The notes under the pieces: model-generated
What the model was told of the DNA's origin: nothing
Database searches by the model: none
Seen by the model: only the letters and a program-made list of their open reading frames with translations
Source of the DNA: Pirellulales bacterium
GTDB taxonomy: Bacteria; Planctomycetota; Planctomycetia; Pirellulales; Lacipirellulaceae
NCBI GenBank assembly: GCA_019636345.1
Contig: JAHBXQ010000006.1
Coordinates: 248,001 to 312,000 of the forward strand
DNA: 64,000 bases
Direction of reading: 5' to 3'
Program-made: the position numbers and the translations under genes
Part shown: positions 1 through 64,000 of the stretch, piece after piece
Position numbering within the stretch: the stretch's first letter is position 1
Layout of the letters: each line of letters opens with the position of its first letter

Positions 1-1153
1 TCGGCAGCCAATTGCCGGGCGAGGAGCCGCTCAGCGTCCACCCGCCGACCACGTACAGCGTGTCTCCCACGACCGCTGCGTCGTGCGACGAACGCGCCTC
101 CGGGAGCGGCGGCAGTTCGGTCCAACTTTTGGCTCGCGGGTCGAACGCGGCGAACTCGTCGACCGAGTGCATGTCCTCCTCTTCCTCCGCCGCGTTGCGG
201 AACGAGAGACCGCCGACCCGATACAGCTTGCCCCGATGCGCCACCAGCGGCAATCCTTGCAGCGGGGTCCCCATCGGCAGGTCTTCCCATGGCGAGTCGC
301 CGTCCGAGGACAACTTGATCCGCAGGAACTTGCCGCTCAGATTGTCGCGCGAGTGGGCGTGCTCTTCGCCCGTGTGCCCGCTGTAGACGTACAGCCGGCC
401 GCCGCTTACGGCTCCGCCGAAGCTAGCCACCGGGTTGGGGAGCGGCGTCACCTTCAAGTTCGGCTGCACTCCGGCGGGAATCTCGAACGACACGGTCGCG
501 TAGTCGACCGCCGTACTGTAGGGGGCGTCGTTCGCACGGCCTTTGGCGTTCTTGTCGAGCCGTTCGACGATGCAGCCGGTCAGCCCTGACGCGGGGACGG
601 AGAACTCAGCGATCCCGCGGTCGTCGGTCGTCGCGGAGGTCGACTCGCCGCTGGCCGGGAGCAGCGTCGCCTTGGCGCCGGCGAGCGGCTTGCCTTCCCA
701 GACGGCCGTGACGAGCAGCTTGCCCGCGGCGATCTGCGGCGTTGCGTCGAGCTTCAACTCCGAGCAGGACGCCCACTTGGCGGGGTCGCTGCCCAGGCAC
801 CCCTTCGCGTGATAGGTGAGCAGCATTCCGTTGTAATTGCCGTACGCCACCGGGCACGCCAGCACGCCCGCGGCGGCCCTTCCCTCGGCCGATTGCCGGC
901 CCGTGAACTCGTCCGACTCGACGATCGTCAATTCCAGGGCCTGCGGTCCGCTGCCGTCAGCGGTCACGCTGACGGTCGCCTCCTTGAGGCAATCCGGCAC
1001 GCGATAATCTCGCTCCGACGGATGCTCGGAGAAAAAAAGCAGCGCTCGGCCCGCATCGTCGGCGGCGAGCCACGGGAAATGCGCTTGGGCCCGTCCCCCC
1101 GCCAGCCACGCCAACAGCACGGCGCCGATCATCCCGCTCTGCATAGTACGCAT
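1..1153 (-). CDS. Secreted Kelch-repeat protein, C-terminus cut by window edge
   Basis: Open frame of about 384 codons that runs off the left edge, so the C-terminus is missing. The start (ATG at 1153, or the in-frame ATG at 1144) is followed by a hydrophobic signal peptide ending near an AQA|HFPW site, so the protein is exported. Residues of roughly 25-170 resemble the DUF4198-like carboxypeptidase-regulatory domain common in planctomycetes (starting HFPWLAADDAGRALLFFSEH). The remainder carries Kelch-type blades, seen as GGAVSGGRLYVYSG, KLYRVGGLSF and DTLYVVGGWT, so a beta-propeller is expected. No enzyme motif is visible and the ligand is unknown. It is transcribed away from the 1319-4355 pair, with a 165-base gap upstream. 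The assignment as a real gene is firm; the function is not. Confidence 0.8.
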   Translation of the reverse strand, partial: MRTMQSGMIGAVLLAWLAGGRAQAHFPWLAADDAGRALLFFSEHPSERDYRVPDCLKEATVSVTADGSGPQALELTIVESDEFTGRQSAEGRAAAGVLACPVAYGNYNGMLLTYHAKGCLGSDPAKWASCSELKLDATPQIAAGKLLVTAVWEGKPLAGAKATLLPASGESTSATTDDRGIAEFSVPASGLTGCIVERLDKNAKGRANDAPYSTAVDYATVSFEIPAGVQPNLKVTPLPNPVASFGGAVSGGRLYVYSGHTGEEHAHSRDNLSGKFLRIKLSSDGDSPWEDLPMGTPLQGLPLVAHRGKLYRVGGLSFRNAAEEEEDMHSVDEFAAFDPRAKSWTELPPLPEARSSHDAAVVGDTLYVVGGWTLSGSSPGNWLP

Positions 1154-1318
1154 CGATAGTCCTTGCTTGATCAAATCCAGAAAACGAGTCAGAAAGTGTC
1201 GTGATCCATGCGGCTCGCGAGTGACGCGAATGCGCGTAATGGTTTTCGTGACAACGTGAAACTTTATTGCCGGCGTGCGTTCCGCCGAACGGCGACGCGT
1301 TCGCCCGGCTTCGCTCGC

Positions 1319-3502
1319 TCAATCCCAGGCCGTGACGACTTCCTCCCCCGCACGGGTCACCAGCGCCGCCCGCACGTCAGGGTCCGCGCCGTCGGCCAGG
1401 AACTGAACCGACGCATCGCACATCACGAACTGGACCCCGCCGGGGTGATCGCTGCGGAACGCCAGCCGGCTGTTGGGCGCAACCCAGTTCGTCGAATTGT
1501 TGTACAGCTGCGGCGCCCTGGCGGACATGTGTCCCCACGCCAACGCCCAGTAGCCCTCGGCCCAGGCGACGTCGCCCCACCGCGACTCGATCTTCCCGTC
1601 GCAGTCGGCCCACAGGTAATCGGCGTGGCCGTAGTTGATCTCGCCCACCAGCAGCGTGTTCGACACGCCGTCGGTGAAATGCCGCCAATCGAGCCGGTAC
1701 GCGCCGTCTGCAGCGGGGTTGTCGAACGCGCCGTCGAGCGCCCCCTGGTTCTTGTAGTCGGTCCGCGAGGAAATGACGTAACTGCCGGGCGCCAATTGCT
1801 CGCCGCACGCCCGGTCGGGGACGTCGCGCGGCAATCCCATCGACGGGCACAAGTATCCCCCGATCGATTCCCCCGTAATCCTGAGATTGTCGGCGTCCGT
1901 CACCGACTTGGTCTCGTCATACGCGGCGTAGAGCGCCCCCTGCTCCAGAAACGGCAACAACGTCACCAGCGTGCCGCCAAGGTTGTTGTAGGTCGAGGTT
2001 CCTAACTTAGGCGGAGGGAGATGCCCCCGCGCCGACTGATAGTTTTGCACTGCCAGTCCGATTTGCCGCAGGTTGTTCTTGCACGAGTTCCGCCGCGCCG
2101 CCTCGCGCGCCGCTTGCACTGCGGGGAGCAGCATTGCCGCCAGCGTGCCGATAATTGCGATCGACACCAGCAGCTCGACCAACGTGAACCCGCACCGGGC
2201 GCGGCGCGCGCTCGGCGCCGTTCGTCGTCGTCCGCGTCGCCACAGCCCGGCCAGCGCGGCTGCGCCGACGCTTGCCAGGGCCGCCGCGCTCGGCTCCGGC
2301 ACGGCCCCGACGGTCGCCGAGGCGAGCGGAATTCCGTACGCTCCGCTCCAGATCGCCAGATCGACGCCGTCGACGGTCCCGTCGCCATCGCCGTCGGCCC
2401 CGGAGCCTGCCGGATTCGCGGGCATTCCGAACTGCCGCTGCCAGAGCAGAAAGTCCCCGCCGGTCACGCTTTGGTCGCCGTCAAAATCGCCCGCCAACGG
2501 CACACCGACGTCGTACTCGATCGACAACGTCGGGGCGATCCCTCCCAACACGCCGACCGATTCCTTCATGAACCAGTTCGGATACGCCGCCCCGGCGCCC
2601 TCTTGCTCGGTCGCATGGAGCGACGACACCGCGAAGCCGAGCGCTCCGGTCGACAGCGCCTGCTGCATATACCCCAACACGCCCGGCTGCTCCAGATCGA
2701 CAGCGAAGGTGATCGTCGTGGTCCCGGCAATTGCCGAACCCGGCGCCAACGGCGCCGTGCCGATCGCCCACGGCGTCGCTTCAAACGCCGGCGTCGTTCC
2801 TCCGGGCGCCGTGGCGCTAAAACCCCCGGTGACGTTGTTCGAGACGTCGACAAAGGCCCCGGCCAGCTCCTCGTCGCCCACGACGGGGTACAGGTTGTAT
2901 GCGCCGCTCGTGTACGGCGAAGTCGACTCGCGAAACAGCGGAGGGCTCGCTCCCCCGGCGCTCAGACCAAACCCGGCGTAGCCGTTGCGGAACCCGACCC
3001 CGAACAGTTCGAACGGCAATGCCGTCGTCAATGTCCCCTGCGCGACGTCCGCCAACAGTTGAGCCGCGGACTTCGGTTGGTCCGTGTACAGCAGGGGTCC
3101 GTTGCCGCTTGGTTCGAGCGACACGGTCAACGTCGCCGACTGAATCGCGTAGCGATTCGCCGGCAAGCCGAGCGGGATTTGCTCGGACGTGTTGAACGCC
3201 ACGATCGTCGTTCCGTAGCGAATGGGACTCGAGCTGCCGTGCGGCAAGAACTGCCCCGTTTCGTCGTCAATAGCGAACCCTCCGGAGAACGTCGGCGACG
3301 TCGCGCGCCCTCCGGAGCCGAAGGAGTTGACGTAACTCCACGTATCCAAGGCCGGGCTGGTCCAGGCGGCCGTGGCGGCGGTCGCCGGCGCCAATCGCGC
3401 CGGCGACCCTCCGCTCCAGGCAATCGCCGCGATCAGCAGGATCGGCCAAGCGCGGCGGCGAGAGGGACTCGCCGCCGCGCCGACAGCTTGCATCCGCTGC
3501 AT
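1319..3502 (-). CDS. PEP-CTERM/dockerin-like protein fused in frame to a DUF1559 pseudopilin-like protein
   Basis: Protein of 727 residues. I chose the ATG at 3502 because AAAGGA lies about 9 bases upstream and it avoids overlap with the preceding gene. Residues 1-40 form a signal peptide, followed by a beta-rich domain of about 300 residues of unknown function. Two Ca-binding dockerin-like loops (DFDGDQSVTGGDFLLW and DGDGDGTVDGVDLAIW) follow, then a PEP-CTERM signal at 401 (VPEP, hydrophobic stretch, arginine cluster). Without any stop codon, a complete DUF1559 protein follows from G438: GFTLVELL prepilin motif, LLPAVQAAREAARR, and the usual C-terminal H-x-G-G-VQFVMCDASVQF segment. These are normally two separate proteins with incompatible sorting signals. 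No ATG, GTG or TTG lies just before GFTLVELL, so internal initiation is not obvious. Either a true fusion or a lost stop codon. Confidence 0.75.
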   Translation of the reverse strand: MQRMQAVGAAASPSRRRAWPILLIAAIAWSGGSPARLAPATAATAAWTSPALDTWSYVNSFGSGGRATSPTFSGGFAIDDETGQFLPHGSSSPIRYGTTIVAFNTSEQIPLGLPANRYAIQSATLTVSLEPSGNGPLLYTDQPKSAAQLLADVAQGTLTTALPFELFGVGFRNGYAGFGLSAGGASPPLFRESTSPYTSGAYNLYPVVGDEELAGAFVDVSNNVTGGFSATAPGGTTPAFEATPWAIGTAPLAPGSAIAGTTTITFAVDLEQPGVLGYMQQALSTGALGFAVSSLHATEQEGAGAAYPNWFMKESVGVLGGIAPTLSIEYDVGVPLAGDFDGDQSVTGGDFLLWQRQFGMPANPAGSGADGDGDGTVDGVDLAIWSGAYGIPLASATVGAVPEPSAAALASVGAAALAGLWRRGRRRTAPSARRARCGFTLVELLVSIAIIGTLAAMLLPAVQAAREAARRNSCKNNLRQIGLAVQNYQSARGHLPPPKLGTSTYNNLGGTLVTLLPFLEQGALYAAYDETKSVTDADNLRITGESIGGYLCPSMGLPRDVPDRACGEQLAPGSYVISSRTDYKNQGALDGAFDNPAADGAYRLDWRHFTDGVSNTLLVGEINYGHADYLWADCDGKIESRWGDVAWAEGYWALAWGHMSARAPQLYNNSTNWVAPNSRLAFRSDHPGGVQFVMCDASVQFLADGADPDVRAALVTRAGEEVVTAWD

Positions 3503-3518
3503 GGCAAGATTCCTTTGC

Positions 3519-4355
3519 TCAACAAACCCCGCGGAAGAACCGACGCGACGCAGCCAGACCGGCAAGCCCGCCGAGCGCGAGAATGCCGGCGGCCGGTTCG
3601 GGAACGCCAATCACGCTTCGGGCGTTGAGCGCCGGAGCCAACGCGTCCCAGCGCGTGTCGACCTGCAGCGCGTCGATCGCGCGATGGGCCGAATCCGAGG
3701 TCATGTGAATCGAGAACGGCAAATTCGCCCCCGGGGCGCTCCACTCGATCCAGTACACGCCGGTGCCGGTGTCGAGCACGCCGTACAGCGATTTCGCAAG
3801 AGTCCACCCAGGGGTTTCCATTTCGAAGCTCATCCCCGCCAGCGCCTGCGGCCCGTTGCCGCCGGGCGCCCCGGCGATCGCTTGCAGGACCACAGTGGTG
3901 AATCCTCCTGTCCCGCTCGCCGGCGCCGTGGCGACGATCCGATCGTCGGCGAGGTCCGCGTCGCCGAGGCCGGAGTAGTAGTTCGCGCTGCCGCTCCGAT
4001 GGCCATAGGCGGTCGGAGCAGGGTTGGCGATGCCGTCCGTTCCCTGGAACCACCGGGTTCCAACCGCGGTCGTGCCGCCCCCCAAGTCAGGCGTCGAATC
4101 GTCCAACACGCGGCCGAAGCCGAGCGTGGGTCCATTGGCGTCGAGCACGTCCCAGCCAAAGTACGACGTGTCGGCATCGTTGCCGCGGGTCCACGCGTCG
4201 GGGACGTAGTCCCAGGTTTGACCTTGCGACGTCGTGATCGCCGCAGCTTCGCCGGCGCCCGTCGCCACGACTCCCATCACTGCGGATAAACCCGCCAGGG
4301 CGCATGGCCAGCCAAGCGTGCGGCTGGCCAACGCCAACTTCTTAATCCCGAACAT
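3519..4355 (-). CDS. PEP-CTERM sorted secreted protein, function unknown
   Basis: Protein of 278 residues from the ATG at 4355, which has GAGGAG about 9 bases upstream; longer in-frame starts would place a basic, non-signal stretch before the signal peptide. An N-terminal membrane segment (residues 10-37) precedes a mature start near AAAITTSQG. The middle contains a motif series (TWDYVPDAWTRG, YFGWDVLD, DSTPDLGG) seen in planctomycete PEP-CTERM proteins of unknown role. The C-terminus is a clear PEP-CTERM tail: GVPEPAAGILALGGLAG followed by SRRFFRG. The protein is therefore predicted to be exported, cleaved by an exosortase and attached to the surface or released. It lies 16 bases upstream of the fusion gene and is probably co-transcribed with it. 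Confidence 0.8.
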   Translation of the reverse strand: MFGIKKLALASRTLGWPCALAGLSAVMGVVATGAGEAAAITTSQGQTWDYVPDAWTRGNDADTSYFGWDVLDANGPTLGFGRVLDDSTPDLGGGTTAVGTRWFQGTDGIANPAPTAYGHRSGSANYYSGLGDADLADDRIVATAPASGTGGFTTVVLQAIAGAPGGNGPQALAGMSFEMETPGWTLAKSLYGVLDTGTGVYWIEWSAPGANLPFSIHMTSDSAHRAIDALQVDTRWDALAPALNARSVIGVPEPAAGILALGGLAGLAASRRFFRGVC

Positions 4356-4385
4356 GAGCACAGCTCCTCGTAAAGACAGGGAAAA

Positions 4386-4431
4386 CCAGCGCCCCGTCGC
4401 GGTACGTCCGCAACGGCGACTTTCACGCTGG
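4386..4431 (-). promoter_or_regulatory. Nested hairpin in the 5' leader of the PEP-CTERM gene
   Basis: On the minus strand, CCAGCG (4431-4426) pairs with CGCTGG (4391-4386), and inside this GTCGC (4420-4416) pairs with GCGAC (4400-4396) around a 15-base loop. The hairpin ends about 30 bases before the start codon at 4355 and so would lie in the mRNA leader. I compared it mentally with the cyclic-di-GMP-I riboswitch, which often precedes extracellular genes, and do not see that consensus. Its role is unknown. Confidence 0.35.
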
Positions 4432-4473
4432 CTGGCTTTCCCAAGAAAAGGAGCTGGCTTGCGACAAAGACTC

Positions 4474-4495
4474 TTGATAGCGAGTCTCAGTAGCA
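4474..4495. promoter_or_regulatory. Possible Fur box between divergent PEP-CTERM gene and hemP
   Basis: An imperfect palindrome centred on GAGTCTC (left arm TTGATAGC, right arm AGTAGCA) resembles Fur operators that contain a TGAGTCTCA-type core. It lies midway between the divergent starts at 4355 and 4611, about 116 bases from each. HemP genes are classic Fur targets, which makes the placement sensible. Only about 7 of 11 positions are symmetric, so this is tentative. Confidence 0.3.
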
Positions 4496-4610
4496 CTAGG
4501 ATACCGGCCTTGCGATTTCTCGCAACCCGGCTTGTGAAAAAAACTCAGACTTTCTGACTCAAGAGATGTTGCGATCCCCCAGCCGCCTCACCCCGTCTCT
4601 ACACGCGATC

Positions 4611-4775
4611 ATGTCTGCCGCCGACACTCCTGCGGAAACAAAATCCGCCCCAGAACCTCGGGAAATCACCAGCGAGGAGCTCTTCGGCGAGGCCCGACTC
4701 GTCGTCATTCGCCATGGCGAGGAGACTTACCGTCTCCTCGTCACTCGCAACAATCGCCTGATTCTGCAGAAGTGA
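4611..4775 (+). CDS. hemP: HemP family hemin uptake protein
   Basis: Small protein of 54 residues ending in the HemP (pfam10636) signature: an SEELFGEARLVVIRHGE segment, then YRLLVTRNNRLILQK, which is the family's L-x-x-T-R-x-x-K-L-I-L-x-K ending. HemP proteins accompany haem uptake or act on haem-uptake gene expression; the exact biochemical role is unsettled. The ATG at 4611 gives the usual length; an in-frame ATG at 4566 would add 15 basic residues without a better ribosome binding site. It stands alone, with no haem transporter in the window. The candidate Fur box lies about 116 bases upstream. Confidence 0.85.
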   Translation: MSAADTPAETKSAPEPREITSEELFGEARLVVIRHGEETYRLLVTRNNRLILQK

Positions 4776-5331
4776 GGCAGAATCGCTTCCGAGACGCCCC
4801 CCTGCGGGCTCAGGCAGGTCACGCTCAGGCACGACTGGCGAGCGATGTCGCCTGTCTCTCGACATGGTCACGGAGTTTGGCCCCCTGCGGTTGCTGTGCG
4901 GTCTTCGCAAGTCTGCCGCCGAACTCCGCATTCCCGGCACTGAGCGACCATCCGTCTTCTGTTTTGCCGCTGGGGAGACTAACCCCGGGGACTTGACTGG
5001 TATGGTACTTCGAAGGCTCCAGGCGCCCGGCCCCTGTTATTTGAGCGGTCCGGGATTTGCGTCGTTTGGACGCAACTGAAATGGAATCCCGATTCACGTT
5101 CGCTTTTCGTCCGCGTTGGTCTGGCGGCGAATACTGAATCGGGGCAAACGTGATCAAATCCGCTCGTCGGCTTGTCCAGGGACGGCCGCTTTGCGGCATT
5201 TACCGCCTATTTTCGCGGAATGTTGCCTGAAACCCGCAACAAACGCAGTTGCTGCGGCGATAAGTATGAAGACATAATGAAGATTCGCTGCAACGCACAC
5301 GCGAGCGACGTCTTGTCTCCTCCGAGCTGAA
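4776..5331. other. Non-coding gap of 556 bases
   Basis: No convincing coding frame was found on either strand between hemP and the DUF1559 gene. The only structure I see is the inverted repeat at 5051-5091. A promoter for the DUF1559 gene is presumably here, but no clear -35/-10 pair stands out. Confidence 0.5.
5051..5091. repeat. Two-tier inverted repeat in intergenic DNA
   Basis: An outer arm pair CGGGATT (5051-5057) and AATCCCG (5085-5091) encloses a second hairpin, TGCGTC with GACGCA around a 5-base loop. There is no U-run after it, so it is not a standard terminator. It could be an RNA structure or an operator; nothing identifies it further. Confidence 0.4.
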
Positions 5332-6306
5332 ATGTCTCGTTCCCCCCGCACGATCCGTTTTGACGCAGACGCCCAGGACCGGGCGTTTACGCTCGTTGAA
5401 CTCTTGGTCGTGATCGCGATCGTCGGCGTGCTGCTCGCCCTGCTGTTGCCGGCCGTCCAGGCGGCGCGGGAAGCCAGTCGCCGCTCTCAGTGTCAAAACA
5501 ACCTGAGGCAGATCGGCCTGTCCGTCTTGAACCACCAGAGCGCCACGCGCAAGTACCCGCCGGGCAAAAAATACTCGGGACCGCGCTCGAATCCGGCGAC
5601 GGAATCTTACGCCTGGACGGTCTTGATCTTGCCGCACCTTGAGCAGCAGGCGCTGCGCAGCCAGCTCGACCTGAAGCAGCCGATCACCTCCCCGGCCAAC
5701 GCCGTCGTCGCCGGCGCCGTCATCCCGATTTTCCTGTGTCCGAGTGCGACGCAACTGGAGGAACATCGGGGCGAAGACGGCCGGTTGTTCGGCTTGAACG
5801 GACACCCGGGGGAAGGCTTCGGCTGCATCGACTATCTGGGGGTCTCGGGCCCGAACAAGGACAAGAACAATCCTGCCACGGGATCTCCTTACGGTCCTCA
5901 GCGCGGCGTCTTGATCGGCACGAAGGGCTTGCCGAAAGAGGACGAGTTGATCGAACCGCCGGCGATCACGCCGGCTTCAATCACCGACGGCTTGTCGAAC
6001 ACGGTAATGGTCGTCGAATGCACCGGCCGCGGGGCCGACGTCAACAAGCAAGGCGAAGTGAAAAGCCTGAACGGGGCCTGGGCCTCGGGGGGGAACATCA
6101 GTCACGTCAAAATGGGCGTCAACGAGGAAGTCCCCCCCGCGGCGTGGGAGGACGAACGGGTGTTCTCCGAACACTCCGGCGGCGCCAACGCCTTAGCCGC
6201 GGACGCTTCGGTTCATTTTCTGACGAATGACACAGAAGCGTCCTTGTTGCGATCGCTTTGCTCGCGCGACGGGGGAGAGATCGTCGACGGTTACGGATCT
6301 CGCTAA
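5332..6306 (+). CDS. DUF1559 domain protein with prepilin-type N-terminal methylation motif
   Basis: Protein of 324 residues. Residues 17-52 contain the type IV prepilin signal (FTLVELLVVIAIVGVLLALL) and the DUF1559 hallmark LLPAVQAAREASRRSQC, then NNLRQIGLSVLNHQSA. The C-terminal region has the SBP_bac_10-type ending with FSEHSGGANALAADASVHFL. This family is greatly expanded in planctomycetes and is thought to be processed by prepilin peptidase and displayed at the cell surface, but no molecular role is established. It is a single gene, followed 29 bases later by the polyphosphate polymerase gene. Length and architecture are normal, unlike the fused copy at 1319-3502. Confidence 0.92.
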   Translation: MSRSPRTIRFDADAQDRAFTLVELLVVIAIVGVLLALLLPAVQAAREASRRSQCQNNLRQIGLSVLNHQSATRKYPPGKKYSGPRSNPATESYAWTVLILPHLEQQALRSQLDLKQPITSPANAVVAGAVIPIFLCPSATQLEEHRGEDGRLFGLNGHPGEGFGCIDYLGVSGPNKDKNNPATGSPYGPQRGVLIGTKGLPKEDELIEPPAITPASITDGLSNTVMVVECTGRGADVNKQGEVKSLNGAWASGGNISHVKMGVNEEVPPAAWEDERVFSEHSGGANALAADASVHFLTNDTEASLLRSLCSRDGGEIVDGYGSR

Positions 6307-6335
6307 GGTTTTACGGCGCTGGTTGCATCTCTTAT

Positions 6336-7088
6336 ATGATTCCTCCTGACGCCGTTCAACATTCGCTCGATTCGCTTTGCCCCGTCTCGTTGGCCGAGAT
6401 CGACGCCGTGGCGTTGATGAATCGGGTCGATACAAAGTACGTGCTCCGCGAGGATTCGCTTCCTGAATTGCTCGACGGCCTCCGCGAGTCGTACCGCGTT
6501 TTGGAAGTCGCCGGATTGAGGTGTTCGCCCTACTCGACGCTGTATTTCGACACGCCCGACGACGCCTGCTATTTGGCTCATCACAACGGCAAGGGAGCCC
6601 GCGTCAAGTATCGCTCCCGGCGGTACGATTCGTCCGGCGCGACGTTCTTCGAAGTGAAGGAACGCACGAACAAGGGGCGCACCGTCAAACAGCGGACGGA
6701 ACTCCACGAGATTACGGAAGCGCTGGACGACGCGTCGACATCGCTGGCCGCGGCGGTGCGGGCGGCGACGCCGCTCGATCCGACGATGTGGACGCGATTT
6801 CTGCGAATCACCTTGGTTGCGACCGACTTCACGGAACGGGTGACGCTCGATCTGCGGTTGCAGTTCAGCGCCGGCGACCGCCGGGTCGGGATTCCCGGCG
6901 CAGCGATTGCAGAGATCAAACAGCAACGCGACTCGCGGAACTCGGCCATTCGCCGACGGCTGCGCGAGATGCGCGTGACCCCGATGCGCGTCAGCAAATA
7001 CTGCATCGGCCGCGCGTTGCTCGACCCGACCCTGAAGCAGAATCAATTCAAGAGAAAACTCTTGGCGCTCCGCGCCGTTTTAAGCTGA
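6336..7088 (+). CDS. VTC-domain polyphosphate polymerase
   Basis: Protein of 250 residues with the VTC (vacuolar transporter chaperone) fold signature. Early residues carry RVDTKYVL, the beta-strand with the basic tunnel residues; then TLYFDTPDDACYLAHHNG, ARVKYRSRRY and FFEVKERTNKGRTVKQR. The C-terminal half contains MRVSKYCIG, the usual closing motif. Bacterial VTC-domain proteins make polyphosphate from ATP. The ATG at 6336 is chosen because an earlier frame start overlaps the preceding gene. It is followed after 13 bases by DUF4956, a very common partner, so the two likely form one operon. No transmembrane helix is seen in this protein; the partner supplies the membrane part. Confidence 0.85.
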   Translation: MIPPDAVQHSLDSLCPVSLAEIDAVALMNRVDTKYVLREDSLPELLDGLRESYRVLEVAGLRCSPYSTLYFDTPDDACYLAHHNGKGARVKYRSRRYDSSGATFFEVKERTNKGRTVKQRTELHEITEALDDASTSLAAAVRAATPLDPTMWTRFLRITLVATDFTERVTLDLRLQFSAGDRRVGIPGAAIAEIKQQRDSRNSAIRRRLREMRVTPMRVSKYCIGRALLDPTLKQNQFKRKLLALRAVLS

Positions 7089-7101
7089 AAGCCCTGTGCC
7101 G

Positions 7102-7758
7102 ATGGAAATCTTCGACGTGCCGCTCTACGACGACGACCTGATCAAGATGGTCGGTCGCTTTGCCATCAACTTGGTCGTCGTGACGGCCCTCGTCCGGTTC
7201 GTGTATTACAAGCGATCCTTGAGCAAGGATTACTTGTTTACGTACTACATGCTCAGCGTCGTCGTGTTCTTCATCTGCTTCACGCTGAAGAAGCTGGAGC
7301 TGCAGCTCGGCATGGCGATGGGGCTGTTCGCGATCTTCGGGGTCTTGCGCTACCGGACGACCACCATGCCGGTGCGCGAAATGTCGTATCTGTTCACGAT
7401 CATCGGCATCGCCGTGATCAACGCGCTGGCCAATCTCAAAGTGAGCTGGTCCGAGCTGTTGTTCGTCAACGCGATGTTCACGGCCATGCCCGCGCTGCTG
7501 GAATCGCTGCCGCTGTTGAGGCAGGAACTGGGGGAGGAGATCCTCTACGAGCGAATCGATTTGATTCGCCCGGATCGGCACGACGAACTCGTGGCCGACT
7601 TGCAGGACCGCACTGGTTTGAAGCTGACGCGGATCGAGTTGGGTCGGATCGACCTGTTGCGAGACACTGTGGCAATCACGGCGTATTACTACCCGCACGA
7701 GCAGATCGTCAACGATCGCACCGACGTCGGCATCAGTCGCCGCGTGCAGCGGGCGTAG
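7102..7758 (+). CDS. DUF4956 membrane protein, partner of VTC polyphosphate polymerase
   Basis: Protein of 218 residues with about four transmembrane helices in the first 140 residues (FAINLVVVTALVRFVYY, YMLSVVVFFICFTL, MAMGLFAIFGVLRY, YLFTIIGIAVINALANL). The sequence GLFAIFGVLRYRTTTMPVREMSYLF matches the DUF4956 core. The cytosolic C-terminal domain holds RIDLIRPDRHDELVADLQDRTGL. The family sits next to VTC-domain genes in many bacteria and probably anchors the polymerase or forms the export channel; this is inference from gene order. A GTG at 7096 is an alternative start two codons earlier. Confidence 0.85.
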   Translation: MEIFDVPLYDDDLIKMVGRFAINLVVVTALVRFVYYKRSLSKDYLFTYYMLSVVVFFICFTLKKLELQLGMAMGLFAIFGVLRYRTTTMPVREMSYLFTIIGIAVINALANLKVSWSELLFVNAMFTAMPALLESLPLLRQELGEEILYERIDLIRPDRHDELVADLQDRTGLKLTRIELGRIDLLRDTVAITAYYYPHEQIVNDRTDVGISRRVQRA

Positions 7759-7826
7759 GACGGCGTTCGCAGCGCCGCAGCAATCGTCGGCGTCGTCGCT
7801 GCGATCGCCGATTCCCGACGAGCGAG

Positions 7827-8705
7827 TCATCGCCCGCGCTTGATCGCTCGAACGACCGCTTCGCCCATGTCGGCGGGGCTTTGGGCGACTTCGATCCGCG
7901 CGTCTTCGAGGGCCGCGATTTTTTCGTCCGCGGTCCCCTTGCCGCCGCTGATGATCGCGCCGGCGTGGCCCATGCGCTTCCCAGGCGGGGCCGTCCGCCC
8001 GGCAATGAACGCGGCGACCGGTTTGGTGACGTTTTCCTTGGCGAACCGGGCGGCCTCCTCCTCGGCCGTGCCGCCGATCTCGCCCATCATGATGATGGCC
8101 TCGGTCTCGGGGTCCTCCTGGAACATCGTCAAGCAGTCGATGAACGAGGTTCCCACGATCGGGTCCCCGCCAAGGCCGACGCAAGTCGTTTGCCCCAAGC
8201 CCAGGGTCGTCAACTGCCACACCGCCTCGTAGGTGAGCGTGCCGCTGCGGCTCATCACTCCCACCTTGCCGCGTTTGTGGATGTAACCCGGCATGATGCC
8301 GATCTTGCATTCGTCGGCCGTGATGAGCCCCGGGCAATTCGGCCCAATGAGTTGGACGTTCATGTCCTTGATCCGATCGTACACCCGCACCATGTCAAGG
8401 ACGGGGACTCCTTCGGTGATCGCGGCGATGACCTTGATCCCCGCGTCGGCCGCTTCCAAGATCGCGTCTGCGGTGAACGCGGGGGGGACGAAGATCATCG
8501 ACGCCTCGGCGCCGTGCTTCTCGACCGCCTCGACGACGGTGTCGTACACCGGCAGCCCGAGGGAGGTCTGCCCCCCTTTGCCCGGCGTGACCCCGGCGAC
8601 CATCTTGGTGCCGTAGTCGAGGCAGTTCTTGGAGTGAAACTCGCCCGCCTTGCCGGTGATGCCCTGGCAGATGACGCGGGTGTTCTTGTTGATCAGGATG
8701 GCCAT
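7827..8705 (-). CDS. sucD: Succinyl-CoA synthetase (ADP/GDP-forming), alpha subunit
   Basis: Protein of 292 residues, the normal family length. It catalyses, with SucC, succinyl-CoA plus phosphate plus NDP to succinate plus CoA plus NTP in the TCA cycle. Seen in the sequence: the CoA-binding Rossmann segment near the N-terminus ([11 protein letters not shown]), the IGPNCPG motif, [12 protein letters not shown], and the phosphohistidine loop RMGHAGA, with the catalytic histidine at residue 247. I start at the ATG at 8705; an in-frame ATG three codons upstream is possible. It lies 112 bases downstream of sucC on the same strand and is probably in the same operon. The 3' end faces the DUF4956 gene. 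Confidence 0.96.
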
Positions 8706-8817
8706 CAGATTCAATCCAATCGATTAACCGCAGAGAGCACGGATGACACGGATTCGATTCCAGGCGGCGCCGAGCGACTCGGCGATCTCTGCGTTCTCGG
8801 TAGTGAAATAAAGCCGA

Positions 8818-10008
8818 CTACGCAGCCCCGGCTGCGGCGACGACCTTCTTCGCCGCGTCGGTCAGCCCCTCGGCGCCGATGATGTCGACGCCGCTTTCGG
8901 CCAGCATTCGGCGGCCTTCTTCGACCTCGGTCCCTTCCAGTCGCACGACCAAGGGGACGTTGAAGCCGACTTGCTTGTACGCTTCCAGGATGGCGCCGGC
9001 GATGGTCGTGCACCGCATGATGCCGCCGAAGATGTTGACCAGCACGGCCTTGACGTTCTTGTCGGCCAGCAGGATGCGAAACGCCTCGGTGACCTGATCG
9101 ACCTGGGCGCCGCCGCCGACGTCGAGAAAATTGGCCGGCTCGCCGCCGTGGAGCTTGATGAGGTCCATGGTGCTCATCGCCAAGCCGGCGCCGTTGACCA
9201 AGCAGCCGATGTTGCCTTCCAGTTGCACGAAGCTCAACCCCGCGTTGCCGGCGCGGACTTCGGCCGGTTCCTCTTCGGAGAGATCCCGCAATTCAGCGAG
9301 CGGAGCGTGCCGGAACATCGCGTTGTCGTCGAACGTGATCTTCGCGTCGAGCGCGATGACGTCGCCCTGTTTGGTGACGACCAGCGGGTTGATCTCGGCG
9401 AGGCTGGCGTCGAGGCTGACGAACAGTCGGCACAGCCCGCGCATGAATTTTTCGGCGCTTCGGACCGTGTCTCCCGTGAGCCCCAGGCGGTAGCAGAGTT
9501 TGCGGACCTGATAGCCTTGCAGCCCGGCGTCGGGGTGAAACGGTTCCTTGAAGATCAGCTCCGGGGTGTTCGCGGCGACTTCCTCGATGTTCACGCCCCC
9601 TTCGCTGGAGACCATGAGCACCGGCATGCCGCTGGCTCGATCGACCACGATTCCGAGGTACAGTTCGCGAGCAATATCGCAGCCCGCCTCGACGAGCACC
9701 TGCTGGACCTTCTTTCCCGCAGGACCGGTTTGGATGGTGACCAGTTCCCCGCCAAGCAGATTGCGGGCGACCTCGGCGGTCTCCTCAGCCGACTTCACGA
9801 GTTGCACGCCCCGTTGAGCGGGGTTGGTCTTGATCGTCCCCTTGCCGCGCCCCCCGGCGTGGATTTGGGCCTTGACCACCGCAATCGGCCCCCCCAAGGA
9901 CTTGAAAGCCGTTGCGGCCTCCTCGGGAGTTTTGGCGACAATGCTCTTGGGGACCGCGATCCCGGCGTCGCGCAGGAGCTGTTTTGCCTGATATTCGTGA
10001 ATTTTCAT
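8818..10008 (-). CDS. sucC: Succinyl-CoA synthetase, beta subunit
   Basis: Protein of 396 residues, full length for the family. It begins [17 protein letters not shown], the classic SucC start with an ATP-grasp domain, and contains [14 protein letters not shown] for nucleotide binding. The C-terminal ligase-CoA domain includes [17 protein letters not shown] and [13 protein letters not shown]. The ATG at 10008 matches the conserved N-terminus; the frame upstream is open but has no homology. It is the first gene of sucC-sucD and is divergent from the nqr operon. Which nucleotide is used (ADP or GDP) cannot be told by eye. Confidence 0.96.
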
Positions 10009-10182
10009 CGGAGCAATCGCCGCTGGGGGCGGCAGCCCTGGGGTCCGACCGTGGAGTCCATCGCCCGATGAAGGAGCCTTCGCTGTCGGGCGCAAGATCG
10101 GGAGTCTACCGCGCCACCCTCGGGGGTCAACGGGCCGAAGAGCCGGATGCGGCTGCCGAACTTGTTGGCTCACAGTGTGTTA

Positions 10183-10211
10183 TTGACATGCCGTCAAGAT
10201 TGTGAAAAAAT
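10183..10211 (+). promoter_or_regulatory. Sigma-70-type promoter for the nqr operon
   Basis: A perfect -35 hexamer TTGACA (10183-10188) is followed after exactly 17 bases by AAAAAT (10206-10211), which matches the -10 consensus at 4 of 6 positions. It would give a leader of roughly 140 bases before the nqrA ATG at 10358. Planctomycete promoters are poorly defined, so this is a consensus-based guess. Confidence 0.5.
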
Positions 10212-10216
10212 TCACA
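10201..10216. promoter_or_regulatory. CRP/FNR-type palindrome overlapping the nqr -10 element
   Basis: The sequence reads TGTGA, six bases, TCACA, which is the exact half-site pattern of a CRP-family operator; the full arms are TGTGAA and TTCACA. It covers the proposed -10 hexamer, so a bound regulator would repress rather than activate from this promoter. Whether a CRP-like protein binds here is inference. Confidence 0.45.
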
Positions 10217-10357
10217 AACACCGTTTTGAGAGGGCCGCTTCTCGCGACGGTCGCCGCAAGACGCCGCTGGTATTTGCGGGCACGGACCGAGCGAATCGTT
10301 GCTAGCGAGTTCGCCCCGCCCTCTCCCGGCGCGCCCCCCACTCCCACCTTTGCCGCC

Positions 10358-11725
10358 ATGACGAGCGTCACTCAGATCTCCCGCGGGCTCGATCTCCCGA
10401 TCCTCGGCGCCCCCGAGCAGAAGATTGCCGCCGGGCCTGTCGTCCGGCGCGTCGGCGTCGTCGCGGCCGATTACCACGGCATGAAGCCGACCATGACCGT
10501 CGCCGAGGGGGACGCCGTCCGACTCGGACAAACGCTGTTCGAGGACAAGAAGACTCCCGGCGTCCTGTTCACCTCGCCCGCGGCCGGCAAGGTGGTCGAG
10601 GTCAATCGGGCCGAAAAGCGACGATTTCTGTCGGTCGTCGTCGAGGTCGACGGCGAAGCGTCGGAATCGTTCACCGCGTACGGCGATCACAACCTGTCGC
10701 AACTCGACCGCGGAGCGGTCGTCGAACAACTCGTACGGTCCGGATTGTGGACTGCGCTGCGTACACGACCGTTCAGCCGCACTCCGGCGATCGATTCGAT
10801 TCCGCACGCAATCTTCGTGACGGCAATCGACACGCACCCGCTTGCGGCCGATCCGGCGGTCGTGCTCGCCGAACGGCAAGCCGACTTCATCGCGGGAGTG
10901 CAGGTCCTGTCGACGCTGACCGACGGCACGACGTATGTATGCCGTCGCGCGGGTTCGGAGATTCCCGGCGAGGGGAAAACGCCGGCGGCGTATCACGCCT
11001 TCGACGGTCCCCACCCCGCGGGGCTCCCCGGCACGCATATTCACTTGCTGGCCCCGGCCAGCCGGAATCGCATCGTGTGGCACGTCGGGTATCAGGACGT
11101 CGCCGCGATCGGGCATTTGTTTCTCACCGGGCGATTGAACAACGAGCGGATCGTCTCCGTCGCCGGCCCCGCGGCCAAGCAGCCGCGGCTGGTCCGCACG
11201 CAACTGGGAGCTTCGCTCGCCGACCTGACGACCGGCGAAGCTTCGCTGAGCGCGAACCAAGCGATGCGGACCATCTCGGGGTCGGTTTTCGGCGGGCGGA
11301 CCGTCAAGCCGCCAATCGACTACCTGGGGCGGTTCCACAACCAAGTGTCGCTCTTGGCGGAGGGGACGCAGCGTGAATTTCTCGGCTGGCTCGCCCCGGG
11401 GGCCGAGAAGTTTTCCGTACGGAAGATTTTTTCGTCAGCCTGGACCGGCGGCGCGGGCCGCAAATTCAACTTCACGACGACCACCAACGGCAGCGCCCGG
11501 GCGATCATCCCGCTGGGGATGTTCGAGCAGGTGATGCCGCTGGACATCGTGGCCACGCCGCTGCTCAAGTCGCTGATCACGGACGACTTGGAGTCCGCTC
11601 AGCAACTTGGCGTGCTGGAACTCGACGAAGAGGATCTTGCCCTTTGCACGTTCGTCGACCCGGGCAAGCACGAATTCGGACCGATGCTGCGGCGCAATTT
11701 GAATCGCATTGAGCTTGAAGGATAA
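10358..11725 (+). CDS. nqrA: Na+-translocating NADH:quinone reductase subunit A
   Basis: Protein of 455 residues, standard for NqrA. The N-terminus ([14 protein letters not shown]) and the segments [51 protein letters not shown] and [11 protein letters not shown] are family hallmarks. NqrA is the peripheral cytoplasmic subunit of the six-subunit complex that oxidises NADH, reduces ubiquinone or menaquinone and exports Na+. The ATG at 10358 is chosen from the conserved start; a GTG at 10202 in the same frame overlaps the promoter palindrome and is unlikely. First gene of nqrABCDEF-apbE-nqrM. A 175-base gap separates it from nqrB. Confidence 0.95.
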
Positions 11726-11900
11726 CTCGCCGCTGTTGCGGCAAGGCAGATCGATACGAGATCCAACACCCCGACTTTTGCAACAAACACGAAGCTCGCA
11801 AGGAAGAAGCGGCAAATTTTGTCTTCGTCCTTCGGTTATTGAATTTGAAGACCAGCGCTCCGCTCCTTGCGGATTGACGCCCCCCTCCCAGGGAACTCAC

Positions 11901-13163
11901 GTGCTTCGCAAAGTTCTCGATAAATTGCATCCGACGTTCGCTCCGGGCGGCAAGCTGCAGACGCTGTACCCCCTGTACGAGGCGATCGACACGTTTCTGT
12001 ACACGCCGCCGTCGGTGACTTCGACTACGGCCCATGTCCGCGACGGGATGGATCTCAAGCGGATGATGTCGCTGGTGGTCGTGGCGCTGGGGCCGTGCTT
12101 CTTCATGGCGATGCACAACACCGGTTATCAGGCGAACCTCGCGATCGCCGATTCCGGCGGGAGCGTCAAGCCGATCGAGGATTGGCGCGAATCGGCGCTG
12201 CAGTCGCTGGGCCTGGGGCACGACGCGACGAGCTTCGTCGACAATTTCGCGCTGGGCGCCCTGTTCTTTCTGCCGATTTACGTCGTGACGATCGCCGTCG
12301 GCGGAGCCTGGGAAGGGTTGTTCGCCACGGTTCGCAAGCATGAGATCAACGAGGGGTTTCTCGTCACCAGCGCGCTGTTTCCGCTGACTTTGCCGGCGAC
12401 GACGCCGCTCTGGCAAGTCGCCCTGGGAATCACGTTCGGCGTGGTGATCGGCAAGGAGATCTTCGGCGGCACGGGGAAGAACTTTCTCAATCCCGCGCTG
12501 ACGGCTCGGGCGTTTCTGTATTTCGCTTATCCGGGCTTCATGTCGGGGACCAATCACCCCGCCCCGAACAGCGGGTACGGCGTGTGGGTCGCGGCCGACG
12601 GCGTCAGCGGGGCGACCGCGCTGGGGGCGATGGCGTCGGCGCCGATCGAGACCGCTCGCGCGGGGGTCGACGTCGTCACCGGCTACAGTTGGTGGGAGTG
12701 CTTCGTCGGCTACATCCAGGGATCCATGGGCGAGACGTCGACGCTCGCCTGCCTGCTGGGCGCCGTGGTGCTGGTCGCGACGGGGGTCGGCTCGTGGAAA
12801 ATCATGGCCGGCTGCGTGCTTGGCGCCGTCGGCATGTCGGCGGCCTTGTGGCTCGCCAGTTCTGGCAGCGACTCGCCGATGATGTGCATGGCGCCCTGGT
12901 GGCATCTCGTCGTCGGCGGGTTCGCCTTCGGCACGGTCTTTATGGCGACCGACCCCGTCTCGGCGGCGATGACCGATGCGGGGCGATGGTGGTACGGCAT
13001 TCTGGTGGGGGTGATGACCGTGCTCATCCGCGTGATCAACCCCGCGTTTCCCGAGGGAATCATGCTGGCCATTTTGCTGGGCAACGTCGTGGCGCCGCTG
13101 ATCGATTACGCGGTCATTCAAGCGAACATCAAGCGGAGGACGGCTCGCTATGCAGCGGGATAG
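11901..13163 (+). CDS. nqrB: Na+-translocating NADH:quinone reductase subunit B
   Basis: Protein of 420 residues starting with GTG at 11901, where the family consensus ([17 protein letters not shown]) begins. It is an integral membrane subunit with about ten helices. The covalent FMN attachment motif SGAT is present at residues 236-239, with Thr239 as the expected phosphoester-linked residue. Other hallmarks are [17 protein letters not shown] and [11 protein letters not shown]. NqrB forms, with NqrD and NqrE, the Na+ channel of the complex. Its 3' end overlaps nqrC by 14 bases, suggesting translational coupling. ApbE at 16657 is the flavinylating enzyme expected to modify it. Confidence 0.95.
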
Positions 13164-13959
13164 CGCCCAATACACGCTTCTCATGGCGGCTGCGCTGTGC
13201 GCCGTTTGTTCGGTGTTCGTCGCCGGGTCGGCGGTCATGCTGCGCCCGATTCAGGAGGCGAACAGCGAACTTGATCGCCAGAAGAACGTCCTCTTGGCCG
13301 CGCACTTGGTGTCGGCTAAGGACGCGACTGCCGCAAAGATCAAGGAGACGTTCGAGGGACAAGTCGAGCGTGAGTTGATCGATCTCACGACCGGCAAGGC
13401 GACGACGCCCGAGCAGGCCGGGGTCGGCGACGACTTCGACCCGGCCGCCGCGGCGAACGACTCCAAGCTCGGCGAGACGATCCCCGCCGCGGACGACGTG
13501 GCCGGGATCAAGCGTCGGGCCAAGTACGCCTGGGTCTACAAAGTGAAGAACGACGCGGGCCAGTTGCAGCAGATCGTGCTGCCGATCTACGGCAAGGGTC
13601 TGTGGTCGACGGTGTACGGTTTTCTGGCAGTGAAGTCCGACGGCACGACCGTCAGCGGCATCACCTTCTATAAGCACGGCGAAACCCCAGGCCTGGGGGG
13701 CGAGGTCGAAAACCCCAAGTGGCAGGCCCTGTGGGTCGATAAGACGATCTACGTCGGCGACGACGTCAAACTGGCGGTCGCCAAAGGCGCCGCGGCCACG
13801 ACGGGCGACGCGGCCAAGCACGAGGTCGACGGGCTCTCCGGCGCCACGATCACCTCGCGCGGCGTCTCGAACATGATTCAGTACTGGCTCGGGCCGCAAG
13901 GGTTCGGACCGTATCTGCAAAGCCTTGCCGGGGGTTCAGGGAGCAATTCCGATGGCTAA
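13150..13959 (+). CDS. nqrC: Na+-translocating NADH:quinone reductase subunit C
   Basis: Protein of 269 residues with one N-terminal membrane anchor (residues 8-30) and a periplasmic FMN-binding domain. The motif [10 protein letters not shown] includes the flavinylated threonine at residue 233. [15 protein letters not shown] and [13 protein letters not shown] are conserved family segments. A stretch at about residues 95-120 ([19 protein letters not shown]) is a low-complexity linker. NqrC transfers electrons from the 2Fe-2S relay to NqrB. It overlaps nqrB upstream by 14 bases and nqrD downstream by 8 bases. Confidence 0.95.
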
Positions 13960-14581
13960 ACAATCGGCCCGTGACGTCCTCGTCGAGCCGGTGTTCGACA
14001 AGAACCCGATCGCTCTGCAAGTGCTTGGCATCTGCTCGGCCCTGGCCGTGACGAGCCAGTTGCAAACGGCGTTCGTCATGGCGGTGTCGGTGACGCTGGT
14101 CACCGGTCTGTCGAGCGCGGCAGTGAGCGCGATCCGCAAGTTCATTCCCAGCAGCATTCGCATTATCGTTCAGATGACGGTCATCGCTTCGTTGGTGATC
14201 GTCGTCGACCAAATCCTCAAGGCCTACGCCTTCAACATCAGCAAGCAGTTGTCGGTGTTCGTCGGACTGATCATCACCAATTGCATCGTCATGGGTCGGG
14301 CCGAGGGGTACGCCATGAAGAATCCTCCCAACATGAGCTTCTGGGACGGCATCGGCAACGGGCTCGGCTACAGCCTGATTCTGCTAATCGTCGGGGTGGT
14401 TCGCGAACTGTTCGGCAGCGGCTCGTTGTGGGGAGTCACTCTGCTGCCCAAGGCGGCCGACGGCGGTTGGTACGTTCCCAACGGCCTGCTGTTGTTGCCC
14501 CCCAGCGCGTTCTTTCTGATCGGGCTGATCATTTGGGCGATTCGGACTTGGAAACCGGCTCAAGTCGAGCGGGAGGGTTAA
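13952..14581 (+). CDS. nqrD: Na+-translocating NADH:quinone reductase subunit D
   Basis: Integral membrane protein of 209 residues with about six helices. Typical segments: [35 protein letters not shown] (the half-helix with the conserved cysteine that helps hold the membrane-buried iron) and [13 protein letters not shown]. It pairs with NqrE as an inverted pseudo-repeat; one Fe centre lies between them. The ATG at 13952 overlaps the end of nqrC by 8 bases and the gene is followed 5 bases later by nqrE. Confidence 0.95.
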
Positions 14582-14586
14582 ACGCC

Positions 14587-15195
14587 ATGCAACACTACCT
14601 GACAATCTTCATGAAGGCGGTGTTCGTCGAGAATCTCGCGCTTGCCTTCTTCCTCGGCATGTGCACGTTCCTCGGCGTGTCGAAGTCGGTGAAGACGGCC
14701 CTCGGGCTGGGGGGGGCGGTCATCGCCGTGATGACGATCACGATCCCGCTCAATAATCTGTTGCTCAACTACCTGCTGAAATCAGGTGCGTTGACCTGGG
14801 CGGGCACAGGATTCGCCAAGGTCGACCTGACGTTTCTGTCGTTGATCACGTTCATCGGCACGATCGCCGCGATCGTGCAGATATTGGAGATGACGCTCGA
14901 TAAGTTCTTTCCGCGCCTGTACAACGAGCTCGGCATCTTCCTGCCGCTGATTACGGTCAACTGCGCGATCCTCGGCGGTTCGTTGTTCATGCAAGAGCGC
15001 GACTATACGTTCGCGGAGAGCTGCGTTTACGGATTCGGCGGCGGGGTCGGCTGGGCGTTGGCGATCGCCTGCATGGCGGGCATTCGCGAGAAACTGAAAT
15101 ACAGCGACATTCCCCTGGGCCTTCGCGGTCTGGGGAGCGTCTTCATGATCTCGGGACTTATGGCGCTTGCCTTCATGTCGTTCGGCGGCATGTGA
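14587..15195 (+). CDS. nqrE: Na+-translocating NADH:quinone reductase subunit E
   Basis: Integral membrane protein of 202 residues with six predicted helices. [20 protein letters not shown] near the N-terminus and [16 protein letters not shown] in the middle are the conserved half-helix motifs; each contributes a cysteine to the iron site shared with NqrD. The ending [19 protein letters not shown] is also typical. The start codon lies 5 bases after the nqrD stop. A 209-base gap follows before nqrF, with nothing identifiable in it. Confidence 0.95.
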
Positions 15196-15404
15196 GCCTG
15201 AGAGCGGAACCGCCCGGGGCGCCGCGAGCGCCAAGGCGCTGCGGGAGACGAATGGCTTGACGCCGTCGAACGGCTCGCAATTCACGATCGTCAAAACCTC
15301 AGTTCATCGTTTCAGAGTCGGGATCGGTTCCCGCTCTGCTGAAAGATACGGCAGCCCACTTGGCGCTTGTCGCTTTGACACAGAAGAAGCAGCGAGCATT
15401 TCTC

Positions 15405-16637
15405 ATGTCCGCCTTTCTGCAAGTCTTGTTGGCCGTGGCCATGTTCACCGGCGTCGTCGTGGCGCTGGTGGTGATGATCCTTGCCGCCCGGTCCAAGCTC
15501 GTCTCTGCCGGCGACGTGACGATCGAAGTCAACGAGCAGAAGACGATCAAGGTCCCCGCGGGGGGAAAGCTGCTGGGGGCCCTGGCCGACGCGGGGATCT
15601 TCGTCTCCTCGGCTTGCGGCGGCGGCGGCACCTGCGCCCAATGCAAGGTGAAGGTCTTCTCCGGCGGGGGGGACATTCTGCCGACGGAGAAATCCCACAT
15701 CAACAAACGGATGGAGCGCGAAGGGTGCCGCCTCTCGTGCCAAGTGGCCGTCAAGCAGGACATGAAGATCGAAGTCCCTGAAGAGGCCTTCGAGACGAAG
15801 AAGTGGGAATGCGAGGTGATCTCGAATCACAACGTCGCCACCTTCATCAAGGAATTCAAGCTCAAGTTGCCCGAGGGCGAGCAGGTCGGCTTCAAGCCGG
15901 GGGGATACATTCAGATCGACATCCCCCCGCACGAAGTGGCGTACAAAGACTTCGCCATCGAGGACCGCTTTCACGGCGACTGGGACAAGTACAACGTTTG
16001 GCGGTACGTGTCGAAGGTCGAGCAGCCGGTGGTTCGGGCGTATTCGATGGCGAACTACCCCGGCGAGAAGGGGATCATCATGCTCAACGTGCGGATCGCG
16101 AGCCCCCCGCCGCGGGCGCCCGACGGGACGCCCCCCGGCAAGGCGTCGTCCTACATCTTCAGCCGCAAGCCCGGCGACAAGGTGACGATTTCCGGACCGT
16201 ACGGCGAGTTCTTCATCAAAGAGACCGACGCCGAAATGGTGTACATCGGCGGCGGCGCCGGCATGGCACCGCTCCGCAGCCACATCTTCGAGCTCTTCAA
16301 GGAGCGCAAAACGAATCGCAAGGTCTCGTATTGGTACGGCGGGCGCAGCAAACGCGAGTTGTTCTATGAGGAGGAGTTTCGCGAGATTGAACGCGACTTT
16401 CCCAACTTCAAGTTCAATATCGCCCTGTCCGAACCGCTGCCCGAGGACAACTGGACCGGATACGTCGGTTTCATCCACCAAGTGCTGCACGATCACTATC
16501 TTGCCAAGCACCCCGCGCCCGAGGACATCGAGTACTACATCTGCGGCCCGCCGATGATGAACGCGGCCGTGTTCAAAATGCTGGACGATCTGGGCGTCGA
16601 GAAGGATAACATCGCCTACGACGATTTCGGCGGCTGA
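15405..16637 (+). CDS. nqrF: Na+-translocating NADH:quinone reductase subunit F (NADH-oxidising flavoprotein)
   Basis: Protein of 410 residues: one N-terminal membrane helix (3-27), a 2Fe-2S ferredoxin domain, then an FAD- and NADH-binding ferredoxin-reductase domain. The cluster ligands are visible as Cys71, Cys77, Cys80 ([12 protein letters not shown]) and Cys112. The FAD motif RAYSMANYP, the NADH motif [12 protein letters not shown] and the C-terminal [13 protein letters not shown] are present. NqrF takes hydride from NADH and starts the electron path. The ATG at 15405 directly precedes the conserved helix. It is followed after 19 bases by apbE. Confidence 0.96.
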
Positions 16638-16656
16638 CGACCGCGGAGGCGACGCC

Positions 16657-17799
16657 GTGCGAGCTCGACGCAGAGCATTACGAAGACGACGCGTCGCCGG
16701 CAGCGGATGGGTCCTGCTCGCGCTGTGCGCCGCTACGCCGGTCGGGTGCGAGGCGCCGCCGGCCGCGAAAGGCGCCGACGCACAGCGCGTCGTGCTCGAG
16801 TTCGGCGGCCTCACGATGGGCACCAGCTACAGCGTGAAGTGCTGGTCGGCCGACCCTCCGCTGCTTGCCGACTGCGACCAGGTGCAAGCCGAGGCGGATC
16901 TCGTGCTGGCCGAGGTCAATCGACAAATGTCGACCTACGACCCCGAGTCGGAGTTGAGCCGCTTCAACCGCGCGGGGCCCGGCGAGTGGTTCCCGGTCTC
17001 CGCGGCGACGGCCGAGGTGGTCGCCGCGGCGATCGAGATTCACGATCGGACCGAAGGGGCGCTCGACGTTACGATCGCACCGGTGCTGAGGCTGTGGCGC
17101 TTCGGCGCAGGGACGGACGATTCCATCGGCGACGCCCAGGCGCCGGCCGTCGCGGATCTGAAGAGGGTGCGGCGCGTCGTCGGGGTCGACAAGATCGAAG
17201 TTCGCCGCGAACCGCCGGGCCTCCGCAAGTCGATCCCGGGGGTCGAGATCGATCTTTCCTCGATTGCCAAGGGGTACGGCGTCGACGCCGTCGCAGGCCG
17301 ACTTGGCGAGTTGGGATTTGAACACGTGATGGTCGAGATCGGAGGCGAAGTCCGTGCCGCCGGCGAACGGCCGAGCGGCGGACCGTGGCGAATTGGCGTC
17401 GAGAGTCCCGAAGTCGATCGTCGCGCTCTCGCCGAGACGGTTCCGATGCACGACGTCGCGATGGCCACCTCCGGGGATTACCGGAATTACCGGCAAGCCG
17501 ACGGAAGACAGGTCGCTCACATCATCGATCCGCGTACCGGCGAAGCGCTGCCGTTCCGCGGGATCAGCGTGACGGTTCTCGCGCCGACCTGCATGGAAGC
17601 CGACGGACTGGCTACGGCGCTGGTGGTCTTGGGCGACGCGCGCGCGTACGATTGGTGCGACGAGCACGACGTGGCGGCGTTGTTCCAGACGCGCCGCGAG
17701 GAAGGACCGCCCCTTCGCCGCGCAACCGCGGCGTACGAGCGCCTGCTCGGCGGTCCCGTGCAGGCGGCGAATCGCGAATCCGCCGACATCAACCCTTGA
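16657..17799 (+). CDS. apbE: FAD:protein FMN transferase (ApbE), probable lipoprotein
   Basis: Protein of 380 residues from a GTG start with GCGGAGG about 9 bases upstream. A basic N-terminus and hydrophobic core end in a lipobox-like PVGC at Cys31, although proline at -3 is unusual. The ApbE domain shows LTMGTSYSV, NRQMSTYDPESELSRFN, IDLSSIAKGYGVDA, VEIGGEVRAAG, MATSGDYRNY and HIIDPRTG. ApbE attaches FMN to threonine in NqrB and NqrC outside the cytoplasm, and its placement right after nqrF fits exactly. In other organisms ApbE also flavinylates Rnf subunits; none are seen here. Confidence 0.94.
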   Translation: MRARRRALRRRRVAGSGWVLLALCAATPVGCEAPPAAKGADAQRVVLEFGGLTMGTSYSVKCWSADPPLLADCDQVQAEADLVLAEVNRQMSTYDPESELSRFNRAGPGEWFPVSAATAEVVAAAIEIHDRTEGALDVTIAPVLRLWRFGAGTDDSIGDAQAPAVADLKRVRRVVGVDKIEVRREPPGLRKSIPGVEIDLSSIAKGYGVDAVAGRLGELGFEHVMVEIGGEVRAAGERPSGGPWRIGVESPEVDRRALAETVPMHDVAMATSGDYRNYRQADGRQVAHIIDPRTGEALPFRGISVTVLAPTCMEADGLATALVVLGDARAYDWCDEHDVAALFQTRREEGPPLRRATAAYERLLGGPVQAANRESADINP

Positions 17800-17807
17800 G
17801 GGGCGCC

Positions 17808-18038
17808 ATGTGGCTTACAATTCTTATCACCGTGGGCGTGTTCATCCTGGCTCTGACGGGGATGGCGATCGGCGTCATTTTGAGCGATCGTCGCATCAAA
17901 GGGAGCTGCGGAGGAATGGCCAATCTGCGCGACGAGCACGGCCGGCCGATGTGCGAGGGATGCACGAATCCGTCGCCAGATTGCACCGGCTCGCCTGACG
18001 AGCGCGTTGCGGCCGGCTGCGACGAGGAGAAGTCGTGA
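17808..18038 (+). CDS. nqrM: NqrM-like cysteine-rich maturation factor (DUF539)
   Basis: Protein of 76 residues with one N-terminal membrane helix (2-25, TILITVGVFILALTGMAIGV) followed by a cysteine-rich tail containing GSCGG, CEGC and two further cysteines. This is the NqrM (DUF539) pattern, which in Vibrio is needed to deliver iron to the NqrD/NqrE site. It starts 8 bases after the apbE stop, as in other nqr-apbE-nqrM operons. It is the last gene of the operon. Confidence 0.88.
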   Translation: MWLTILITVGVFILALTGMAIGVILSDRRIKGSCGGMANLRDEHGRPMCEGCTNPSPDCTGSPDERVAAGCDEEKS

Positions 18039-18092
18039 CAGGCGATTGAGTCGCTTTCTCATCTGCCGGCCGCATCGTCATCAGGCCTCGGC

Positions 18093-19580
18093 TCACTCCC
18101 TCGTCGCCACGTAGATTTCCGTTTGATTGAGCTCGGCCCGAAAGCGGGCGCCGAGGTCTCGGAGCGTCGCGTCGCGCGTCTCCCGCCGGACGTCGGTTCG
18201 AGGCAACCATTGCGAGACGATCCAGTAGCGCTGGCCCGGTTGAACTCCGGCCAGAAATGCGGCGACGTCGCGCTCGCGCCTTTCGGCGGCCTGCGAGAAG
18301 ATGGGGAAGCTCGCCGCGGCGCGGTCGGCCGGCCTGTAGTAGTTCAGCGCCGCTGCCATGTAGGGAGAGGCGACGATCACCGGATCATCGGGGAACGCGA
18401 GTTCGTCCAGTCGTGCGGCGACGGCGCGGAAGTCTTCTTCGGCGTACCGAGCGTCAAACAGCCGGTTGTAGTACGCGACTCCGTGCACCAACAGCAATGT
18501 CGCCGTGGCGCAGGCGACGATCCACGGACGCGGGTTGCGTGAGGCGCCCGCGCCGAGCAGCAGGGCGTAGGGAATCGGCAACCACGCGGCGTAGCGGTAG
18601 AAGAAGCCGACTCCGACGAGGTTTCCCCCGAATCCGAGGAGGGGCACGAGCACGAAGAAGGTCGTCAGCAACAGCCAGAGGCTCGCCTCGCCGGCGAGCA
18701 GCGTCACGCCGCTGGCGACGAGCACCGCCCAGGCCAGGCCGATCACGATCGCCCAAGGGAGCATTTGGCGCGCCCCCTCGCGGGCGTCAATCGAGCGCAG
18801 TTCGAGCATCGAGGGGCCGAGCGTGTAGCCGGTCGATTGAACTAGGTAGGCGTAAGCGTACGTTTCTTTGTCGAATGACGCGGTGAGATGCTCGTCGGGG
18901 TGGTCGGCCATCGCGCGGCGGAGCACCAACGGCGTCGGCGCCAGGAGGATCGCGAGAACCCCGGCCGCGGCGACGAACGGCTTCCAGTCGCTGGTCCGCA
19001 ACGTTGCGACCGCGAGCCACGCCCAGACGACGACCACCAGCGGCCCCGCGAAGTAGTGGGTCCATACTGCCGCTGCGGAGGCGACCGTCAGGGCAATCCA
19101 GTGCCGCGGCTCGCCCCGACGCCACACGGCCAGCGCCGCCCAGAAGGCGATCGCCGCGAAGAGTACGTAGAGCGCGTACGCTCGCCCTTCGCGACAGTAG
19201 TGGACGTGAAACGGTGCGGTCGCGAACAATAAGGCAGGCCAGACGGCGCGGCGGTCGCCAAGGAGCTCGACCGCTGCCAGCCACACGAACCAGGTCGCGG
19301 CGACGCCGTACGCTACGTTGAGCCACCGGGTCGCCAATTCGGTCCCCCAGAGTCGGTTCCACATCGCGGCCGTCGGACGGTACAGCGGCGGAAACAGGTC
19401 GTCGTCCTCGTCCAGCAGCATCGAAACGATCGACTTGCGGGCCGATTGGAGTTCTGAGACTTCGTCGGCCGTAAAGCCGACGGCATGCAGTCGCCACGCT
19501 CGCAGCGCGAACGCAAAGACCAGGATCGCCATCGCGATTGCGCGGCGACGAGAATCAGAGAGCGAGTCGGCGCTGGTCAT
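18093..19580 (-). CDS. GT39/ArnT-like membrane glycosyltransferase
   Basis: Protein of 495 residues with 10 or more hydrophobic helices and the GT-C fold layout. The first extracytoplasmic loop carries an acidic pair in VGFTADEVSELQSA, the position of the catalytic acidic residues in ArnT/PMT enzymes, and FHVHYCREGRAYALY resembles the next conserved helix. Such enzymes move a sugar from a polyprenyl-phosphate donor to a lipid, protein or glycan outside the membrane. The ATG at 19580 overlaps the stop of the upstream methyltransferase gene (ATGA), so the two are coupled. It is the last gene of the polysaccharide cluster and converges on nqrM. Confidence 0.75.
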   Translation of the reverse strand: MTSADSLSDSRRRAIAMAILVFAFALRAWRLHAVGFTADEVSELQSARKSIVSMLLDEDDDLFPPLYRPTAAMWNRLWGTELATRWLNVAYGVAATWFVWLAAVELLGDRRAVWPALLFATAPFHVHYCREGRAYALYVLFAAIAFWAALAVWRRGEPRHWIALTVASAAAVWTHYFAGPLVVVVWAWLAVATLRTSDWKPFVAAAGVLAILLAPTPLVLRRAMADHPDEHLTASFDKETYAYAYLVQSTGYTLGPSMLELRSIDAREGARQMLPWAIVIGLAWAVLVASGVTLLAGEASLWLLLTTFFVLVPLLGFGGNLVGVGFFYRYAAWLPIPYALLLGAGASRNPRPWIVACATATLLLVHGVAYYNRLFDARYAEEDFRAVAARLDELAFPDDPVIVASPYMAAALNYYRPADRAAASFPIFSQAAERRERDVAAFLAGVQPGQRYWIVSQWLPRTDVRRETRDATLRDLGARFRAELNQTEIYVATRE

Positions 19581-20596
19581 CCGGCGTTGTCTGCTGTGCG
19601 GTCGAAGGCGGGAGTCGAAGCGTACGGCTGCGTCTGGCGGCGGCGATAGAGACGCCAGAACAGGTCCCAACTGGGATACGGGATCGCCCATGCGTCGGGA
19701 ATGACACGGCAGCCCAGCGCAGCGCCGCGGAACAGCAGCGAGGATCGGCCGACGTGAGCCAGCAGCGACTTCGCATGCGCCCCGGTGATTTGCCGGCGGG
19801 GGCGACCGCCGTCGATCGGCTCAAAGTCGACGGAATCCATCAGACGATCGAGGCTCGCGGGAGTGAACCAATGCAGCACGCTGGGGGGATTGTATTCGTG
19901 CCAGTGACGTCCCTGCATGCGGGCGAGGAAACTGGCGTGATTCCACGTTTCGACGAGAAGGAACCCGCTCGGGGCGACGGCTGCAGCGGCGCGGCGGATC
20001 TCCGCCTGCAAATCGGCGAAGTGGGCTACGATCTGCAGCATGGCGACAAGGTCGAACTCGACGCCGGCGGGGATCTCCTGCAAGCGGCCGTAGAGAGACT
20101 CAACTCCCGACTCGCGGCGAGCGTGAGCGGCCATCGTCGCGTTTGGTTCAACGCCGAAGCCGGTCCAGCCGGCCTCGACGAACGCCTGCAGCGTGTAGCC
20201 GGCAGCCGCGCCGACGTCGAGGATTCGCCCCGACTTTGCGTGGCGGGCCATGCAGCGGGCGTAATAGGCGCCCCGCCTCCGCAGCACGGCGGCGCTCTGC
20301 AAATAGTCGGCGTACCCCGCACCGCCGCCGAAGAAGTAGGCGTCGTCGTAAATCGCCGCTACGTGTTCGGCAGGACAAGGGGCGACGGCGAAGCGATGGC
20401 TGCACTCTTTGCAGTCCCAGACGGCAAGGCCGTGCACTTCGGCCCACTGCACGGCCGATCCCGCGGCATGACACAGCGGGCAGACGACTTGGCCGGTCGG
20501 CATTTCAGAGGCTTCCAAGCCGGGGGACTTAATCGACCCCGTCGGTCTCTCGGCTTGGTCGCAGCCTAGAGACGAATCAGAGGAGAAAGCGGACAT
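19577..20596 (-). CDS. SAM-dependent methyltransferase with N-terminal zinc ribbon
   Basis: Protein of 339 residues. Residues of about 38-68 hold two Cys-x2-Cys pairs (CPLC and CKEC), the zinc-binding lead seen in many sugar or lipid methyltransferases. The Rossmann domain follows with motif I ILDVGAAAGYTLQ and an acidic GFGVEPNA at the ribose-binding strand; FDLVAMLQIVAHF is motif IV. It is therefore a class I methyltransferase of the Methyltransf_23 type. The substrate is not shown; in this cluster it is likely a polysaccharide sugar. An in-frame ATG at 20503, just before the zinc ribbon, is an alternative start. Confidence 0.8.
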   Translation of the reverse strand: MSAFSSDSSLGCDQAERPTGSIKSPGLEASEMPTGQVVCPLCHAAGSAVQWAEVHGLAVWDCKECSHRFAVAPCPAEHVAAIYDDAYFFGGGAGYADYLQSAAVLRRRGAYYARCMARHAKSGRILDVGAAAGYTLQAFVEAGWTGFGVEPNATMAAHARRESGVESLYGRLQEIPAGVEFDLVAMLQIVAHFADLQAEIRRAAAAVAPSGFLLVETWNHASFLARMQGRHWHEYNPPSVLHWFTPASLDRLMDSVDFEPIDGGRPRRQITGAHAKSLLAHVGRSSLLFRGAALGCRVIPDAWAIPYPSWDLFWRLYRRRQTQPYASTPAFDRTADNAG

Positions 20597-20696
20597 GGCA
20601 CTGCAGTGACGGCGTAGTCACGCTACCGGACGCCAAGCGGCTGTATGGCAAACCGCGGGCGGGGGGAGGCAGGAACGAATGGGAATCGGCGTCCCG

Positions 20697-21761
20697 CTAC
20701 GCGCACGCATGGGATTGCTTGGAAATGCTCTCCCCGCGCGAGTCGAGCAGGCCGAGGGCCGCCAGTTCTCTCTCCATTCTAGCCGCAAGAGCGGAGTTTG
20801 GGCGAGAGCCGCGGCGAGGTTCGTGCGGCAAAACAGGCGGCAGGTCGGTCGCCCGCCCGGCGGGAAACAGCGCCGTAGCGGCCTGGCGCACCAGCGCGTC
20901 GGGATTCCGACAGAACTCCTCGTACGACTGGACCCAGAACCGCTCGGGGCCGACCAGTGCAAGTTGGCGGCGGACGAGCTCCTGGTAGTATTGCACCTGA
21001 CAGGCGACGCTGGCGGCCGGATGCTCGGCGTTCCACGACCGCTCGGGGGCTTGGCCGTACGGGACGCGTTCGTCGCCGTGGATCATCCGCCGCGCCTCGA
21101 GCAGCGAAAAAGCGTGCGGCAGCGGTTCGCGCTCGAGGCAGATGAAGATCGCTTCAGGCAACGCCTGAGCGAGGTCTGCGGCGGCGACGACGACGCGGTT
21201 GCATTTCGACGCGACGGGAAGCCCGAACGCGACACTCCACGCGGCAAAGAACCGCCTCATCCGCGCGGCGACCTGCGGGGTGATCGGTTCCGGATCGCGG
21301 CTGCGGTCGTCGCCGAGGAATCGGTCCCACAGCGGCAGGGCATCGTTGAGCCCGGACAATCCGGCAGTTCGGCCGTAGAAATTGCGGTACGTGGCCGACG
21401 GCTTCATCCCCCAGCGTTGCAACATCTTCGTCGCCACGAGCGGGGAGCGAGGGAAGATCTGCACGACGTTTGTGAACGGGGCGACCGGCAGGGCGTTCAC
21501 GAGCGTTTGGTAGACCAGCGTCGTTCCCGAGCGCGGGGCGCCGCAAATGAACAACAACGGCCCGGTGGTCGCGGGCGCCTTGGCATACTGCCGTCGCTCC
21601 CAGGGGGTCATCGCCAGATCGAGCGGAGTCGCAACCATTCCCGCGACCGCGGCGCCCATGGCGAACAAGGCCGCCGGGTCGCGTGTTGCCGCCAGCCGCG
21701 CCGCCAGCCGGACCGGATTGCGGAAGTGCGCGGGAACGTATTTATGAAGCAAGCGACGCAT
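20697..21761 (-). CDS. Sulfotransferase family protein
   Basis: Protein of 354 residues. The PAPS 5'-phosphosulfate-binding loop GAPRSGTTL is at residues 74-82, followed by the helix VYQTLVNALP. NFYGRTAGLSGLNDALPLWDRF and SKCNRVVVAAADLAQALPEAIFICLERE give the second strand and the 3'-phosphate-binding region typical of Sulfotransfer_3-like proteins. It probably transfers sulfate to a sugar hydroxyl of the exported polysaccharide. It lies between the deacetylase and the methyltransferase on the same strand. Acceptor specificity cannot be read. Confidence 0.82.
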   Translation of the reverse strand: MRRLLHKYVPAHFRNPVRLAARLAATRDPAALFAMGAAVAGMVATPLDLAMTPWERRQYAKAPATTGPLLFICGAPRSGTTLVYQTLVNALPVAPFTNVVQIFPRSPLVATKMLQRWGMKPSATYRNFYGRTAGLSGLNDALPLWDRFLGDDRSRDPEPITPQVAARMRRFFAAWSVAFGLPVASKCNRVVVAAADLAQALPEAIFICLEREPLPHAFSLLEARRMIHGDERVPYGQAPERSWNAEHPAASVACQVQYYQELVRRQLALVGPERFWVQSYEEFCRNPDALVRQAATALFPAGRATDLPPVLPHEPRRGSRPNSALAARMERELAALGLLDSRGESISKQSHACA

Positions 21762-21826
21762 AGATCGACGGCAAGGGAGAACAAAGCAAAACAGAGCAGA
21801 GCAAGAAACGAAAAGCGATCGCTGGG

Positions 21827-22834
21827 TCAGTCGTCGGCGTGGACGCCGACGATGCAGGCGGCGTCGCTATCGGGGCGCGACTCGCCGGCAGCCTTAAGTT
21901 GCTTCATCCCGAGCACGGCGGCTGCATGCTCGCGCATCGTGACGATCGAGTACTGAGCGGCGAGACGATCGATGATCCACGCCATCAACTCGCACTTCCA
22001 GGCGGAGTCGCGATCCATCGCGGGGAAGAACTCGAGCCCGACGCCGTCGTCGCGGCCGAGAAAATCGAGCGGGTGGAGCAGGATCGACGGCTGCACGCGA
22101 AATGCGCGGCACAATCCCAGCGCAAACGAGAAGTAAGCCCGCGCCGCCAATCGCGAGAAGCGAGCCAGATACAGGATATAGCTGGCGTGAATCGGCAGCT
22201 TGAGCACCGGCATCGTCGTCACGGGGATTTCGACGAGGCCCTTGCCGGGGCCGGACCATAGGTACGGCCGCAAGGGGCGAAAACCTTCGCGGAATTTGCC
22301 GAACAGTTCCTTTCGCTCTTGCTGCTGGTCGTGCGAGAGCCGGGCCGTAAGAAAGTAGTAGAGCCGCGCCAGCGGTCCGAGAAACGTAGGAAACGTCGAG
22401 GCGTCGTACACGTAACCGCGAGCGACGAGCGTTCGCAACACGTCGTCGGAAAAGCTGAAGCCCGGCCCGCGGAACCCGACGGGCCGCTCGCCAGTCGCCA
22501 ACAGGATCGCCTCCTCGGCGGAGCGGAGTTCTTCGGCGACTTGTTCAGGCGTGTACAGGTGAAGCCAAGGCTCGTGATGGAACGAGTGATTGCCGAGTTC
22601 GTGGCCGGCGGCGGCGATCGAGCGGAGCACGGGCTGGTTCTCCGGCAGCACGGCGTCCTGCCCCACGACGAAGAAGGTGATCGACAGCTCACGCGCGCGC
22701 AGCATCTCAAGCACGCGCGGCACGACGACGTCGAGGTAGCTGGGATGAGACTCCCAGCCCTCGTCGCCGTGGGTTTTCATGTAGGACCAGCGATTGTCGA
22801 GGTCGAGCGACAGGCTGGCGAGGGGCTTAGGCAT
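21827..22834 (-). CDS. Polysaccharide deacetylase family protein
   Basis: Protein of 335 residues from the ATG at 22834. The NodB homology domain is clear: SLDLDNRW supplies the metal-binding and catalytic aspartates, GHELGNHSFHHEPW carries the H-S-x-x-H zinc motif, and GFRGPGFSF is motif 3. The C-terminal part includes LEIPVTTMP-like and LHPLDFLG segments seen in family members that act on lipid-linked or exported glycans. The enzyme should remove an N- or O-acetyl group from a sugar. The gene lies downstream of the FAD oxidoreductase after 114 bases. Confidence 0.85.
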   Translation of the reverse strand: MPKPLASLSLDLDNRWSYMKTHGDEGWESHPSYLDVVVPRVLEMLRARELSITFFVVGQDAVLPENQPVLRSIAAAGHELGNHSFHHEPWLHLYTPEQVAEELRSAEEAILLATGERPVGFRGPGFSFSDDVLRTLVARGYVYDASTFPTFLGPLARLYYFLTARLSHDQQQERKELFGKFREGFRPLRPYLWSGPGKGLVEIPVTTMPVLKLPIHASYILYLARFSRLAARAYFSFALGLCRAFRVQPSILLHPLDFLGRDDGVGLEFFPAMDRDSAWKCELMAWIIDRLAAQYSIVTMREHAAAVLGMKQLKAAGESRPDSDAACIVGVHADD

Positions 22835-22948
22835 GGTCGGGATCGACGATGTGAAGGCGCAGAGAGTCGACGAGTGAAAGGGGCTCAGCAGTTTCGCCAG
22901 ACGCCGGGGCAAGTCGCTGCGCCTCAGCAGAAAGCGTCCGACTTGCGA

Positions 22949-24313
22949 TCAATGTGCGTAGGCGAGTTCGTTCGGGTTCTCGGCGGGCAATTGTCCTTGC
23001 ATCTCGATTGTTGCGAGCGCCGAATCGGCAAGAGTGATGATTTCGTTGACGTTGAGGGTCCCCTTGACGATGTGCGACGAGTTGACGGCGTACACGTGCG
23101 GCACGCCCGTGGCGAACTGCGGCAAGCGGGTCGAGTAGCCGAGCGTCGGCAAAGCCATGACGTGCGGCGCCCGAGAGACGCGGAACGCGACCACGTCGTC
23201 GTCCGTCAGATCGGGGTACATGCGGCGCAGCCCGGCGAGGAAGCGGGTCTGAATTTCCTCGTCCGACCAGCCCCATGCCTCGTCGTCGGCCGCGGCGTAA
23301 CGGGGGAGGTAGGCCAAATGGCGCCCCGCCAGTTCGGCCGGGTCGACGAGCGCGGTCATCTCAATCACCGCAGTGAATGGAAAGCCGGGGTCAGTAATGT
23401 TCGTCACGTAGTAGCCGGCGAGCGGTCGCTTAAGAACGACCGAAGCGCACAGCACGCCGAGATATTCGATCCCTTGATGCTTGCGGCGCTCGTCGCCCGA
23501 CAGTTGCGGGCAGGCGCGCAGCACGTGCGGCGCGGGAGTGGTCAACACGACGCGATCGAACCGTTCGGTCCCGCCGGGCGTCGTGATCGAGACGCCGCTA
23601 TCGTCGCCTGCAGCATCGGTCACGGGCGAGTCGGTGCGGACATCGACGCCCAATTCGGCCAGTCGCTCGGCGAACCGCTGCAGTACGCGGGCGTAACCGC
23701 CGCGGACGTAGCCGAACATCTCCTTCTTGAGCCCCGCCTGCCGGGCGCCGTACATCCGAGCGATTGTCGCCCAGATAAACACGGCCGAAGTTCGCTCGTA
23801 CGACGGGCCGAGCTTCGCCAGCAGCAGCGGCTGCCAAATCTTCTCAAAGGTGCGACGTCCGGACCATTTTCGGAGCCAATCAGCGACGCGGACTTGCTCG
23901 AGCGGGCGCCACTGGCGGCGGCGCGAGGCGGTCATAATCGTGGCGCCGAGCCGGATCTTGTCGAGAAACCCCAACGGCGGGAAGCGGAGGAATTCCCATG
24001 AGTTCGACATCGAGTAGAACCGGCCGTCGGTATAGAACCCGGTCTTCGTCTCGACCCACTGAAGCTCGTCGGCGAGCCCCAGGTCGTCCAACAGCGCTCG
24101 CAACCGCAGGTCGGATAGCAGCGTGACGTGGTAGTGAACGTCCCAAGCGAGGTCGCCCACCTGCCATGCGGCGGCCAAGCCGCCGATACCGGGGGCCGCC
24201 TCGAACAGCGTCACTCGACAGCCGCGCTTGGCCAGTCGATGGGCGAGCGTCAGCCCGAGCATGCCCCCGCCGACGACGCCCCACGACTGCGTTGAATCGA
24301 TCGCGGCGGTCAT
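22949..24313 (-). CDS. FAD-dependent amine-oxidase-like oxidoreductase
   Basis: Protein of 454 residues. The dinucleotide-binding motif VVGGGMLGLTLAHRLAKRG starts near residue 13, followed by the GG motif (GIGGLAAAW) of flavin amine oxidases, protoporphyrinogen oxidases and sugar mutases. The C-terminal FAD-contacting segment VYAVNSSHIVKGTLNVNE is also present. Such genes recur in planctomycete polysaccharide clusters; the reaction is not known, and possible roles include a sugar mutase-like or an oxidative step. The ATG at 24313 overlaps the stop of the acyltransferase gene upstream (ATGA), so they are coupled. Confidence 0.8.
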   Translation of the reverse strand: MTAAIDSTQSWGVVGGGMLGLTLAHRLAKRGCRVTLFEAAPGIGGLAAAWQVGDLAWDVHYHVTLLSDLRLRALLDDLGLADELQWVETKTGFYTDGRFYSMSNSWEFLRFPPLGFLDKIRLGATIMTASRRRQWRPLEQVRVADWLRKWSGRRTFEKIWQPLLLAKLGPSYERTSAVFIWATIARMYGARQAGLKKEMFGYVRGGYARVLQRFAERLAELGVDVRTDSPVTDAAGDDSGVSITTPGGTERFDRVVLTTPAPHVLRACPQLSGDERRKHQGIEYLGVLCASVVLKRPLAGYYVTNITDPGFPFTAVIEMTALVDPAELAGRHLAYLPRYAAADDEAWGWSDEEIQTRFLAGLRRMYPDLTDDDVVAFRVSRAPHVMALPTLGYSTRLPQFATGVPHVYAVNSSHIVKGTLNVNEIITLADSALATIEMQGQLPAENPNELAYAH

Positions 24314-24972
24314 GAGGCCCCCGTGCCGACGCCGTTTTCGGCAGGCGCGGCGGCAAGTTCGCGCACGAGGCCGTCGCTTACGGAATAGCCGGAGCCGCAG
24401 CGTTCGCAGGCGCAACGGGCGATGGTCGGCGTTTCGCCCTTCAGCCAGCGCGCGACAGGATGGCCGCAGCGACAGACGGCGCCGATCGACCGGGCCGGGC
24501 TGCCGACGACCAAATGAAAGTCGGGCACGTCGCGGGTGACGACGCTCCCCATGCCGACCATGGCGAATCGGCCGATCCGCAGATTGCTGCCGACGGTGCA
24601 CCCGGCGCCGATAGTCGCTCCCGCGGCCACCAGGGTGCTGCGGGTCTCCTCGTCGGGATCGGAGGAGCGCAACGACAATAAATCCGGAGTGGTCGCCCGA
24701 GGAAACGTGTCGTTCGTGAACACTGTGCCGGCGCTGATCATAACGCCGTCCTCAATCGTCACGCCGAAGCAGATGTAGACCATGGCGTTGATCTTCACCC
24801 GGTCGCCAATCAGCACGTCGTAGGCGACATAGCTCTTCTCGCCGACGACGCACTGCTGTCCGATGCGGGCGCCATGACGAATGTGGACGTTGTCCCACAC
24901 GCTCGAACCAGGGCCGATGACGACGTCGGGCTCGATAATCGCAGTCGGATGGATGCGCGGAGGGGAAAGCAT
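24310..24972 (-). CDS. Left-handed beta-helix sugar N-acyltransferase with C-terminal zinc ribbon
   Basis: Protein of 220 residues. Residues 5-150 contain hexapeptide repeats (IHPTAIIEPDVVIGPGSSVWDNVHIRHGARIG as examples of the spacing) and close with FHLVVGSPAR, the usual end of WbpD/FdtC-type acetyltransferases. Beyond this is an unusual tail with CRCG and CACERCG, two cysteine clusters that look like a zinc ribbon. Next to a Gfo/Idh/MocA dehydrogenase and a DegT aminotransferase it fits the last step of making a 3-acylamino nucleotide sugar (WbpB-WbpE-WbpD logic). Donor and exact sugar are inferred only from context. Confidence 0.82.
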   Translation of the reverse strand: MLSPPRIHPTAIIEPDVVIGPGSSVWDNVHIRHGARIGQQCVVGEKSYVAYDVLIGDRVKINAMVYICFGVTIEDGVMISAGTVFTNDTFPRATTPDLLSLRSSDPDEETRSTLVAAGATIGAGCTVGSNLRIGRFAMVGMGSVVTRDVPDFHLVVGSPARSIGAVCRCGHPVARWLKGETPTIARCACERCGSGYSVSDGLVRELAAAPAENGVGTGAS

Positions 24973-25062
24973 GATCGATTGACGACTTGCTGCAGCGACA
25001 CGAGATGGCGCCGGCGAGCGGGGAAACGCCCCCCGCCGCTCGCCGGACAGGAATTGCAGACG

Positions 25063-26079
25063 CTACATCGAGGCGAGCGGATTAGCGGATTCCCAGACGC
25101 CCCGCTCGAGCGAGCGGTAGGCGGCTTCGATCACGCGGACCGAGGCAAGCGCGTCCTCGGGCGCAACCAGAAGCGGTTCCTCGCCGCGTACTGCGCCGGC
25201 GAAGTTGTCGACTTGCCTGGTGAATGCGACGTGCTTGTCGTACCCTGAGCCGAAAATCGTCCACTCGGCGTCGCCGCTTCGGCGATAACGCGAGTCGCGC
25301 CATCCGACGAGCAGCGTCCCCGCGCTGCCGTAGGCGGCGATGTAGTAGGGAAGTTCCTTGCTGACGCTCCAGGAGAGATCGATGCTTCCCAGCACGCCTC
25401 CCTCGCTGTGAAGAAACATCTTGGCCGTGTCTTCGACGGGGAGCGATTGAATGCGACGACCCTCCATCGCTTGGACCTCGGCAATCTCGCCGAGGAAGAA
25501 CCGAGCGACGTCGACCGAGTGCGTGCCGTTGTCGATCAGGACTCCGCCGCCGGAGATTTCGGGCGCGGAGTTCCAGCGGTGCGTCATGTCGACGCGACCG
25601 GTGAAGACGTTTTCAAACAGCACCAGCTCGCCAAGCACGCCGGAGGTGATGATCGACTTGGCCTGGGCGACGTCGGGGACGTAGCGGAACTTCGAGGCCA
25701 TGGTGAACAACACGCCCCGTTCGTCGGCGCGGGCGATCATCTCCTCGGCCGCGGCGACGGAGATCGCCAGCGGCTTCTCGCATAGCACGTGCAAGCCGGC
25801 GTCGACCAGTTCTGCACACACCTCGGGATGAGTCGCGGGGGGGGTGCAGACCAGGGCCGCGTCAAGTTGCATCTCGGCCAGCATCGACGCGACGTTGCCG
25901 AACGCTGCGCACTCGGCCGCTTCAGCCAGCGCCTCGGCCGCGGCGAGCCGGCAGTCGGCGATCGCGGCCAGTTCGGCGCGTTCCGAGCGTTTGAACGCCT
26001 CGACGTACGCCTGGGCGATGGCGCCGGCGCCGACGAGGCCGAATCTCAGAGGTCGTTTTGTTTGTGAGGAGCTGCTCAT
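25063..26079 (-). CDS. Gfo/Idh/MocA family sugar dehydrogenase (WbpB-like)
   Basis: Protein of 338 residues. The NAD-binding motif GLVGAGAIAQAY begins near residue 14, and the family catalytic lysine lies in HVLCEKPLA. GGGVLIDNGTHSVDVARFFLG contains the conserved D-x3-H element of the C-terminal domain. With the neighbouring aminotransferase (6 bases upstream) and acyltransferase it would oxidise a nucleotide sugar at C3 before transamination. This assignment to a 3-keto sugar step is from gene order. GC and codon use match the cluster. Confidence 0.88.
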   Translation of the reverse strand: MSSSSQTKRPLRFGLVGAGAIAQAYVEAFKRSERAELAAIADCRLAAAEALAEAAECAAFGNVASMLAEMQLDAALVCTPPATHPEVCAELVDAGLHVLCEKPLAISVAAAEEMIARADERGVLFTMASKFRYVPDVAQAKSIITSGVLGELVLFENVFTGRVDMTHRWNSAPEISGGGVLIDNGTHSVDVARFFLGEIAEVQAMEGRRIQSLPVEDTAKMFLHSEGGVLGSIDLSWSVSKELPYYIAAYGSAGTLLVGWRDSRYRRSGDAEWTIFGSGYDKHVAFTRQVDNFAGAVRGEEPLLVAPEDALASVRVIEAAYRSLERGVWESANPLASM

Positions 26080-26085
26080 GCGTTG

Positions 26086-27321
26086 TTAGTCCTTGGCGAT
26101 GTCGGTGACCGCGGTGCGAATGACTTCGACGACTTGGCGAACGTGCTCGTCGGTGTAGCGCTCGTTCAGCGGCAGCACCAACACCGAAGCGAGCGCGGCA
26201 TAGGTGCCGGGGAACCGCTCGCGGCTGTAATCGACCGCTTCGGGCCGAGCCAGCGTGAAGGGAAAGCGGCTGTCGCCGAACGTGCGCTGATCGCGGAGCA
26301 CCTGGCACTCGAAGGCGGGCTTCTGAATGTAGCGCGGGGCGCAAAACACGCCACGATCGCGGAGCCGTCCGGCAAGCGCGTCGAGCCCCCCTTCCAGCCG
26401 GCTGCCGTCGACGTGGAGACAGTATTTCCAGTACGTGTGCGTAAAGCCTGGGTCGACCGCCGGGGGCGACACTCCGGGCAGTCCTTGCAACCCCTCGGTC
26501 AACATCGCAGCCATGCGCGTGCGGCGCGCGACGAAGTCGTCGAGCTTGGCAAGTTGGGCCGCGCCGACGGCGCCGGTCAACTCGTTCATGCGGTAGTTGA
26601 GGGCGAGGAAGTAATGATCCGGATTCTTGTCGCCGTAGCCCCAGGCCTTGTTGATGAACAGGTACATTCTGCGGGCGAGATCCGGGTTGTTCGACGCCAC
26701 GAGGCCCCCCTCGCCGGTCGTAATGTGCTTGCCTTGTTGCAGGCTGAAACACCCGACGTCGCCGAACGTGCCGACCTTCTGGCCGTGGATTTCGGCGCCG
26801 AACGCTTGGGCGCAGTCCTCGATGACGGCGATGCCTCGACTGCGAGCGAGCTCCATAATCGGTCCCATCCGGCAGGGATTGCCGAACAGATGGGTCACCA
26901 TGATCGCCTTGGTCCGCGGGCTGAGGACCGCTTCGATCGACTCGGCCGTGAGGTTGTAGGTGAGCGGATCGACGTCGGCGAACACCGGGATCGCGGCCTG
27001 ATAAATGATCGGGGTCAGCGCGCCCATGTCGGTGATCGAGGTGGTGACAATCTCGTCGCCCGGTTCGGGGTCGACCGCGGCGATCGCCGTGTGAAGCGCA
27101 GCAGTGCCGTGCGAGCACGCGTAGACGTGGTTCACGCCCAGGTGCTCGGCAAACCGTTGTTCGAGCGTCTTGACGAATTCGCCCTTGGTGCTGGTGAGCG
27201 TGCCGGACTCGATTGCGGCGGCGAGATTGAGCATCTCGTCGTCGCCCAGCTCGCGGCCGGTGGCGTCCTGGTCCGAGGGAAGTTGCAGGCGATCAAGCGA
27301 AAGTGCGGATTCGGCGGACAC
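26086..27321 (-). CDS. DegT/DnrJ/EryC1/StrS family sugar aminotransferase (WbpE-like)
   Basis: Protein of 411 residues. The PLP-binding lysine is Lys198 in SLQQGKHITTGEGG, and the cofactor-anchoring aspartate lies in IEDCAQAFGAE. YACSHGTAALHTAI is the phosphate-binding region and YRMNELTGAVGAAQL the conserved substrate loop. It should transaminate a keto nucleotide sugar using glutamate. Located directly upstream of the dehydrogenase, it forms the second member of a WbpB-E-D-like module. A longer than usual C-terminal part is within family range. Confidence 0.88.
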   Translation of the reverse strand: MSAESALSLDRLQLPSDQDATGRELGDDEMLNLAAAIESGTLTSTKGEFVKTLEQRFAEHLGVNHVYACSHGTAALHTAIAAVDPEPGDEIVTTSITDMGALTPIIYQAAIPVFADVDPLTYNLTAESIEAVLSPRTKAIMVTHLFGNPCRMGPIMELARSRGIAVIEDCAQAFGAEIHGQKVGTFGDVGCFSLQQGKHITTGEGGLVASNNPDLARRMYLFINKAWGYGDKNPDHYFLALNYRMNELTGAVGAAQLAKLDDFVARRTRMAAMLTEGLQGLPGVSPPAVDPGFTHTYWKYCLHVDGSRLEGGLDALAGRLRDRGVFCAPRYIQKPAFECQVLRDQRTFGDSRFPFTLARPEAVDYSRERFPGTYAALASVLVLPLNERYTDEHVRQVVEVIRTAVTDIAKD

Positions 27322-27427
27322 GAGTGGATCTTTCTGTCGAAGTCGAAGATGGGAAATGCAAATGATCGGATGCGTCGAGCGGCAGGTTGCGGGAGGCGTC
27401 CGACCGCGTAATGGATCGTCTCGCAGT

Positions 27428-28240
27428 CTAATCGATCGCGGGAGGAGCGCGGCGGAGGAAGCGTCGAAACGCGAGTTGGCGGATCAGCCGCAAGTGGCCC
27501 AGCGCGGCGCGAGCAACGCGCATCTTCGAGTGCCCGGCGACGCGAGCCTGAAGGCGGGCCGGGTGCTCGACGACCGAGCCGCCCTCCTGCAGCAACCGAC
27601 ACAATAATTCAGCGACGCCCACGAAGCCAGGATTCGCCAGCGGCAAATTGACGACTGCGCTGCGGCGATAGACCCGAAAACAGCAGGTATAGCATGTCAG
27701 CGGACGTCCGATCGCCGTGGCGTACAGCCTGGAAGCGAGCCGCGACAGCCGCAGACGCCACTCGGGAACGTTGTCCACCGAGCCTTGCGGGTGATAGGGG
27801 GAAGCAGTCACTAGATCGACGCCCGGGACGAGCATTTCCGTCATCTCCTCCAACTCGCCGACGTCGTATGAGCCGTCGCAATCGATTGACGCGACGACTT
27901 CGTAGCTGGCCGCGGCCAGTCCGGTGCAGATGGCGGCGGCAATGCCGCGGTTCTGGACGTGGCGGAGGATGACGAAGTTGGAGCGCTCGCCGATCGCTTG
28001 CTCCAGGAGCGAAACCGTGTCGTCCGCGCTGCCGTCGTCGACCAGCAGGAACTCGAGTTGCCGCTTCCCGGCGAGCGACTGTTCGAGACGGCTCAGGGAT
28101 TCGACGACCAAACTCGCGCATTCCTCTTCGTTGAACAGCGGCACGATCACCGACAGCCCCGTCGTCGCCAGCACGGGCGTACGGGAAGTCGTCGGTCGAT
28201 CGACCGAGTCGAGGGCCGGGTTGGCGAGCGTGTCGGACAT
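27428..28240 (-). CDS. Family 2 glycosyltransferase
   Basis: Protein of 270 residues. The GT-A nucleotide-binding motifs are present: LSVIVPLFNEEE, FLLVDDGSADDT and, for the metal site, VASIDCDGSYD. The rest resembles the dolichyl-phosphate-mannose synthase-like subgroup, including PLTCYTCCFRVYRRSAV. There is no clear C-terminal membrane pair, so the enzyme is probably a peripheral transferase. I chose the ATG at 28240; the frame is open much further upstream, but that part overlaps the WecG-like gene and has no homology. It probably adds one sugar to the repeating unit or makes a polyprenyl-phosphate sugar for the GT39 enzyme. Confidence 0.85.
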   Translation of the reverse strand: MSDTLANPALDSVDRPTTSRTPVLATTGLSVIVPLFNEEECASLVVESLSRLEQSLAGKRQLEFLLVDDGSADDTVSLLEQAIGERSNFVILRHVQNRGIAAAICTGLAAASYEVVASIDCDGSYDVGELEEMTEMLVPGVDLVTASPYHPQGSVDNVPEWRLRLSRLASRLYATAIGRPLTCYTCCFRVYRRSAVVNLPLANPGFVGVAELLCRLLQEGGSVVEHPARLQARVAGHSKMRVARAALGHLRLIRQLAFRRFLRRAPPAID

Positions 28241-28316
28241 GGCCAAAGAGAGGCGGATAAAAATAAACGCGAGAACGGATAAGCAGACGGAGTCAGTCGA
28301 GCGAGGTCCTGAACGG

Positions 28317-29153
28317 CTACCCCCCCAACAGCGTGCGGCGGAGGCACATGGCGATGAATTTCGTGTTGCCGACGAGGTAGCGCTTCCACAACCGGCGCGG
28401 CTCGCAACAGAGTCGGAAGAACCACTCGAGCCCGGCGTGCTGCATCCACGCGGGAGCCATCTTGAGTACGCCGGCGTGAAAATCGAACGCGGCGCCGACG
28501 CAGAGTTGCACGGCCGGCATCCCGTCCCGGTGAGCGGCGGCGAACAGTTCCTGCTTGGGACAGCCGAGGCCGATGAGCACGATTGCCGCACCGCTGTCCG
28601 CGACGCGGCAGTCGACGGCGGCATGCTCCTCGTCGGTAAGCGGCCGGAACGGGGGAGACTCGGCCCCGACGACGTTGAGTTCAGGAATGCGAGCCGCAAG
28701 ATTGCGTTCGAGCGCGGCGAGCACTTCCGGCTTGCCGCCATACAAGTAGACGCCCAAACCGCGGCGAGCCGCTTCCTCGCAGACACGGAGAGTCGTATCG
28801 GGGCCGTACACGCGGCGATTGATTCCCGCCCCGAAGTACCAGTTGAGCGCCCAGCGGACGGGCTGCCCGTCGCAGGCGACGATGTCGAACTGGTTGAGCG
28901 CGGAGCGGAACTGCGCGTCGCTCTGAGCGGTCGTGAGGCCGTGGACTCCCATGAAGTCGACGATGGCGCTCGCGCGGCGTTCGGCCAGATGCATGATGGC
29001 GCCGACCACCTCGTCGGGGCCGGCGAGGCTGACCTTGACGCCGAACAGGTCGGCCATTTCGAGCGGCGGAGCGGCGCGCAAAGGGGCCGCCTGCTCAATC
29101 ACGATGTCGGCGGCGTTCGATTCCCACGACAAGGACGGATTGGAAGTGCTCAT
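28317..29153 (-). CDS. WecG/TagA/CpsF family glycosyltransferase (GT26)
   Basis: Protein of 278 residues from the ATG at 29153, chosen because an earlier start would overlap the GT4 gene. The GT26 signature is clear: FMGVHGLTTAQSD, VACDGQPVRWAL, GLGVYLYGGKPEV, IVLIGLGCPKQELF and GVGAAFDFHAG-like CVGAAFDFHAGVLKMAPAW. These enzymes add UDP-activated N-acetylmannosamine, ManNAcA or related sugars to a polyprenyl-diphosphate-linked sugar. It should act soon after the initiating sugar transferase. The gene is 22 bases downstream of the GT4 gene. Confidence 0.9.
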   Translation of the reverse strand: MSTSNPSLSWESNAADIVIEQAAPLRAAPPLEMADLFGVKVSLAGPDEVVGAIMHLAERRASAIVDFMGVHGLTTAQSDAQFRSALNQFDIVACDGQPVRWALNWYFGAGINRRVYGPDTTLRVCEEAARRGLGVYLYGGKPEVLAALERNLAARIPELNVVGAESPPFRPLTDEEHAAVDCRVADSGAAIVLIGLGCPKQELFAAAHRDGMPAVQLCVGAAFDFHAGVLKMAPAWMQHAGLEWFFRLCCEPRRLWKRYLVGNTKFIAMCLRRTLLGG

Positions 29154-29175
29154 CACAGAGGCGTATCCAAGAAAC

Positions 29176-30453
29176 TCACTGGGGCGACCGCGCCAAGTGC
29201 GGCTTTGAAACGGAACCACAAGCGGTTGGGACAGGGGACCGCGGAATCGCGACGCCGGCGGACGATTTCTCGTCGGCGAATTGTGCTGCTCGGCGCTGAG
29301 AGGCGACGTCGTAGATCTCGAGCAGTCGCCGATAGTTGCGTTGCGGGGTGTACTTGGCCTCGTACTCCCGTCGGGCGGCCAGCCGCATGGCGGCGTACTC
29401 GGCAGGGGGGCAGTCGGCGGCCTGGGCGACGGCGCGGGCTAGGTCCACCGCGGCGCCCGGGGCGAACTGCCAGCCGATGGAGCGGTCGGCGACCAGTTCT
29501 TGCATCGCGCCCAGCGCCGAGGCGACGACCGGCGTCCCCGCAGCGAACGCCTCGGCGATCGTTCGGCCGAAGGTTTCGTACCATTCGGAAGCGATTAGCA
29601 GCGCGCGGGCCGCGCCGATGCGACGGTGGACCTCGGCGGACGGGAGTTCGCCGAGCCACTCGATCCGAGGGTCCTCAGCGGCGGCCGAGGCGACCTCGCC
29701 GGCCAGCGGACCGGCGCCGATGACCGTCAGCGCGGGCAGCGACGCGAACTGGCGCCATGCCGCGAGCATGGTCCGAATTCCCTTCTCCGGCGAGAGCCGA
29801 CCGACGAACACGACGCCGGCGCCCCCCTGCCCTGGCCCAGGATCGGGCGAGACGCAGTTGTATTTCACATGGACGCGCTCGGCGGGGAAACCCGCGGCAA
29901 GGAATCGACTGCGGGCGAACTCGGTGAGCGTAAAAAACGCGTCGACATGCCGACGCCAGGTTCCCAGCAGCCGGTGAGTGACTTGCATCGCCGCGACTGC
30001 GGCCGTAGCCGCCTTGCTGTCGCGATAGCAGCCGTGACGAACGGCCGGCCAAGGGATCGCGCGGCCGACGCAATCCTCGCACGGGCGTCCGTCGCGCATA
30101 AGGTACGACCCGGCGCACAACAGGCGGTAGTTTCGCAACGCTTGCACTACGGCGGCGCCGTGGCGCCGTGCGACTCGACAGACGGCCGGCGACAACAGCG
30201 GAAACGAGTTGGTGACGTGGACCACGGCGGGTCGCTCGCGCTGGACGAGCGCGGCCACGTCGCGCGCCGCGCGGCGGTTCCAAACGGTCGTCGTGGCTGC
30301 TCGCAGGGAACCCATCGCTTGCATGTCTTCGTTGGTGCGAAGGTACTCCAGCACGTCGTGCCCGCCGGCGCGGAGCAAGTCGCGTTCCTCCTCGAAGGAG
30401 CAATCCTCGCCCCCCCGCTGCAAGTAGCGGGTATGACAGAGCAACACTTTCAT
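29176..30453 (-). CDS. Family 4 glycosyltransferase
   Basis: Protein of 425 residues from the ATG at 30453, with GAGGAG about 8 bases upstream. The N-terminal GT-B domain begins KVLLCHTRYLQRGGEDCSFEEE, a recognised start for this subgroup. The C-terminal Glyco_trans_1 domain shows FVGRLSPEKGIRTML and the E-x7-E motif in ASEWYETFGRTIAEAFAAGTPVVAS. A cysteine pair (CEDCVG) near residue 125 is typical of the subgroup. Retaining sugar transfer to the growing lipid-linked oligosaccharide is expected. Confidence 0.88.
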   Translation of the reverse strand: MKVLLCHTRYLQRGGEDCSFEEERDLLRAGGHDVLEYLRTNEDMQAMGSLRAATTTVWNRRAARDVAALVQRERPAVVHVTNSFPLLSPAVCRVARRHGAAVVQALRNYRLLCAGSYLMRDGRPCEDCVGRAIPWPAVRHGCYRDSKAATAAVAAMQVTHRLLGTWRRHVDAFFTLTEFARSRFLAAGFPAERVHVKYNCVSPDPGPGQGGAGVVFVGRLSPEKGIRTMLAAWRQFASLPALTVIGAGPLAGEVASAAAEDPRIEWLGELPSAEVHRRIGAARALLIASEWYETFGRTIAEAFAAGTPVVASALGAMQELVADRSIGWQFAPGAAVDLARAVAQAADCPPAEYAAMRLAARREYEAKYTPQRNYRRLLEIYDVASQRRAAQFADEKSSAGVAIPRSPVPTACGSVSKPHLARSPQ

Positions 30454-30586
30454 TGCCGGTCTCCTCGATCGCGCGCAATCCGCCGGCTGCAAGCCTCAGC
30501 TTGAAGCCGATTGCGGACGAGCTGCAGCGGTCTTTGGAGGCTGACCATTATAACAAGGATTCAGGAGAATGTGCGGGGTGAATACG

Positions 30587-31525
30587 CTAATTCTTGGGGA
30601 CGAAGGCGTCGTTCGGCCGCCGGACGTGCCGCCGCAGGCGAACGCGTCCGCCGAACAGGCTTTCGACCAGAAACAAGGCGTAGGGGGTCGCCCAATACAG
30701 GACTTTCGGCCGGGGGGCGTGGGCCCGGACGAACGCCCACCACTGCCGCGGCGGGCGATACCCCTTGGGCCCTAAAAGCTTCTGCCAACGGCGACGGAAG
30801 GAGAGGTTGGCGTCGAACGAGGTGTTCGCGACCGGGTTGAGCTTGCACTCGCCCAGGTGCTGCGGCGCGAGCAGCACCGGCAGGCCCGCTTTTCGGGCGC
30901 GGAGGCCGTAATCTCCGTCGGCGAAGAAATGGGTGTACGCCGGATCGAGTCCGCCGATGATTTCGTCGGCCGCGTGGGGCACGAGCACGATGTTGCCGTT
31001 GATGCTGTCGCACATCTGCGGCAATCCGGCAGGGGAAATCACGCGGACATTGTGCCAGCTTTGCCGCCGCATGCCGCCGGTGACGGTCGCCTTCGTGTCG
31101 GGATCGCGCGTGGCTCCGACGACGATCGTGCGAGGATCGCCCGAATCGCGTTGGACCTGGACGAGCGTCTCAATGGCGCCGGGCTGAAGTTCGACGTCGT
31201 CATTGAGCCAGAGATAGTAGTCTGACGGACAAGCCGCGTCCCACGCCAACCGCGTGCCGCCGCACCAGTACAAGTTGCCGTCTCCCTGCAAAACGGTCGC
31301 CGCGGGGAACTCGTTCCGCACCGCGTCGCCCGTGCCATCGGTGCTGCCGTCGTCGGTCAGGTAGATCCGCAGCTCATGCCCCGCGGGGACGGCTTGCTCG
31401 GCCAAGGCGCGCAGACACCGCAGCGTCGTCTCGCGGCGGTTGAAGCAGGTCAACAGCACGGCGATTGTCTGCACGTCGCGGTCGCAAGGGACGTCGGCAG
31501 GCACGGGTTCGGCAGAGATGCTCAT
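30587..31525 (-). CDS. Family 2 glycosyltransferase (rhamnosyltransferase-like)
   Basis: Protein of 312 residues. IAVLLTCFNRRETTLRCLRAL is the N-terminal nucleotide-binding element, IYLTDDGSTDGT the second strand, and YYLWLNDDVEL the D-x-D-like metal site (NDD). FADGDYGLRARKAGLPV resembles the acceptor-binding ED-x-D-region of rhamnosyltransferase-like GT2 enzymes. No membrane segments. It is the next gene after the O-antigen ligase gene in the direction of transcription, with a 65-base gap. Confidence 0.88.
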   Translation of the reverse strand: MSISAEPVPADVPCDRDVQTIAVLLTCFNRRETTLRCLRALAEQAVPAGHELRIYLTDDGSTDGTGDAVRNEFPAATVLQGDGNLYWCGGTRLAWDAACPSDYYLWLNDDVELQPGAIETLVQVQRDSGDPRTIVVGATRDPDTKATVTGGMRRQSWHNVRVISPAGLPQMCDSINGNIVLVPHAADEIIGGLDPAYTHFFADGDYGLRARKAGLPVLLAPQHLGECKLNPVANTSFDANLSFRRRWQKLLGPKGYRPPRQWWAFVRAHAPRPKVLYWATPYALFLVESLFGGRVRLRRHVRRPNDAFVPKN

Positions 31526-31590
31526 TGTTCGGCTGGTTATTCGGAGCGAACGGCTGTCAGGATGAAGACCGCGGCGGTGTCGTCAAGCCG

Positions 31591-32970
31591 TCAAGCCGGC
31601 GAGCGGCGCGACGGTCGCCAGGACAGATCAGGCGCACGAGGCCGGGGCGATTGCAGGGACAAGGCGACGGACGGTCCCGTCGCGGGTTTCAGCGCCGTCG
31701 CCGCCCCCAACGCGAACAGCAGAAAGGTCGTCGCCCCGGCCGACGGGATTTTCGATTCGGCGCATCCATGAACCAAGGTGAACACGACGAAACAAGTCAC
31801 GAGCAAATCGCCGGGAGATCCGACCGTTTGATATCGCCAGACTCCGGCAAGCGCCAGCGCGAGCGCCCACAGCACGTACAGTCCCAATCCAACGACGCCG
31901 GTCGCCAAGACGAGGTCGATGTACGTGTTGTGGGCATGAGGAATCTGCCAGCGGAACATCTCAGAGTACTTGTAGATCCGCGCGTCGGTCCAGAACGCTC
32001 CGTAACCATGCCCGCTCACGGGTTTGCGTTCGGCTTCTTGAATGACGGCCCGCCAGAGCGGAGTTCGGCCGGTGAGAGACGAGACGTGCTCCTGCCGGCC
32101 CATTGAGGCGACGTTGGCCGATTCCTTGATCGCAGCCACCGACACGAAGCTGGCGAGCAACCCGGCCACGCACCCGGCGGCGATCAGCCCCGAGACGACC
32201 AAGAATCGTTGCTGCCCGCGGACGCGGAGCACCAACCCCACCAGCGTCGCGACGACGAGCGCCGCGAGCGCGGTGCGCGATTTGGTCAGCGCCAGCGCGG
32301 CCAGCCCGATTGCCGTCAGGCCGTAGCGCAGCTGCGGTCGGTCGCGGCGCGGGAACTGCAGAAATCCCGAGATGAGAGTCAGCGCGGCGGATTCGAGCCC
32401 CAACCCGTTGGGATCGGTCGTCCCGGCGAAGCGGTAGTCGCTGCGCCACGGCCGAAATGTTCCCAGTGACAGTTCGGCGAGCCCCCCCGCGATGATGGTT
32501 CCCAAAAAGTAGAGGGCGGTCCCCCACAGCAGATCTTGCAGCGACGCCTTCGTCGCCGTGCCGTAAGCGGCCGTAACGATCAGCAACAGAATGGCCAGCT
32601 TGCGGCTGGTAAGAAACCTGCTATCGGTCCAGGCGACGCTGGCAAGACACCAACCGAGATACGCAACGAACAGGATCGCCACGGGATGCAGCCAGCGCAA
32701 TCGCAGAGTCGGCGCAACGGCGGCGAAGGCGAGCCCCATGCCCCCCAGCAAAAAGAACCCAATGGCCGAGCTCGAGGTGGTCGTGGCCTGCTGCTGGGCG
32801 AATCGATTCTCGCGCTCATGGGCGCCCTTGCCGGAGTACTCGACGAGACTCGAACTGGCGCGCCAGCTGTGGGCGACCAGCGTGAAGACGAACGCCAGCC
32901 CCAGCGCAATCACGAACCGCACCGGCCAGTTGGCGGCGACGTCGAGACGGTGCGAGGCGGGATTCGACAT
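31591..32970 (-). CDS. O-antigen ligase/polymerase-like membrane protein (Wzy_C)
   Basis: Protein of 459 residues with about 11 hydrophobic helices. The large extracytoplasmic loop near residues 280-340 holds SSLTGRTPLWRAVIQEAERKP, GHGYGAFW and HAHNTYIDLVLATGVVGL, the hallmark H-x-H-N block of the WaaL/Wzy_C family. Members either ligate or polymerise lipid-linked glycans outside the inner membrane. As the only such protein in the cluster and next to Wzz, a polymerase role is likely. No Wzx flippase gene was recognised anywhere in the cluster. Confidence 0.88.
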   Translation of the reverse strand: MSNPASHRLDVAANWPVRFVIALGLAFVFTLVAHSWRASSSLVEYSGKGAHERENRFAQQQATTTSSSAIGFFLLGGMGLAFAAVAPTLRLRWLHPVAILFVAYLGWCLASVAWTDSRFLTSRKLAILLLIVTAAYGTATKASLQDLLWGTALYFLGTIIAGGLAELSLGTFRPWRSDYRFAGTTDPNGLGLESAALTLISGFLQFPRRDRPQLRYGLTAIGLAALALTKSRTALAALVVATLVGLVLRVRGQQRFLVVSGLIAAGCVAGLLASFVSVAAIKESANVASMGRQEHVSSLTGRTPLWRAVIQEAERKPVSGHGYGAFWTDARIYKYSEMFRWQIPHAHNTYIDLVLATGVVGLGLYVLWALALALAGVWRYQTVGSPGDLLVTCFVVFTLVHGCAESKIPSAGATTFLLFALGAATALKPATGPSVALSLQSPRPRAPDLSWRPSRRSPA

Positions 32971-33082
32971 AAGAACGCGATGGCTTCGAATTTTGCAGTG
33001 AGATTAGTCAGTCGATGACGCGGTTCCTGGCGAATTCCAGGGGGGAGACTTCCTAGCTCTAAGGTGCTGACAAAGGTCTCAC

Positions 33083-33826
33083 CTACATCCGGCGGCGAAG
33101 CCAAGCGGGAAGGTAGCTGCGCTGGCGATTCAAAATTGCTCCGGCCAGGGGGACGCCGTCCTGCTGCAACTGACGAACGGCCCGTTTGGCTTCGCCTTGG
33201 CGGGTCGTTTCGGCGCGAACGACCAGTAATGCCTGATCGAGCAATCGCGCCAGGATCAGTTCCTGCCGCAAACGATCGGGACAGGGGAGATCGACGATGA
33301 TCAGCCGGTAGTCGACGCGGGCCTCTGCCATAAACTCGCGAACCGCGTTGGAGTCGACCAACGGTTGCTCGCGATGCGAGACGATCCCTGCGGGAACGAC
33401 ATGGAGTCCGGCGACCGGCCCCGGTTGGACGCACTCGACTAGCGGCGCGGCTCCGGCGAAAAGTTGCGCAGCGCCCGGCTGACCGGGCACGTGCCAGAGA
33501 TTTGCCAGCCGCGGGGCGTACCAGTCAGTTTCCACCAGCAGCACCGAACCCCAATTCTGCTCGGCGGCGCGGAGGGCCAAGTTGGCGGCGATCGTGGTGA
33601 CGCCGGTCTTGGCCTCGCAGCCGACCAAACCGAGCGCGTACGCTGTCCCGGCGTCGTCGCCGAGCACCGACTGAAGCCGCCACAGCAGGTGGTCGTAAAC
33701 CGGGCTGCTGCGGCGCTGGCGAATTGCCGTCGGGCGATCTGTCGGATCGCCTTGGGCGACATGACGGATCGCCGCAGCGGCGTCGACGCCGGCGTCGGTT
33801 GAACGGGGAACGTCAGGTTGATTCAT
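33083..33826 (-). CDS. BY-kinase-like (CpsD/CapB) P-loop protein with degenerate Walker A
   Basis: Protein of 247 residues from the ATG at 33826, with GGAG seven bases upstream. It has the layout of the cytoplasmic half of a bacterial tyrosine autokinase: SSPVYDHLLWRLQSVL (helix that binds the membrane partner), a P-loop-like segment at 69-78, a Walker A'-like strand VLLVETDWYAP, and LIIVDLPCP as Walker B. But residues 69-78 read GCEAKTGVTT where functional kinases have G-x-G-K-[ST]-T, so the invariant lysine is replaced by valine. There is no C-terminal tyrosine cluster. It may be an inactive regulator of the Wzz protein encoded next to it. Confidence 0.78.
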   Translation of the reverse strand: MNQPDVPRSTDAGVDAAAAIRHVAQGDPTDRPTAIRQRRSSPVYDHLLWRLQSVLGDDAGTAYALGLVGCEAKTGVTTIAANLALRAAEQNWGSVLLVETDWYAPRLANLWHVPGQPGAAQLFAGAAPLVECVQPGPVAGLHVVPAGIVSHREQPLVDSNAVREFMAEARVDYRLIIVDLPCPDRLRQELILARLLDQALLVVRAETTRQGEAKRAVRQLQQDGVPLAGAILNRQRSYLPAWLRRRM

Positions 33827-33908
33827 CGCAAGACTCCGCATGGCCGCGGGAGGAGGCAGAACAAGTAGCTCAGGCAATTCGGTTTGTCACGGATCGGCTC
33901 GGGACGCT

Positions 33909-35477
33909 TCAGGTTCTGCGGGGGATGCCGGCGTAAGCTCGCCCTTCGGGAACCACAGCCACCAGCGGCAGCCCGAGCGTCTTTTCAACCTGCTCGTCAG
34001 ACCAGATTCGCGTGTCGATCTTCTCCGCCCCGAGTCCTAACGCGAGGGCTCCCACGCTCGCCAACATGAGCGACAATCCGCCGACGATGAGTTTCGAGGG
34101 GCTCACCGGCTTCTCCGCGAAGGTGGGATCCTGGGCGACGTTGATGTTGGTGATTCGTTGGCGGTCCAGTTCCTCGTCGATCCGAGCTTGCTCGAAATTC
34201 TGCTCGTATCGCAGCAGATTCGCCTCGGCAATCTGTTTGTCGCGACCGAGCGTATCAAGCCGCAGTTCGTAGTCGTTGAGCTGCTGCAACTCGGCCATGA
34301 CTTGGGCCGATTGGAGCTGGATCTCCTGTTTGCGGGCGTCGAGGCCGGCCTTGGAGCTCTCGATTTGAGCGAGTTTCAGCACAAGCTCTCGCCGGTTGGG
34401 GTTCACGGCGTCGATCGTCGTCTCGCGCTCGTCTCGTTCGTCCTTGAGGAGGCGGGTCGCCTCCTCGACTTGGCTGCGGGTCGACTGGACAAGCGGGTGG
34501 TCGCCGTTGTACTTCGCCTCGAGATTCATCAGTTGCACCTGCAGCGTGTAAAGCTGCGACCGCAACGTATCGGCGCCCGTATTCGGGCCCACCGACTTGC
34601 TGGCCGGCAGCCACTCAGGCATTGAGGCGATCTGGTCCTCAAGCCGATCGATCTCGGCCTGCGAGGAGATTAGCTGCTGGTCGACCTCGACCCGGCTGAG
34701 CTGGATGCTCGCCAACCGGTTTTCGAGCGTGCCGCGACGGGAGTCGATCGAAGCGACCCCCATCTCGTTCTTCGCGTCGCGGATCGCGGCGACGGCGCTG
34801 TCGACCGTCGCCTGCAGGCGACGCCGCTGCTCGGCGAAGAAGTCCTTCGAGCCGGTCGTGCGATGCAGACGCAGGTGCTCTTCACGGTAGACGTCGATCA
34901 GTTCGGCCAGCACCTGCTGGGCGAGTTTCGGGGATTCGGCGTCGTAGGCGACCACGATCACCGTGGACTGATGCTCGGCGTCGACGGCCAAGTTTCGTTC
35001 CAGGGTGATGATCGCGTCCTCGGTCGGGCTGATCGGATCAAGGTCTTTGACCGCGCCTACGACGAACCGCAGGGGCGCCAAGACCGCTTCGGCAAGTTGA
35101 TTCGGCGGAGCCGCGCCGTCGCCGACTTGGCCCAGGACGACCTCCGGGGTGAGCCGCTCGACGGTCTTTTTTAGGATCTCGCGGCTCTTGAGCACTTCGA
35201 TCGCCGAGGTGATCTCGTAGTCGCGGCCGCTTTGCTGCAACCCGATCATGGCGCCGGTCGTTGCGGTGGGGTCGAGTCGCACGCTCTCACGCCCGACTTG
35301 CAGGAATAATTGCGCCTCGGACCGATACTTGCGCGGCGCAAAAAGCAGCACTAACGTCCCCAGCGCAAGCATGCCCAGCGAGCACGACAGCACCTTTTTC
35401 TTGTGCCGGAAGAGGATCATCGCCAGTTCGCGAAGACCGAACGAAGCGAGGCTAGCGGAGGGGGGCGAGTCGGACAT
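33909..35477 (-). CDS. Wzz/GumC-type polysaccharide co-polymerase
   Basis: Protein of 522 residues from the ATG at 35477. It has a first membrane helix at about 27-48, the Wzz domain (YRSEAQLFLQVGRESVRLDP), a long alpha-helical coiled-coil periplasmic region of roughly 190-430, a P-x2-P-like motif region before the second helix (DPTFAEKPVSPSKLIVGG), and a short cytoplasmic tail. These proteins set chain length or open the export channel for exopolysaccharide. There is no kinase domain on this chain; the separate kinase-like protein is encoded 83 bases downstream. No Wza-type outer-membrane protein is seen in the cluster. Confidence 0.9.
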   Translation of the reverse strand: MSDSPPSASLASFGLRELAMILFRHKKKVLSCSLGMLALGTLVLLFAPRKYRSEAQLFLQVGRESVRLDPTATTGAMIGLQQSGRDYEITSAIEVLKSREILKKTVERLTPEVVLGQVGDGAAPPNQLAEAVLAPLRFVVGAVKDLDPISPTEDAIITLERNLAVDAEHQSTVIVVAYDAESPKLAQQVLAELIDVYREEHLRLHRTTGSKDFFAEQRRRLQATVDSAVAAIRDAKNEMGVASIDSRRGTLENRLASIQLSRVEVDQQLISSQAEIDRLEDQIASMPEWLPASKSVGPNTGADTLRSQLYTLQVQLMNLEAKYNGDHPLVQSTRSQVEEATRLLKDERDERETTIDAVNPNRRELVLKLAQIESSKAGLDARKQEIQLQSAQVMAELQQLNDYELRLDTLGRDKQIAEANLLRYEQNFEQARIDEELDRQRITNINVAQDPTFAEKPVSPSKLIVGGLSLMLASVGALALGLGAEKIDTRIWSDEQVEKTLGLPLVAVVPEGRAYAGIPRRT

Positions 35478-35597
35478 GGCGCGTGGACCTATGACCACGG
35501 AGATTCGGGGACGCTTCGGCCGAACGCGTCGTTTGCGTTGCGCTGGCCGGGCGGAATGTTGCAACAGCGTCTATTGTCATCATGCGCACCGGGGATT

Positions 35598-36971
35598 TCA
35601 CCCTGCCGCGCTGGCGGCCGGGGAGGATGTCGCTCGGAATTTCGCAGGATACGGAGGATGTAACGGTTGTGCGGCCGTGGAGTTCGCTCCGTCGTCGAGA
35701 CACGCGGCGTAGGCCATTCGCAACCGAGCTCCCTGGTCGGACCAGAGAAAGTCGCGGGCTCGCTCGAGGGCCCCGCGGCTGAGTCGGGCGAGTCGCTCTG
35801 CGTCTCGGGCCAACGCGATCACGCCCTCCCGAAAATTGGCCACCGCCTTGCGAGGCGTAGCGACGGGGATTCGCAATGCACAGTCTTCGGCGAGCACGTC
35901 GGCGGCCCCCTGGTGATCGAACCCGATAATCGGCGCTCCTGCAGCAAGCGACTCGAGCAATCCTGTGCCGGACGTATCGCGAAGACTGGTGAACGCGAAG
36001 ACGTCGGCCCAGTCGTAATGGGGTTGGCGCCCCTCGTAGCCGGGCCAGCCGACCCACTCGACGCAGTCGTCAAGTCCAAGTCGCTGCGTCAGACGACGCC
36101 ATTGAGCAAGCTGCGGTCCGGCCGACATGACGCGCAGGGTGAAGGACGCCTCGGTGCGCGCGGCGGCCAGCGCTCTCAACAGCAGCGGCAGTCCTTTCCA
36201 GGAGCAGGCTCGCCCAGCCCATAAGATGCGCAGCGGTTTGTCTGGATCGCGCGGTACGCGCGGCGTCGGTCGAACTGCGTCGATTCCCGTTTCCAGCATC
36301 ACGCCCGCGATCGGACGTCCCGCGCGGCGCAGCTCTTTGGCCGCTTGACGGTTGGCCGCCAGGGTCATCGTCGCTGCGGAAGACGCGCGGCTGACACGGC
36401 GCGAGTGTCTCAGTTGCAGGGCGTTGAGCAGATTGCGGCTGATCTCGCGGACGGCCCCTAGGGGCTCAATCGCCGTCAGAAATCGCCAGGGGAAATTGTG
36501 AACGCCCCCGACCGGACCCCACAGGTACGGTTTTCCCAATCGCCAACACTCGCTCGGCTGTCGATAGCCGCAGTAGCTCACATGGTGGACGAGATCGAAC
36601 GGCCGCGTGCGATCCGCCTCGGCCGCCACGGCATACGCACGACGTTGCCAGCGCGCGTTCGCCCATTGGCCCCCCGTCGGCAGAGCGGCGAGCGCCTGCT
36701 CTCGCCGATCATGCGGAACCTGCAACACTTCGCAACCCGCAGGAACCTGCAGCACTGCGGGATCGCCGGACAGCGCGCACAGGACCGTGACGTCGAATTC
36801 CGTCGCGGCGGTCTCGGCGCGGCGCCAGGCGAGCCGCGATTCCATCGAGAAATCGGGGTCGAACCGATACGCAATGAGCAGCAGACGACGCCGCATCGCA
36901 GGAGGGGTGTGAGGAATCAGGTTCGGCGACTGTTGCAAGCGTCGAGGTTGAGCGAAACGGAATGAAGCCAT
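35598..36971 (-). CDS. Family 4 glycosyltransferase
   Basis: Protein of up to 457 residues. The conserved part starts RRRLLLIAYRFDPDFSMESRLAWRRA, so the ATG at 36896 could equally be the start; neither has a visible ribosome binding site. The linker VSYCGYRQPSECWRLGKPYLWGPVGG is typical of planctomycete GT4 proteins. The C-terminal domain has ILWAGRACSWKGLPLLLRAL and the E-x7-E region TGLLESLAAGAPIIGFD. It probably adds one sugar to the lipid-linked unit. It follows the initiating sugar transferase gene by 43 bases. Confidence 0.85.
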   Translation of the reverse strand: MASFRFAQPRRLQQSPNLIPHTPPAMRRRLLLIAYRFDPDFSMESRLAWRRAETAATEFDVTVLCALSGDPAVLQVPAGCEVLQVPHDRREQALAALPTGGQWANARWQRRAYAVAAEADRTRPFDLVHHVSYCGYRQPSECWRLGKPYLWGPVGGVHNFPWRFLTAIEPLGAVREISRNLLNALQLRHSRRVSRASSAATMTLAANRQAAKELRRAGRPIAGVMLETGIDAVRPTPRVPRDPDKPLRILWAGRACSWKGLPLLLRALAAARTEASFTLRVMSAGPQLAQWRRLTQRLGLDDCVEWVGWPGYEGRQPHYDWADVFAFTSLRDTSGTGLLESLAAGAPIIGFDHQGAADVLAEDCALRIPVATPRKAVANFREGVIALARDAERLARLSRGALERARDFLWSDQGARLRMAYAACLDDGANSTAAQPLHPPYPAKFRATSSPAASAAG

Positions 36972-37014
36972 CGGCAGAAGGACGACGGCAATACGGTTGT
37001 CTATTCGGGCCAAG

Positions 37015-38127
37015 TCACCGCATGCCGCGCTGCACGATCAGCGACGGCACGGTTGCAAGCACCAACTTCAGGTCGTGCCACAGGCTCCGCCGGTCGGCGT
37101 AACGGAGATCCATGCGGACCCAATCGTCGAACCGAACTTTGCCGCGGCCCGTGACCTGCCACGTGCAGGTCATGCCGGGGGTCACGTCGAGACGACGGCG
37201 TTGCCACCCCTGGCAAGCTTGAGACTCGTCGGTCGGCAACGGTCGTGGACCCACCAGCGACATGTCGCCGCGCAGCACGTTCAGCAGTTGCGGCAATTCG
37301 TCGATGCTCGACCAACGAAGGAAACGTCCGAACCGAGTCGTACGGGGATCGCGTCGCATCTTGAACGCGGGACCGTCCTGCTCGCTGCTGGCGCGAAGCT
37401 CACGTTTGCGATGCTCCGCGTCGACCGACATTGTGCGCAGCTTGTAGATCTTGAATCGTTTGCCGCCGAGACCTTCGCGCTCCTGCAGAAAGAACGCCGG
37501 CCCCGGCGAGGTGAGCTTGACGGCGGCGGCGGCGACGCCAACAACTGGGGCGGCGACGGCGAGACCGGCAAGCGACCCCGCCACATCGACGCACCGCTTC
37601 CATAGCGGCATCGGCCGTGCGAAGAAAAACTCGCCCGGGTCAAGTTCGGCATCCTCACCCGACACCACGGCGGCGTCTTCCTCCGTCTCGGCGTGTCGCC
37701 GGCGCCGGCGGCCCGGATAACTGAAGACCTCGCACTCCGGGCGCTCGGGGCCGGGAGGGTAGACCTCGCTCACGTCCTCAGCCACCTTCCAGGCGCCTTC
37801 GGCGTTGGTGTCAGGCAGCAGCACCGCGACGTCGCCGTTGCGCAGCATTCCCGGCGTATCGGTGATGCGCAGCCGACCTTCGAGCACGCGGCCCAAGAAC
37901 TCGATGTCCGGAGCCGCGGCGCGATCGCGCGGCAGGCGAATAATCAGTAGCGAGAGGATCGACCCGTTGCGGTCGACCCGCATCCGTTCGCATTGGGCGG
38001 CAAAGCGAAAGTCGGCGTCCGACAAGAAGTAATCGAAGCGTATTTGCCGTCGACGGCTCATCAGGGAAGCTCGGCGGCGAGGCAATAACGAGGCGTGAAA
38101 GGGGCGGGGAGCGGATTGTTGCGTCAT
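37015..38127 (-). CDS. Initiating sugar transferase with N-terminal degenerate GGDEF domain
   Basis: Protein of 370 residues. AGGA lies just before the ATG at 38127. Residues 175-370 form the bacterial sugar transferase (WcaJ/PglC-like) catalytic domain: [19 protein letters not shown] with the membrane hairpin, [28 protein letters not shown], and [21 protein letters not shown]. It transfers a sugar phosphate to undecaprenyl phosphate and so starts the polysaccharide. Unusually, residues 30-130 resemble a GGDEF domain (SLLIIRLP strand, VAVLLPDT) in which the active-site motif is RNGDV at 96-100, while RITD at 87-90 keeps the RxxD inhibitory-site spacing of exactly five residues. This suggests a c-di-GMP-binding regulatory domain. 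First gene of the cluster. Confidence 0.85.
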
Positions 38128-38821
38128 GTGTCCTGGCAATCAGCGGTGTCAATCGAACTCGGCTGGGCAATGTGCGGCGCGTGCCGAGGCGCCGTCGTTC
38201 CGATCGCCACTCCTCTAACGTCTCGCCTAGCGAAACCGTGAGAGCGGGGAGCGGACAGACGGCGGCGGGTGATGTCTCCTAAGGCTCGGTCTCCTCGAAA
38301 TCAGCAGGTGTGCAGCGAAGTCTCCTCCGACGCGCACCTGCGGCAAGGGTCTCAACAGCCTGCGATTCGCGAAACGAACCAACGGCGCGGGTTACGGACG
38401 GCCGCGGGAGCGACACGGTGGCGGCGAGCTCGCGGTTTGCGAAGGCCGCAGGCGGGGGCAATTTGGATGTCCCGTGCACTCATCCAAACGGCAGGGGGCG
38501 GGAGTGCGACCTCCCTTGGCGGAAGGATGCACAGTCGTCGATTATAATGACGCAAAATCACGTGTCGAACAGATTCCACAGCAATTCATGGAATCGCGAA
38601 CCGGGCGGAGCCCGCGAGATTTGGCTTGTGAATTAGGACGACTGATGGCCAGACTTTGGCCAGACTCGGGACATGAAAGAGCGGTCCGTGAAGTGAAAAC
38701 AGTCAAGCCCTCTTTCGTACTTAACCCTTGTCTGAATAGGGTTTTACGTTCACATTCCATCTGGCTGGTTAGAATCGAGGCCAGGTCGCTCCGCTTGTCG
38801 GGCCAGTCACAGAGGTGTTGA
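38128..38821. other. Intergenic region of about 690 bases between the polysaccharide cluster and the GGDEF gene
   Basis: No coding frame is convincing. It should hold the divergent promoters for the 20-kb minus-strand cluster and for the diguanylate cyclase gene. A perfect TATAAT occurs at 38543-38548, but no -35 hexamer is found at proper spacing, so I do not call a promoter. The length suggests a regulated region. Confidence 0.5.
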
Positions 38822-39682
38822 GTGCAGACCAGAGAAATCGTAGACCTGACAGTCCCCACGCCGTTCGCATTGGCGATCCTCGCGACAGCCGAAAATGTGA
38901 CGCCCTTGGCCTGGGGATGGCTCATGCACCATCCGGGCGTCGATGCCGGAACCCCGCGCGTCGATGCCCGAGACATTGCCGAAATCGTGGTCGCCGCACC
39001 CCCGACGAAAGCCGCCGCCGCCGCCGCAATCGCCAAGCAGGCGCCGATTCGCTGCGAGCTGGCGCTAAAACCCGCCAGCAACGGCTCGGATGGAGCGCCG
39101 CAAGTCGTCGCCGTCGAGGTCGTCCCCCTGACCACAGCCGACGTCAAAAGCCTTCTCCTGCTGGTCGGACAAGTTGGAGCCGTCGCCGCAGCGACCACGG
39201 ACCCGCTGACCGGGCTCGCCGATCGGCGTCAACTTGCCTCGACGCTCGACGCTGCGCTTGTCACAGACGTTGCGCCTCGATTAGCGGTGTTGTTTCTGGA
39301 TCTCGACGAGTTCAAACAGATCAACGACCGGGACGGTCATCTCGCCGGCGACGAGGTTCTTCGCGAGCTGGCGCAGCGCTGGCAATCGCTGTTTCGGTCC
39401 GACGACTTGGTGACGCGATTCGGAGGGGATGAATTTGTCGTCCTGTTGCGGAATATCGACTCCATCAAGCAGGCGCGCCAGATCGCCGATCGACTGGTCG
39501 CCGAGACTCGTCGCGAACTTCTCGTAGCCGGGAAGCCGTATCGCCTGTCCGCGTGTGTCGGCGTCGCATACGCCGATCGTATCGGGATGGCCGCCGAAGA
39601 ACTTCTGGAAGCGGCTGACCGGGACATGTACCGCCACAAGCGAACAACCGAGTCCGCTGACGGTCGCCCCCAGCGCCAATGA
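38822..39682 (+). CDS. Diguanylate cyclase (GGDEF domain), predicted active
   Basis: Protein of 286 residues from a GTG at 38822, preceded by GAGG at 6 bases. Residues 1-120 have no membrane helix and no recognised sensor domain. From about residue 128 the GGDEF domain reads DPLTGLADRRQL, VLFLDLDEFKQINDRDGH and RFGGDEFVVLL, with the canonical GGDEF at 201-205. An RSDD at 192-195 gives an RxxD product-inhibition site at the correct five-residue distance. The enzyme should make c-di-GMP from two GTP. It is divergent from the polysaccharide cluster whose first enzyme bears a degenerate GGDEF domain, so a regulatory link is likely. Confidence 0.92.
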   Translation: MQTREIVDLTVPTPFALAILATAENVTPLAWGWLMHHPGVDAGTPRVDARDIAEIVVAAPPTKAAAAAAIAKQAPIRCELALKPASNGSDGAPQVVAVEVVPLTTADVKSLLLLVGQVGAVAAATTDPLTGLADRRQLASTLDAALVTDVAPRLAVLFLDLDEFKQINDRDGHLAGDEVLRELAQRWQSLFRSDDLVTRFGGDEFVVLLRNIDSIKQARQIADRLVAETRRELLVAGKPYRLSACVGVAYADRIGMAAEELLEAADRDMYRHKRTTESADGRPQRQ

Positions 39683-39811
39683 CCGATCCCGGGGCCCGGC
39701 GCCTCGATTGGAAATGGCGAACAAGCGAGATCGCCCGCGAAACGCCCGGCGTCGAACGAGCCAGCATCCTTGTGCCGGGGCCGGCGAAACCTAGAATAAC
39801 AAGTCTCGTTC

Positions 39812-39894
39812 GGAGGGTAAGCGAATTGGCTAGCAGCCTGATTGGAATTCAGGTGCCGGTTTACCGGTTGCGGGTTCGAGTCCCGTGCCCTCCG
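39812..39894 (+). tRNA. tRNA-Ser(GGA)
   Basis: Class II tRNA. The acceptor arms GGAGGGT (39812-39818) and GCCCTCC pair with one terminal wobble. The anticodon stem CCTGA/TCAGG encloses loop TTGGAAT, giving anticodon GGA (serine). A long variable arm GCCGG-TTTA-CCGG confirms the class II type, and the T-arm GCGGG-TTCGAGT-CCCGT is standard. No CCA is encoded. The D-arm fits less well (position 8 is A in this alignment, where T is expected), so a check with a covariance model is worthwhile. The 3' end abuts an integrase gene 54 bases away, making this the probable insertion site of the island. Confidence 0.88.
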
Positions 39895-39948
39895 CTCGAC
39901 GTTAACGGCTGCGTCGTAACTTCCTGAGCCACAACCGCTTGTGACGCG

Positions 39949-41118
39949 CTAGTTTTCATCTGTCACCTCCGTGTGTTGAAAATGTGTTGAACTCCGTTTC
40001 GACAGCGGGCTCATTTTCGCCTCGTCGAGACGGGACATCGCCCGTTGCGACGCGTCGCTCGCAAGATGGAAGTAAAGGTCGAACGTCGCCTGATCGACAT
40101 GCCCGACCCACTTCCGTAAAACGTCGGGCGCCACCCCTGCGATCGCCGCGTTCGAAATAAAGGCATGGCGAAACGTGTGAAGGTGGCCGGACAGGCCCAG
40201 CCGCTTGACCACTCGCTTCACGCAAGCCAGCAGTCGCCGGGGCGAGATTTGGTCAGTCGTGGAACGTGAGTTTTCCAAGGCCGGCCTTGGAAACGCCCAT
40301 CGGGAGCACCTCGATTGAGCCAGCAGCACTTTTCTGGCCCGCGCACTCATTGGAACCGATCGATGATCGCCGGACTTCGGGCGCCACCCGTCCTTGGGGC
40401 GAATGTGAATCCAGGCGCCGACGAAGTCGATGTCGTCCCACGTCAGCCACACCAGTTCGCCGACCCGCATTCCGGTCTCGGCGAGCATCGTGAGCGCGGA
40501 ACGATACGGCGGTCGAGTCGCGTCGAGAATTTTCTCCACCTCGGCTTGCGACCAGCACGGTTGCAGATTTCGCCGCGGCTTGGGAATCCGCAGCCCGGCC
40601 AAAGGATCTCGCTCGATTAGTCCGCGCCGCAGGGCATAGTTCACAAGCTGGCGAATAAGAACGGTGTCGTGATGGATCGTTTTTGGACTTGACGGTCGAC
40701 GACCGGACGCCTCGTCTCCTGATTTGCGAGCGGCTCGAAAACGGTCCACAAACGACACCGAGAGTTCAGACGCCTTCTCGATTCGCGCGGCAGTTGCCAG
40801 CTTTTCGACGATCCGCAGCGCGAATTCGTACTTCTTGATTGTCTTATCGGTCCGCCCCTCGACTCGCAGGTAAGCGAGGTACTGCTCGATCACTGCATTG
40901 AGAGGGGGTTCCTGAAACGTCGGATGGACCGCACCGGCCACTAGGTCGCGGTCCAACTTGCTGGCGCGAAGTTGCGCAGTCTTCCTCGACTTGGTGCGAA
41001 GAGATTGTCGCACTTGGCGGCGGCCAACCATATACTGTGCTTGCCAGACCCGATTGCGGCGATAGATCGATACAAGCTCGCCAGCCTTCTCAGCTTTCCG
41101 CCCCTCATTTTGCGGCAT
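39949..41118 (-). CDS. int: Tyrosine recombinase/integrase
   Basis: Protein of 389 residues. Residues 1-60 give an Arm/AP2-like DNA-binding part (SIYRRNRVWQAQYMVGRRQ), then a SAM-like core-binding domain (LNAVIEQYLAYLRVEGRTDKTIKKYEFAL), then the catalytic domain. The catalytic residues are visible: Arg in ETGMRVGELVWL, the HTFRHAF box for H-x-x-R, and the WVGHVDQATFDLYFH segment with the final histidine and the nucleophilic tyrosine. The ATG at 41118 overlaps the excisionase-like gene by 14 bases. It reads towards the tRNA-Ser gene, the normal arrangement for tRNA-targeting integrases. Confidence 0.93.
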   Translation of the reverse strand: MPQNEGRKAEKAGELVSIYRRNRVWQAQYMVGRRQVRQSLRTKSRKTAQLRASKLDRDLVAGAVHPTFQEPPLNAVIEQYLAYLRVEGRTDKTIKKYEFALRIVEKLATAARIEKASELSVSFVDRFRAARKSGDEASGRRPSSPKTIHHDTVLIRQLVNYALRRGLIERDPLAGLRIPKPRRNLQPCWSQAEVEKILDATRPPYRSALTMLAETGMRVGELVWLTWDDIDFVGAWIHIRPKDGWRPKSGDHRSVPMSARARKVLLAQSRCSRWAFPRPALENSRSTTDQISPRRLLACVKRVVKRLGLSGHLHTFRHAFISNAAIAGVAPDVLRKWVGHVDQATFDLYFHLASDASQRAMSRLDEAKMSPLSKRSSTHFQHTEVTDEN

Positions 41119-41380
41119 GTGTCGTTTCACTTTCGTCGTTCGAGAAGAGAAATTCAATGAAGCGATCGCGCCAGATGCGCAGACGCTTTCCGCGACGCTT
41201 TGCGCATCGAGCAAGGAGGCCGCGCGACGACCAGTCGTAGAGCGTTCCAACACTCACCTGCGCGAGTTCCGCTGCTTGCTTCACCGACAACGAAGGCGGA
41301 TAGGTCTCGGCCCATGTGCCATCGGAGAATGCGATCTTGATTTCCGACGCCGTGAGGATGCTTCGATTGGCGCGTGACAT
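41105..41380 (-). CDS. Excisionase-like helix-turn-helix protein
   Basis: Protein of 91 residues from the ATG at 41380. The core SLSVKQAAELAQVSVGTLYDWSSRGLL followed by a basic RRGKRLRIWRDRFIEFL is the HTH_17/MerR-like excisionase pattern. It overlaps the start of the integrase gene by 14 bases and is translated just before it, so the pair works as a recombination module. It could direct excision of the island or regulate int. A longer in-frame start at 41440 adds a basic stretch without homology. Confidence 0.8.
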   Translation of the reverse strand: MSRANRSILTASEIKIAFSDGTWAETYPPSLSVKQAAELAQVSVGTLYDWSSRGLLARCAKRRGKRLRIWRDRFIEFLFSNDESETTHAAK

Positions 41381-41940
41381 AGTTGTTCTGGCGCGCGAAG
41401 GAAAGACTTGTTTGCTGCGATGTCCAGGTGTGAAGAACACGAGGACTTCCTCATCTCAGCAGAATGCGTTTCGCAGAGCGATCGGAGCGAGATCGCAACT
41501 CGAGTGGGTTTCGGCCCGCATGCTGTGCGCATCAGATCGATCGAAAGACAGCGCACTTGTGGACGGAGAATCTCGACACATTTCCTCGCGCGAGACACAG
41601 AACTGGCTCGCGGACCTCGTCGATGTGCCGTTCGCAGACTTGAACACTCGTGCGAACATCGCCAGATCTAGGCGCCTAGCGGTCAGCTGCGGCGAGGGAT
41701 GAAGCGAATCTCAATCAAGCCCGCTCAAAGTCCGGACGAAGCAGTTTCTTCAGCATGGTCAACCTTCAGGACGACCGTGCCGTGAAATGTCCGGATCTAG
41801 TCCCTAGAGAAGTGGACGAGGGCGAGGCGAACTGTCAAGAAACGCTGGCTTGTGCAGAGGCTCGCCGGCCTCGTCACAGACCGCTGTCCTCTGGCGGGGC
41901 AGCCGATTCAAATTGCACTCGCTGACAAGGTCTGAAACCT
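41381..41940. other. Gap of 560 bases in the island without a supported gene
   Basis: Several short open frames overlap on both strands, but none shows a known motif, a good ribosome binding site or consistent third-position GC. It may hold the excisionase/integrase promoter and the attachment-site arm-binding region. Confidence 0.4.
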
Positions 41941-42672
41941 TCAGCGTGGCTCCCAGTAAACGACGGCGCCGTTCTCGCGCGACCGGAACCGGATGCTTTC
42001 GAGACCCTGGTTCAATTGCGAGACCGCATACGTCACTGCAGTCAGTTCCGAGTTGCTGCCAAGCGGGAATTTGATCGCCCGCGGGAAGCCGGCGTTTTGG
42101 AACGCGCGCGCGATGCGGCCAATGTTGGTCCGCTTGCCGGTGAGGCGGAGCCTCCTTACGATCCGGCCTTGAAACCGCAGCTCGCCTGTAGACTCGTCGA
42201 AGGCCGGCCGTTCCTCAAACTCGGTCTTGCTCGCCGCTAAGGACACGTGCTGGCCAACGAAATCCAGGTCAAGAGCCGACCACGCATATCTCATGCGCGA
42301 CTCCAGAGAATGCAGCCCAGCGAAGCGATTGGTCAAGTCTTGTGCGCGCATCCAGACGCGAAGAGTGCCGAAGCGACGCCAAGCCGATTCAAGATCGTCA
42401 TTGAATTGGCGACGCTGGAACGCAGTCAAAAGCTGCTCCCACATCCGCTCAAACGCATTCAAGTGATTGAGTCTCGACTCGGCGAGTACAAGCAGTTCGC
42501 GGACTCTTGCGGGCATGTTTCGCCAAACGGTCGCCTCTTCGACGCTCATCCCGGGCGGTTCCCAATTCTGGAAATGTCGCTCAACGGGAGCCCGGAGTTC
42601 CGTCGTCGTCGGTCGGTTCGGAACTGACGTACGCGCCGAACGCGACGCAAACTGTGGTTTCGACTTGGCCAT
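41941..42672 (-). CDS. Hypothetical protein with winged-helix-like C-terminus
   Basis: Protein of 243 residues. The ATG at 42672 has AAAGGAG six bases upstream, a strong site for this genome. I do not recognise a named family. The C-terminal 75 residues (FQGRIVRRLRLTGKRTNIGR, AFQNAGFPRAIKFPLG, LNQGLESIRFRSRENGAVVYWEP) resemble a small winged-helix module found in hypothetical proteins of planctomycete genomes, where a query with WEP at the end is common. The N-terminal half is charged and helical. It is an island gene, possibly co-transcribed with the small frame upstream. Confidence 0.65.
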   Translation of the reverse strand: MAKSKPQFASRSARTSVPNRPTTTELRAPVERHFQNWEPPGMSVEEATVWRNMPARVRELLVLAESRLNHLNAFERMWEQLLTAFQRRQFNDDLESAWRRFGTLRVWMRAQDLTNRFAGLHSLESRMRYAWSALDLDFVGQHVSLAASKTEFEERPAFDESTGELRFQGRIVRRLRLTGKRTNIGRIARAFQNAGFPRAIKFPLGSNSELTAVTYAVSQLNQGLESIRFRSRENGAVVYWEPR

Positions 42673-42716
42673 GCGAACTCCTTTCCCGAATCTGCACAAG
42701 GCATCCCTAGTCCATT

Positions 42717-42902
42717 CTACTTGCGGCGGGTTTTAGCGCGAATGCCATCTTGATTGGAGGCTGCATGTGGCACAGTCGCTCGGTCTTTCGTCCACAAGTC
42801 TGCCAAGGCTTCCGCGACAACGGCGGCGAATTCCCGCTTGACTTGAGAGAGGACTGCCTGGTTGTTCGTGCCATTCTCTTCAGTTCGATCAGATTCCCCC
42901 AA
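42717..42902 (-). CDS. Small hypothetical protein
   Basis: Frame of 61 residues with a TTG start at 42902 and AGGAG six bases before it. The product is hydrophilic with one amphipathic helix (LSQVKREFAAVVAEALADLW) and a basic tail. It ends 44 bases upstream of the 243-residue gene on the same strand, so they may form an operon. No family recognised; reality rests on the ribosome binding site and position only. Confidence 0.4.
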   Translation of the reverse strand: MGESDRTEENGTNNQAVLSQVKREFAAVVAEALADLWTKDRATVPHAASNQDGIRAKTRRK

Positions 42903-43473
42903 GGGTTGCTCCTAAGTAGGACCAGAGCGAGCGTTTCTAGGCTGCGGCTCGCCAACACGCGGGACAGCTACTTGTCTGCCATATTCTTTTGCCCCGCTTT
43001 TGCGGTCGATTTAGAAGTCCATTTCAGGAGCGTGATTTGCGTTTGCTCGGTCGCTTCAAGCCGTGCCTTCCGATTCTATTCTGCCCATGGCGGACGCCGC
43101 GCGCGATGGAATCGTGCCTGGAAATGCTCGACGCAACCTAACTCCGTTCTGTAGCGGAGATTACGGCACTTCACTCCAAAGCTTACTTCCGGCTTGGTCG
43201 TATCTGCAACAAAGCCGAAAGTCCGACAGCGTGAAAACTCAACGACGGCAAACTCACCTGCAGTCGGTCGTCCTCAACCGCATGGCACGTACCTAGTGAG
43301 AGTGAGGCGAGCTTCCACAACGTGATTGTTTGCTGTATTGTCCTGCCAACGTTCCGGACGCCTGCCGAATACTGTGAGGCAGTCACTGAAACCGCGACAT
43401 CAAGAGTGAGGAAGAACCCTGTTCAAGAGCCGCCCACAAGCGGTGAGCCAAAGGGTTGCCAGGCCGTAAGGCG
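42903..43473. other. Gap of 571 bases in the island, apparently degenerate DNA
   Basis: No frame of more than about 130 codons and none with recognisable motifs. Composition is lower in GC than the core genes. Together with the glycosidase fragment just downstream it looks like decayed sequence. Confidence 0.4.
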
Positions 43474-43701
43474 TCAGCGCAACTCGTCGGCAAGGCGCAC
43501 CGCGTGCGCTTGTTCGACTTGGCCGTTTACGCGAACGACGACGGAGCCCTCGCGCGGTCCCGCGATGCGATAGGCGGTGACTCGGCTGTCTTGCCAGGCA
43601 ATGTCGACCTGGCAGCCTCCGCGAGCGCGAGGCCCCTTGACGTCGCCTTCACGCCAAGCGGAGAGCAGGGCCGGCAACAGGCGGATCAAGGGCGGCGCTT
43701 C
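43474..43701 (-). pseudogene. C-terminal fragment of a GH95 alpha-L-fucosidase-like gene
   Basis: The frame reads EAPPLIRLLPALLSAWREGD, then VKGPRARGGCQVDIAW and VVVRVNGQ, which matches the closing region of glycoside hydrolase family 95 enzymes (consensus LLPALPSAWPxGxVxGLRARGGFxVDxxW). Upstream the frame continues briefly and hits a stop near 43760 without any catalytic domain. Only about 75 of some 750 residues remain and no start codon with a ribosome binding site is present, so I call it a remnant. It is unrelated to the defence genes and shows that the island has gained and lost metabolic cargo. Confidence 0.6.
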
Positions 43702-43785
43702 GGAGCTTGTCCCTGGTTTAGTTGAAAAACATGGCGGTTCCCGCTGGGATCGATTTCACGCGGTCTTCTTGCGTTCGTCAACGGG

Positions 43786-44022
43786 GTGGGTCGAGCCATC
43801 AAGTTCTTGGACGAGTTGTGCGATCTGCGTGTGACCTTTGACGCGGCGGAGGCCCGCTTCGGCGCGCAGCAGTCCGGCAGCGCACCAGCGAAGTCGCAGG
43901 TCGTCGCCGCGCCAGCGTGTGACGCGCGCGGCGACTGTGCCCCGTCGCCACGCGACGAATCGCCGCCCGTGTCATCAACTGACGACCACCGACCCGGCAC
44001 GCAGCAGCTTCAGCTCTTCTGA
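43786..44022 (+). CDS. Possible small protein, doubtful
   Basis: Frame of 78 residues with a GTG start. Codon third positions are GC-rich in this frame, as in real genes of the window, and the product starts VGRAIKFLDELCDLRVTFDAAEARF and ends QQLQLF, an ending often seen at the C-terminus of proteins. The frame is open upstream to 43726 without a good start, so it could be the tail of a lost gene. No family recognised. Confidence 0.25.
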   Translation: MGRAIKFLDELCDLRVTFDAAEARFGAQQSGSAPAKSQVVAAPACDARGDCAPSPRDESPPVSSTDDHRPGTQQLQLF

Positions 44023-44139
44023 GGCGACCAACTTGTTGCGCCTTAGCGTCTTCTCCGGCAGCATCGCCGCGCTTGGTTCGCTTGTGAACCAGGCCTGCCT
44101 TGTGCGGATCGATCCTTTTCGCTTGAGGAGATTCTCGCC

Positions 44140-44421
44140 ATGCTCGTAGAACTCGAAGCTGGCCGCTGCCGGGAATGCAGCGGCCAACTCGAAATCGAGG
44201 AGGTTGACGACGCCACGATGACCGTCGTTTGCCTTGACTGCTCAGACAGTCACTCCGTCAAGACCGACGCCTTTAACGTTCGAGGCATCCGCTATTGGCC
44301 AGCGATGATGGCCCAACAGGAAGACGGCGAGCAGCCGCACCTGCGATCCGGCCCGGCCGCCCCATCTTCGCTTCGAGATGGGGTGTGTGCACTGCTGGGA
44401 AACAACCCGCACATCGCGTAA
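44140..44421 (+). CDS. Small zinc-ribbon-like protein
   Basis: Protein of 93 residues; GAGGAG lies 10 bases before the ATG. Residues 9-35 have [10 protein letters not shown] and [12 protein letters not shown], a pair of Cys-x2-Cys motifs that should bind zinc, followed by [16 protein letters not shown]. The C-terminal 30 residues are low complexity. The function is unknown; zinc-ribbon proteins of this size are common on planctomycete plasmids and islands. It precedes hsdM by 58 bases on the same strand and could be transcribed with it. Confidence 0.65.
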
Positions 44422-44479
44422 ACTGTTGCCGAGTCTGATTTTACCTTTTGCCTCCCCATCCGGTAAGGATTCCGGCCGC

Positions 44480-46060
44480 ATGGCGAAGAAAGCTGCCTCC
44501 CCCAGAAACGGCAAGAAGAACGGCGCCAGCGCCAATCTCGGCTTCGAGGAAAAGCTGTGGGCCGCCGCCGATAAGCTCCGCGGGCACATGGACGCGGCGG
44601 AATACAAGCACGTCGTCTTGGGCCTCGTCTTTCTCAAGTACATCAGCGACGCCTTTCAAGAACTCCACGACAAGCTGGCGGCCGACAAGCACGCCGACGC
44701 CGAAGATCGCGACGAGTACACGGCCGAGAACGTCTTCTGGGTCCCCAAGGCGGCCCGCTGGACTTATCTCCAGGCGCAGGCCAAGCAGCCGACCATCGGC
44801 AAGCTCATCGACGACGCGATGACCGCTATCGAGAAAGACAACCCCTCGCTCAAGGGCGTGCTCGCCAAAGATTACGGTCGCGCGTCGCTCGACAAGCAGC
44901 GGCTTGGCGAATTGATCGACCTCATCGGCACGATTGGACTCGGCGACGCCGAGAGCCGCAGCAAAGACGTGCTGGGTCGTGTCTACGAGTATTTTCTGGG
45001 GAAGTTCGCCAACGCCGAGGGCAAAGGGGGCGGCGAGTTCTACACGCCGCAATCGGTGGTGAAGCTGCTGGTGGAAATGATCGAACCCTACAAGGGCCGC
45101 ATCTACGACCCGTGCTGCGGCAGCGGCGGCATGTTCGTGCAGAGCGAGAAGTTCGTCCTCGCCCACGGCGGCCGCGTCGGCGACCTGTCGATCTACGGCC
45201 AAGAGTCGAACAACACGACGTGGCGACTCTGCAAAATGAATCTCGCCATTCGTGGCATCGACGGCAACATCGGTACGCAGAACGCCGACACGTTCCACAA
45301 CGACCTGCACAAAGACCTCAAGGCCGACTACATCCTCGCCAACCCGCCGTTCAACGTCAGCGACTGGGGCGGCCAGCGACTCACCGAAGACGCCCGCTGG
45401 AAATTCGGCGCACCCCCCAGCGGCAACGCCAACTTCGCGTGGGTGCAGCACATGGTGCATCACCTCGCCCCCAGCGGCATCGCGGGATTCGTGCTCGCCA
45501 ACGGTTCGATGAGCAGCAATCAGTCGGGAGAAGGGGACATCCGCCGGCAACTCATCGACGGGGACCTCGTCGATTGCATGATCGCGCTCCCCGGCCAACT
45601 CTTCTACACGACGCAGATTCCCGTCTGCTTGTGGTTTCTGGCCCGCAATAAGAAGAACGGGAAGTTCAGGGATCGTCGAATAGAAACGCTCTTCATCGAC
45701 GCCCGCAAACTCGGCGTGCTCGTCGACCGCACGCACCGCGAGTTGACCGAGGAAGAAATCAACCGCGTCGCCCGCGCGTACCACGCCTGGCGCGGCGAGA
45801 AGGACGCCGGCAAGTACGAAGACGTGCCCGGCTTCTGCAAAAGCGCCACGACCGACGAGATCGCCAGCCACGGCCACGTGCTCACCCCCGGCCGCTACGT
45901 CGGCGCCGAGGCGGCCGAGGACGACGACGAACCGTTCGACGAAGCCATGCAGCGGCTCACCAACACGCTCGCCGCCCAGTTCGCCGAATCGGCCAAGCTC
46001 GAAAAGCGGATCGCCAAGAACCTCGCCAGTCTCGGCTTTACCCCGGAGAAGCTGTCATGA
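44480..46060 (+). CDS. hsdM: Type I restriction-modification system, DNA methyltransferase subunit
   Basis: Protein of 526 residues. The N-terminal helical HsdM_N domain ([35 protein letters not shown]) is followed by the N6-adenine methyltransferase domain: GGGEFYTP near residue 184, SAM motif [11 protein letters not shown] near 209, and catalytic motif IV NPPF near 288. HsdM methylates adenine at the sequence chosen by HsdS and is required for both modification and restriction. It heads the operon hsdM - DUF1016 - hsdS - ATPase - DUF4435 - hsdR. Its GC content is like the chromosome average and clearly higher than that of the nested ATPase pair. Confidence 0.95.
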
Positions 46061-46122
46061 CGAGCCGTCGATTAAATCCGGCCGTCGAAATCGTGCAAGT
46101 GATGCTTGTACCGGTTCGCAAA

Positions 46123-46204
46123 CCAACTATCCGGGGTTTCCGGACAGTTGGCCCTCGCGCCATGCCAACTCTTCGGAATCTCCGAAGGGTTCGATCCCCG
46201 GAGG
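46123..46204 (+). promoter_or_regulatory. Multi-hairpin leader able to mask the DUF1016 ribosome binding site
   Basis: Between hsdM and the next gene there are competing hairpins. Hairpin A: CCAACT (46123-46128) with AGTTGG (46146-46151), inside it TCCGG/CCGGA around GGTTT. Alternative B: AGTTGGC (46146-46152) with GCCAACT (46164-46170). Hairpin C: CTTCGGA (46171-46177) with TCCGAAG (46181-46187). Alternative D: CTCCG (46180-46184) with CGGAG (46199-46203), which covers the Shine-Dalgarno GGAGG (46200-46204) of the ATG at 46209. C and D exclude each other. The pairings are seen; a regulatory switch is inferred. Confidence 0.5.
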
Positions 46205-46208
46205 CCGT

Positions 46209-47435
46209 ATGACCAAGAAGCGGCTTCCAGCGACGGCCAAGCACGACGCCCTGCCCATGGGGTTTGCCGCCCTGCTCGGCGACGTAAAACTCCGCATCCA
46301 GTCGGCCCAGACCCGGGCCATGACCGCCGTCAACGCCGAACTGGTTCGCCTCTATTGGGACATCGGTCGCCTTATCGACGAGCGCCAGCAGACCGAGGGC
46401 TGGGGCGCGTCGGTGATCCCCCGGCTGGCTGCCGAACTTTGCAACGAACTGCCCGAAGTGAAGGGCTTTTCTGCGCGGAACATCGGCCGCATGATCGCGT
46501 TTTTTCGGGAGTATCCCGATCCAGCCCTAATTTTGCCACAAGCTGTGGCAAAATTGCCGACCGGCCAGAAATTGCCGCAAGCTGTGGCAAAAACTGCCGG
46601 GGATTCGCTGCTTTGGGCCGTTCCGTGGGGGCACCATGCTTGGCTGCTGGAGAAGGTTAAGAACCCCGCCCACCGCCGCTGGTACATGGAGCAAACGCTC
46701 GCGGGCGGCTGGAGCCGCAACATTCTCACGCTGATGATCGACAGCCAGGCCCACGAGCGGGCCGGCAAGGCGGTCACCAACTTCGACCAGCTTCTCCCAG
46801 GTGCGCAATCCGACCTCGCCCAGCAGGCGCTCAAAGACCCGTACATCTTCGATTTTCTCACCCTCACCGAGCCGTTCCAAGAACGGGAACTCGAAACGGG
46901 TCTGCTCGCCCACTTGGAAAAATTCCTGCTGGAGCTGGGGCAGGGGTTCGCGTTCGTCGGCCGGCAGTACCGGCTCGACGTGGGCGAGGAAGACTACTAC
47001 ATCGACCTGCTGTTCTATCACCTGCGGCTACGGGCCTTCGTGGTAATCGACCTCAAGAAGGGGAGCTTCAAGCCGGAGTACGCCGGCAAGCTCAACTTCT
47101 ACTGCAACGTCGTCAACGACCAACTTCGCCACGCCGACGACCAGCCGACCATCGTCCTCATTCTCTGCCAGTCGAAGGACAACGTGCTGGCCGAGTACGC
47201 CCTCTCCGGCATCGACAAGCCGATTGGCGTATCGAGCTACGAACTCACGCGGGCACTGCCGCCGGCCTTGCAGTCGGCCTTGCCGACTGTCGAGGAGATC
47301 GAGGCGGAGATTGGGGCAGTGGAGGCCACGGCGAAGAAGGTCCCTCAAAAGAAGGGGAAAAAGCCGACAAAGAAGAAGCCAGCCAAGGGCAAAAGCAAGA
47401 AGCGGAAGCCGCCACGTTCCGGGGCGAAGTCATGA
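46209..47435 (+). CDS. DUF1016/YhcG family PD-(D/E)XK nuclease
   Basis: Protein of 408 residues, GGAGG 4 bases before the ATG. The N-terminal DUF1016 helical domain starts near residue 20 (LRIQSAQTRAMTAVNAELVRLYWDIGRLI), with GFSARNIGRMIAFFREYP. The C-terminal PD-(D/E)XK domain reads GFAFVGRQYRLDVGEEDYYIDLLFYH then AFVVIDLKKGSFKPEYAGKLNFY, giving the D and D-x-K residues near 265 and 280. A lysine-rich tail (residues 378-408) may bind DNA. The family is repeatedly found inside type I restriction operons, role unknown. A 25-residue insertion with two QAVAK units lies at 107-131. It overlaps hsdS by 4 bases (ATGA). Confidence 0.9.
   Translation: MTKKRLPATAKHDALPMGFAALLGDVKLRIQSAQTRAMTAVNAELVRLYWDIGRLIDERQQTEGWGASVIPRLAAELCNELPEVKGFSARNIGRMIAFFREYPDPALILPQAVAKLPTGQKLPQAVAKTAGDSLLWAVPWGHHAWLLEKVKNPAHRRWYMEQTLAGGWSRNILTLMIDSQAHERAGKAVTNFDQLLPGAQSDLAQQALKDPYIFDFLTLTEPFQERELETGLLAHLEKFLLELGQGFAFVGRQYRLDVGEEDYYIDLLFYHLRLRAFVVIDLKKGSFKPEYAGKLNFYCNVVNDQLRHADDQPTIVLILCQSKDNVLAEYALSGIDKPIGVSSYELTRALPPALQSALPTVEEIEAEIGAVEATAKKVPQKKGKKPTKKKPAKGKSKKRKPPRSGAKS
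46531..46590. repeat. Two palindromic units inside the DUF1016 coding frame
   Basis: The first unit (46531-46553) is TTTTGCCACA, AGC, TGTGGCAAAA: perfect 10-base arms with a 3-base loop. The second (46572-46590) is TTGCCGCA, AGC, TGTGGCAA with one mismatch. Both keep the frame open and encode LPQAVAK-like heptads, so the gene carries a short insertion-like palindrome twice. Confidence 0.7.
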
Positions 47436-48805
47436 TCGGAACACACAAGATGCAAACCCTCGGTGAGCTTGTCGATGAGGGGAAGTTGCTCATTCAAACG
47501 GGGCCGTTTGGTTCACAGCTTCACAAGCACGACTACTGTCCGCTTGGCGTCCCCGTTGTTCCGACCGAGGCAATCGGACATCGCCGGCTTCGGACTGACG
47601 GCGTACCGCAGATCAAACTCGAAAAAGCAAATGAACTGGGACGACATCGCCTGAAACCTGGAGACATCCTCTTTGCCCGCCGCGGAGTTCAAGCAACCGG
47701 GTATTCTGCAATAGTCGAACCTCAGCATGAGGGCTGGATATGTGGCACTGGCGCAATACTACTCCGCATCCTTGATGGAGACATCGATCCTACCTACCTC
47801 TCATTCCGTTTGGCATGGGACGAGTCAATCGCATGGCTCAAACAGCATGCAGTTGGTGCTGTCATGCCGAATCTCAACGAGGGCATCCTGCGTCGCTTTC
47901 CGTTGGAGCTTCCGCCCCTCATCGAACAACGCCGCATAGCCGACATTCTTGGCTCGATCGACGACAAGATCGAGTTGAACCGGCGGATGAATGAGACGCT
48001 GGAGTCGCTGGCCCGGCGGTTGTTCAAGAGTTGGTTCGTCGACTTCGACCCCGTCCACGCCAAAGCCGCCGTCCGCCGCCAGCACCCCACCTGGGACAAC
48101 CCCCGCGTCAGCCGCGAAGCCCTCCCCAACCTCGACCCCAAAATCGCCGAACTCTTTCCGGATGAGTTTGAGGAATCAACGCTGGGGCCGATCCCGAAGG
48201 GGTGGAGTGCTACGACAGTTCCCAATGCTATCGAGGTCAATCCTTCTCGTACTCTGCCGAAAGGTGTCGAGGCACCATGGCTTGAAATGGCGAATATGCC
48301 GACTCGTTCAGCCCGTGCTCTTGCATGGGAACGTCGACCGTTTGGCTCAGGGACGAAGTTCAAGAACGGCGATACGCTCGTCGCACGCATCACGCCTTGC
48401 TTGGAGAACGGCAAGACGGCCTACGTCGACTTCCTCAACGACGGAGAAATTGGGGCCGGGTCGACAGAATATATTGTTCTGTGCCCGAAAGACCCACTGC
48501 CGGCAGAGTTTGGGTATTTCCTCGCCCGCAACGACGACTTCCGGCAGCACCTCATTACGAACATGACGGGGACATCCGGACGGCAGCGAGTCCCGGCTAA
48601 CTGCCTCAACACATACCCAGTTATCGTCCCGTCCAACGGAGTTGCCGACCGATTTGGCGCGTTTGCTTCGATGGCTCTTTCGCAAATGAAGCAGAACGAT
48701 GAAGAGTCGCTAACACTGACGGCGGCACGAGATCGGCTGTTACCAGTGTTATTGAGCGGGCGCGCTGAACTCTATTTACTAAGGATACTTAAATGTCACA
48801 CATAA
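47432..48805 (+). CDS. hsdS: Type I restriction-modification system, specificity subunit
   Basis: Protein of 457 residues with two target recognition domains. TRD1 covers about 1-150 (TLGELVDEGKLLIQTGPFGSQLHKHDY, KPGDILFARRG, LPPLIEQRRIADILGSIDDKIELNRRMNETLE for the conserved helix), and TRD2 about 250-390 (STLGPIPKGWSATTVPNAIEV, FKNGDTLVARITPCLENGK). The central stretch DFDPVHAKAAVRRQHP is typical of this subfamily. HsdS sets the DNA sequence recognised by HsdM and HsdR. The last helix normally ends near LLPVLLSGRAEL; here a further 11 residues extend into the start of the ATPase gene, which it overlaps by 13 bases. The TRDs have lower GC than the conserved regions, as expected for swapped domains. 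Confidence 0.93.
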   Translation: MIGTHKMQTLGELVDEGKLLIQTGPFGSQLHKHDYCPLGVPVVPTEAIGHRRLRTDGVPQIKLEKANELGRHRLKPGDILFARRGVQATGYSAIVEPQHEGWICGTGAILLRILDGDIDPTYLSFRLAWDESIAWLKQHAVGAVMPNLNEGILRRFPLELPPLIEQRRIADILGSIDDKIELNRRMNETLESLARRLFKSWFVDFDPVHAKAAVRRQHPTWDNPRVSREALPNLDPKIAELFPDEFEESTLGPIPKGWSATTVPNAIEVNPSRTLPKGVEAPWLEMANMPTRSARALAWERRPFGSGTKFKNGDTLVARITPCLENGKTAYVDFLNDGEIGAGSTEYIVLCPKDPLPAEFGYFLARNDDFRQHLITNMTGTSGRQRVPANCLNTYPVIVPSNGVADRFGAFASMALSQMKQNDEESLTLTAARDRLLPVLLSGRAELYLLRILKCHT

Positions 48806-50151
48806 CGCGATTTGAGATCAAAGCACTACACGGCAGGAAGGATGTTGACCTTCACCTCAAGGATAACACACTCATTTTGGTCGGCGAGAACGGCGCTGGG
48901 AAAACTACGATCCTACACCTGTTGTATTACCTCCTTTCGGGCCAATGGCCATCGATCGCCAGATATCGGTTCTCCGAGTTGGCTATCACGATCGGAGGAA
49001 CGCGGTATGTACTTAAGTACTCCGATTTCGCAAAGTCGTTGGATGGACTTGATCGCCGTCTCTCACGACGGTTACCTCCCCATGTAAGAAGAAGGTTTAT
49101 TGCACTTGTGGAAGAAAAGGAAGGCCGCCTTGTCACTCCAGAGCTAGAACTACTCTGCCATCAATACGACATTCCACTGCAGTTTGTACTACATGAAATT
49201 GAAGAGCTGTCGCAAGCGACAGGAAAATCCGCTCCCATTCGCAAGATATTGGAGGGCATTCGCGATGCACTTACAGCCCAACTCCTGTACCTTCCCACCT
49301 ATCGCCGCATCGAGCAAGAGCTACATCTCATCTTCAAAGGTATGGATGAAAGAGAGCTGCGCAATCGACGAGAAATGCTTTCAGCTAGACGAGGCGACAA
49401 TACCTTTGTTGAATTGATTGAATTCGGCATGAAGGATGTTGAGCGCGCGATTTCGGAGACGCTTCAGCAACTAAATGCATTCGCGCGAGAACGGCTCAAT
49501 AATCTGACGTTTGGGTATTTAGGCGATGTGGTAGAGAAGCAGTACTCTGAAGTGAAGCTCAAGAGTATCAAGGGCGCTCCCGACGAGACAGTGGTGCGCA
49601 TCCTCGATCGCATTCAGGATCACATTCTATCGTCCGAAAACAAGCAGCACCTGCGCGAAATCATCGATGGTGTAAAGAAGGGTGAGGCGCAGACCGAGCA
49701 CACTAAGGTCATCTGCCACTACTTTGCAAAACTTATGGAGTTTCACGCGGAGCTTGAGGCAAAGGAGGCTCGCATCGCTGCTTTCTGTCGTGTGTGCAAC
49801 GAGTATTTAGTGGACAAAGACTTTCACTACGACACATCCAAATTCTCATTCTCTATCCTTCCGACATCAAGAGTTGCCGAGGACGTCAAGATCGAATTGC
49901 ATCATCTGTCTTCGGGGGAGAAGCAAATCGTATCACTTCTTAGTCACTTATATTTATCTGGCACCGATGACTATTTCGTTCTAATCGACGAGCCGGAGCT
50001 ATCACTGTCAGTGCCGTGGCAACGTCGTTTCCTTCTCGACATAAGAAACGGTGGTTACTGCTCAGGGCTGGTTGCAGTCACCCACTCACCCTTTATTTAT
50101 GACAATGAGCTAAGGAAGTACGCGCATGGACTCGGAGAGTTCGTGACATGA
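48793..50151 (+). CDS. AAA/ABC-type ATPase, PARIS AriA-like
   Basis: Protein of 452 residues. Walker A GENGAGKTT at 31-39, ABC signature LSSGEKQ near 373, Walker B FVLIDEPELSLS near 396, and the switch histidine VTHSPF near 429. Between the P-loop and signature is an about 330-residue helical insertion with a coiled-coil-like region. This is the AAA_15/AAA_21 architecture of AriA and OLD-family ATPases. It overlaps hsdS by 13 bases and the next gene by 4 (ATGA). GC is visibly lower than hsdM and hsdR, which suggests separate acquisition. A partner with DUF4435 immediately after makes PARIS the best match; a generic OLD-like or Septu-like ATPase is the main alternative. Confidence 0.85.
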   Translation: MSHITRFEIKALHGRKDVDLHLKDNTLILVGENGAGKTTILHLLYYLLSGQWPSIARYRFSELAITIGGTRYVLKYSDFAKSLDGLDRRLSRRLPPHVRRRFIALVEEKEGRLVTPELELLCHQYDIPLQFVLHEIEELSQATGKSAPIRKILEGIRDALTAQLLYLPTYRRIEQELHLIFKGMDERELRNRREMLSARRGDNTFVELIEFGMKDVERAISETLQQLNAFARERLNNLTFGYLGDVVEKQYSEVKLKSIKGAPDETVVRILDRIQDHILSSENKQHLREIIDGVKKGEAQTEHTKVICHYFAKLMEFHAELEAKEARIAAFCRVCNEYLVDKDFHYDTSKFSFSILPTSRVAEDVKIELHHLSSGEKQIVSLLSHLYLSGTDDYFVLIDEPELSLSVPWQRRFLLDIRNGGYCSGLVAVTHSPFIYDNELRKYAHGLGEFVT

Positions 50152-51128
50152 AGGCCAAGGCAGCGACAGCGGCCATACCGATGACTGCGGTACATGCCGC
50201 AGCAATTTCGTCAAAGATCGCCAGCTACCATGAGTTCTTGGCTAGATTTTCCAAGACTCGCAAGGTGGTCTATGGCTTCGTAGAAGGTCGTGAAGACCCG
50301 GCCTTTTATCGGGGCTTTATAGAGCAGTTACTCCCAAGCTGCTGGGAAGTCGAGTTGTGGCCTGCTGGCAACAAAGACTCCGTTTTACGGATTCACAAGG
50401 ATATCGACTGGCGGCGATTCCAGAAGGCACGGATTTGCTTTTTTGTGGATCGCGACTTGTCTGACCTTACGCGAGAGCGTACTCCGTCAGATCGCAATAT
50501 CTACGTCACAGAGGGCTATTCGATTGAGATCGATGTCGTCAATCGCGCAACAGCACGTCGCGTCCTGACGGAATTGTGCGGCTTCGCTTCAACCATCCAT
50601 AGCGACGTAGACACGCTATGCGATTTGTTTGAACAGCAATTCAACACGTTTCTGGATTCCCTTGTCTCCGTCATGGCATGGATTCTTGCTTGGCGCCGAA
50701 AAGGAGTGAGAGCAAACCTGTCAGATATTCGAATGCAGGACCTCTTTGAAATACAGGGAGGTATTCTGCGAGAGAATAGAATGCCGCGAGGTAAACGCGA
50801 TGTAGTGCAATACATTCATGAACAATGCAAGGTGCCGCATGACTGTTCAATTGACACGCATCCCTTCGAGACCGAGCTGCGGAATGCGAACGCTTACAAG
50901 AGGCTTACACGCGGCAAGTACGTTCTGTGGTTTCTAGTCGAATTCTGTAACGCTGCAAATCGAGACGCTGTGTCCTTATGCGCGTCATTGACCTCACGTC
51001 CGCGAATGAATGTTACGTTTTCACAGAAGAATGGCATGGCGATTATAGGACCGCGCGCCAGAATCCCAGATGGTCTAAGACGATTTGTAGAATCGACGTA
51101 CTGCGCGTACATTGCAAAGCAGAAGTAG
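50148..51128 (+). CDS. DUF4435 TOPRIM-like protein, PARIS AriB-like
   Basis: Protein of 326 residues. The DUF4435 signature is present: VVYGFVEGREDPAFYRGFI near 42-58 with the glutamate that heads a TOPRIM-like site, then ICFFVDRDLSDL near 98-109 with the acidic triplet, and the family segment NIYVTEGYSIEIDVVN. AriB of the PARIS system is a DUF4435 TOPRIM nuclease, released by AriA when phage anti-restriction proteins such as Ocr are sensed; it then cuts tRNA. Here the gene overlaps the ATPase gene by 4 bases and is followed by hsdR after 3 bases. AT-rich codon use sets it apart from hsdM and hsdR. Catalytic residues should be confirmed by alignment. Confidence 0.82.
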   Translation: MKAKAATAAIPMTAVHAAAISSKIASYHEFLARFSKTRKVVYGFVEGREDPAFYRGFIEQLLPSCWEVELWPAGNKDSVLRIHKDIDWRRFQKARICFFVDRDLSDLTRERTPSDRNIYVTEGYSIEIDVVNRATARRVLTELCGFASTIHSDVDTLCDLFEQQFNTFLDSLVSVMAWILAWRRKGVRANLSDIRMQDLFEIQGGILRENRMPRGKRDVVQYIHEQCKVPHDCSIDTHPFETELRNANAYKRLTRGKYVLWFLVEFCNAANRDAVSLCASLTSRPRMNVTFSQKNGMAIIGPRARIPDGLRRFVESTYCAYIAKQK

Positions 51129-51131
51129 CTT

Positions 51132-54100
51132 ATGGCATTCACCGAATCCACCATTGAAGAAGCCGTACTGGAATGGGCCGAGGAACTCGGCTATGCCATT
51201 CTGCACGGCCCGGAGATCGCGCCGGACGAACCGGCCGCGGAGCGCGATTCGTTCGAGCAGGTGATTCTTGGTGATCGGCTGCGCGACGCTTTGGCCCGGA
51301 TCAACCCCAGAGTGCCCGCCGAGGCGCTGGACGAGGCGTTTCGCCGCGTGTTGCGTACCGAGACGCCGAGCCTCATCGAGAACAACCGCCGGTTCCACAG
51401 ACTGCTGGTCGATGGCGTCGATGTGGAGTATCAGGCCGATGGCCGCACCGTGCATGACAAGGTGTGGTTGGTCGACTTCGAGAAGCCGGCGAACAACGAC
51501 TGGCTTGCGGTCAATCAGTACACCGTCATCGAGGACAAGCACAATCGTCGCCCCGACGTGGTGCTGTTCGTCAACGGCCTGCCGCTGGTGGTGATCGAGC
51601 TGAAGAACGCGGCCGACGAGAACGCAACGACTCAAAAAGCCTATGCCCAGTTGCAGACCTACATCGCGCAATTGCCGACGTTGATGACCTACAACGTCTG
51701 CCTGGTGGCCAGCGACGGCATCACGGCCCGCATTGGCTCGCTCACCGGCGGCTGGGATCGGTTCATGCCGTGGCGCACCGTGGACGGCAGCGACATCGCC
51801 CCCAAGGGGAAGCCGGAACTCGACGTGCTGGTGCGCGGCGTCTTCGAGCAGGGCCGGTTTCTCGATCTTGTGCGGCACTTCATCGTCTTCGAGGTGGACG
51901 GGCCGAACATCGCTAAGAAGATGGCCGGGTACCACCAGTTCCATGCCGTGAACAAGGCGGTCGATTGCACGCTTGCGGCCGTGTCGCCGCAAGGGGATCG
52001 CCGCGTCGGCGTCGTCTGGCACACGCAGGGGTCGGGCAAGAGCCTGACAATGGCGTTTTACGCCGGCAAGGTGATCCGGCACCAGGGGATGCAGAACCCG
52101 ACCATCGTCGTGATTACCGACCGCAACGACCTGGACGAGCAACTGTTTGGCACCTTCGCCGGTTGCCACGAACTGCTGCGGCAGAAGCCCACGCAAGCCG
52201 ACGACCGCGACGAGGTGAAGAAGCTGCTGGCCGTCGCGTCGGGGGGCGTGGTGTTTACGACGTTGCAAAAGTTCGCCCCTGACGATGATCCTGAGTTGGG
52301 GGCGAAGACGTACCCAGTGCTTTCCGACCGGCGGAATATCGTCGTCATCGCCGACGAGGCCCACCGCAGCCAGTACGGCCACTACGCCAAGGCGAAGAAG
52401 ACCGGCGAGATCAGCTACGGGTTTACCAAGCACCTGCGCGACGCCCTGCCGAACGCCTCGTATCTGGGGTTCACCGGCACGCCGATTGAGCTTGGCGACA
52501 AGAACACGAAGGCCGTGTTTGGCGATTACATCGACGTGTACGACATCAGCCGGGCCGTCGAGGACGGGGCCACGGTCAAGATTTACTACGAAGGGCGGCT
52601 CGCGAAGCTGGAGTTGAACGCGGCCGAGCGGCCGAAGATCGACGAAGAGTTCGAGGACATCACCGAGGGGGAGGAGCAGACTGCCAAAGAGAAGCTCAAG
52701 ACCAAGTGGGCCGCCCTCGAAAAACTCGTCGGCAGCGACAAGCGGATCAAGCTGGTTGCCCAGGACATCGTCGACCACTGGGCCGAGCGGCTCGCGGTGA
52801 TGGACGGCAAGGCGATGATCGTTTGCATGAGTCGCCGAATCTGCGTCGAACTCTACAAGGAACTGGTTCGCCTGCGGCCCGACTGGCATAGCGACGCCGA
52901 CGAAGAGGGGACGCTCAAGGTCGTGATGACCGGCTCGGCGAGCGACCCGACCGACTGGCAACAGCACATCCGCCCCAAGCGGGGCCGCGAGGCGCTGGCC
53001 AAGCGGTTCAAGAAGGCCGACGACCCGCTCAAGCTGGTGATCGTCCGCGATATGTGGCTCACGGGGTTCGATGCACCGTGCATGCACACGATGTACGTCG
53101 ATAAGCCGATGAGCGGCCACAACCTGATGCAGGCCATCGCCCGCGTGAACCGGGTGTTTAAGAACAAGCCGGGCGGGCTGATCGTCGATTACTTGGGGCT
53201 GGCGGCCGAACTCAAAAAGGCGCTCGCCCAGTACACCAAGCAAGACCGCGACGACACGGGCATTCCCATCGACGAAGCGTTGGAGGTGCTCTTCGAGAAG
53301 TACGAGGTCGTCACCGGCCTGATGCACGGCTTCGATTATTCGGCGTTCTTCACCGGCACGGCGTCGGAGCGAGTCGGCGTCATCCCCGCCGCGATGGATT
53401 TTATTTTGCAGCAGGACGACGGCCAGAACCGCTTTGTGCAGGCCGTCACCGAGCTATCGAAGGCGTTCGCCCTCGTGGCGACGCACGACGAGGCCGTGAA
53501 GATTCGCGAGGAGGTGGCGTTCTTCCAGTGCCTGCGGGCACAGTTCGCCAAGCTCGGCGGCAGCGGCGGAGGCGGCCCGACGCCGGAAGACCTGGACGCC
53601 GCCGTGCGGCAAATTATTTCCCGCAGCGTCGCGTCGGACGAGGTGATCGACATCTTCGCCGCCGCCGGCATGGAGCGGCCCGATATTTCGATTCTGTCGG
53701 ACGAGTTTCTCGCCGAAGTTCGCGACATGCCCCAGCGGAACTTGGCGCTGGAAGTGCTGCGGAAACTGTTGAGCGACGAGATTAAGGCCCGTTCCCGCAA
53801 GAACCTCGTGCAGTCGCGGTCGTTCGCCGAGATGCTCGAAAAGTCGATCAAGAAGTACCAGAATCGGTCAATTGACGCCGCCCAGGTGATCGCCGAACTC
53901 GTCGACTTGGCCAAGGACATGCGCGCCGCCCAGGACCGCGGCGAAGAGCTTGGTCTCACCGAAGACGAAATCGCGTTCTACGACGCGCTGGAGGTCAACG
54001 ACAGCGCCGTGAAGGTGCTCGGCGACGACACGTTGCGTGACATTGCCCGCGAACTCGTCGAATCGGTTCGCCGCAATGTCACGATTGACTGGACCGTGAA

Positions 54101-54239
54101 GGAAAGCGTGCGAGCAAAACTCCGCGTGCTCGTAAAACGCATCCTCAAGAAGTATGGCTACCCGCCCGACAAGCAGGCCCAGGCGACCGAGACGGTGCTG
54201 AAGCAGGCGGAGTTACTTTGTGCGGACTGGGCTGCGTAA
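51132..54239 (+). CDS. hsdR: Type I restriction-modification system, restriction/translocase subunit
   Basis: Protein of 1035 residues. The N-terminal nuclease domain has [21 protein letters not shown] (D near 141, E-x-K near 156). The SF2 translocase follows with [15 protein letters not shown] (Walker A near 298), [11 protein letters not shown] (DEAH near 407), LGFTGTPIE (motif III), and [21 protein letters not shown] with IARVNRV (motifs V-VI). The C-terminal helical domain (DUF3387-like region near 800-1000) should bind HsdM. HsdR translocates and cuts unmodified DNA. It is separated from hsdS by the two PARIS-like genes and lies 3 bases after the second. It is the last gene of the operon. 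Confidence 0.95.
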
Positions 54240-54369
54240 CACTTGTCGTGACGACCTCGCAGACCACCATGCAGATCGCGCCCAAATCGTTCACCAACAG
54301 CGAGGATGAACCCTTTTCGAATGCCACTTACTGGCCTTCCGAGCCCACGCCGTAGGCGACACGACTCCG

Positions 54370-55197
54370 TCATTCCTCCCCGTGGGTTGAACGGTTGCTG
54401 CTGAAGTCAGCTTCAAAGAGTTCTCGCTTTAGGGACAACGGAAGATGTTGTCGTAGCCAACCGCCGTCGACCGCAATTGTCGTCCCGGTAATGTAAGACG
54501 AACCTTCGCCGGCCAGAAACAACAGGACGCTAGCGATTTCCTCCACTCGGCCCCACCGCTGCAACATGATCATATCTTCGCTGAACTCGCGAATGGCGTC
54601 GGGTTGGTCATCTTGACGGAGGTCGCGGCTTAAGTCGGTGTCAATAGCCCCGGACTGTATCGTCACGACCCGGATGCCAGCGGGACCGTAGAGCGCGGCC
54701 AGTTCGTAAGTCAGCGATTCGAGGGCTCCTTTGCAAGCGACGTATGCGGGCGAAATGCCCACCGCCTGCTGCGACATGATACTGCCGACATTGAGGATGA
54801 CTCCGCGGCAGCGGCGTTCCATATCGGCCGCTGCCCAACGAGAGAGAAAAGCCGGCGCAGTCAAGCAGATCCGCAGGGTACGCTCCCAGTCGTCCAGAGA
54901 GGTTCGCCGCAGCGAGCCCAGCGAGCGCCAGGCTGCATTGTTCACCAGCACGTCAATCCGCCCGAATTGTTCGATCGTTTTCGGAACGACAGTTTCCAAG
55001 AAGGAGAAGTCGCTCAAGTCGCCGGCGAGTACAAATGGGGGAGACGGCAGTCGGGCTCCTGCTTCAGCAAGCGCGGACGCGTCGGTCGCCACGGTCGCCA
55101 AGCGATATCCTGCTGCCGAAAAGGCCTGAGCGGCTGCCAAGCCAATGCCGCGAGATGCACCGGTAATTAGAACGACTGGCGATTCCGTAGTTGTCAT
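54370..55197 (-). CDS. Short-chain dehydrogenase/reductase
   Basis: Protein of 275 residues. The NAD(P)-binding motif TGASRGIG is near residue 13, NNAAW follows, and the catalytic residues are Ser in NVGSIMSQQ and the Y-x3-K in YVACKGALE. GSSYITGTTIAVDGGW is the usual ending of classical SDRs. It should reduce or oxidise a small carbonyl or alcohol; substrate unknown. It is the last gene of a minus-strand operon after the M81-like and AstE-like genes, overlapping the latter by 4 bases. It marks the first gene beyond the defence operon. Confidence 0.88.
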   Translation of the reverse strand: MTTTESPVVLITGASRGIGLAAAQAFSAAGYRLATVATDASALAEAGARLPSPPFVLAGDLSDFSFLETVVPKTIEQFGRIDVLVNNAAWRSLGSLRRTSLDDWERTLRICLTAPAFLSRWAAADMERRCRGVILNVGSIMSQQAVGISPAYVACKGALESLTYELAALYGPAGIRVVTIQSGAIDTDLSRDLRQDDQPDAIREFSEDMIMLQRWGRVEEIASVLLFLAGEGSSYITGTTIAVDGGWLRQHLPLSLKRELFEADFSSNRSTHGEE

Positions 55198-56117
55198 AGC
55201 TGCTCCGCGACTGGCGCCGAAAGAAAACTGACCACGACGGCCACACCCTCGTCAGCCGTCACGGGCGTCGGCCGATGAATACAGACAACGCGTCCATCCT
55301 GCTGGGAACGAATCTCGATCGATTGATCTGTTTGCGTCTTGATCACTCCCAAGAGTTGGCCTCTCGTCACTTGATCTCCAGGCTGTACGACAGCGGAAAA
55401 GCGGCCGACTACAGGGGCCGGATGAGCGGCTTGGAGATGCCCGGCGCCGGCCCGGGCGTCTTCTGCGAAATAACGCACTTGGCATGTCGCTTCCGGCAGA
55501 CGACTCATATCAAGTGCTGCGATGACGTGCAGGCAACCGTCCACGAGGCGTTCCACGCCGACCCGATCGACTGCCCTCCCTCCGCGGTATTCTACGTAAA
55601 TCGCCGGTTTATTTGCGTCGCGCGCCGCCGAGAGCGATCGCCCGGACACGTTAGCGTCGGTTCCCCAAACGACGGGTAGATTGAAGGCCCGTGCCATTCT
55701 ACGCTGTTCGGCTAAGACCAGCGGGTCGGAATGCAGCAGATAGCCTGCCAGAGGCCAGAGATCGTATTTCGCGCCGCCTGTATGCAGGTCGATCAAGCAG
55801 TCGGCGGATTGGATCAGTTTTGTCAGTTCCCAGGCAATTCGCTCGGTCAGACTGCCGTGTGAACGACCGGGAAATGTTCTGGCTAGGTCGAGTCCATCGC
55901 TGCCGCAGCGTTGCTTGAGGCGACAAGCGGACGGATTGGCAATCGGTACGAGAGTCACGCTGCCCGCAAGCGGCGGACTGCGGCGAAGGCGTCGTGCGAG
56001 GCGCCGGACGGCGAGGATCGGTTCAAGTTCGTCGCCATGTACGCCCGCCATGATGAGAAGACGAGGTCCGCTGACAGGGCCTGAGATTGTCGTCCTTTCG
56101 ACTTCCATCGCACTCAC
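55194..56117 (-). CDS. Succinylglutamate desuccinylase/aspartoacylase-like (M14-type) hydrolase
   Basis: Protein of 307 residues. Zinc ligands appear in GVHGDELEP (H and E) and in the later histidine of LIDLHTGGAKYD, and YVEYRGG supplies the catalytic glutamate region. The C-terminal 90 residues form a beta-barrel (PGDQVTRGQLLGVI) as in the AstE/AspA family. Members hydrolyse N-acyl amino acids or related amides. It lies in the middle of an overlapping three-gene operon (M81-like, this gene, SDR), each joined by a 4-base overlap. A sugar N-acyl or N-acylated amine substrate fits the context, but this is inference. Confidence 0.82.
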   Translation of the reverse strand: MSAMEVERTTISGPVSGPRLLIMAGVHGDELEPILAVRRLARRLRRSPPLAGSVTLVPIANPSACRLKQRCGSDGLDLARTFPGRSHGSLTERIAWELTKLIQSADCLIDLHTGGAKYDLWPLAGYLLHSDPLVLAEQRRMARAFNLPVVWGTDANVSGRSLSAARDANKPAIYVEYRGGRAVDRVGVERLVDGCLHVIAALDMSRLPEATCQVRYFAEDARAGAGHLQAAHPAPVVGRFSAVVQPGDQVTRGQLLGVIKTQTDQSIEIRSQQDGRVVCIHRPTPVTADEGVAVVVSFLSAPVAEQL

Positions 56118-57646
56118 CTTTCCTCATCGCGAGGAAGGGGGGCGTGTTCAGCATTCGTGGAGAAGTCGTCGTTCCAGCGGCTTAGATCCTCCCAGGGATA
56201 GAGCGGTCGTCGCCGACGATGATACTCAAGACGCGTGAAGTCGGCTGCTGTTGATCCCGGCGTATCAACTCGAATCATCTGCGAGCAAACTTCGCGATAG
56301 GCGGCCGTAGGTGCATGGACTCCCTTGGCGACCAGAATACGAAACAAACTGGGGTCAAGCCCGCAACTGGTGATTTGAGAAAGGCTGTAAGGCGGCATGC
56401 GTCGAGACGTGACGATCAGCGTCAACACCGACCCGTCGGTGACGACAGCCGTCGCCCCTTGATCGAACTCCGTGAAACCGCCGTGTCGCGGTTTCGCTTC
56501 GGCGAACCGCCCGGAGGTTAGGTTCTTCACTGTCCAAGTCCCGCATAACGGCAGCCCGGCGGACTTCCAGTGCTTGCCGCCGACGGCAGCTGTGACCTGT
56601 GCGCCAATTCCTGCTTGTTGTGCAATTGCGACGAAGTCTGCATCGCAGAGACAGACGAGGCTGGGCCCGATGGCAGCGTGGCGAATTGCATGAGCTAACT
56701 CCGTGGCATCAGCCGGCCCGCCTCCCCCGATGTTGTCCCCCATGTCCAGCAGGCAGATAGGCCCGGAAGCAACAGCAGCCTTCTCGATGGCCGTTGCGAT
56801 GGACATCGACTGACGTTGGAATTGCTGCCGGTGCAGCCAAGCGTGATCGGCCAGTTCGTTCGCCAATCGCTTTGCAAGGTTTGGGGCGTTGTCTGTGACC
56901 ACGATTGTCGACGCACCGAGTTCGGGAACGTCAGCGTAGGGAAAACCAAGCAGCGCGTTGGCCGCCAGGACGTCGTCGCGATAGCGGGCGTCTTCGGCTT
57001 GCGCAAACCACTCTCGACAGGGCGATTCTGCCGTGTGCTGTGCCTCGATTGCTATGACTAGAGGGAGAAACGCTGCGGCTAGACACGGCCGCACCTCGCC
57101 TTGGAGCGTCCGAGCCATCAACGAAGCCGCCTCGATGCCGCAATCGCGCTGATCGAGATGAGGGTTCGTCCGATAGGCGACCAACGCGGTGCAGGCCGCC
57201 GTCATGGCAGGCGATAAATTGGCATGGGGATCCAGCGTGGCAATCAACGGAGCATCAGGCCCCAATGCTTGCCGCACTGCCGACAGCCAATCGCCGTCCA
57301 CGTCGAGAACGTTCTCACTGACCGTCGCACCGTGAGCCGCAGCCAATATGCCGTCTAAAGGACCGGCGGCGGCGAGCGTTCCGATTAGTTCTCGCCGCAG
57401 AGTTCCATAGTCTGCTGCACAAAGTGGTCCCCAGGGGACCGCTCGAGCCGCGAAGAGTGGCACGGCTTCGACGCCAGCTTCCTGGAGTCCGGCGAAGAAT
57501 CCGCCGACTTCGTGGTGGGCGTCTCGGAATCGCTCGCGAATCGCTTCTCCGTGCAACAACACGTCGGCAGCGAAATCCCGGCGCGTGGTCACTCCGGGAG
57601 CGAACGTGTTCGTTTCTTGCAGAAGCGCTACGATTCCGACCCGCAT
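56114..57646 (-). CDS. M81 family metallopeptidase (MlrC-like)
   Basis: Protein of 510 residues, the normal length for the DUF1485/MlrC family. It begins RVGIVALLQETNTFAPG, with the conserved Q-E-x-N-x-F. Further motifs are AHGATVS, the metal-binding TLDPHANLS, AYRTNPHLDQRDCG, and the MlrC_C domain segment LLDMGDNIGGGGPADATEL. MlrC in microcystin degraders hydrolyses linear microcystin and tetrapeptide; most homologues act on unknown amides. It is the first gene of the minus-strand operon and is divergent from the aminotransferase gene. Confidence 0.88.
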   Translation of the reverse strand: MRVGIVALLQETNTFAPGVTTRRDFAADVLLHGEAIRERFRDAHHEVGGFFAGLQEAGVEAVPLFAARAVPWGPLCAADYGTLRRELIGTLAAAGPLDGILAAAHGATVSENVLDVDGDWLSAVRQALGPDAPLIATLDPHANLSPAMTAACTALVAYRTNPHLDQRDCGIEAASLMARTLQGEVRPCLAAAFLPLVIAIEAQHTAESPCREWFAQAEDARYRDDVLAANALLGFPYADVPELGASTIVVTDNAPNLAKRLANELADHAWLHRQQFQRQSMSIATAIEKAAVASGPICLLDMGDNIGGGGPADATELAHAIRHAAIGPSLVCLCDADFVAIAQQAGIGAQVTAAVGGKHWKSAGLPLCGTWTVKNLTSGRFAEAKPRHGGFTEFDQGATAVVTDGSVLTLIVTSRRMPPYSLSQITSCGLDPSLFRILVAKGVHAPTAAYREVCSQMIRVDTPGSTAADFTRLEYHRRRRPLYPWEDLSRWNDDFSTNAEHAPLPRDEER

Positions 57647-57801
57647 GCAATCCTCGACAACTCCGGCAGCGGGCCGTCGAACCTCGAACTGCCGCGTTTC
57701 GTTTCCCAGATGAACGTATCAGGTAGCTCAGTGTTTGTTCATTGGGTAAAATAACAGTCGAAAGCCAATTTCGCAACGACCTTTCACGATGGTTGTGTCC
57801 G

Positions 57802-59094
57802 ATGGATGCCCGCGACGTTCCCAATTCCGTACAGCTGTTTGCCGCGGCACAGAAAGTCCTGGCCACAGGCGTGTCCAGCGGGATGCGCAGAAAAGCGACG
57901 CCGTTGCCGCTGTACTTCGACCGAGCCGACGGGCCTTATTTTTTCGATGTCGACGGGCGGCGGTTGCTGGACTACACGCTCGCCTGGGGGCCTTTGATAC
58001 TTGGCAGCAATCACGCGGGAATCAATGCGGCAATCGTCGAGCAATTGTCGCGAAGCTATACATTCGGAGCGCAGCATGAGCTCGAGCTCCGACTCGCGAG
58101 CCTCATCACGACCATCGTTCCTGGCGTTGAGCAGGTAATTTTCTCAAATACCGGCAGCGAGGCCGTACAAGCAGCCATCCGAATCGCCCGAGCCATTACT
58201 GGGCGAGACAAAATCGTCAAGTTCGAAGGCCACTATCACGGTTGGATGAACAACGTGCTGGTCAGCTATCACCCCGCGACCGGCGGTTCTTGCGAAACCC
58301 AGCCGACTTGCGGGGGTCAGCCCAGGTCCGAGTACGGGCAGACTCTCGTTCTACCTTGGAACGACGTCGCTGCGTTGCGCGAGTTGTTAGTCGACCGAGG
58401 CCAAGAGATTGCTTGCGTCTTGACCGAGCCGCTGCTGGCCAACAGCGGCTGTTGCGAGCCGAAGTCAGGCTTTCTTCAATCCGTCATTGATCTCTGCCGC
58501 GAACACGGCGCTGTGTCTGTGTTCGACGAAGTGATCACGGGGTTCCGCGTGGCGCTGGGGGGCGCACGGGAACTCTATCAGCTTGAACCGGATCTGTCGG
58601 TCTATGGAAAGGCGATCGCCGGCGGCTTTTCGCTCTCGGCCGTCGGGGGGCGAGCGAACATGTTCGACGTTCTTCGCGACGGACGCACGATTCACGCCGG
58701 CACCTACAATGGCAATTCCATCTGCTTGGCGGCCGCCTATGCCACACTCCAAGCACTGGCGGAACCCGGTGTGTTTGAGGGGATGAAGCGGCATGGCAGA
58801 GAACTTCGCAATGCGATCGAGAACGGAGGCGTTCGGAACGGGCTACCGCTCGCATTGTCCGGCGTGGAAACGGTATTCAGCCTGCATTGGGGACTTGAGA
58901 CGGGACCGCGAGACTATCGGGACACGCTGCGAGCCAGCTTGTCGCTTCGCGACCGCTTTCAGATGGCAATGCTCGATCGAGGAGTCTTGTTGCTTCCCGA
59001 CGGTCGCTGGTATGTCGGCGCCAGCCACGACGACGAGGCGTTAACGCTCGCGAAAGAGGCGATCGACGTGAGCATGCAAGTCCTCTTGTCGTAA
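57802..59094 (+). CDS. Class III PLP-dependent aminotransferase (glutamate-1-semialdehyde aminomutase-like)
   Basis: Protein of 430 residues from the ATG at 57802; a TTG 20 codons earlier in the same frame is less likely. SNTGSEAVQAAIRIARA binds the cofactor phosphate, FDEVITGFRVALGGA holds the cofactor aspartate, and VYGKAIAGGFSLSAVGG carries the Schiff-base lysine. The sequence GHYHGWMNN is close to HemL and to sugar/amine transaminases. It is unlikely to be the housekeeping HemL because of its context in a catabolic-looking locus. It is the first gene on the plus side of the divergent region and precedes the DUF4432 gene by 168 bases. Confidence 0.85.
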   Translation: MDARDVPNSVQLFAAAQKVLATGVSSGMRRKATPLPLYFDRADGPYFFDVDGRRLLDYTLAWGPLILGSNHAGINAAIVEQLSRSYTFGAQHELELRLASLITTIVPGVEQVIFSNTGSEAVQAAIRIARAITGRDKIVKFEGHYHGWMNNVLVSYHPATGGSCETQPTCGGQPRSEYGQTLVLPWNDVAALRELLVDRGQEIACVLTEPLLANSGCCEPKSGFLQSVIDLCREHGAVSVFDEVITGFRVALGGARELYQLEPDLSVYGKAIAGGFSLSAVGGRANMFDVLRDGRTIHAGTYNGNSICLAAAYATLQALAEPGVFEGMKRHGRELRNAIENGGVRNGLPLALSGVETVFSLHWGLETGPRDYRDTLRASLSLRDRFQMAMLDRGVLLLPDGRWYVGASHDDEALTLAKEAIDVSMQVLLS

Positions 59095-59262
59095 GACTCA
59101 GGATTTGCGCTACAAGTACTCAACGCTGGTGCAAGGCCGATTGACGACGCGATCGACTCCGATCCGACAATCCCGCGAACTTCGCCGAGTACGAGCGTCG
59201 CGGCAGGCCTTACGAGAACGCTTACAACGCACTCTTAGCTGTAACAACAAAGGCTCAGCGAC

Positions 59263-60453
59263 ATGGACCACTCCGTTTGGGAACTGCCTGCCTCGCAAAT
59301 CAGAGCCGGGGAAGTCAACTTCTCATTGACTGCCAAGGATGTTCCAGGAACCCCTTCAAGCTGGTCGATCGTCGGTCGAGTACTGACCGCGGGGGTGTCG
59401 GCTGGCGTCGAGGTTATCGAGATTAATAACGGAGCAACGACTCTCATCGTGATTCCCACGCGCGGCATGGGACTTTGGAGGGCTGAAAGGGAGGGAGAAA
59501 CATTGGGCTGGAAGGCCCCCGTCCAAGGACCAGTTCATCCTCAGTTTGTTTCGCTGATGGAACCAAGCGGGGTTGGTTGGCTGGACGGATTCGACGAACT
59601 GATGGTGCGGTGCGGACTTGAAAGCAACGGTTCGGCAGTTTTTGACGGACAGGGACGACTGCTGTTTCCCCTTCACGGGCGAATCGCGAACAAGCCGGCT
59701 CACAGTCTGCAGGCATCGATTGATGCGACGAAAGGCACAATCAATTTGCGCGGAGTCGTTGATGAAAGTCGCCTGCAATCTCAGAAGCTGCGCCTGATGA
59801 CGACGCTCACCACGGCGTTCGGCAGTTCGTCTTGGAAATGGCACGACGAGGTGACGAATCTCGGCGGCTCGACCGCAACGATGCAGATGCTCTATCACAT
59901 CAATGTCGGCGAGCCGATATTGGCTCCCGGAGCTCGCCTCGTAGCGCCTGTAACAAGTGTCTCGCCTCACGACGATTATCCTGTCGACGCTGAGTTGCGA
60001 GATTACCGTGCGTATCCTGGCGTGGAAGCAAACTCAATCCCGCAATCGTTCTTTTTTGAGCTCCGGGCGGATCACGCGGGCGCTACCGAGGTTGTTCTCA
60101 TCCAGCCCGCAGGCGAACGGGGGCTAGCAGTTCGTTTTAACAAGCAGCATCTACCTTGGCTCACCGTTTGGCGGAGCAACGCTTCGCCTGGCGACGGATA
60201 CGTCACCAGCATCGAGCCGGGGACGAACTTTCCTAATCCGCGGCCGTTTGAGGAACGGCAAGGAAGAGTCGTTCGCTTGGATCCGGCAAGCTCATGGAGC
60301 GCCGAGGTAGAAATGGATTGGCTCACAGACGCTCCGGCCGTAGCGGCGGCCGAACTTCGAGTCGCCGCACTGCAGGGCTCTATGCTTCCGGACATCCAGG
60401 ATCACCCTGTAGTCGGCTGGTCTGCGAAAGCCCGCGCCGAGCGTCCTGATTAA
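59263..60453 (+). CDS. DUF4432 family (aldose 1-epimerase-like) protein
   Basis: Protein of 396 residues. LIVIPTRGMGLWRAEREGETLGWKAPVQGPVHP and WLDGFDELMVRCGL are the DUF4432 hallmarks; LHGRIANKPA supplies a conserved histidine and YHINVGEPIL a second. The fold is the galactose mutarotase beta-sandwich, so it probably binds or epimerises a sugar or a phosphorylated sugar. It shares direction with the aminotransferase. Its 3' end meets the sialidase 3' end with only 5 bases between stop codons, so the two converge. Confidence 0.85.
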   Translation: MDHSVWELPASQIRAGEVNFSLTAKDVPGTPSSWSIVGRVLTAGVSAGVEVIEINNGATTLIVIPTRGMGLWRAEREGETLGWKAPVQGPVHPQFVSLMEPSGVGWLDGFDELMVRCGLESNGSAVFDGQGRLLFPLHGRIANKPAHSLQASIDATKGTINLRGVVDESRLQSQKLRLMTTLTTAFGSSSWKWHDEVTNLGGSTATMQMLYHINVGEPILAPGARLVAPVTSVSPHDDYPVDAELRDYRAYPGVEANSIPQSFFFELRADHAGATEVVLIQPAGERGLAVRFNKQHLPWLTVWRSNASPGDGYVTSIEPGTNFPNPRPFEERQGRVVRLDPASSWSAEVEMDWLTDAPAVAAAELRVAALQGSMLPDIQDHPVVGWSAKARAERPD

Positions 60454-60458
60454 ATTCT

Positions 60459-63296
60459 TTACCGCCGGCGATCCCTCCGCGCGACAGCTCCCCCGCCCAT
60501 CATGATCGCAACAGCGAGCATCGCGCATGCCGTGGGCTCCGGAGCTGCAGCACTAGGAGAGCTTGGGCTCGTGCCGATAGTCAGCTTACGCTGCCATACA
60601 AGGAAGTCGCTCCCGTCGACTTTGCTGTCGCCGTTCGCGTCGCCGTAAGAGAAGTCTGCATCTGCCGACATTCCGAATCCTTGGTTCCAGACTGCCAAGT
60701 CAGCGGCGTCAACGCTGCCGTCGCCATTGAAGTCGCCCGGCTCGCCCTCAAATCGATTGCTCACAACCGCACCGAAATCCGAACCGATGCGCAGCTCGTC
60801 AAGCACCCAGGTGGCGCCTGATCCGCCGGAGATGAGGATTCGATCGAGCAACTCGCTGGAATTGAAGCCCAGCGAACTTGCCAGCGTCCAGTTCATCCCA
60901 GCTTCGGTCGCCGGCGCTTCAGTCCCGGACGGCAATGCAGCCAAGTACAGCCGATCGTTGCTTCCCGGGCCGGCGCCCGCTTCCGCGGCAATTTTAGCGA
61001 TGAGGTAGTAGGAGATTCCCTTGGCGAAGACATTGGCTCCCGTGGCCGACTGGTTGCCGAGAAAACTGACGAATAGGCTTTCGTTGCCTTGCACGCCGAA
61101 CTCGACGACTTGGCTCTCCCCTGCCTGCAATGCGACGCGGAAAGCTTCGTTAGGGCCTTCGTTGTCGATCAACAAATTATCCTGTCGGATCAACATCGAG
61201 AGATAATAGGTCTGGTCCAGCCCCAGATCGAGCGGCGTATCAAACTCTCGCGACATGCTGCCGCCGACGTTGAACAGTAAGACCGCACGGCGCTGTCCTT
61301 CCGTAATAAACGGAAATCCTGCGTACTGCAAATCGCTGGCCTCGATCAAAGCGTTGGAGGTGCCCGTCAGTTCGCCGGTGCGCTTCCACCCCCCCCGAAA
61401 GCCAATGCCGCCGTCTTTGATCCCTAGCAACGTCGCCGATTGATACCGAAATCCTTCGTACGCTAACAGACCGCTGGGAGGCTCGATAAACTCGATGTTG
61501 AACGACGTGAAGGTGATGCTGCGGGCCTGATTCGTCTCAAACAACACTCCGGTCATATCATTTGCGAGCAGCGTCATATCCGAATAGCCGGAGTAGCCGT
61601 CGTACAGAAGCCTCTCGCGCCAATAGGAGTTTCCTTCGTCGTAGCTGGTACGCACCACAAGGTTGTTGCGGTCCGGACCGCGGGGCCCGGTCCACATTAT
61701 TCGATTGTGGTCGTCGCCCTCCGACTCAAGGGAGTACCGCTGAAGTGCAGCGTGAACTGATACGGCTGTCTGCCCGGGAATGAAGGCGCCCCAAGTTTCA
61801 CCCCCGTCGGTGCTGATGAAGTTGCTCCGCGGGACTTCGCCGGAGTTGTTCGAGCGGGCGTCCATGCGGATCGATCCGTCGGCAAGTTCAACAATGCTGT
61901 CCTCGCCCGAGAGGTTGCCACCGGGAGTCAAATCGCCGCGTTGCCAAGTCATGCCTTGATCGTCGGAGTAGACGGCGTAAGAACGCCAACCGTTGACCCA
62001 CCGCGCCGAGGGGACTATGAGACGCCCGTCACGAGCCTGGATGCCGCTGCCCGGACCGAAGGCGACGACGTTCCAATTGTCGTAGTCCTTGGCTCCCGCC
62101 GTAATGTCGATCGCGTCCGACCATGTCGCTCCGCTATCGTCGCTGTAGCGAGCCCATGCCGTATTGTTCGTCGTGCCGGGGAGCGAGTCGACCGTGCCGA
62201 GGTCGCCCTCGTATCGGTTGTACAGCACCCAGACGCGCCCGTTAGTTTCGTCGACCAGCGTCGCCGGGTTTGCCACCTTCTCGCCGAACGCCCGCGGACT
62301 CTCGATCACCTGGAGCGCAGACCATGTGGCTCCATGATCGTAGCTGCGCTTCATGACCAGATCGGTGTCGCCGCCAAAGCCTGGTTCCTCTCCAGTTCGC
62401 CCCTCGACTAGGGCGATCAACGTTCCATCGAGGGCTGTTGCCAATGTCGGCACGCGGTAGTTGGCATAGCCCACGCCGCCGACGAAGACGTCGACCGCCC
62501 GGGTCTGTCTGGGCTGTTGCGTATGTCCGGGCTGCGGCAAGACTTGGCTCGGACTGTTGGCGTTCCACACGTGTACGGAGTGCCACTCGCCGGCGACGTC
62601 GGCGCCGCCGGTCGTCCCGTCGCCAAACCCGATTCGATCTTGAAAGACTTGGAAACCCGTCAAGGAACGGGCAATGCTTGCGTCGGGGACGCTCGATACG
62701 GCTTGGCCATCGAGGAAAAAGTCAAACCAACTCGACGAACCGTTCCCGCGGTGACCTATGAAAATCGTATGCGGCGTCGACCAGTCGATTCCCGTAATGG
62801 CCGGAGTGAAACTGCCTCGGCCGTAGGCGATTTCGCCGTTGCCGACTCCGCTGACAGCCGCCTGGCCGAAAAGATCGACGTGAACGTTGTAGTTGTAGAG
62901 ATTGTCGCTCCAAGTGAGATACAAATTGGGCCAAGCGCTGCTCGAAAAGGCAATATCCGAGAGCGGCTTCACTCGAAACTCGATTCCGTAGGCTCCTCCG
63001 CCGTGCGTGAAGGTTCCGGCAGGCAACAATGGCGAATAGTATTCGCCGTATTGCTCCCCTGGGACCATTCGCTGGTCCTGAAGCAGATAACTGCCATTGT
63101 TGGTCATGGCAGACCCCGAGAGCGTCCAGCCGAAGTCGGTCGGCGTGACCCCGACCCCCGCCGAGGCGGCGTTGAACGCCAGGAGAGGGGTTGCCGCTCG
63201 CGCCGGCGCGGCTGAGATCACCGCCCAGAGGGCTAATCGCCCCCCGAGATCTAAGGCTGCGCTGCCGAGAGCGAAATTGTGTGTACGACGAGCCAT
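60459..63296 (-). CDS. Secreted sialidase with dockerin-like repeats and PEP-CTERM tail
   Basis: Protein of 945 residues from the ATG at 63296 (an in-frame TTG at 63320 is less likely). Layout: signal peptide; a LamG-like beta-sandwich (40-260, WSTPHTIFIGHRGNG); the six-bladed sialidase propeller (270-600) with NYRVPTLATALDGT, equivalent to the FRIP arginine motif, and five Asp-box repeats (SYDHGATW, SDDSGATW, SDDQGMTW, STDGGETW, SYDEGNSYW); a second lectin-like domain (600-840); two Ca-binding loops (GDFNGDGSVDAADLAVW, GDANGDSKVDGSDFLVW); and a PEP-CTERM end (APEPTACAMLAV, ARRDRRR). It should release terminal sialic or similar sugars outside the cell. Confidence 0.88.
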   Translation of the reverse strand: MARRTHNFALGSAALDLGGRLALWAVISAAPARAATPLLAFNAASAGVGVTPTDFGWTLSGSAMTNNGSYLLQDQRMVPGEQYGEYYSPLLPAGTFTHGGGAYGIEFRVKPLSDIAFSSSAWPNLYLTWSDNLYNYNVHVDLFGQAAVSGVGNGEIAYGRGSFTPAITGIDWSTPHTIFIGHRGNGSSSWFDFFLDGQAVSSVPDASIARSLTGFQVFQDRIGFGDGTTGGADVAGEWHSVHVWNANSPSQVLPQPGHTQQPRQTRAVDVFVGGVGYANYRVPTLATALDGTLIALVEGRTGEEPGFGGDTDLVMKRSYDHGATWSALQVIESPRAFGEKVANPATLVDETNGRVWVLYNRYEGDLGTVDSLPGTTNNTAWARYSDDSGATWSDAIDITAGAKDYDNWNVVAFGPGSGIQARDGRLIVPSARWVNGWRSYAVYSDDQGMTWQRGDLTPGGNLSGEDSIVELADGSIRMDARSNNSGEVPRSNFISTDGGETWGAFIPGQTAVSVHAALQRYSLESEGDDHNRIMWTGPRGPDRNNLVVRTSYDEGNSYWRERLLYDGYSGYSDMTLLANDMTGVLFETNQARSITFTSFNIEFIEPPSGLLAYEGFRYQSATLLGIKDGGIGFRGGWKRTGELTGTSNALIEASDLQYAGFPFITEGQRRAVLLFNVGGSMSREFDTPLDLGLDQTYYLSMLIRQDNLLIDNEGPNEAFRVALQAGESQVVEFGVQGNESLFVSFLGNQSATGANVFAKGISYYLIAKIAAEAGAGPGSNDRLYLAALPSGTEAPATEAGMNWTLASSLGFNSSELLDRILISGGSGATWVLDELRIGSDFGAVVSNRFEGEPGDFNGDGSVDAADLAVWNQGFGMSADADFSYGDANGDSKVDGSDFLVWQRKLTIGTSPSSPSAAAPEPTACAMLAVAIMMGGGAVARRDRRR

Positions 63297-63452
63297 GACG
63301 AGGGCTAACACCGGGTGCAATTAGTCGTCAGAGAAGGCCTGATCCGAGTCAGCGGCGCCGCCCCGCCCCTCTCCCCGCCGACTCGAGACCAGGCCAGACT
63401 GATGCCGTAAATCGGAGTCCGCCTGTCGCGGAATGCGATCAACGACGAAATT

Positions 63453-64000
63453 CTAGGCGCGACGAAGAGCTGGACGGCGAATGCGATTGCGGATTCGCGC
63501 CATCACAACGATCACGCCTGATATGCTGATCCAAGAAGAAGGTTCGGGAACAGAGCTAATTGCCGCAACGATCGGAGCACTTCCAAACTGAGTCCTCCAG
63601 ACGTCAAGGTCGTCCCCATCCACCATGCCGTCGTTATTCGCATCGCCGGTGGCGACGGACACCCCCGCGTCATTGCGTCCGAAATTGCGCTGCCAGATCA
63701 TGAAATCGGAGCCGTCAACGCCCTCGTCTCCGTTGAAGTTCGCGGTCGCGCCTGCAATCAGAGCCGGGTTGCTGACATCCCAGACCCGGACAAAGTACCA
63801 CTCGGCGCGAACGTTGATGCTGGCGGTTGTTCCGTCGCCAAATCCGATCGAATCCTGAAACAGCTCGAATCCTGAAAGCGAACGCGCGATGCTGCCGTCG
63901 ATTCGCGTCGATTGGATTACCCCGTCGATATAAAAATCGAACACGCTGGTCGTGCCGTCCCCGCGGTGTCCGATGAAGATCGTATGGGGCGTCGACCAAT
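63453..64000 (-). CDS. PEP-CTERM protein sharing the sialidase N-terminal domain, N-terminus cut by window edge
   Basis: The frame is open to the right edge (182 codons seen). The visible start WSTPHTIFIGHRGDGTTSVF matches the sialidase residues WSTPHTIFIGHRGNGSSSWF, and GSIARSLSGFELFQDSIGFGDGTT matches ASIARSLTGFQVFQDRIGFGDGTT. After this LamG-like domain comes directly the dockerin-like pair (NFNGDEGVDGSDFMIWQ, GDANNDGMVDGDDLDVW) and VPEPSSW with an arginine-rich tail. So it lacks the sialidase propeller in the part seen. It is a tandem relative of the neighbouring gene, probably arisen by duplication. Confidence 0.8.
   Translation of the reverse strand, partial: WSTPHTIFIGHRGDGTTSVFDFYIDGVIQSTRIDGSIARSLSGFELFQDSIGFGDGTTASINVRAEWYFVRVWDVSNPALIAGATANFNGDEGVDGSDFMIWQRNFGRNDAGVSVATGDANNDGMVDGDDLDVWRTQFGSAPIVAAISSVPEPSSWISISGVIVVMARIRNRIRRPALRRA

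Follow-up and report, generated by a model that had tools for sequence, protein, structure and literature searches.

The window, the whole 64,000-nucleotide stretch of Pirellulales DNA that was analysed, contains a type I restriction-modification operon with further genes between its subunits. Its genome gives 66 matches to SBP_bac_10 (DUF1559), a family characteristic of planctomycetes, against none in 14 control genomes, as would be expected of a planctomycete. All genes lie on the + strand in the order hsdM, DUF1016 nuclease, hsdS, ATPase, DUF4435, hsdR. Pfam confirms the three hsd genes named as neighbours in the original prediction: hsdM, encoding the type I N6-adenine methyltransferase (44474..46060; N6_Mtase 369 bits, HsdM_N 102 bits; the start at 44474 is assumed and the ORF opens at 44378), hsdS, encoding the specificity subunit (47432..48805; Methylase_S 51.7 bits, Specificity_I 2.3e-115 in PADLOC), and hsdR, encoding the restriction subunit (51132..54239; HSDR_N, SWI2_SNF2, T1R_D3-like and T1RH-like_C, with REase_I in PADLOC). 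Between hsdS and hsdR lie two genes assigned from profiles and fold: that of a predicted AriA-type OLD/ABC ATPase (48793..50151), putatively the sensor of a PARIS-type pair, and that of a predicted AriB-type DUF4435 TOPRIM nuclease (50148..51128), putatively its effector. The coordinates reproduce the predicted arrangement to the base: the ATPase gene overlaps hsdS by 13 bases and the DUF4435 gene by 4, and 3 bases separate the latter from hsdR. This candidate second defence is embedded among the hsd genes on the same strand and with operon-like spacing, and the pair and the hsd genes likely share one mRNA because the genes overlap. A promoter scan returned 0 sites; shuffled sequences gave 2.8.

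The gap between hsdM and hsdS holds a gene that had escaped the earlier description, encoding a DUF1016/YhcG PDDEXK nuclease (46209..47435, + strand; YhcG_C 215 bits, DUF1016_N 126 bits) and corresponding to PADLOC candidate PDC-S02.

The motifs first read from the two embedded proteins are present: GENGAGKTT, LSSGEKQ, LIDEPELSLS and VTHSPF in the ATPase, and VEGREDPAFY and FFVDRDLSD in the DUF4435 protein. The Pfam matches to AAA_21 (62.2 bits), AAA_15 (51.4 bits) and DUF4435 (74.3 bits) all exceed their cut-offs, and the pair satisfies the published PARIS rule, AAA_15 (32 bits) or AAA_21 (27 bits) beside DUF4435 (27 bits) (PMC9122126). A comparison with AriA and AriB profiles, proposed at the outset as a check, matched both proteins: in PADLOC, AriA is the best family for the ATPase (1.7e-31 over residues 251-438 and 1.4e-17 over the full length; the best non-AriA family is mad3, 1.2e-15) and AriB for the DUF4435 protein (1e-24). 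Against PDB sequences, a five-row ATPase profile ranked AriA first (1.2e-25), and a five-row DUF4435 profile ranked AriB first but weakly (0.009); the single DUF4435 sequence gave no AriB match there.

The predicted structures point the same way. The ATPase model, built from an alignment of 75 of 81 ATPases, has a pLDDT of 79.7 with residues 173-204 poor, and AriA chains rank first in Foldseek (1.8e-13). In VIA it superposes on AriA 8ux9_B with Z 22.4 (rmsd 4.9, 358 aligned), and the nearest non-AriA family is PtuA (Z 16.5), bearing in mind that absence from the Foldseek or VIA match lists does not exclude a family. The AF2 model of the DUF4435 protein (74 of 75 proteins in the alignment, pLDDT 95.2) gave two Foldseek matches under 0.001, both AriB, and a VIA superposition on AriB 8ux9_A with Z 14.7 (rmsd 4.8, 263 aligned), followed by OLD TOPRIM at Z 8.3. 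The TOPRIM acids E46, D50, D101, D103 and E127 occur in 74 of 74 rows of the alignment. The models thus show an AriA fold and an AriB fold, with intact ATPase motifs and TOPRIM acids; the original assignment to AriA and AriB is supported by the Pfam rule, the PADLOC profiles and both fold comparisons, none of which places the ATPase in an unrelated family, and the TOPRIM acidic residues are in place. AAA_13, which we take to be the Pfam family of PrrC and RloC, is absent from the Pfam families of both proteins at 0.001 and has no match anywhere in the window's genome. Nor is the pair a Gabija (GajA-GajB) system: its ATPase and nuclease are separate genes, whereas GajA is described as combining the OLD ATPase with TOPRIM in a single protein (PMC12839542).

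The sequence alignment with E. coli AriA covers the head regions only and skips residues about 131-285, so the sensor part of the ATPase may recognise something other than E. coli AriA does. The conserved motifs PTYRRxE and FGMxD were first seen in 5 rows found without using them; their conservation in 75 rows is partly by construction, since the scan used both.

We regard it as very improbable that the pair has no defence function and is a relic or a module of the addiction type. Deletion of PARIS genes from a Salmonella BREX locus is reported to have raised protection against TB34 about ten-fold (PMC11341690), but here both frames are full length and the catalytic residues do not vary across 74 and 75 rows.

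The gap between hsdS and hsdR is a cargo slot whose contents vary and often belong to defence types. Of the 32 slots that could be resolved among the HsdR matches listed from the phylum, 27 carry extra ORFs, 59 in all and falling into 39 clusters, which include Abi_C, SIR2-HerA, a reverse transcriptase and, in L102, a full-length AAA_13 protein; several PADLOC PDC families match as well. This survey started from 71 listed matches; it used ranks 2-47 apart from six, which mostly lay at contig ends, and of the resulting 40 loci 8 stayed unresolved. ORFs of 60 or more residues were called mechanically, so small ones may be spurious. The 59 ORFs and 39 clusters among the matches listed are leads for defence genes.

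Relatives of the pair were surveyed in 84 loci, the best 80 of 240 genome loci plus four plasmid loci, with ORFs of 90 residues or more called mechanically. A DUF4435 gene lies directly downstream of the ATPase gene in 78 of them. In 77 of the 84, no hsd gene was detected in the examined flanks, which extend at least 5 kb on each side in only 46 loci; the pair therefore does not need a type I neighbour. Where hsd genes flank it, the pair sits inside the operon in 5 of 7 loci, against 2.2 expected for random slots (P 0.02, a post hoc comparison of small numbers in which one ORF, in L031, was assigned to hsdM from its size only). An HSDR_N domain (1.2e-16) occurs in one upstream ORF that an inspection of ten candidates failed to identify, so the profiles may miss type I-like genes. 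Within the window's phylum, 12 of 392 genomes match DUF4435, 9 of them over the cut-off, and tblastn of these loci (about 2-4 kb) found no hsd gene apart from the window's own copies; these loci were left out of the later comparisons. Among the 59 genomes nearest to the window, only the window's own encodes the DUF4435 protein; viral contigs yielded no confirmed relative of it, and phages none.

These distributions bear on a possibility that we rate well below even, namely that something unrelated to restriction triggers the pair, a defence module of PARIS fold, and that the hsdS-hsdR gap is merely a landing and expression site for short cassettes. Most of the 39 cargo clusters in the slot (among the matches listed) have no obvious link to inhibitor sensing, most relatives of the pair in the best 80 of 240 genome loci and four plasmid loci stand elsewhere, and the PARIS embedded in Salmonella BREX responded to neither Ocr nor Gp5 (PMC11341690). 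Against this stand the above-random rate of placement inside the operon, small and post hoc as that comparison is, and the triggering of E. coli PARIS by the anti-restriction protein Ocr (PMC9122126).

The nearest nested relative, L018, carries the pair in the same slot, with identities of 67-68% for the ATPase, 56-57% for the DUF4435 protein, 68% for HsdM and 59% for HsdR. Among the nested loci, HsdR identity to that of the window falls from 59% (L018) to 30% (L020) and 23% (L075). The L018 HsdR groups with those of L126 and L127, both of which hold other cargo, and a single ancestral union of pair and operon was rejected for L018: the topology with window and L018 HsdR as sisters has an AU p of 8.9e-8, in a test on the N-terminal 500-640 residues for which the two rows were chosen with the ATPase tree already known. 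Trees show that the pair and type I operons joined more than once.

It is also conceivable, if unlikely, that the pair behaves like PrrC: it would dock on HsdMSR and be silenced by the enzyme, and a phage inhibitor disturbing the enzyme would free the nuclease. PrrC is encoded within a type IC locus and becomes active when Stp inhibits EcoPrrI, and yet in E. coli AriA itself holds AriB (both PMC12707154). The AAA_13 protein of L102 occupies the very slot of our pair, but for the ATPase subfamily no type I gene was detected in 77 of the 84 loci (best 80 of 240 plus four), and elsewhere it is nested in the distant type I families just described; a single docking surface does not fit this distribution.

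As predicted, the pair has a lower GC content (ATPase gene 48.9%, DUF4435 gene 50.5%) than hsdM (63.0%) and hsdR (62.6%), and also than hsdS (56.5%); compared with all other DNA of the window it is 13.6 points lower. The same holds at each locus tested: the pair is poorer in GC than other coding DNA in 72 of 72 loci drawn from the best 80 of 240 and four plasmid loci (median -12.3 points; the test omitted six loci that lack the pair and six where other coding DNA was scarce), so the step gives no date and we rejected it as a sign of recent insertion. Of the suggestion that the pair was inserted as a module, the repeated union in the trees supports the insertion and the GC argument falls away, which calls for caution in dating such insertions from a GC step even if the trigger is unrelated to restriction. 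Nor does the tRNA-Ser integrase establish that the locus is a genomic island: no tRNA stretch of at least 12 bases recurs in the window, and the 22-base 3′ end of tRNA-Ser is repeated, with 1-2 mismatches, on two other contigs and nowhere else.

By a narrow balance, we favour the reading that the slot between hsdS and hsdR carries, as its cargo, a divergent PARIS-type system acting as a second line behind restriction. The ATPase would keep the TOPRIM nuclease silent within a complex, which in PARIS consists of six AriA and three AriB subunits (PMC12707154). If a phage used an Ocr-like or other inhibitor to block the restriction enzyme, the ATPase would recognise the inhibitor protein and free the nuclease, which would then cut host RNA (tRNA in E. 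coli PARIS, PMC12409363) and stop growth. Restriction would act first and the pair would back it up, from one message, in keeping with the two-tier logic of E. coli PARIS (PMC9122126); we infer the trigger by restriction inhibitors and the back-up abortive response that the original prediction had put forward. Several observations speak against this reading: the 77 of 84 surveyed loci with no hsd gene detected in the flanks, the middle region of the ATPase that does not align with E. coli AriA, and the silence of the Salmonella PARIS with Ocr and Gp5 (PMC11341690). A broader proposal, which we hold only tentatively, is that the hsdS-hsdR gap serves this widespread type I family as a plug-in port that swaps guards (back-up abortive effectors) while hsdMSR stays, all on one message, occupied here by a distinct PARIS subfamily whose diverged sensor would read the type I inhibitors of this lineage's phages. 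If the pair does guard its own operon, the slot cargo would point to the anti-type I weapons of those phages, and the locus would be a compact two-tier system, testable in E. coli K-12.

Judging by its title and citations, the Payne 2024 guilt-by-embedding preprint (doi 10.1101/2024.01.29.577857) looks for genes that lie within defence operons. Our literature search, whose coverage stops short of that preprint's tables, found no paper showing PARIS within a type I operon. Embedding of a second defence in type I operons is already published (PMC12255303, PMC12629846), as is PARIS in BREX (PMC9009780, PMC11341690). With E. coli PARIS (Rousset 2022, PMC9122126, in part), the window's pair shares the ATPase-then-DUF4435 order, the Pfam rule, the AriA and AriB folds and the TOPRIM acids; it differs in its 17-19% identity in fold alignments, its PTYRRxE and FGMxD motifs and its place in a type I operon. 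The PARIS of Salmonella type 1 BREX (StySA; PMC9009780, PMC11341690, in part) is likewise written into a DNA-modification defence operon, but between pglX and pglZ of BREX rather than in type I restriction-modification. In EPEC, DarTG2 lies between hsdS and hsdR, the same slot as our pair, which the available text calls a potential recombination hotspot; that cargo is a toxin-antitoxin system, and the AAA-like ATPase with a putative RNA-binding protein found in the slot in four genomes is not labelled PARIS in that text (PMC12255303). PrrC, in the ecoprrI and Pseudomonas-island loci (PMC12707154, PMC12629846), is a tRNA-cutting abortive nuclease that likewise sits within a type I operon, but it is a single protein of another family, whereas the window holds a two-gene pair.

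In the window, the ATPase gene (48793-50151, +) and the DUF4435 gene (50148-51128, +) lie between hsdS (47432-48805, +) and hsdR (51132-54239, +) of a type I restriction-modification (RM) operon whose hsdM occupies 44474-46060 (+). The gene coordinates match the original prediction exactly, with overlaps of 13 and 4 bases and a gap of 3 bases. Absent from that description is an additional gene in the hsdM-hsdS gap, encoding a DUF1016/YhcG PDDEXK nuclease (46209-47435, +; PADLOC PDC-S02). Since no gap from this gene to hsdR exceeds 3 bases, the DUF1016 gene through hsdR would very likely share a single mRNA. A tyrosine integrase gene (39949-41253, -), 53 bases from tRNA-Ser(GGA) (39812-39895), precedes the RM operon by about 3 kb and suggests a genomic island; a search of the window and the other contigs with the tRNA sequence found no second attachment site.

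The Pfam scores of the ATPase (AAA_21, 62.2 bits; AAA_15, 51.4 bits) and of its partner (DUF4435, 74.3 bits) exceed those of the Pfam-based PARIS detection rule in the available part of PMC9122126 (AAA_15 at 32 bits or AAA_21 at 27 bits, with DUF4435 at 27 bits). PADLOC profiles matched AriA to ATPase residues 251-438 (1.7e-31; next-best family mad3, 1.2e-15) and AriB to the DUF4435 protein (1e-24). Among PDB sequences, AriA is the top match of the ATPase (2.1e-14 with the single sequence, 1.2e-25 with a five-row profile); AriB is absent from the matches of the single DUF4435 sequence and weakly matched by the DUF4435 profile (0.009).

The predicted folds settle the identity of the pair as AriA and AriB. 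The DUF4435 model (pLDDT 95.2) has two Foldseek matches below 0.001, AriB both times, and aligns with AriB at Z 14.7 (rmsd 4.8 across 263 residues; OLD TOPRIM domain, Z 8.3). For the model of the ATPase (pLDDT 79.7, with poor stretches at residues 173-204 and 208-210) the first match is AriA (Z 22.4, rmsd 4.9 across 358 residues), against Z 16.5 for PtuA, placing the ATPase with AriA rather than in an unrelated family. While the sequence alignment with AriA is confined to head regions, the fold alignment spans end to end. All 74 aligned rows keep the TOPRIM acids E46, D50, D101, D103 and E127 of the DUF4435 protein, and we infer that E46 is the counterpart of AriB E26; ribosomes were not stalled by the AriB mutant E26A (PMC12409363, available part). 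Pfam rule, PADLOC profiles and fold matches thus agree with the predicted AriA/AriB assignment: this is a real, intact PARIS-type pair, sitting in an already known kind of cargo slot.

Five rows recovered by plain BLAST share the motifs PTYRRxE and FGMxD, and 240 relatives were confirmed from a scan for these motifs in one genome per species (84,980 species). The survey covered the best 80 of the 240, which are 31 to 68% identical and come from many phyla, Methanothrix among them, together with 4 plasmid loci (84 loci in all); the motifs' invariance in 75 rows is partly by construction, since the scan used them. The sequences point to a PARIS subfamily of its own. DUF4435 lies directly downstream of the ATPase in 78 of the 84 loci, most commonly with a 4-base overlap (21 of 78); in the other six it was not detected there by profile, one of which (L040) ends at the contig end. 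Some relatives may use a different nuclease, because a PIN domain occurs in 5 of 77 downstream ORFs (confirmed by protein in L052; inferred from gene sizes in L058, L063, L088 and L095). Profiles detected no DUF4435 in L052, L058 and L063, where a swap of effector from DUF4435 to PIN is possible; an alternative nuclease with OLD ATPases in BREX is reported in the available text of PMC12839542. Elsewhere the pair stands next to genes for other DNA methyltransferases: one with DUF1156, accompanied by a Swt1-HEPN gene, on a Gloeocapsa plasmid (L014), a site-specific one on a Leptospira plasmid (L015) and a D12-class one directly upstream of the pair in L037.

Local iterative profiles detected type I genes in the flanks of 7 of the 84 loci, a lower bound since only 46 of the 84 have flanks of at least 5 kb on both sides and one upstream ORF with HSDR_N could not be traced. 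The pair lies within the operon in five of these seven, against 2.2 expected for a random slot per locus (P 0.02; few loci, post hoc test). The arrangements are hsdS-[pair]-Fic-hsdR in L018 (a Verrucomicrobiaceae MAG), hsdS-[pair]-SLFN_AlbA_2 protein-ORF-hsdR in L029, hsdM-[pair]-hsdS in L032, hsdR-[pair]-hsdM-hsdS in L075 and hsdM remnant-[pair]-hsdR in L020; the pair follows hsdS in L031, and in L097 RM genes are close by on the opposite strand. In the ATPase tree, built by a quick method and with long branches for L017 and L089, the type I label requires six changes with L097 included, still six on starred branches alone, and five without L097; the label also shows some clustering (a value this low in 9 of 500 shuffles). 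Given five to six such changes, the pair probably joined type I operons on several occasions and in differing slots. The pair may also outlive its own RM operon, as in L020, where an N-terminal hsdM remnant (9516-9941) adjoins it, hsdR has 961 aa and profiles detected no hsdS.

The window's HsdR matched at 1e-100 in 61 of 392 genomes of its phylum, from which 40 loci were fetched and 32 resolved. Extra ORFs (at least 60 residues, same strand) stand between hsdS and hsdR in 27 of the 32 (59 ORFs, 39 similarity clusters), and between hsdM and hsdS in 11 of 24; 6 of these 24 have a DUF1016 gene there, as the window does. The 59 include Abi_C (7), RhuM (4), DUF4268 (4), SIR2 (3), HerA (2) and TIR (2), and the PADLOC candidates PDC-S05 (4), PDC-S11 (4) and PDC-S23 (3); a fair share has no defence label. 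Single slots hold an AAA_13 protein (L102), a reverse transcriptase (L128), GmrSD (L116), adjacent SIR2 and HerA (L120) and a subtilase (L137). A slot protein of L111 (5729-7402) combines HTH, an AID/APOBEC-type deaminase domain and HATPase_c_4, and two large ones, L127 8372-9991 (540 aa) and L102 5928-7601 (558 aa), have no Pfam match. The pair's profiles matched no ORF of the 40 fetched loci.

The L018 pair occupies the same slot as the window's, with an ATPase 67% identical. Its HsdR (N-terminal part) groups with those of L126 and L127 (100/99), which both have other cargo, and sisterhood of the window and L018 HsdRs is rejected (AU p 8.9e-8, N-terminal part). Since the two pairs are close and HsdR sisterhood is rejected, the pair and hsdR have followed separate histories, with either repeated entry of the pair into the slot or an exchange of hsdR. 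The proposal that the pair was inserted as a module gains from these histories and the probably repeated union, but not from the GC step on which it had relied. In all 72 testable loci the pair has a lower GC content than the locus's other coding DNA (median difference -12.3 points), so low GC is a property of the pair itself, and the step is ruled out as dating insertion in the window. In L018 the pair has 46.6 and 48.6% GC vs 63.4 for hsdM and 59.2 for hsdR; in 25 of 27 loci the GC content of hsdS-hsdR cargo is below that of hsdR.

The PARIS system of E. coli stops growth once the anti-restriction protein Ocr appears, backing up RM as a second line (PMC9122126, available part). Applied within an RM operon, this logic would make the pair a second line behind restriction, the reading we prefer with moderate confidence. 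It is held back because the ATPase-AriA sequence alignment covers head regions only, type I neighbours were not detected for most copies of the pair, the slot accepts many cargo kinds, and a BREX-embedded Salmonella PARIS reacted to neither Ocr nor Gp5 in the conditions used (PMC11341690, available part). A PrrC-like docking mechanism is less likely, since the pair is found with distant type I families and also alone.

A systematic preprint on genes embedded in defence operons reportedly exists. What merits description here is that the pair is joined to type I RM, that this union recurs, and that cargo turns over around hsdMSR. The available part of PMC12255303 describes DarTG2 between hsdS and hsdR, a potential recombination hotspot, and an AAA-like ATPase pair there in four genomes; that of PMC12629846 reports a Pseudomonas hotspot where most type I RM systems have an additional defence, frequently PrrC, embedded in them. 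In literature on PARIS/DUF4435 and type I/hsd, the available parts of PMC12707154, PMC12839542, PMC12255303, PMC9009780, PMC9122126, PMC11341690 and PMC12874462 show no case of PARIS within a type I operon. PARIS within BREX has been described (PMC9009780 and PMC11341690, available parts): the Salmonella PARIS is embedded in BREX, whereas the window's pair is embedded in a type I RM operon.
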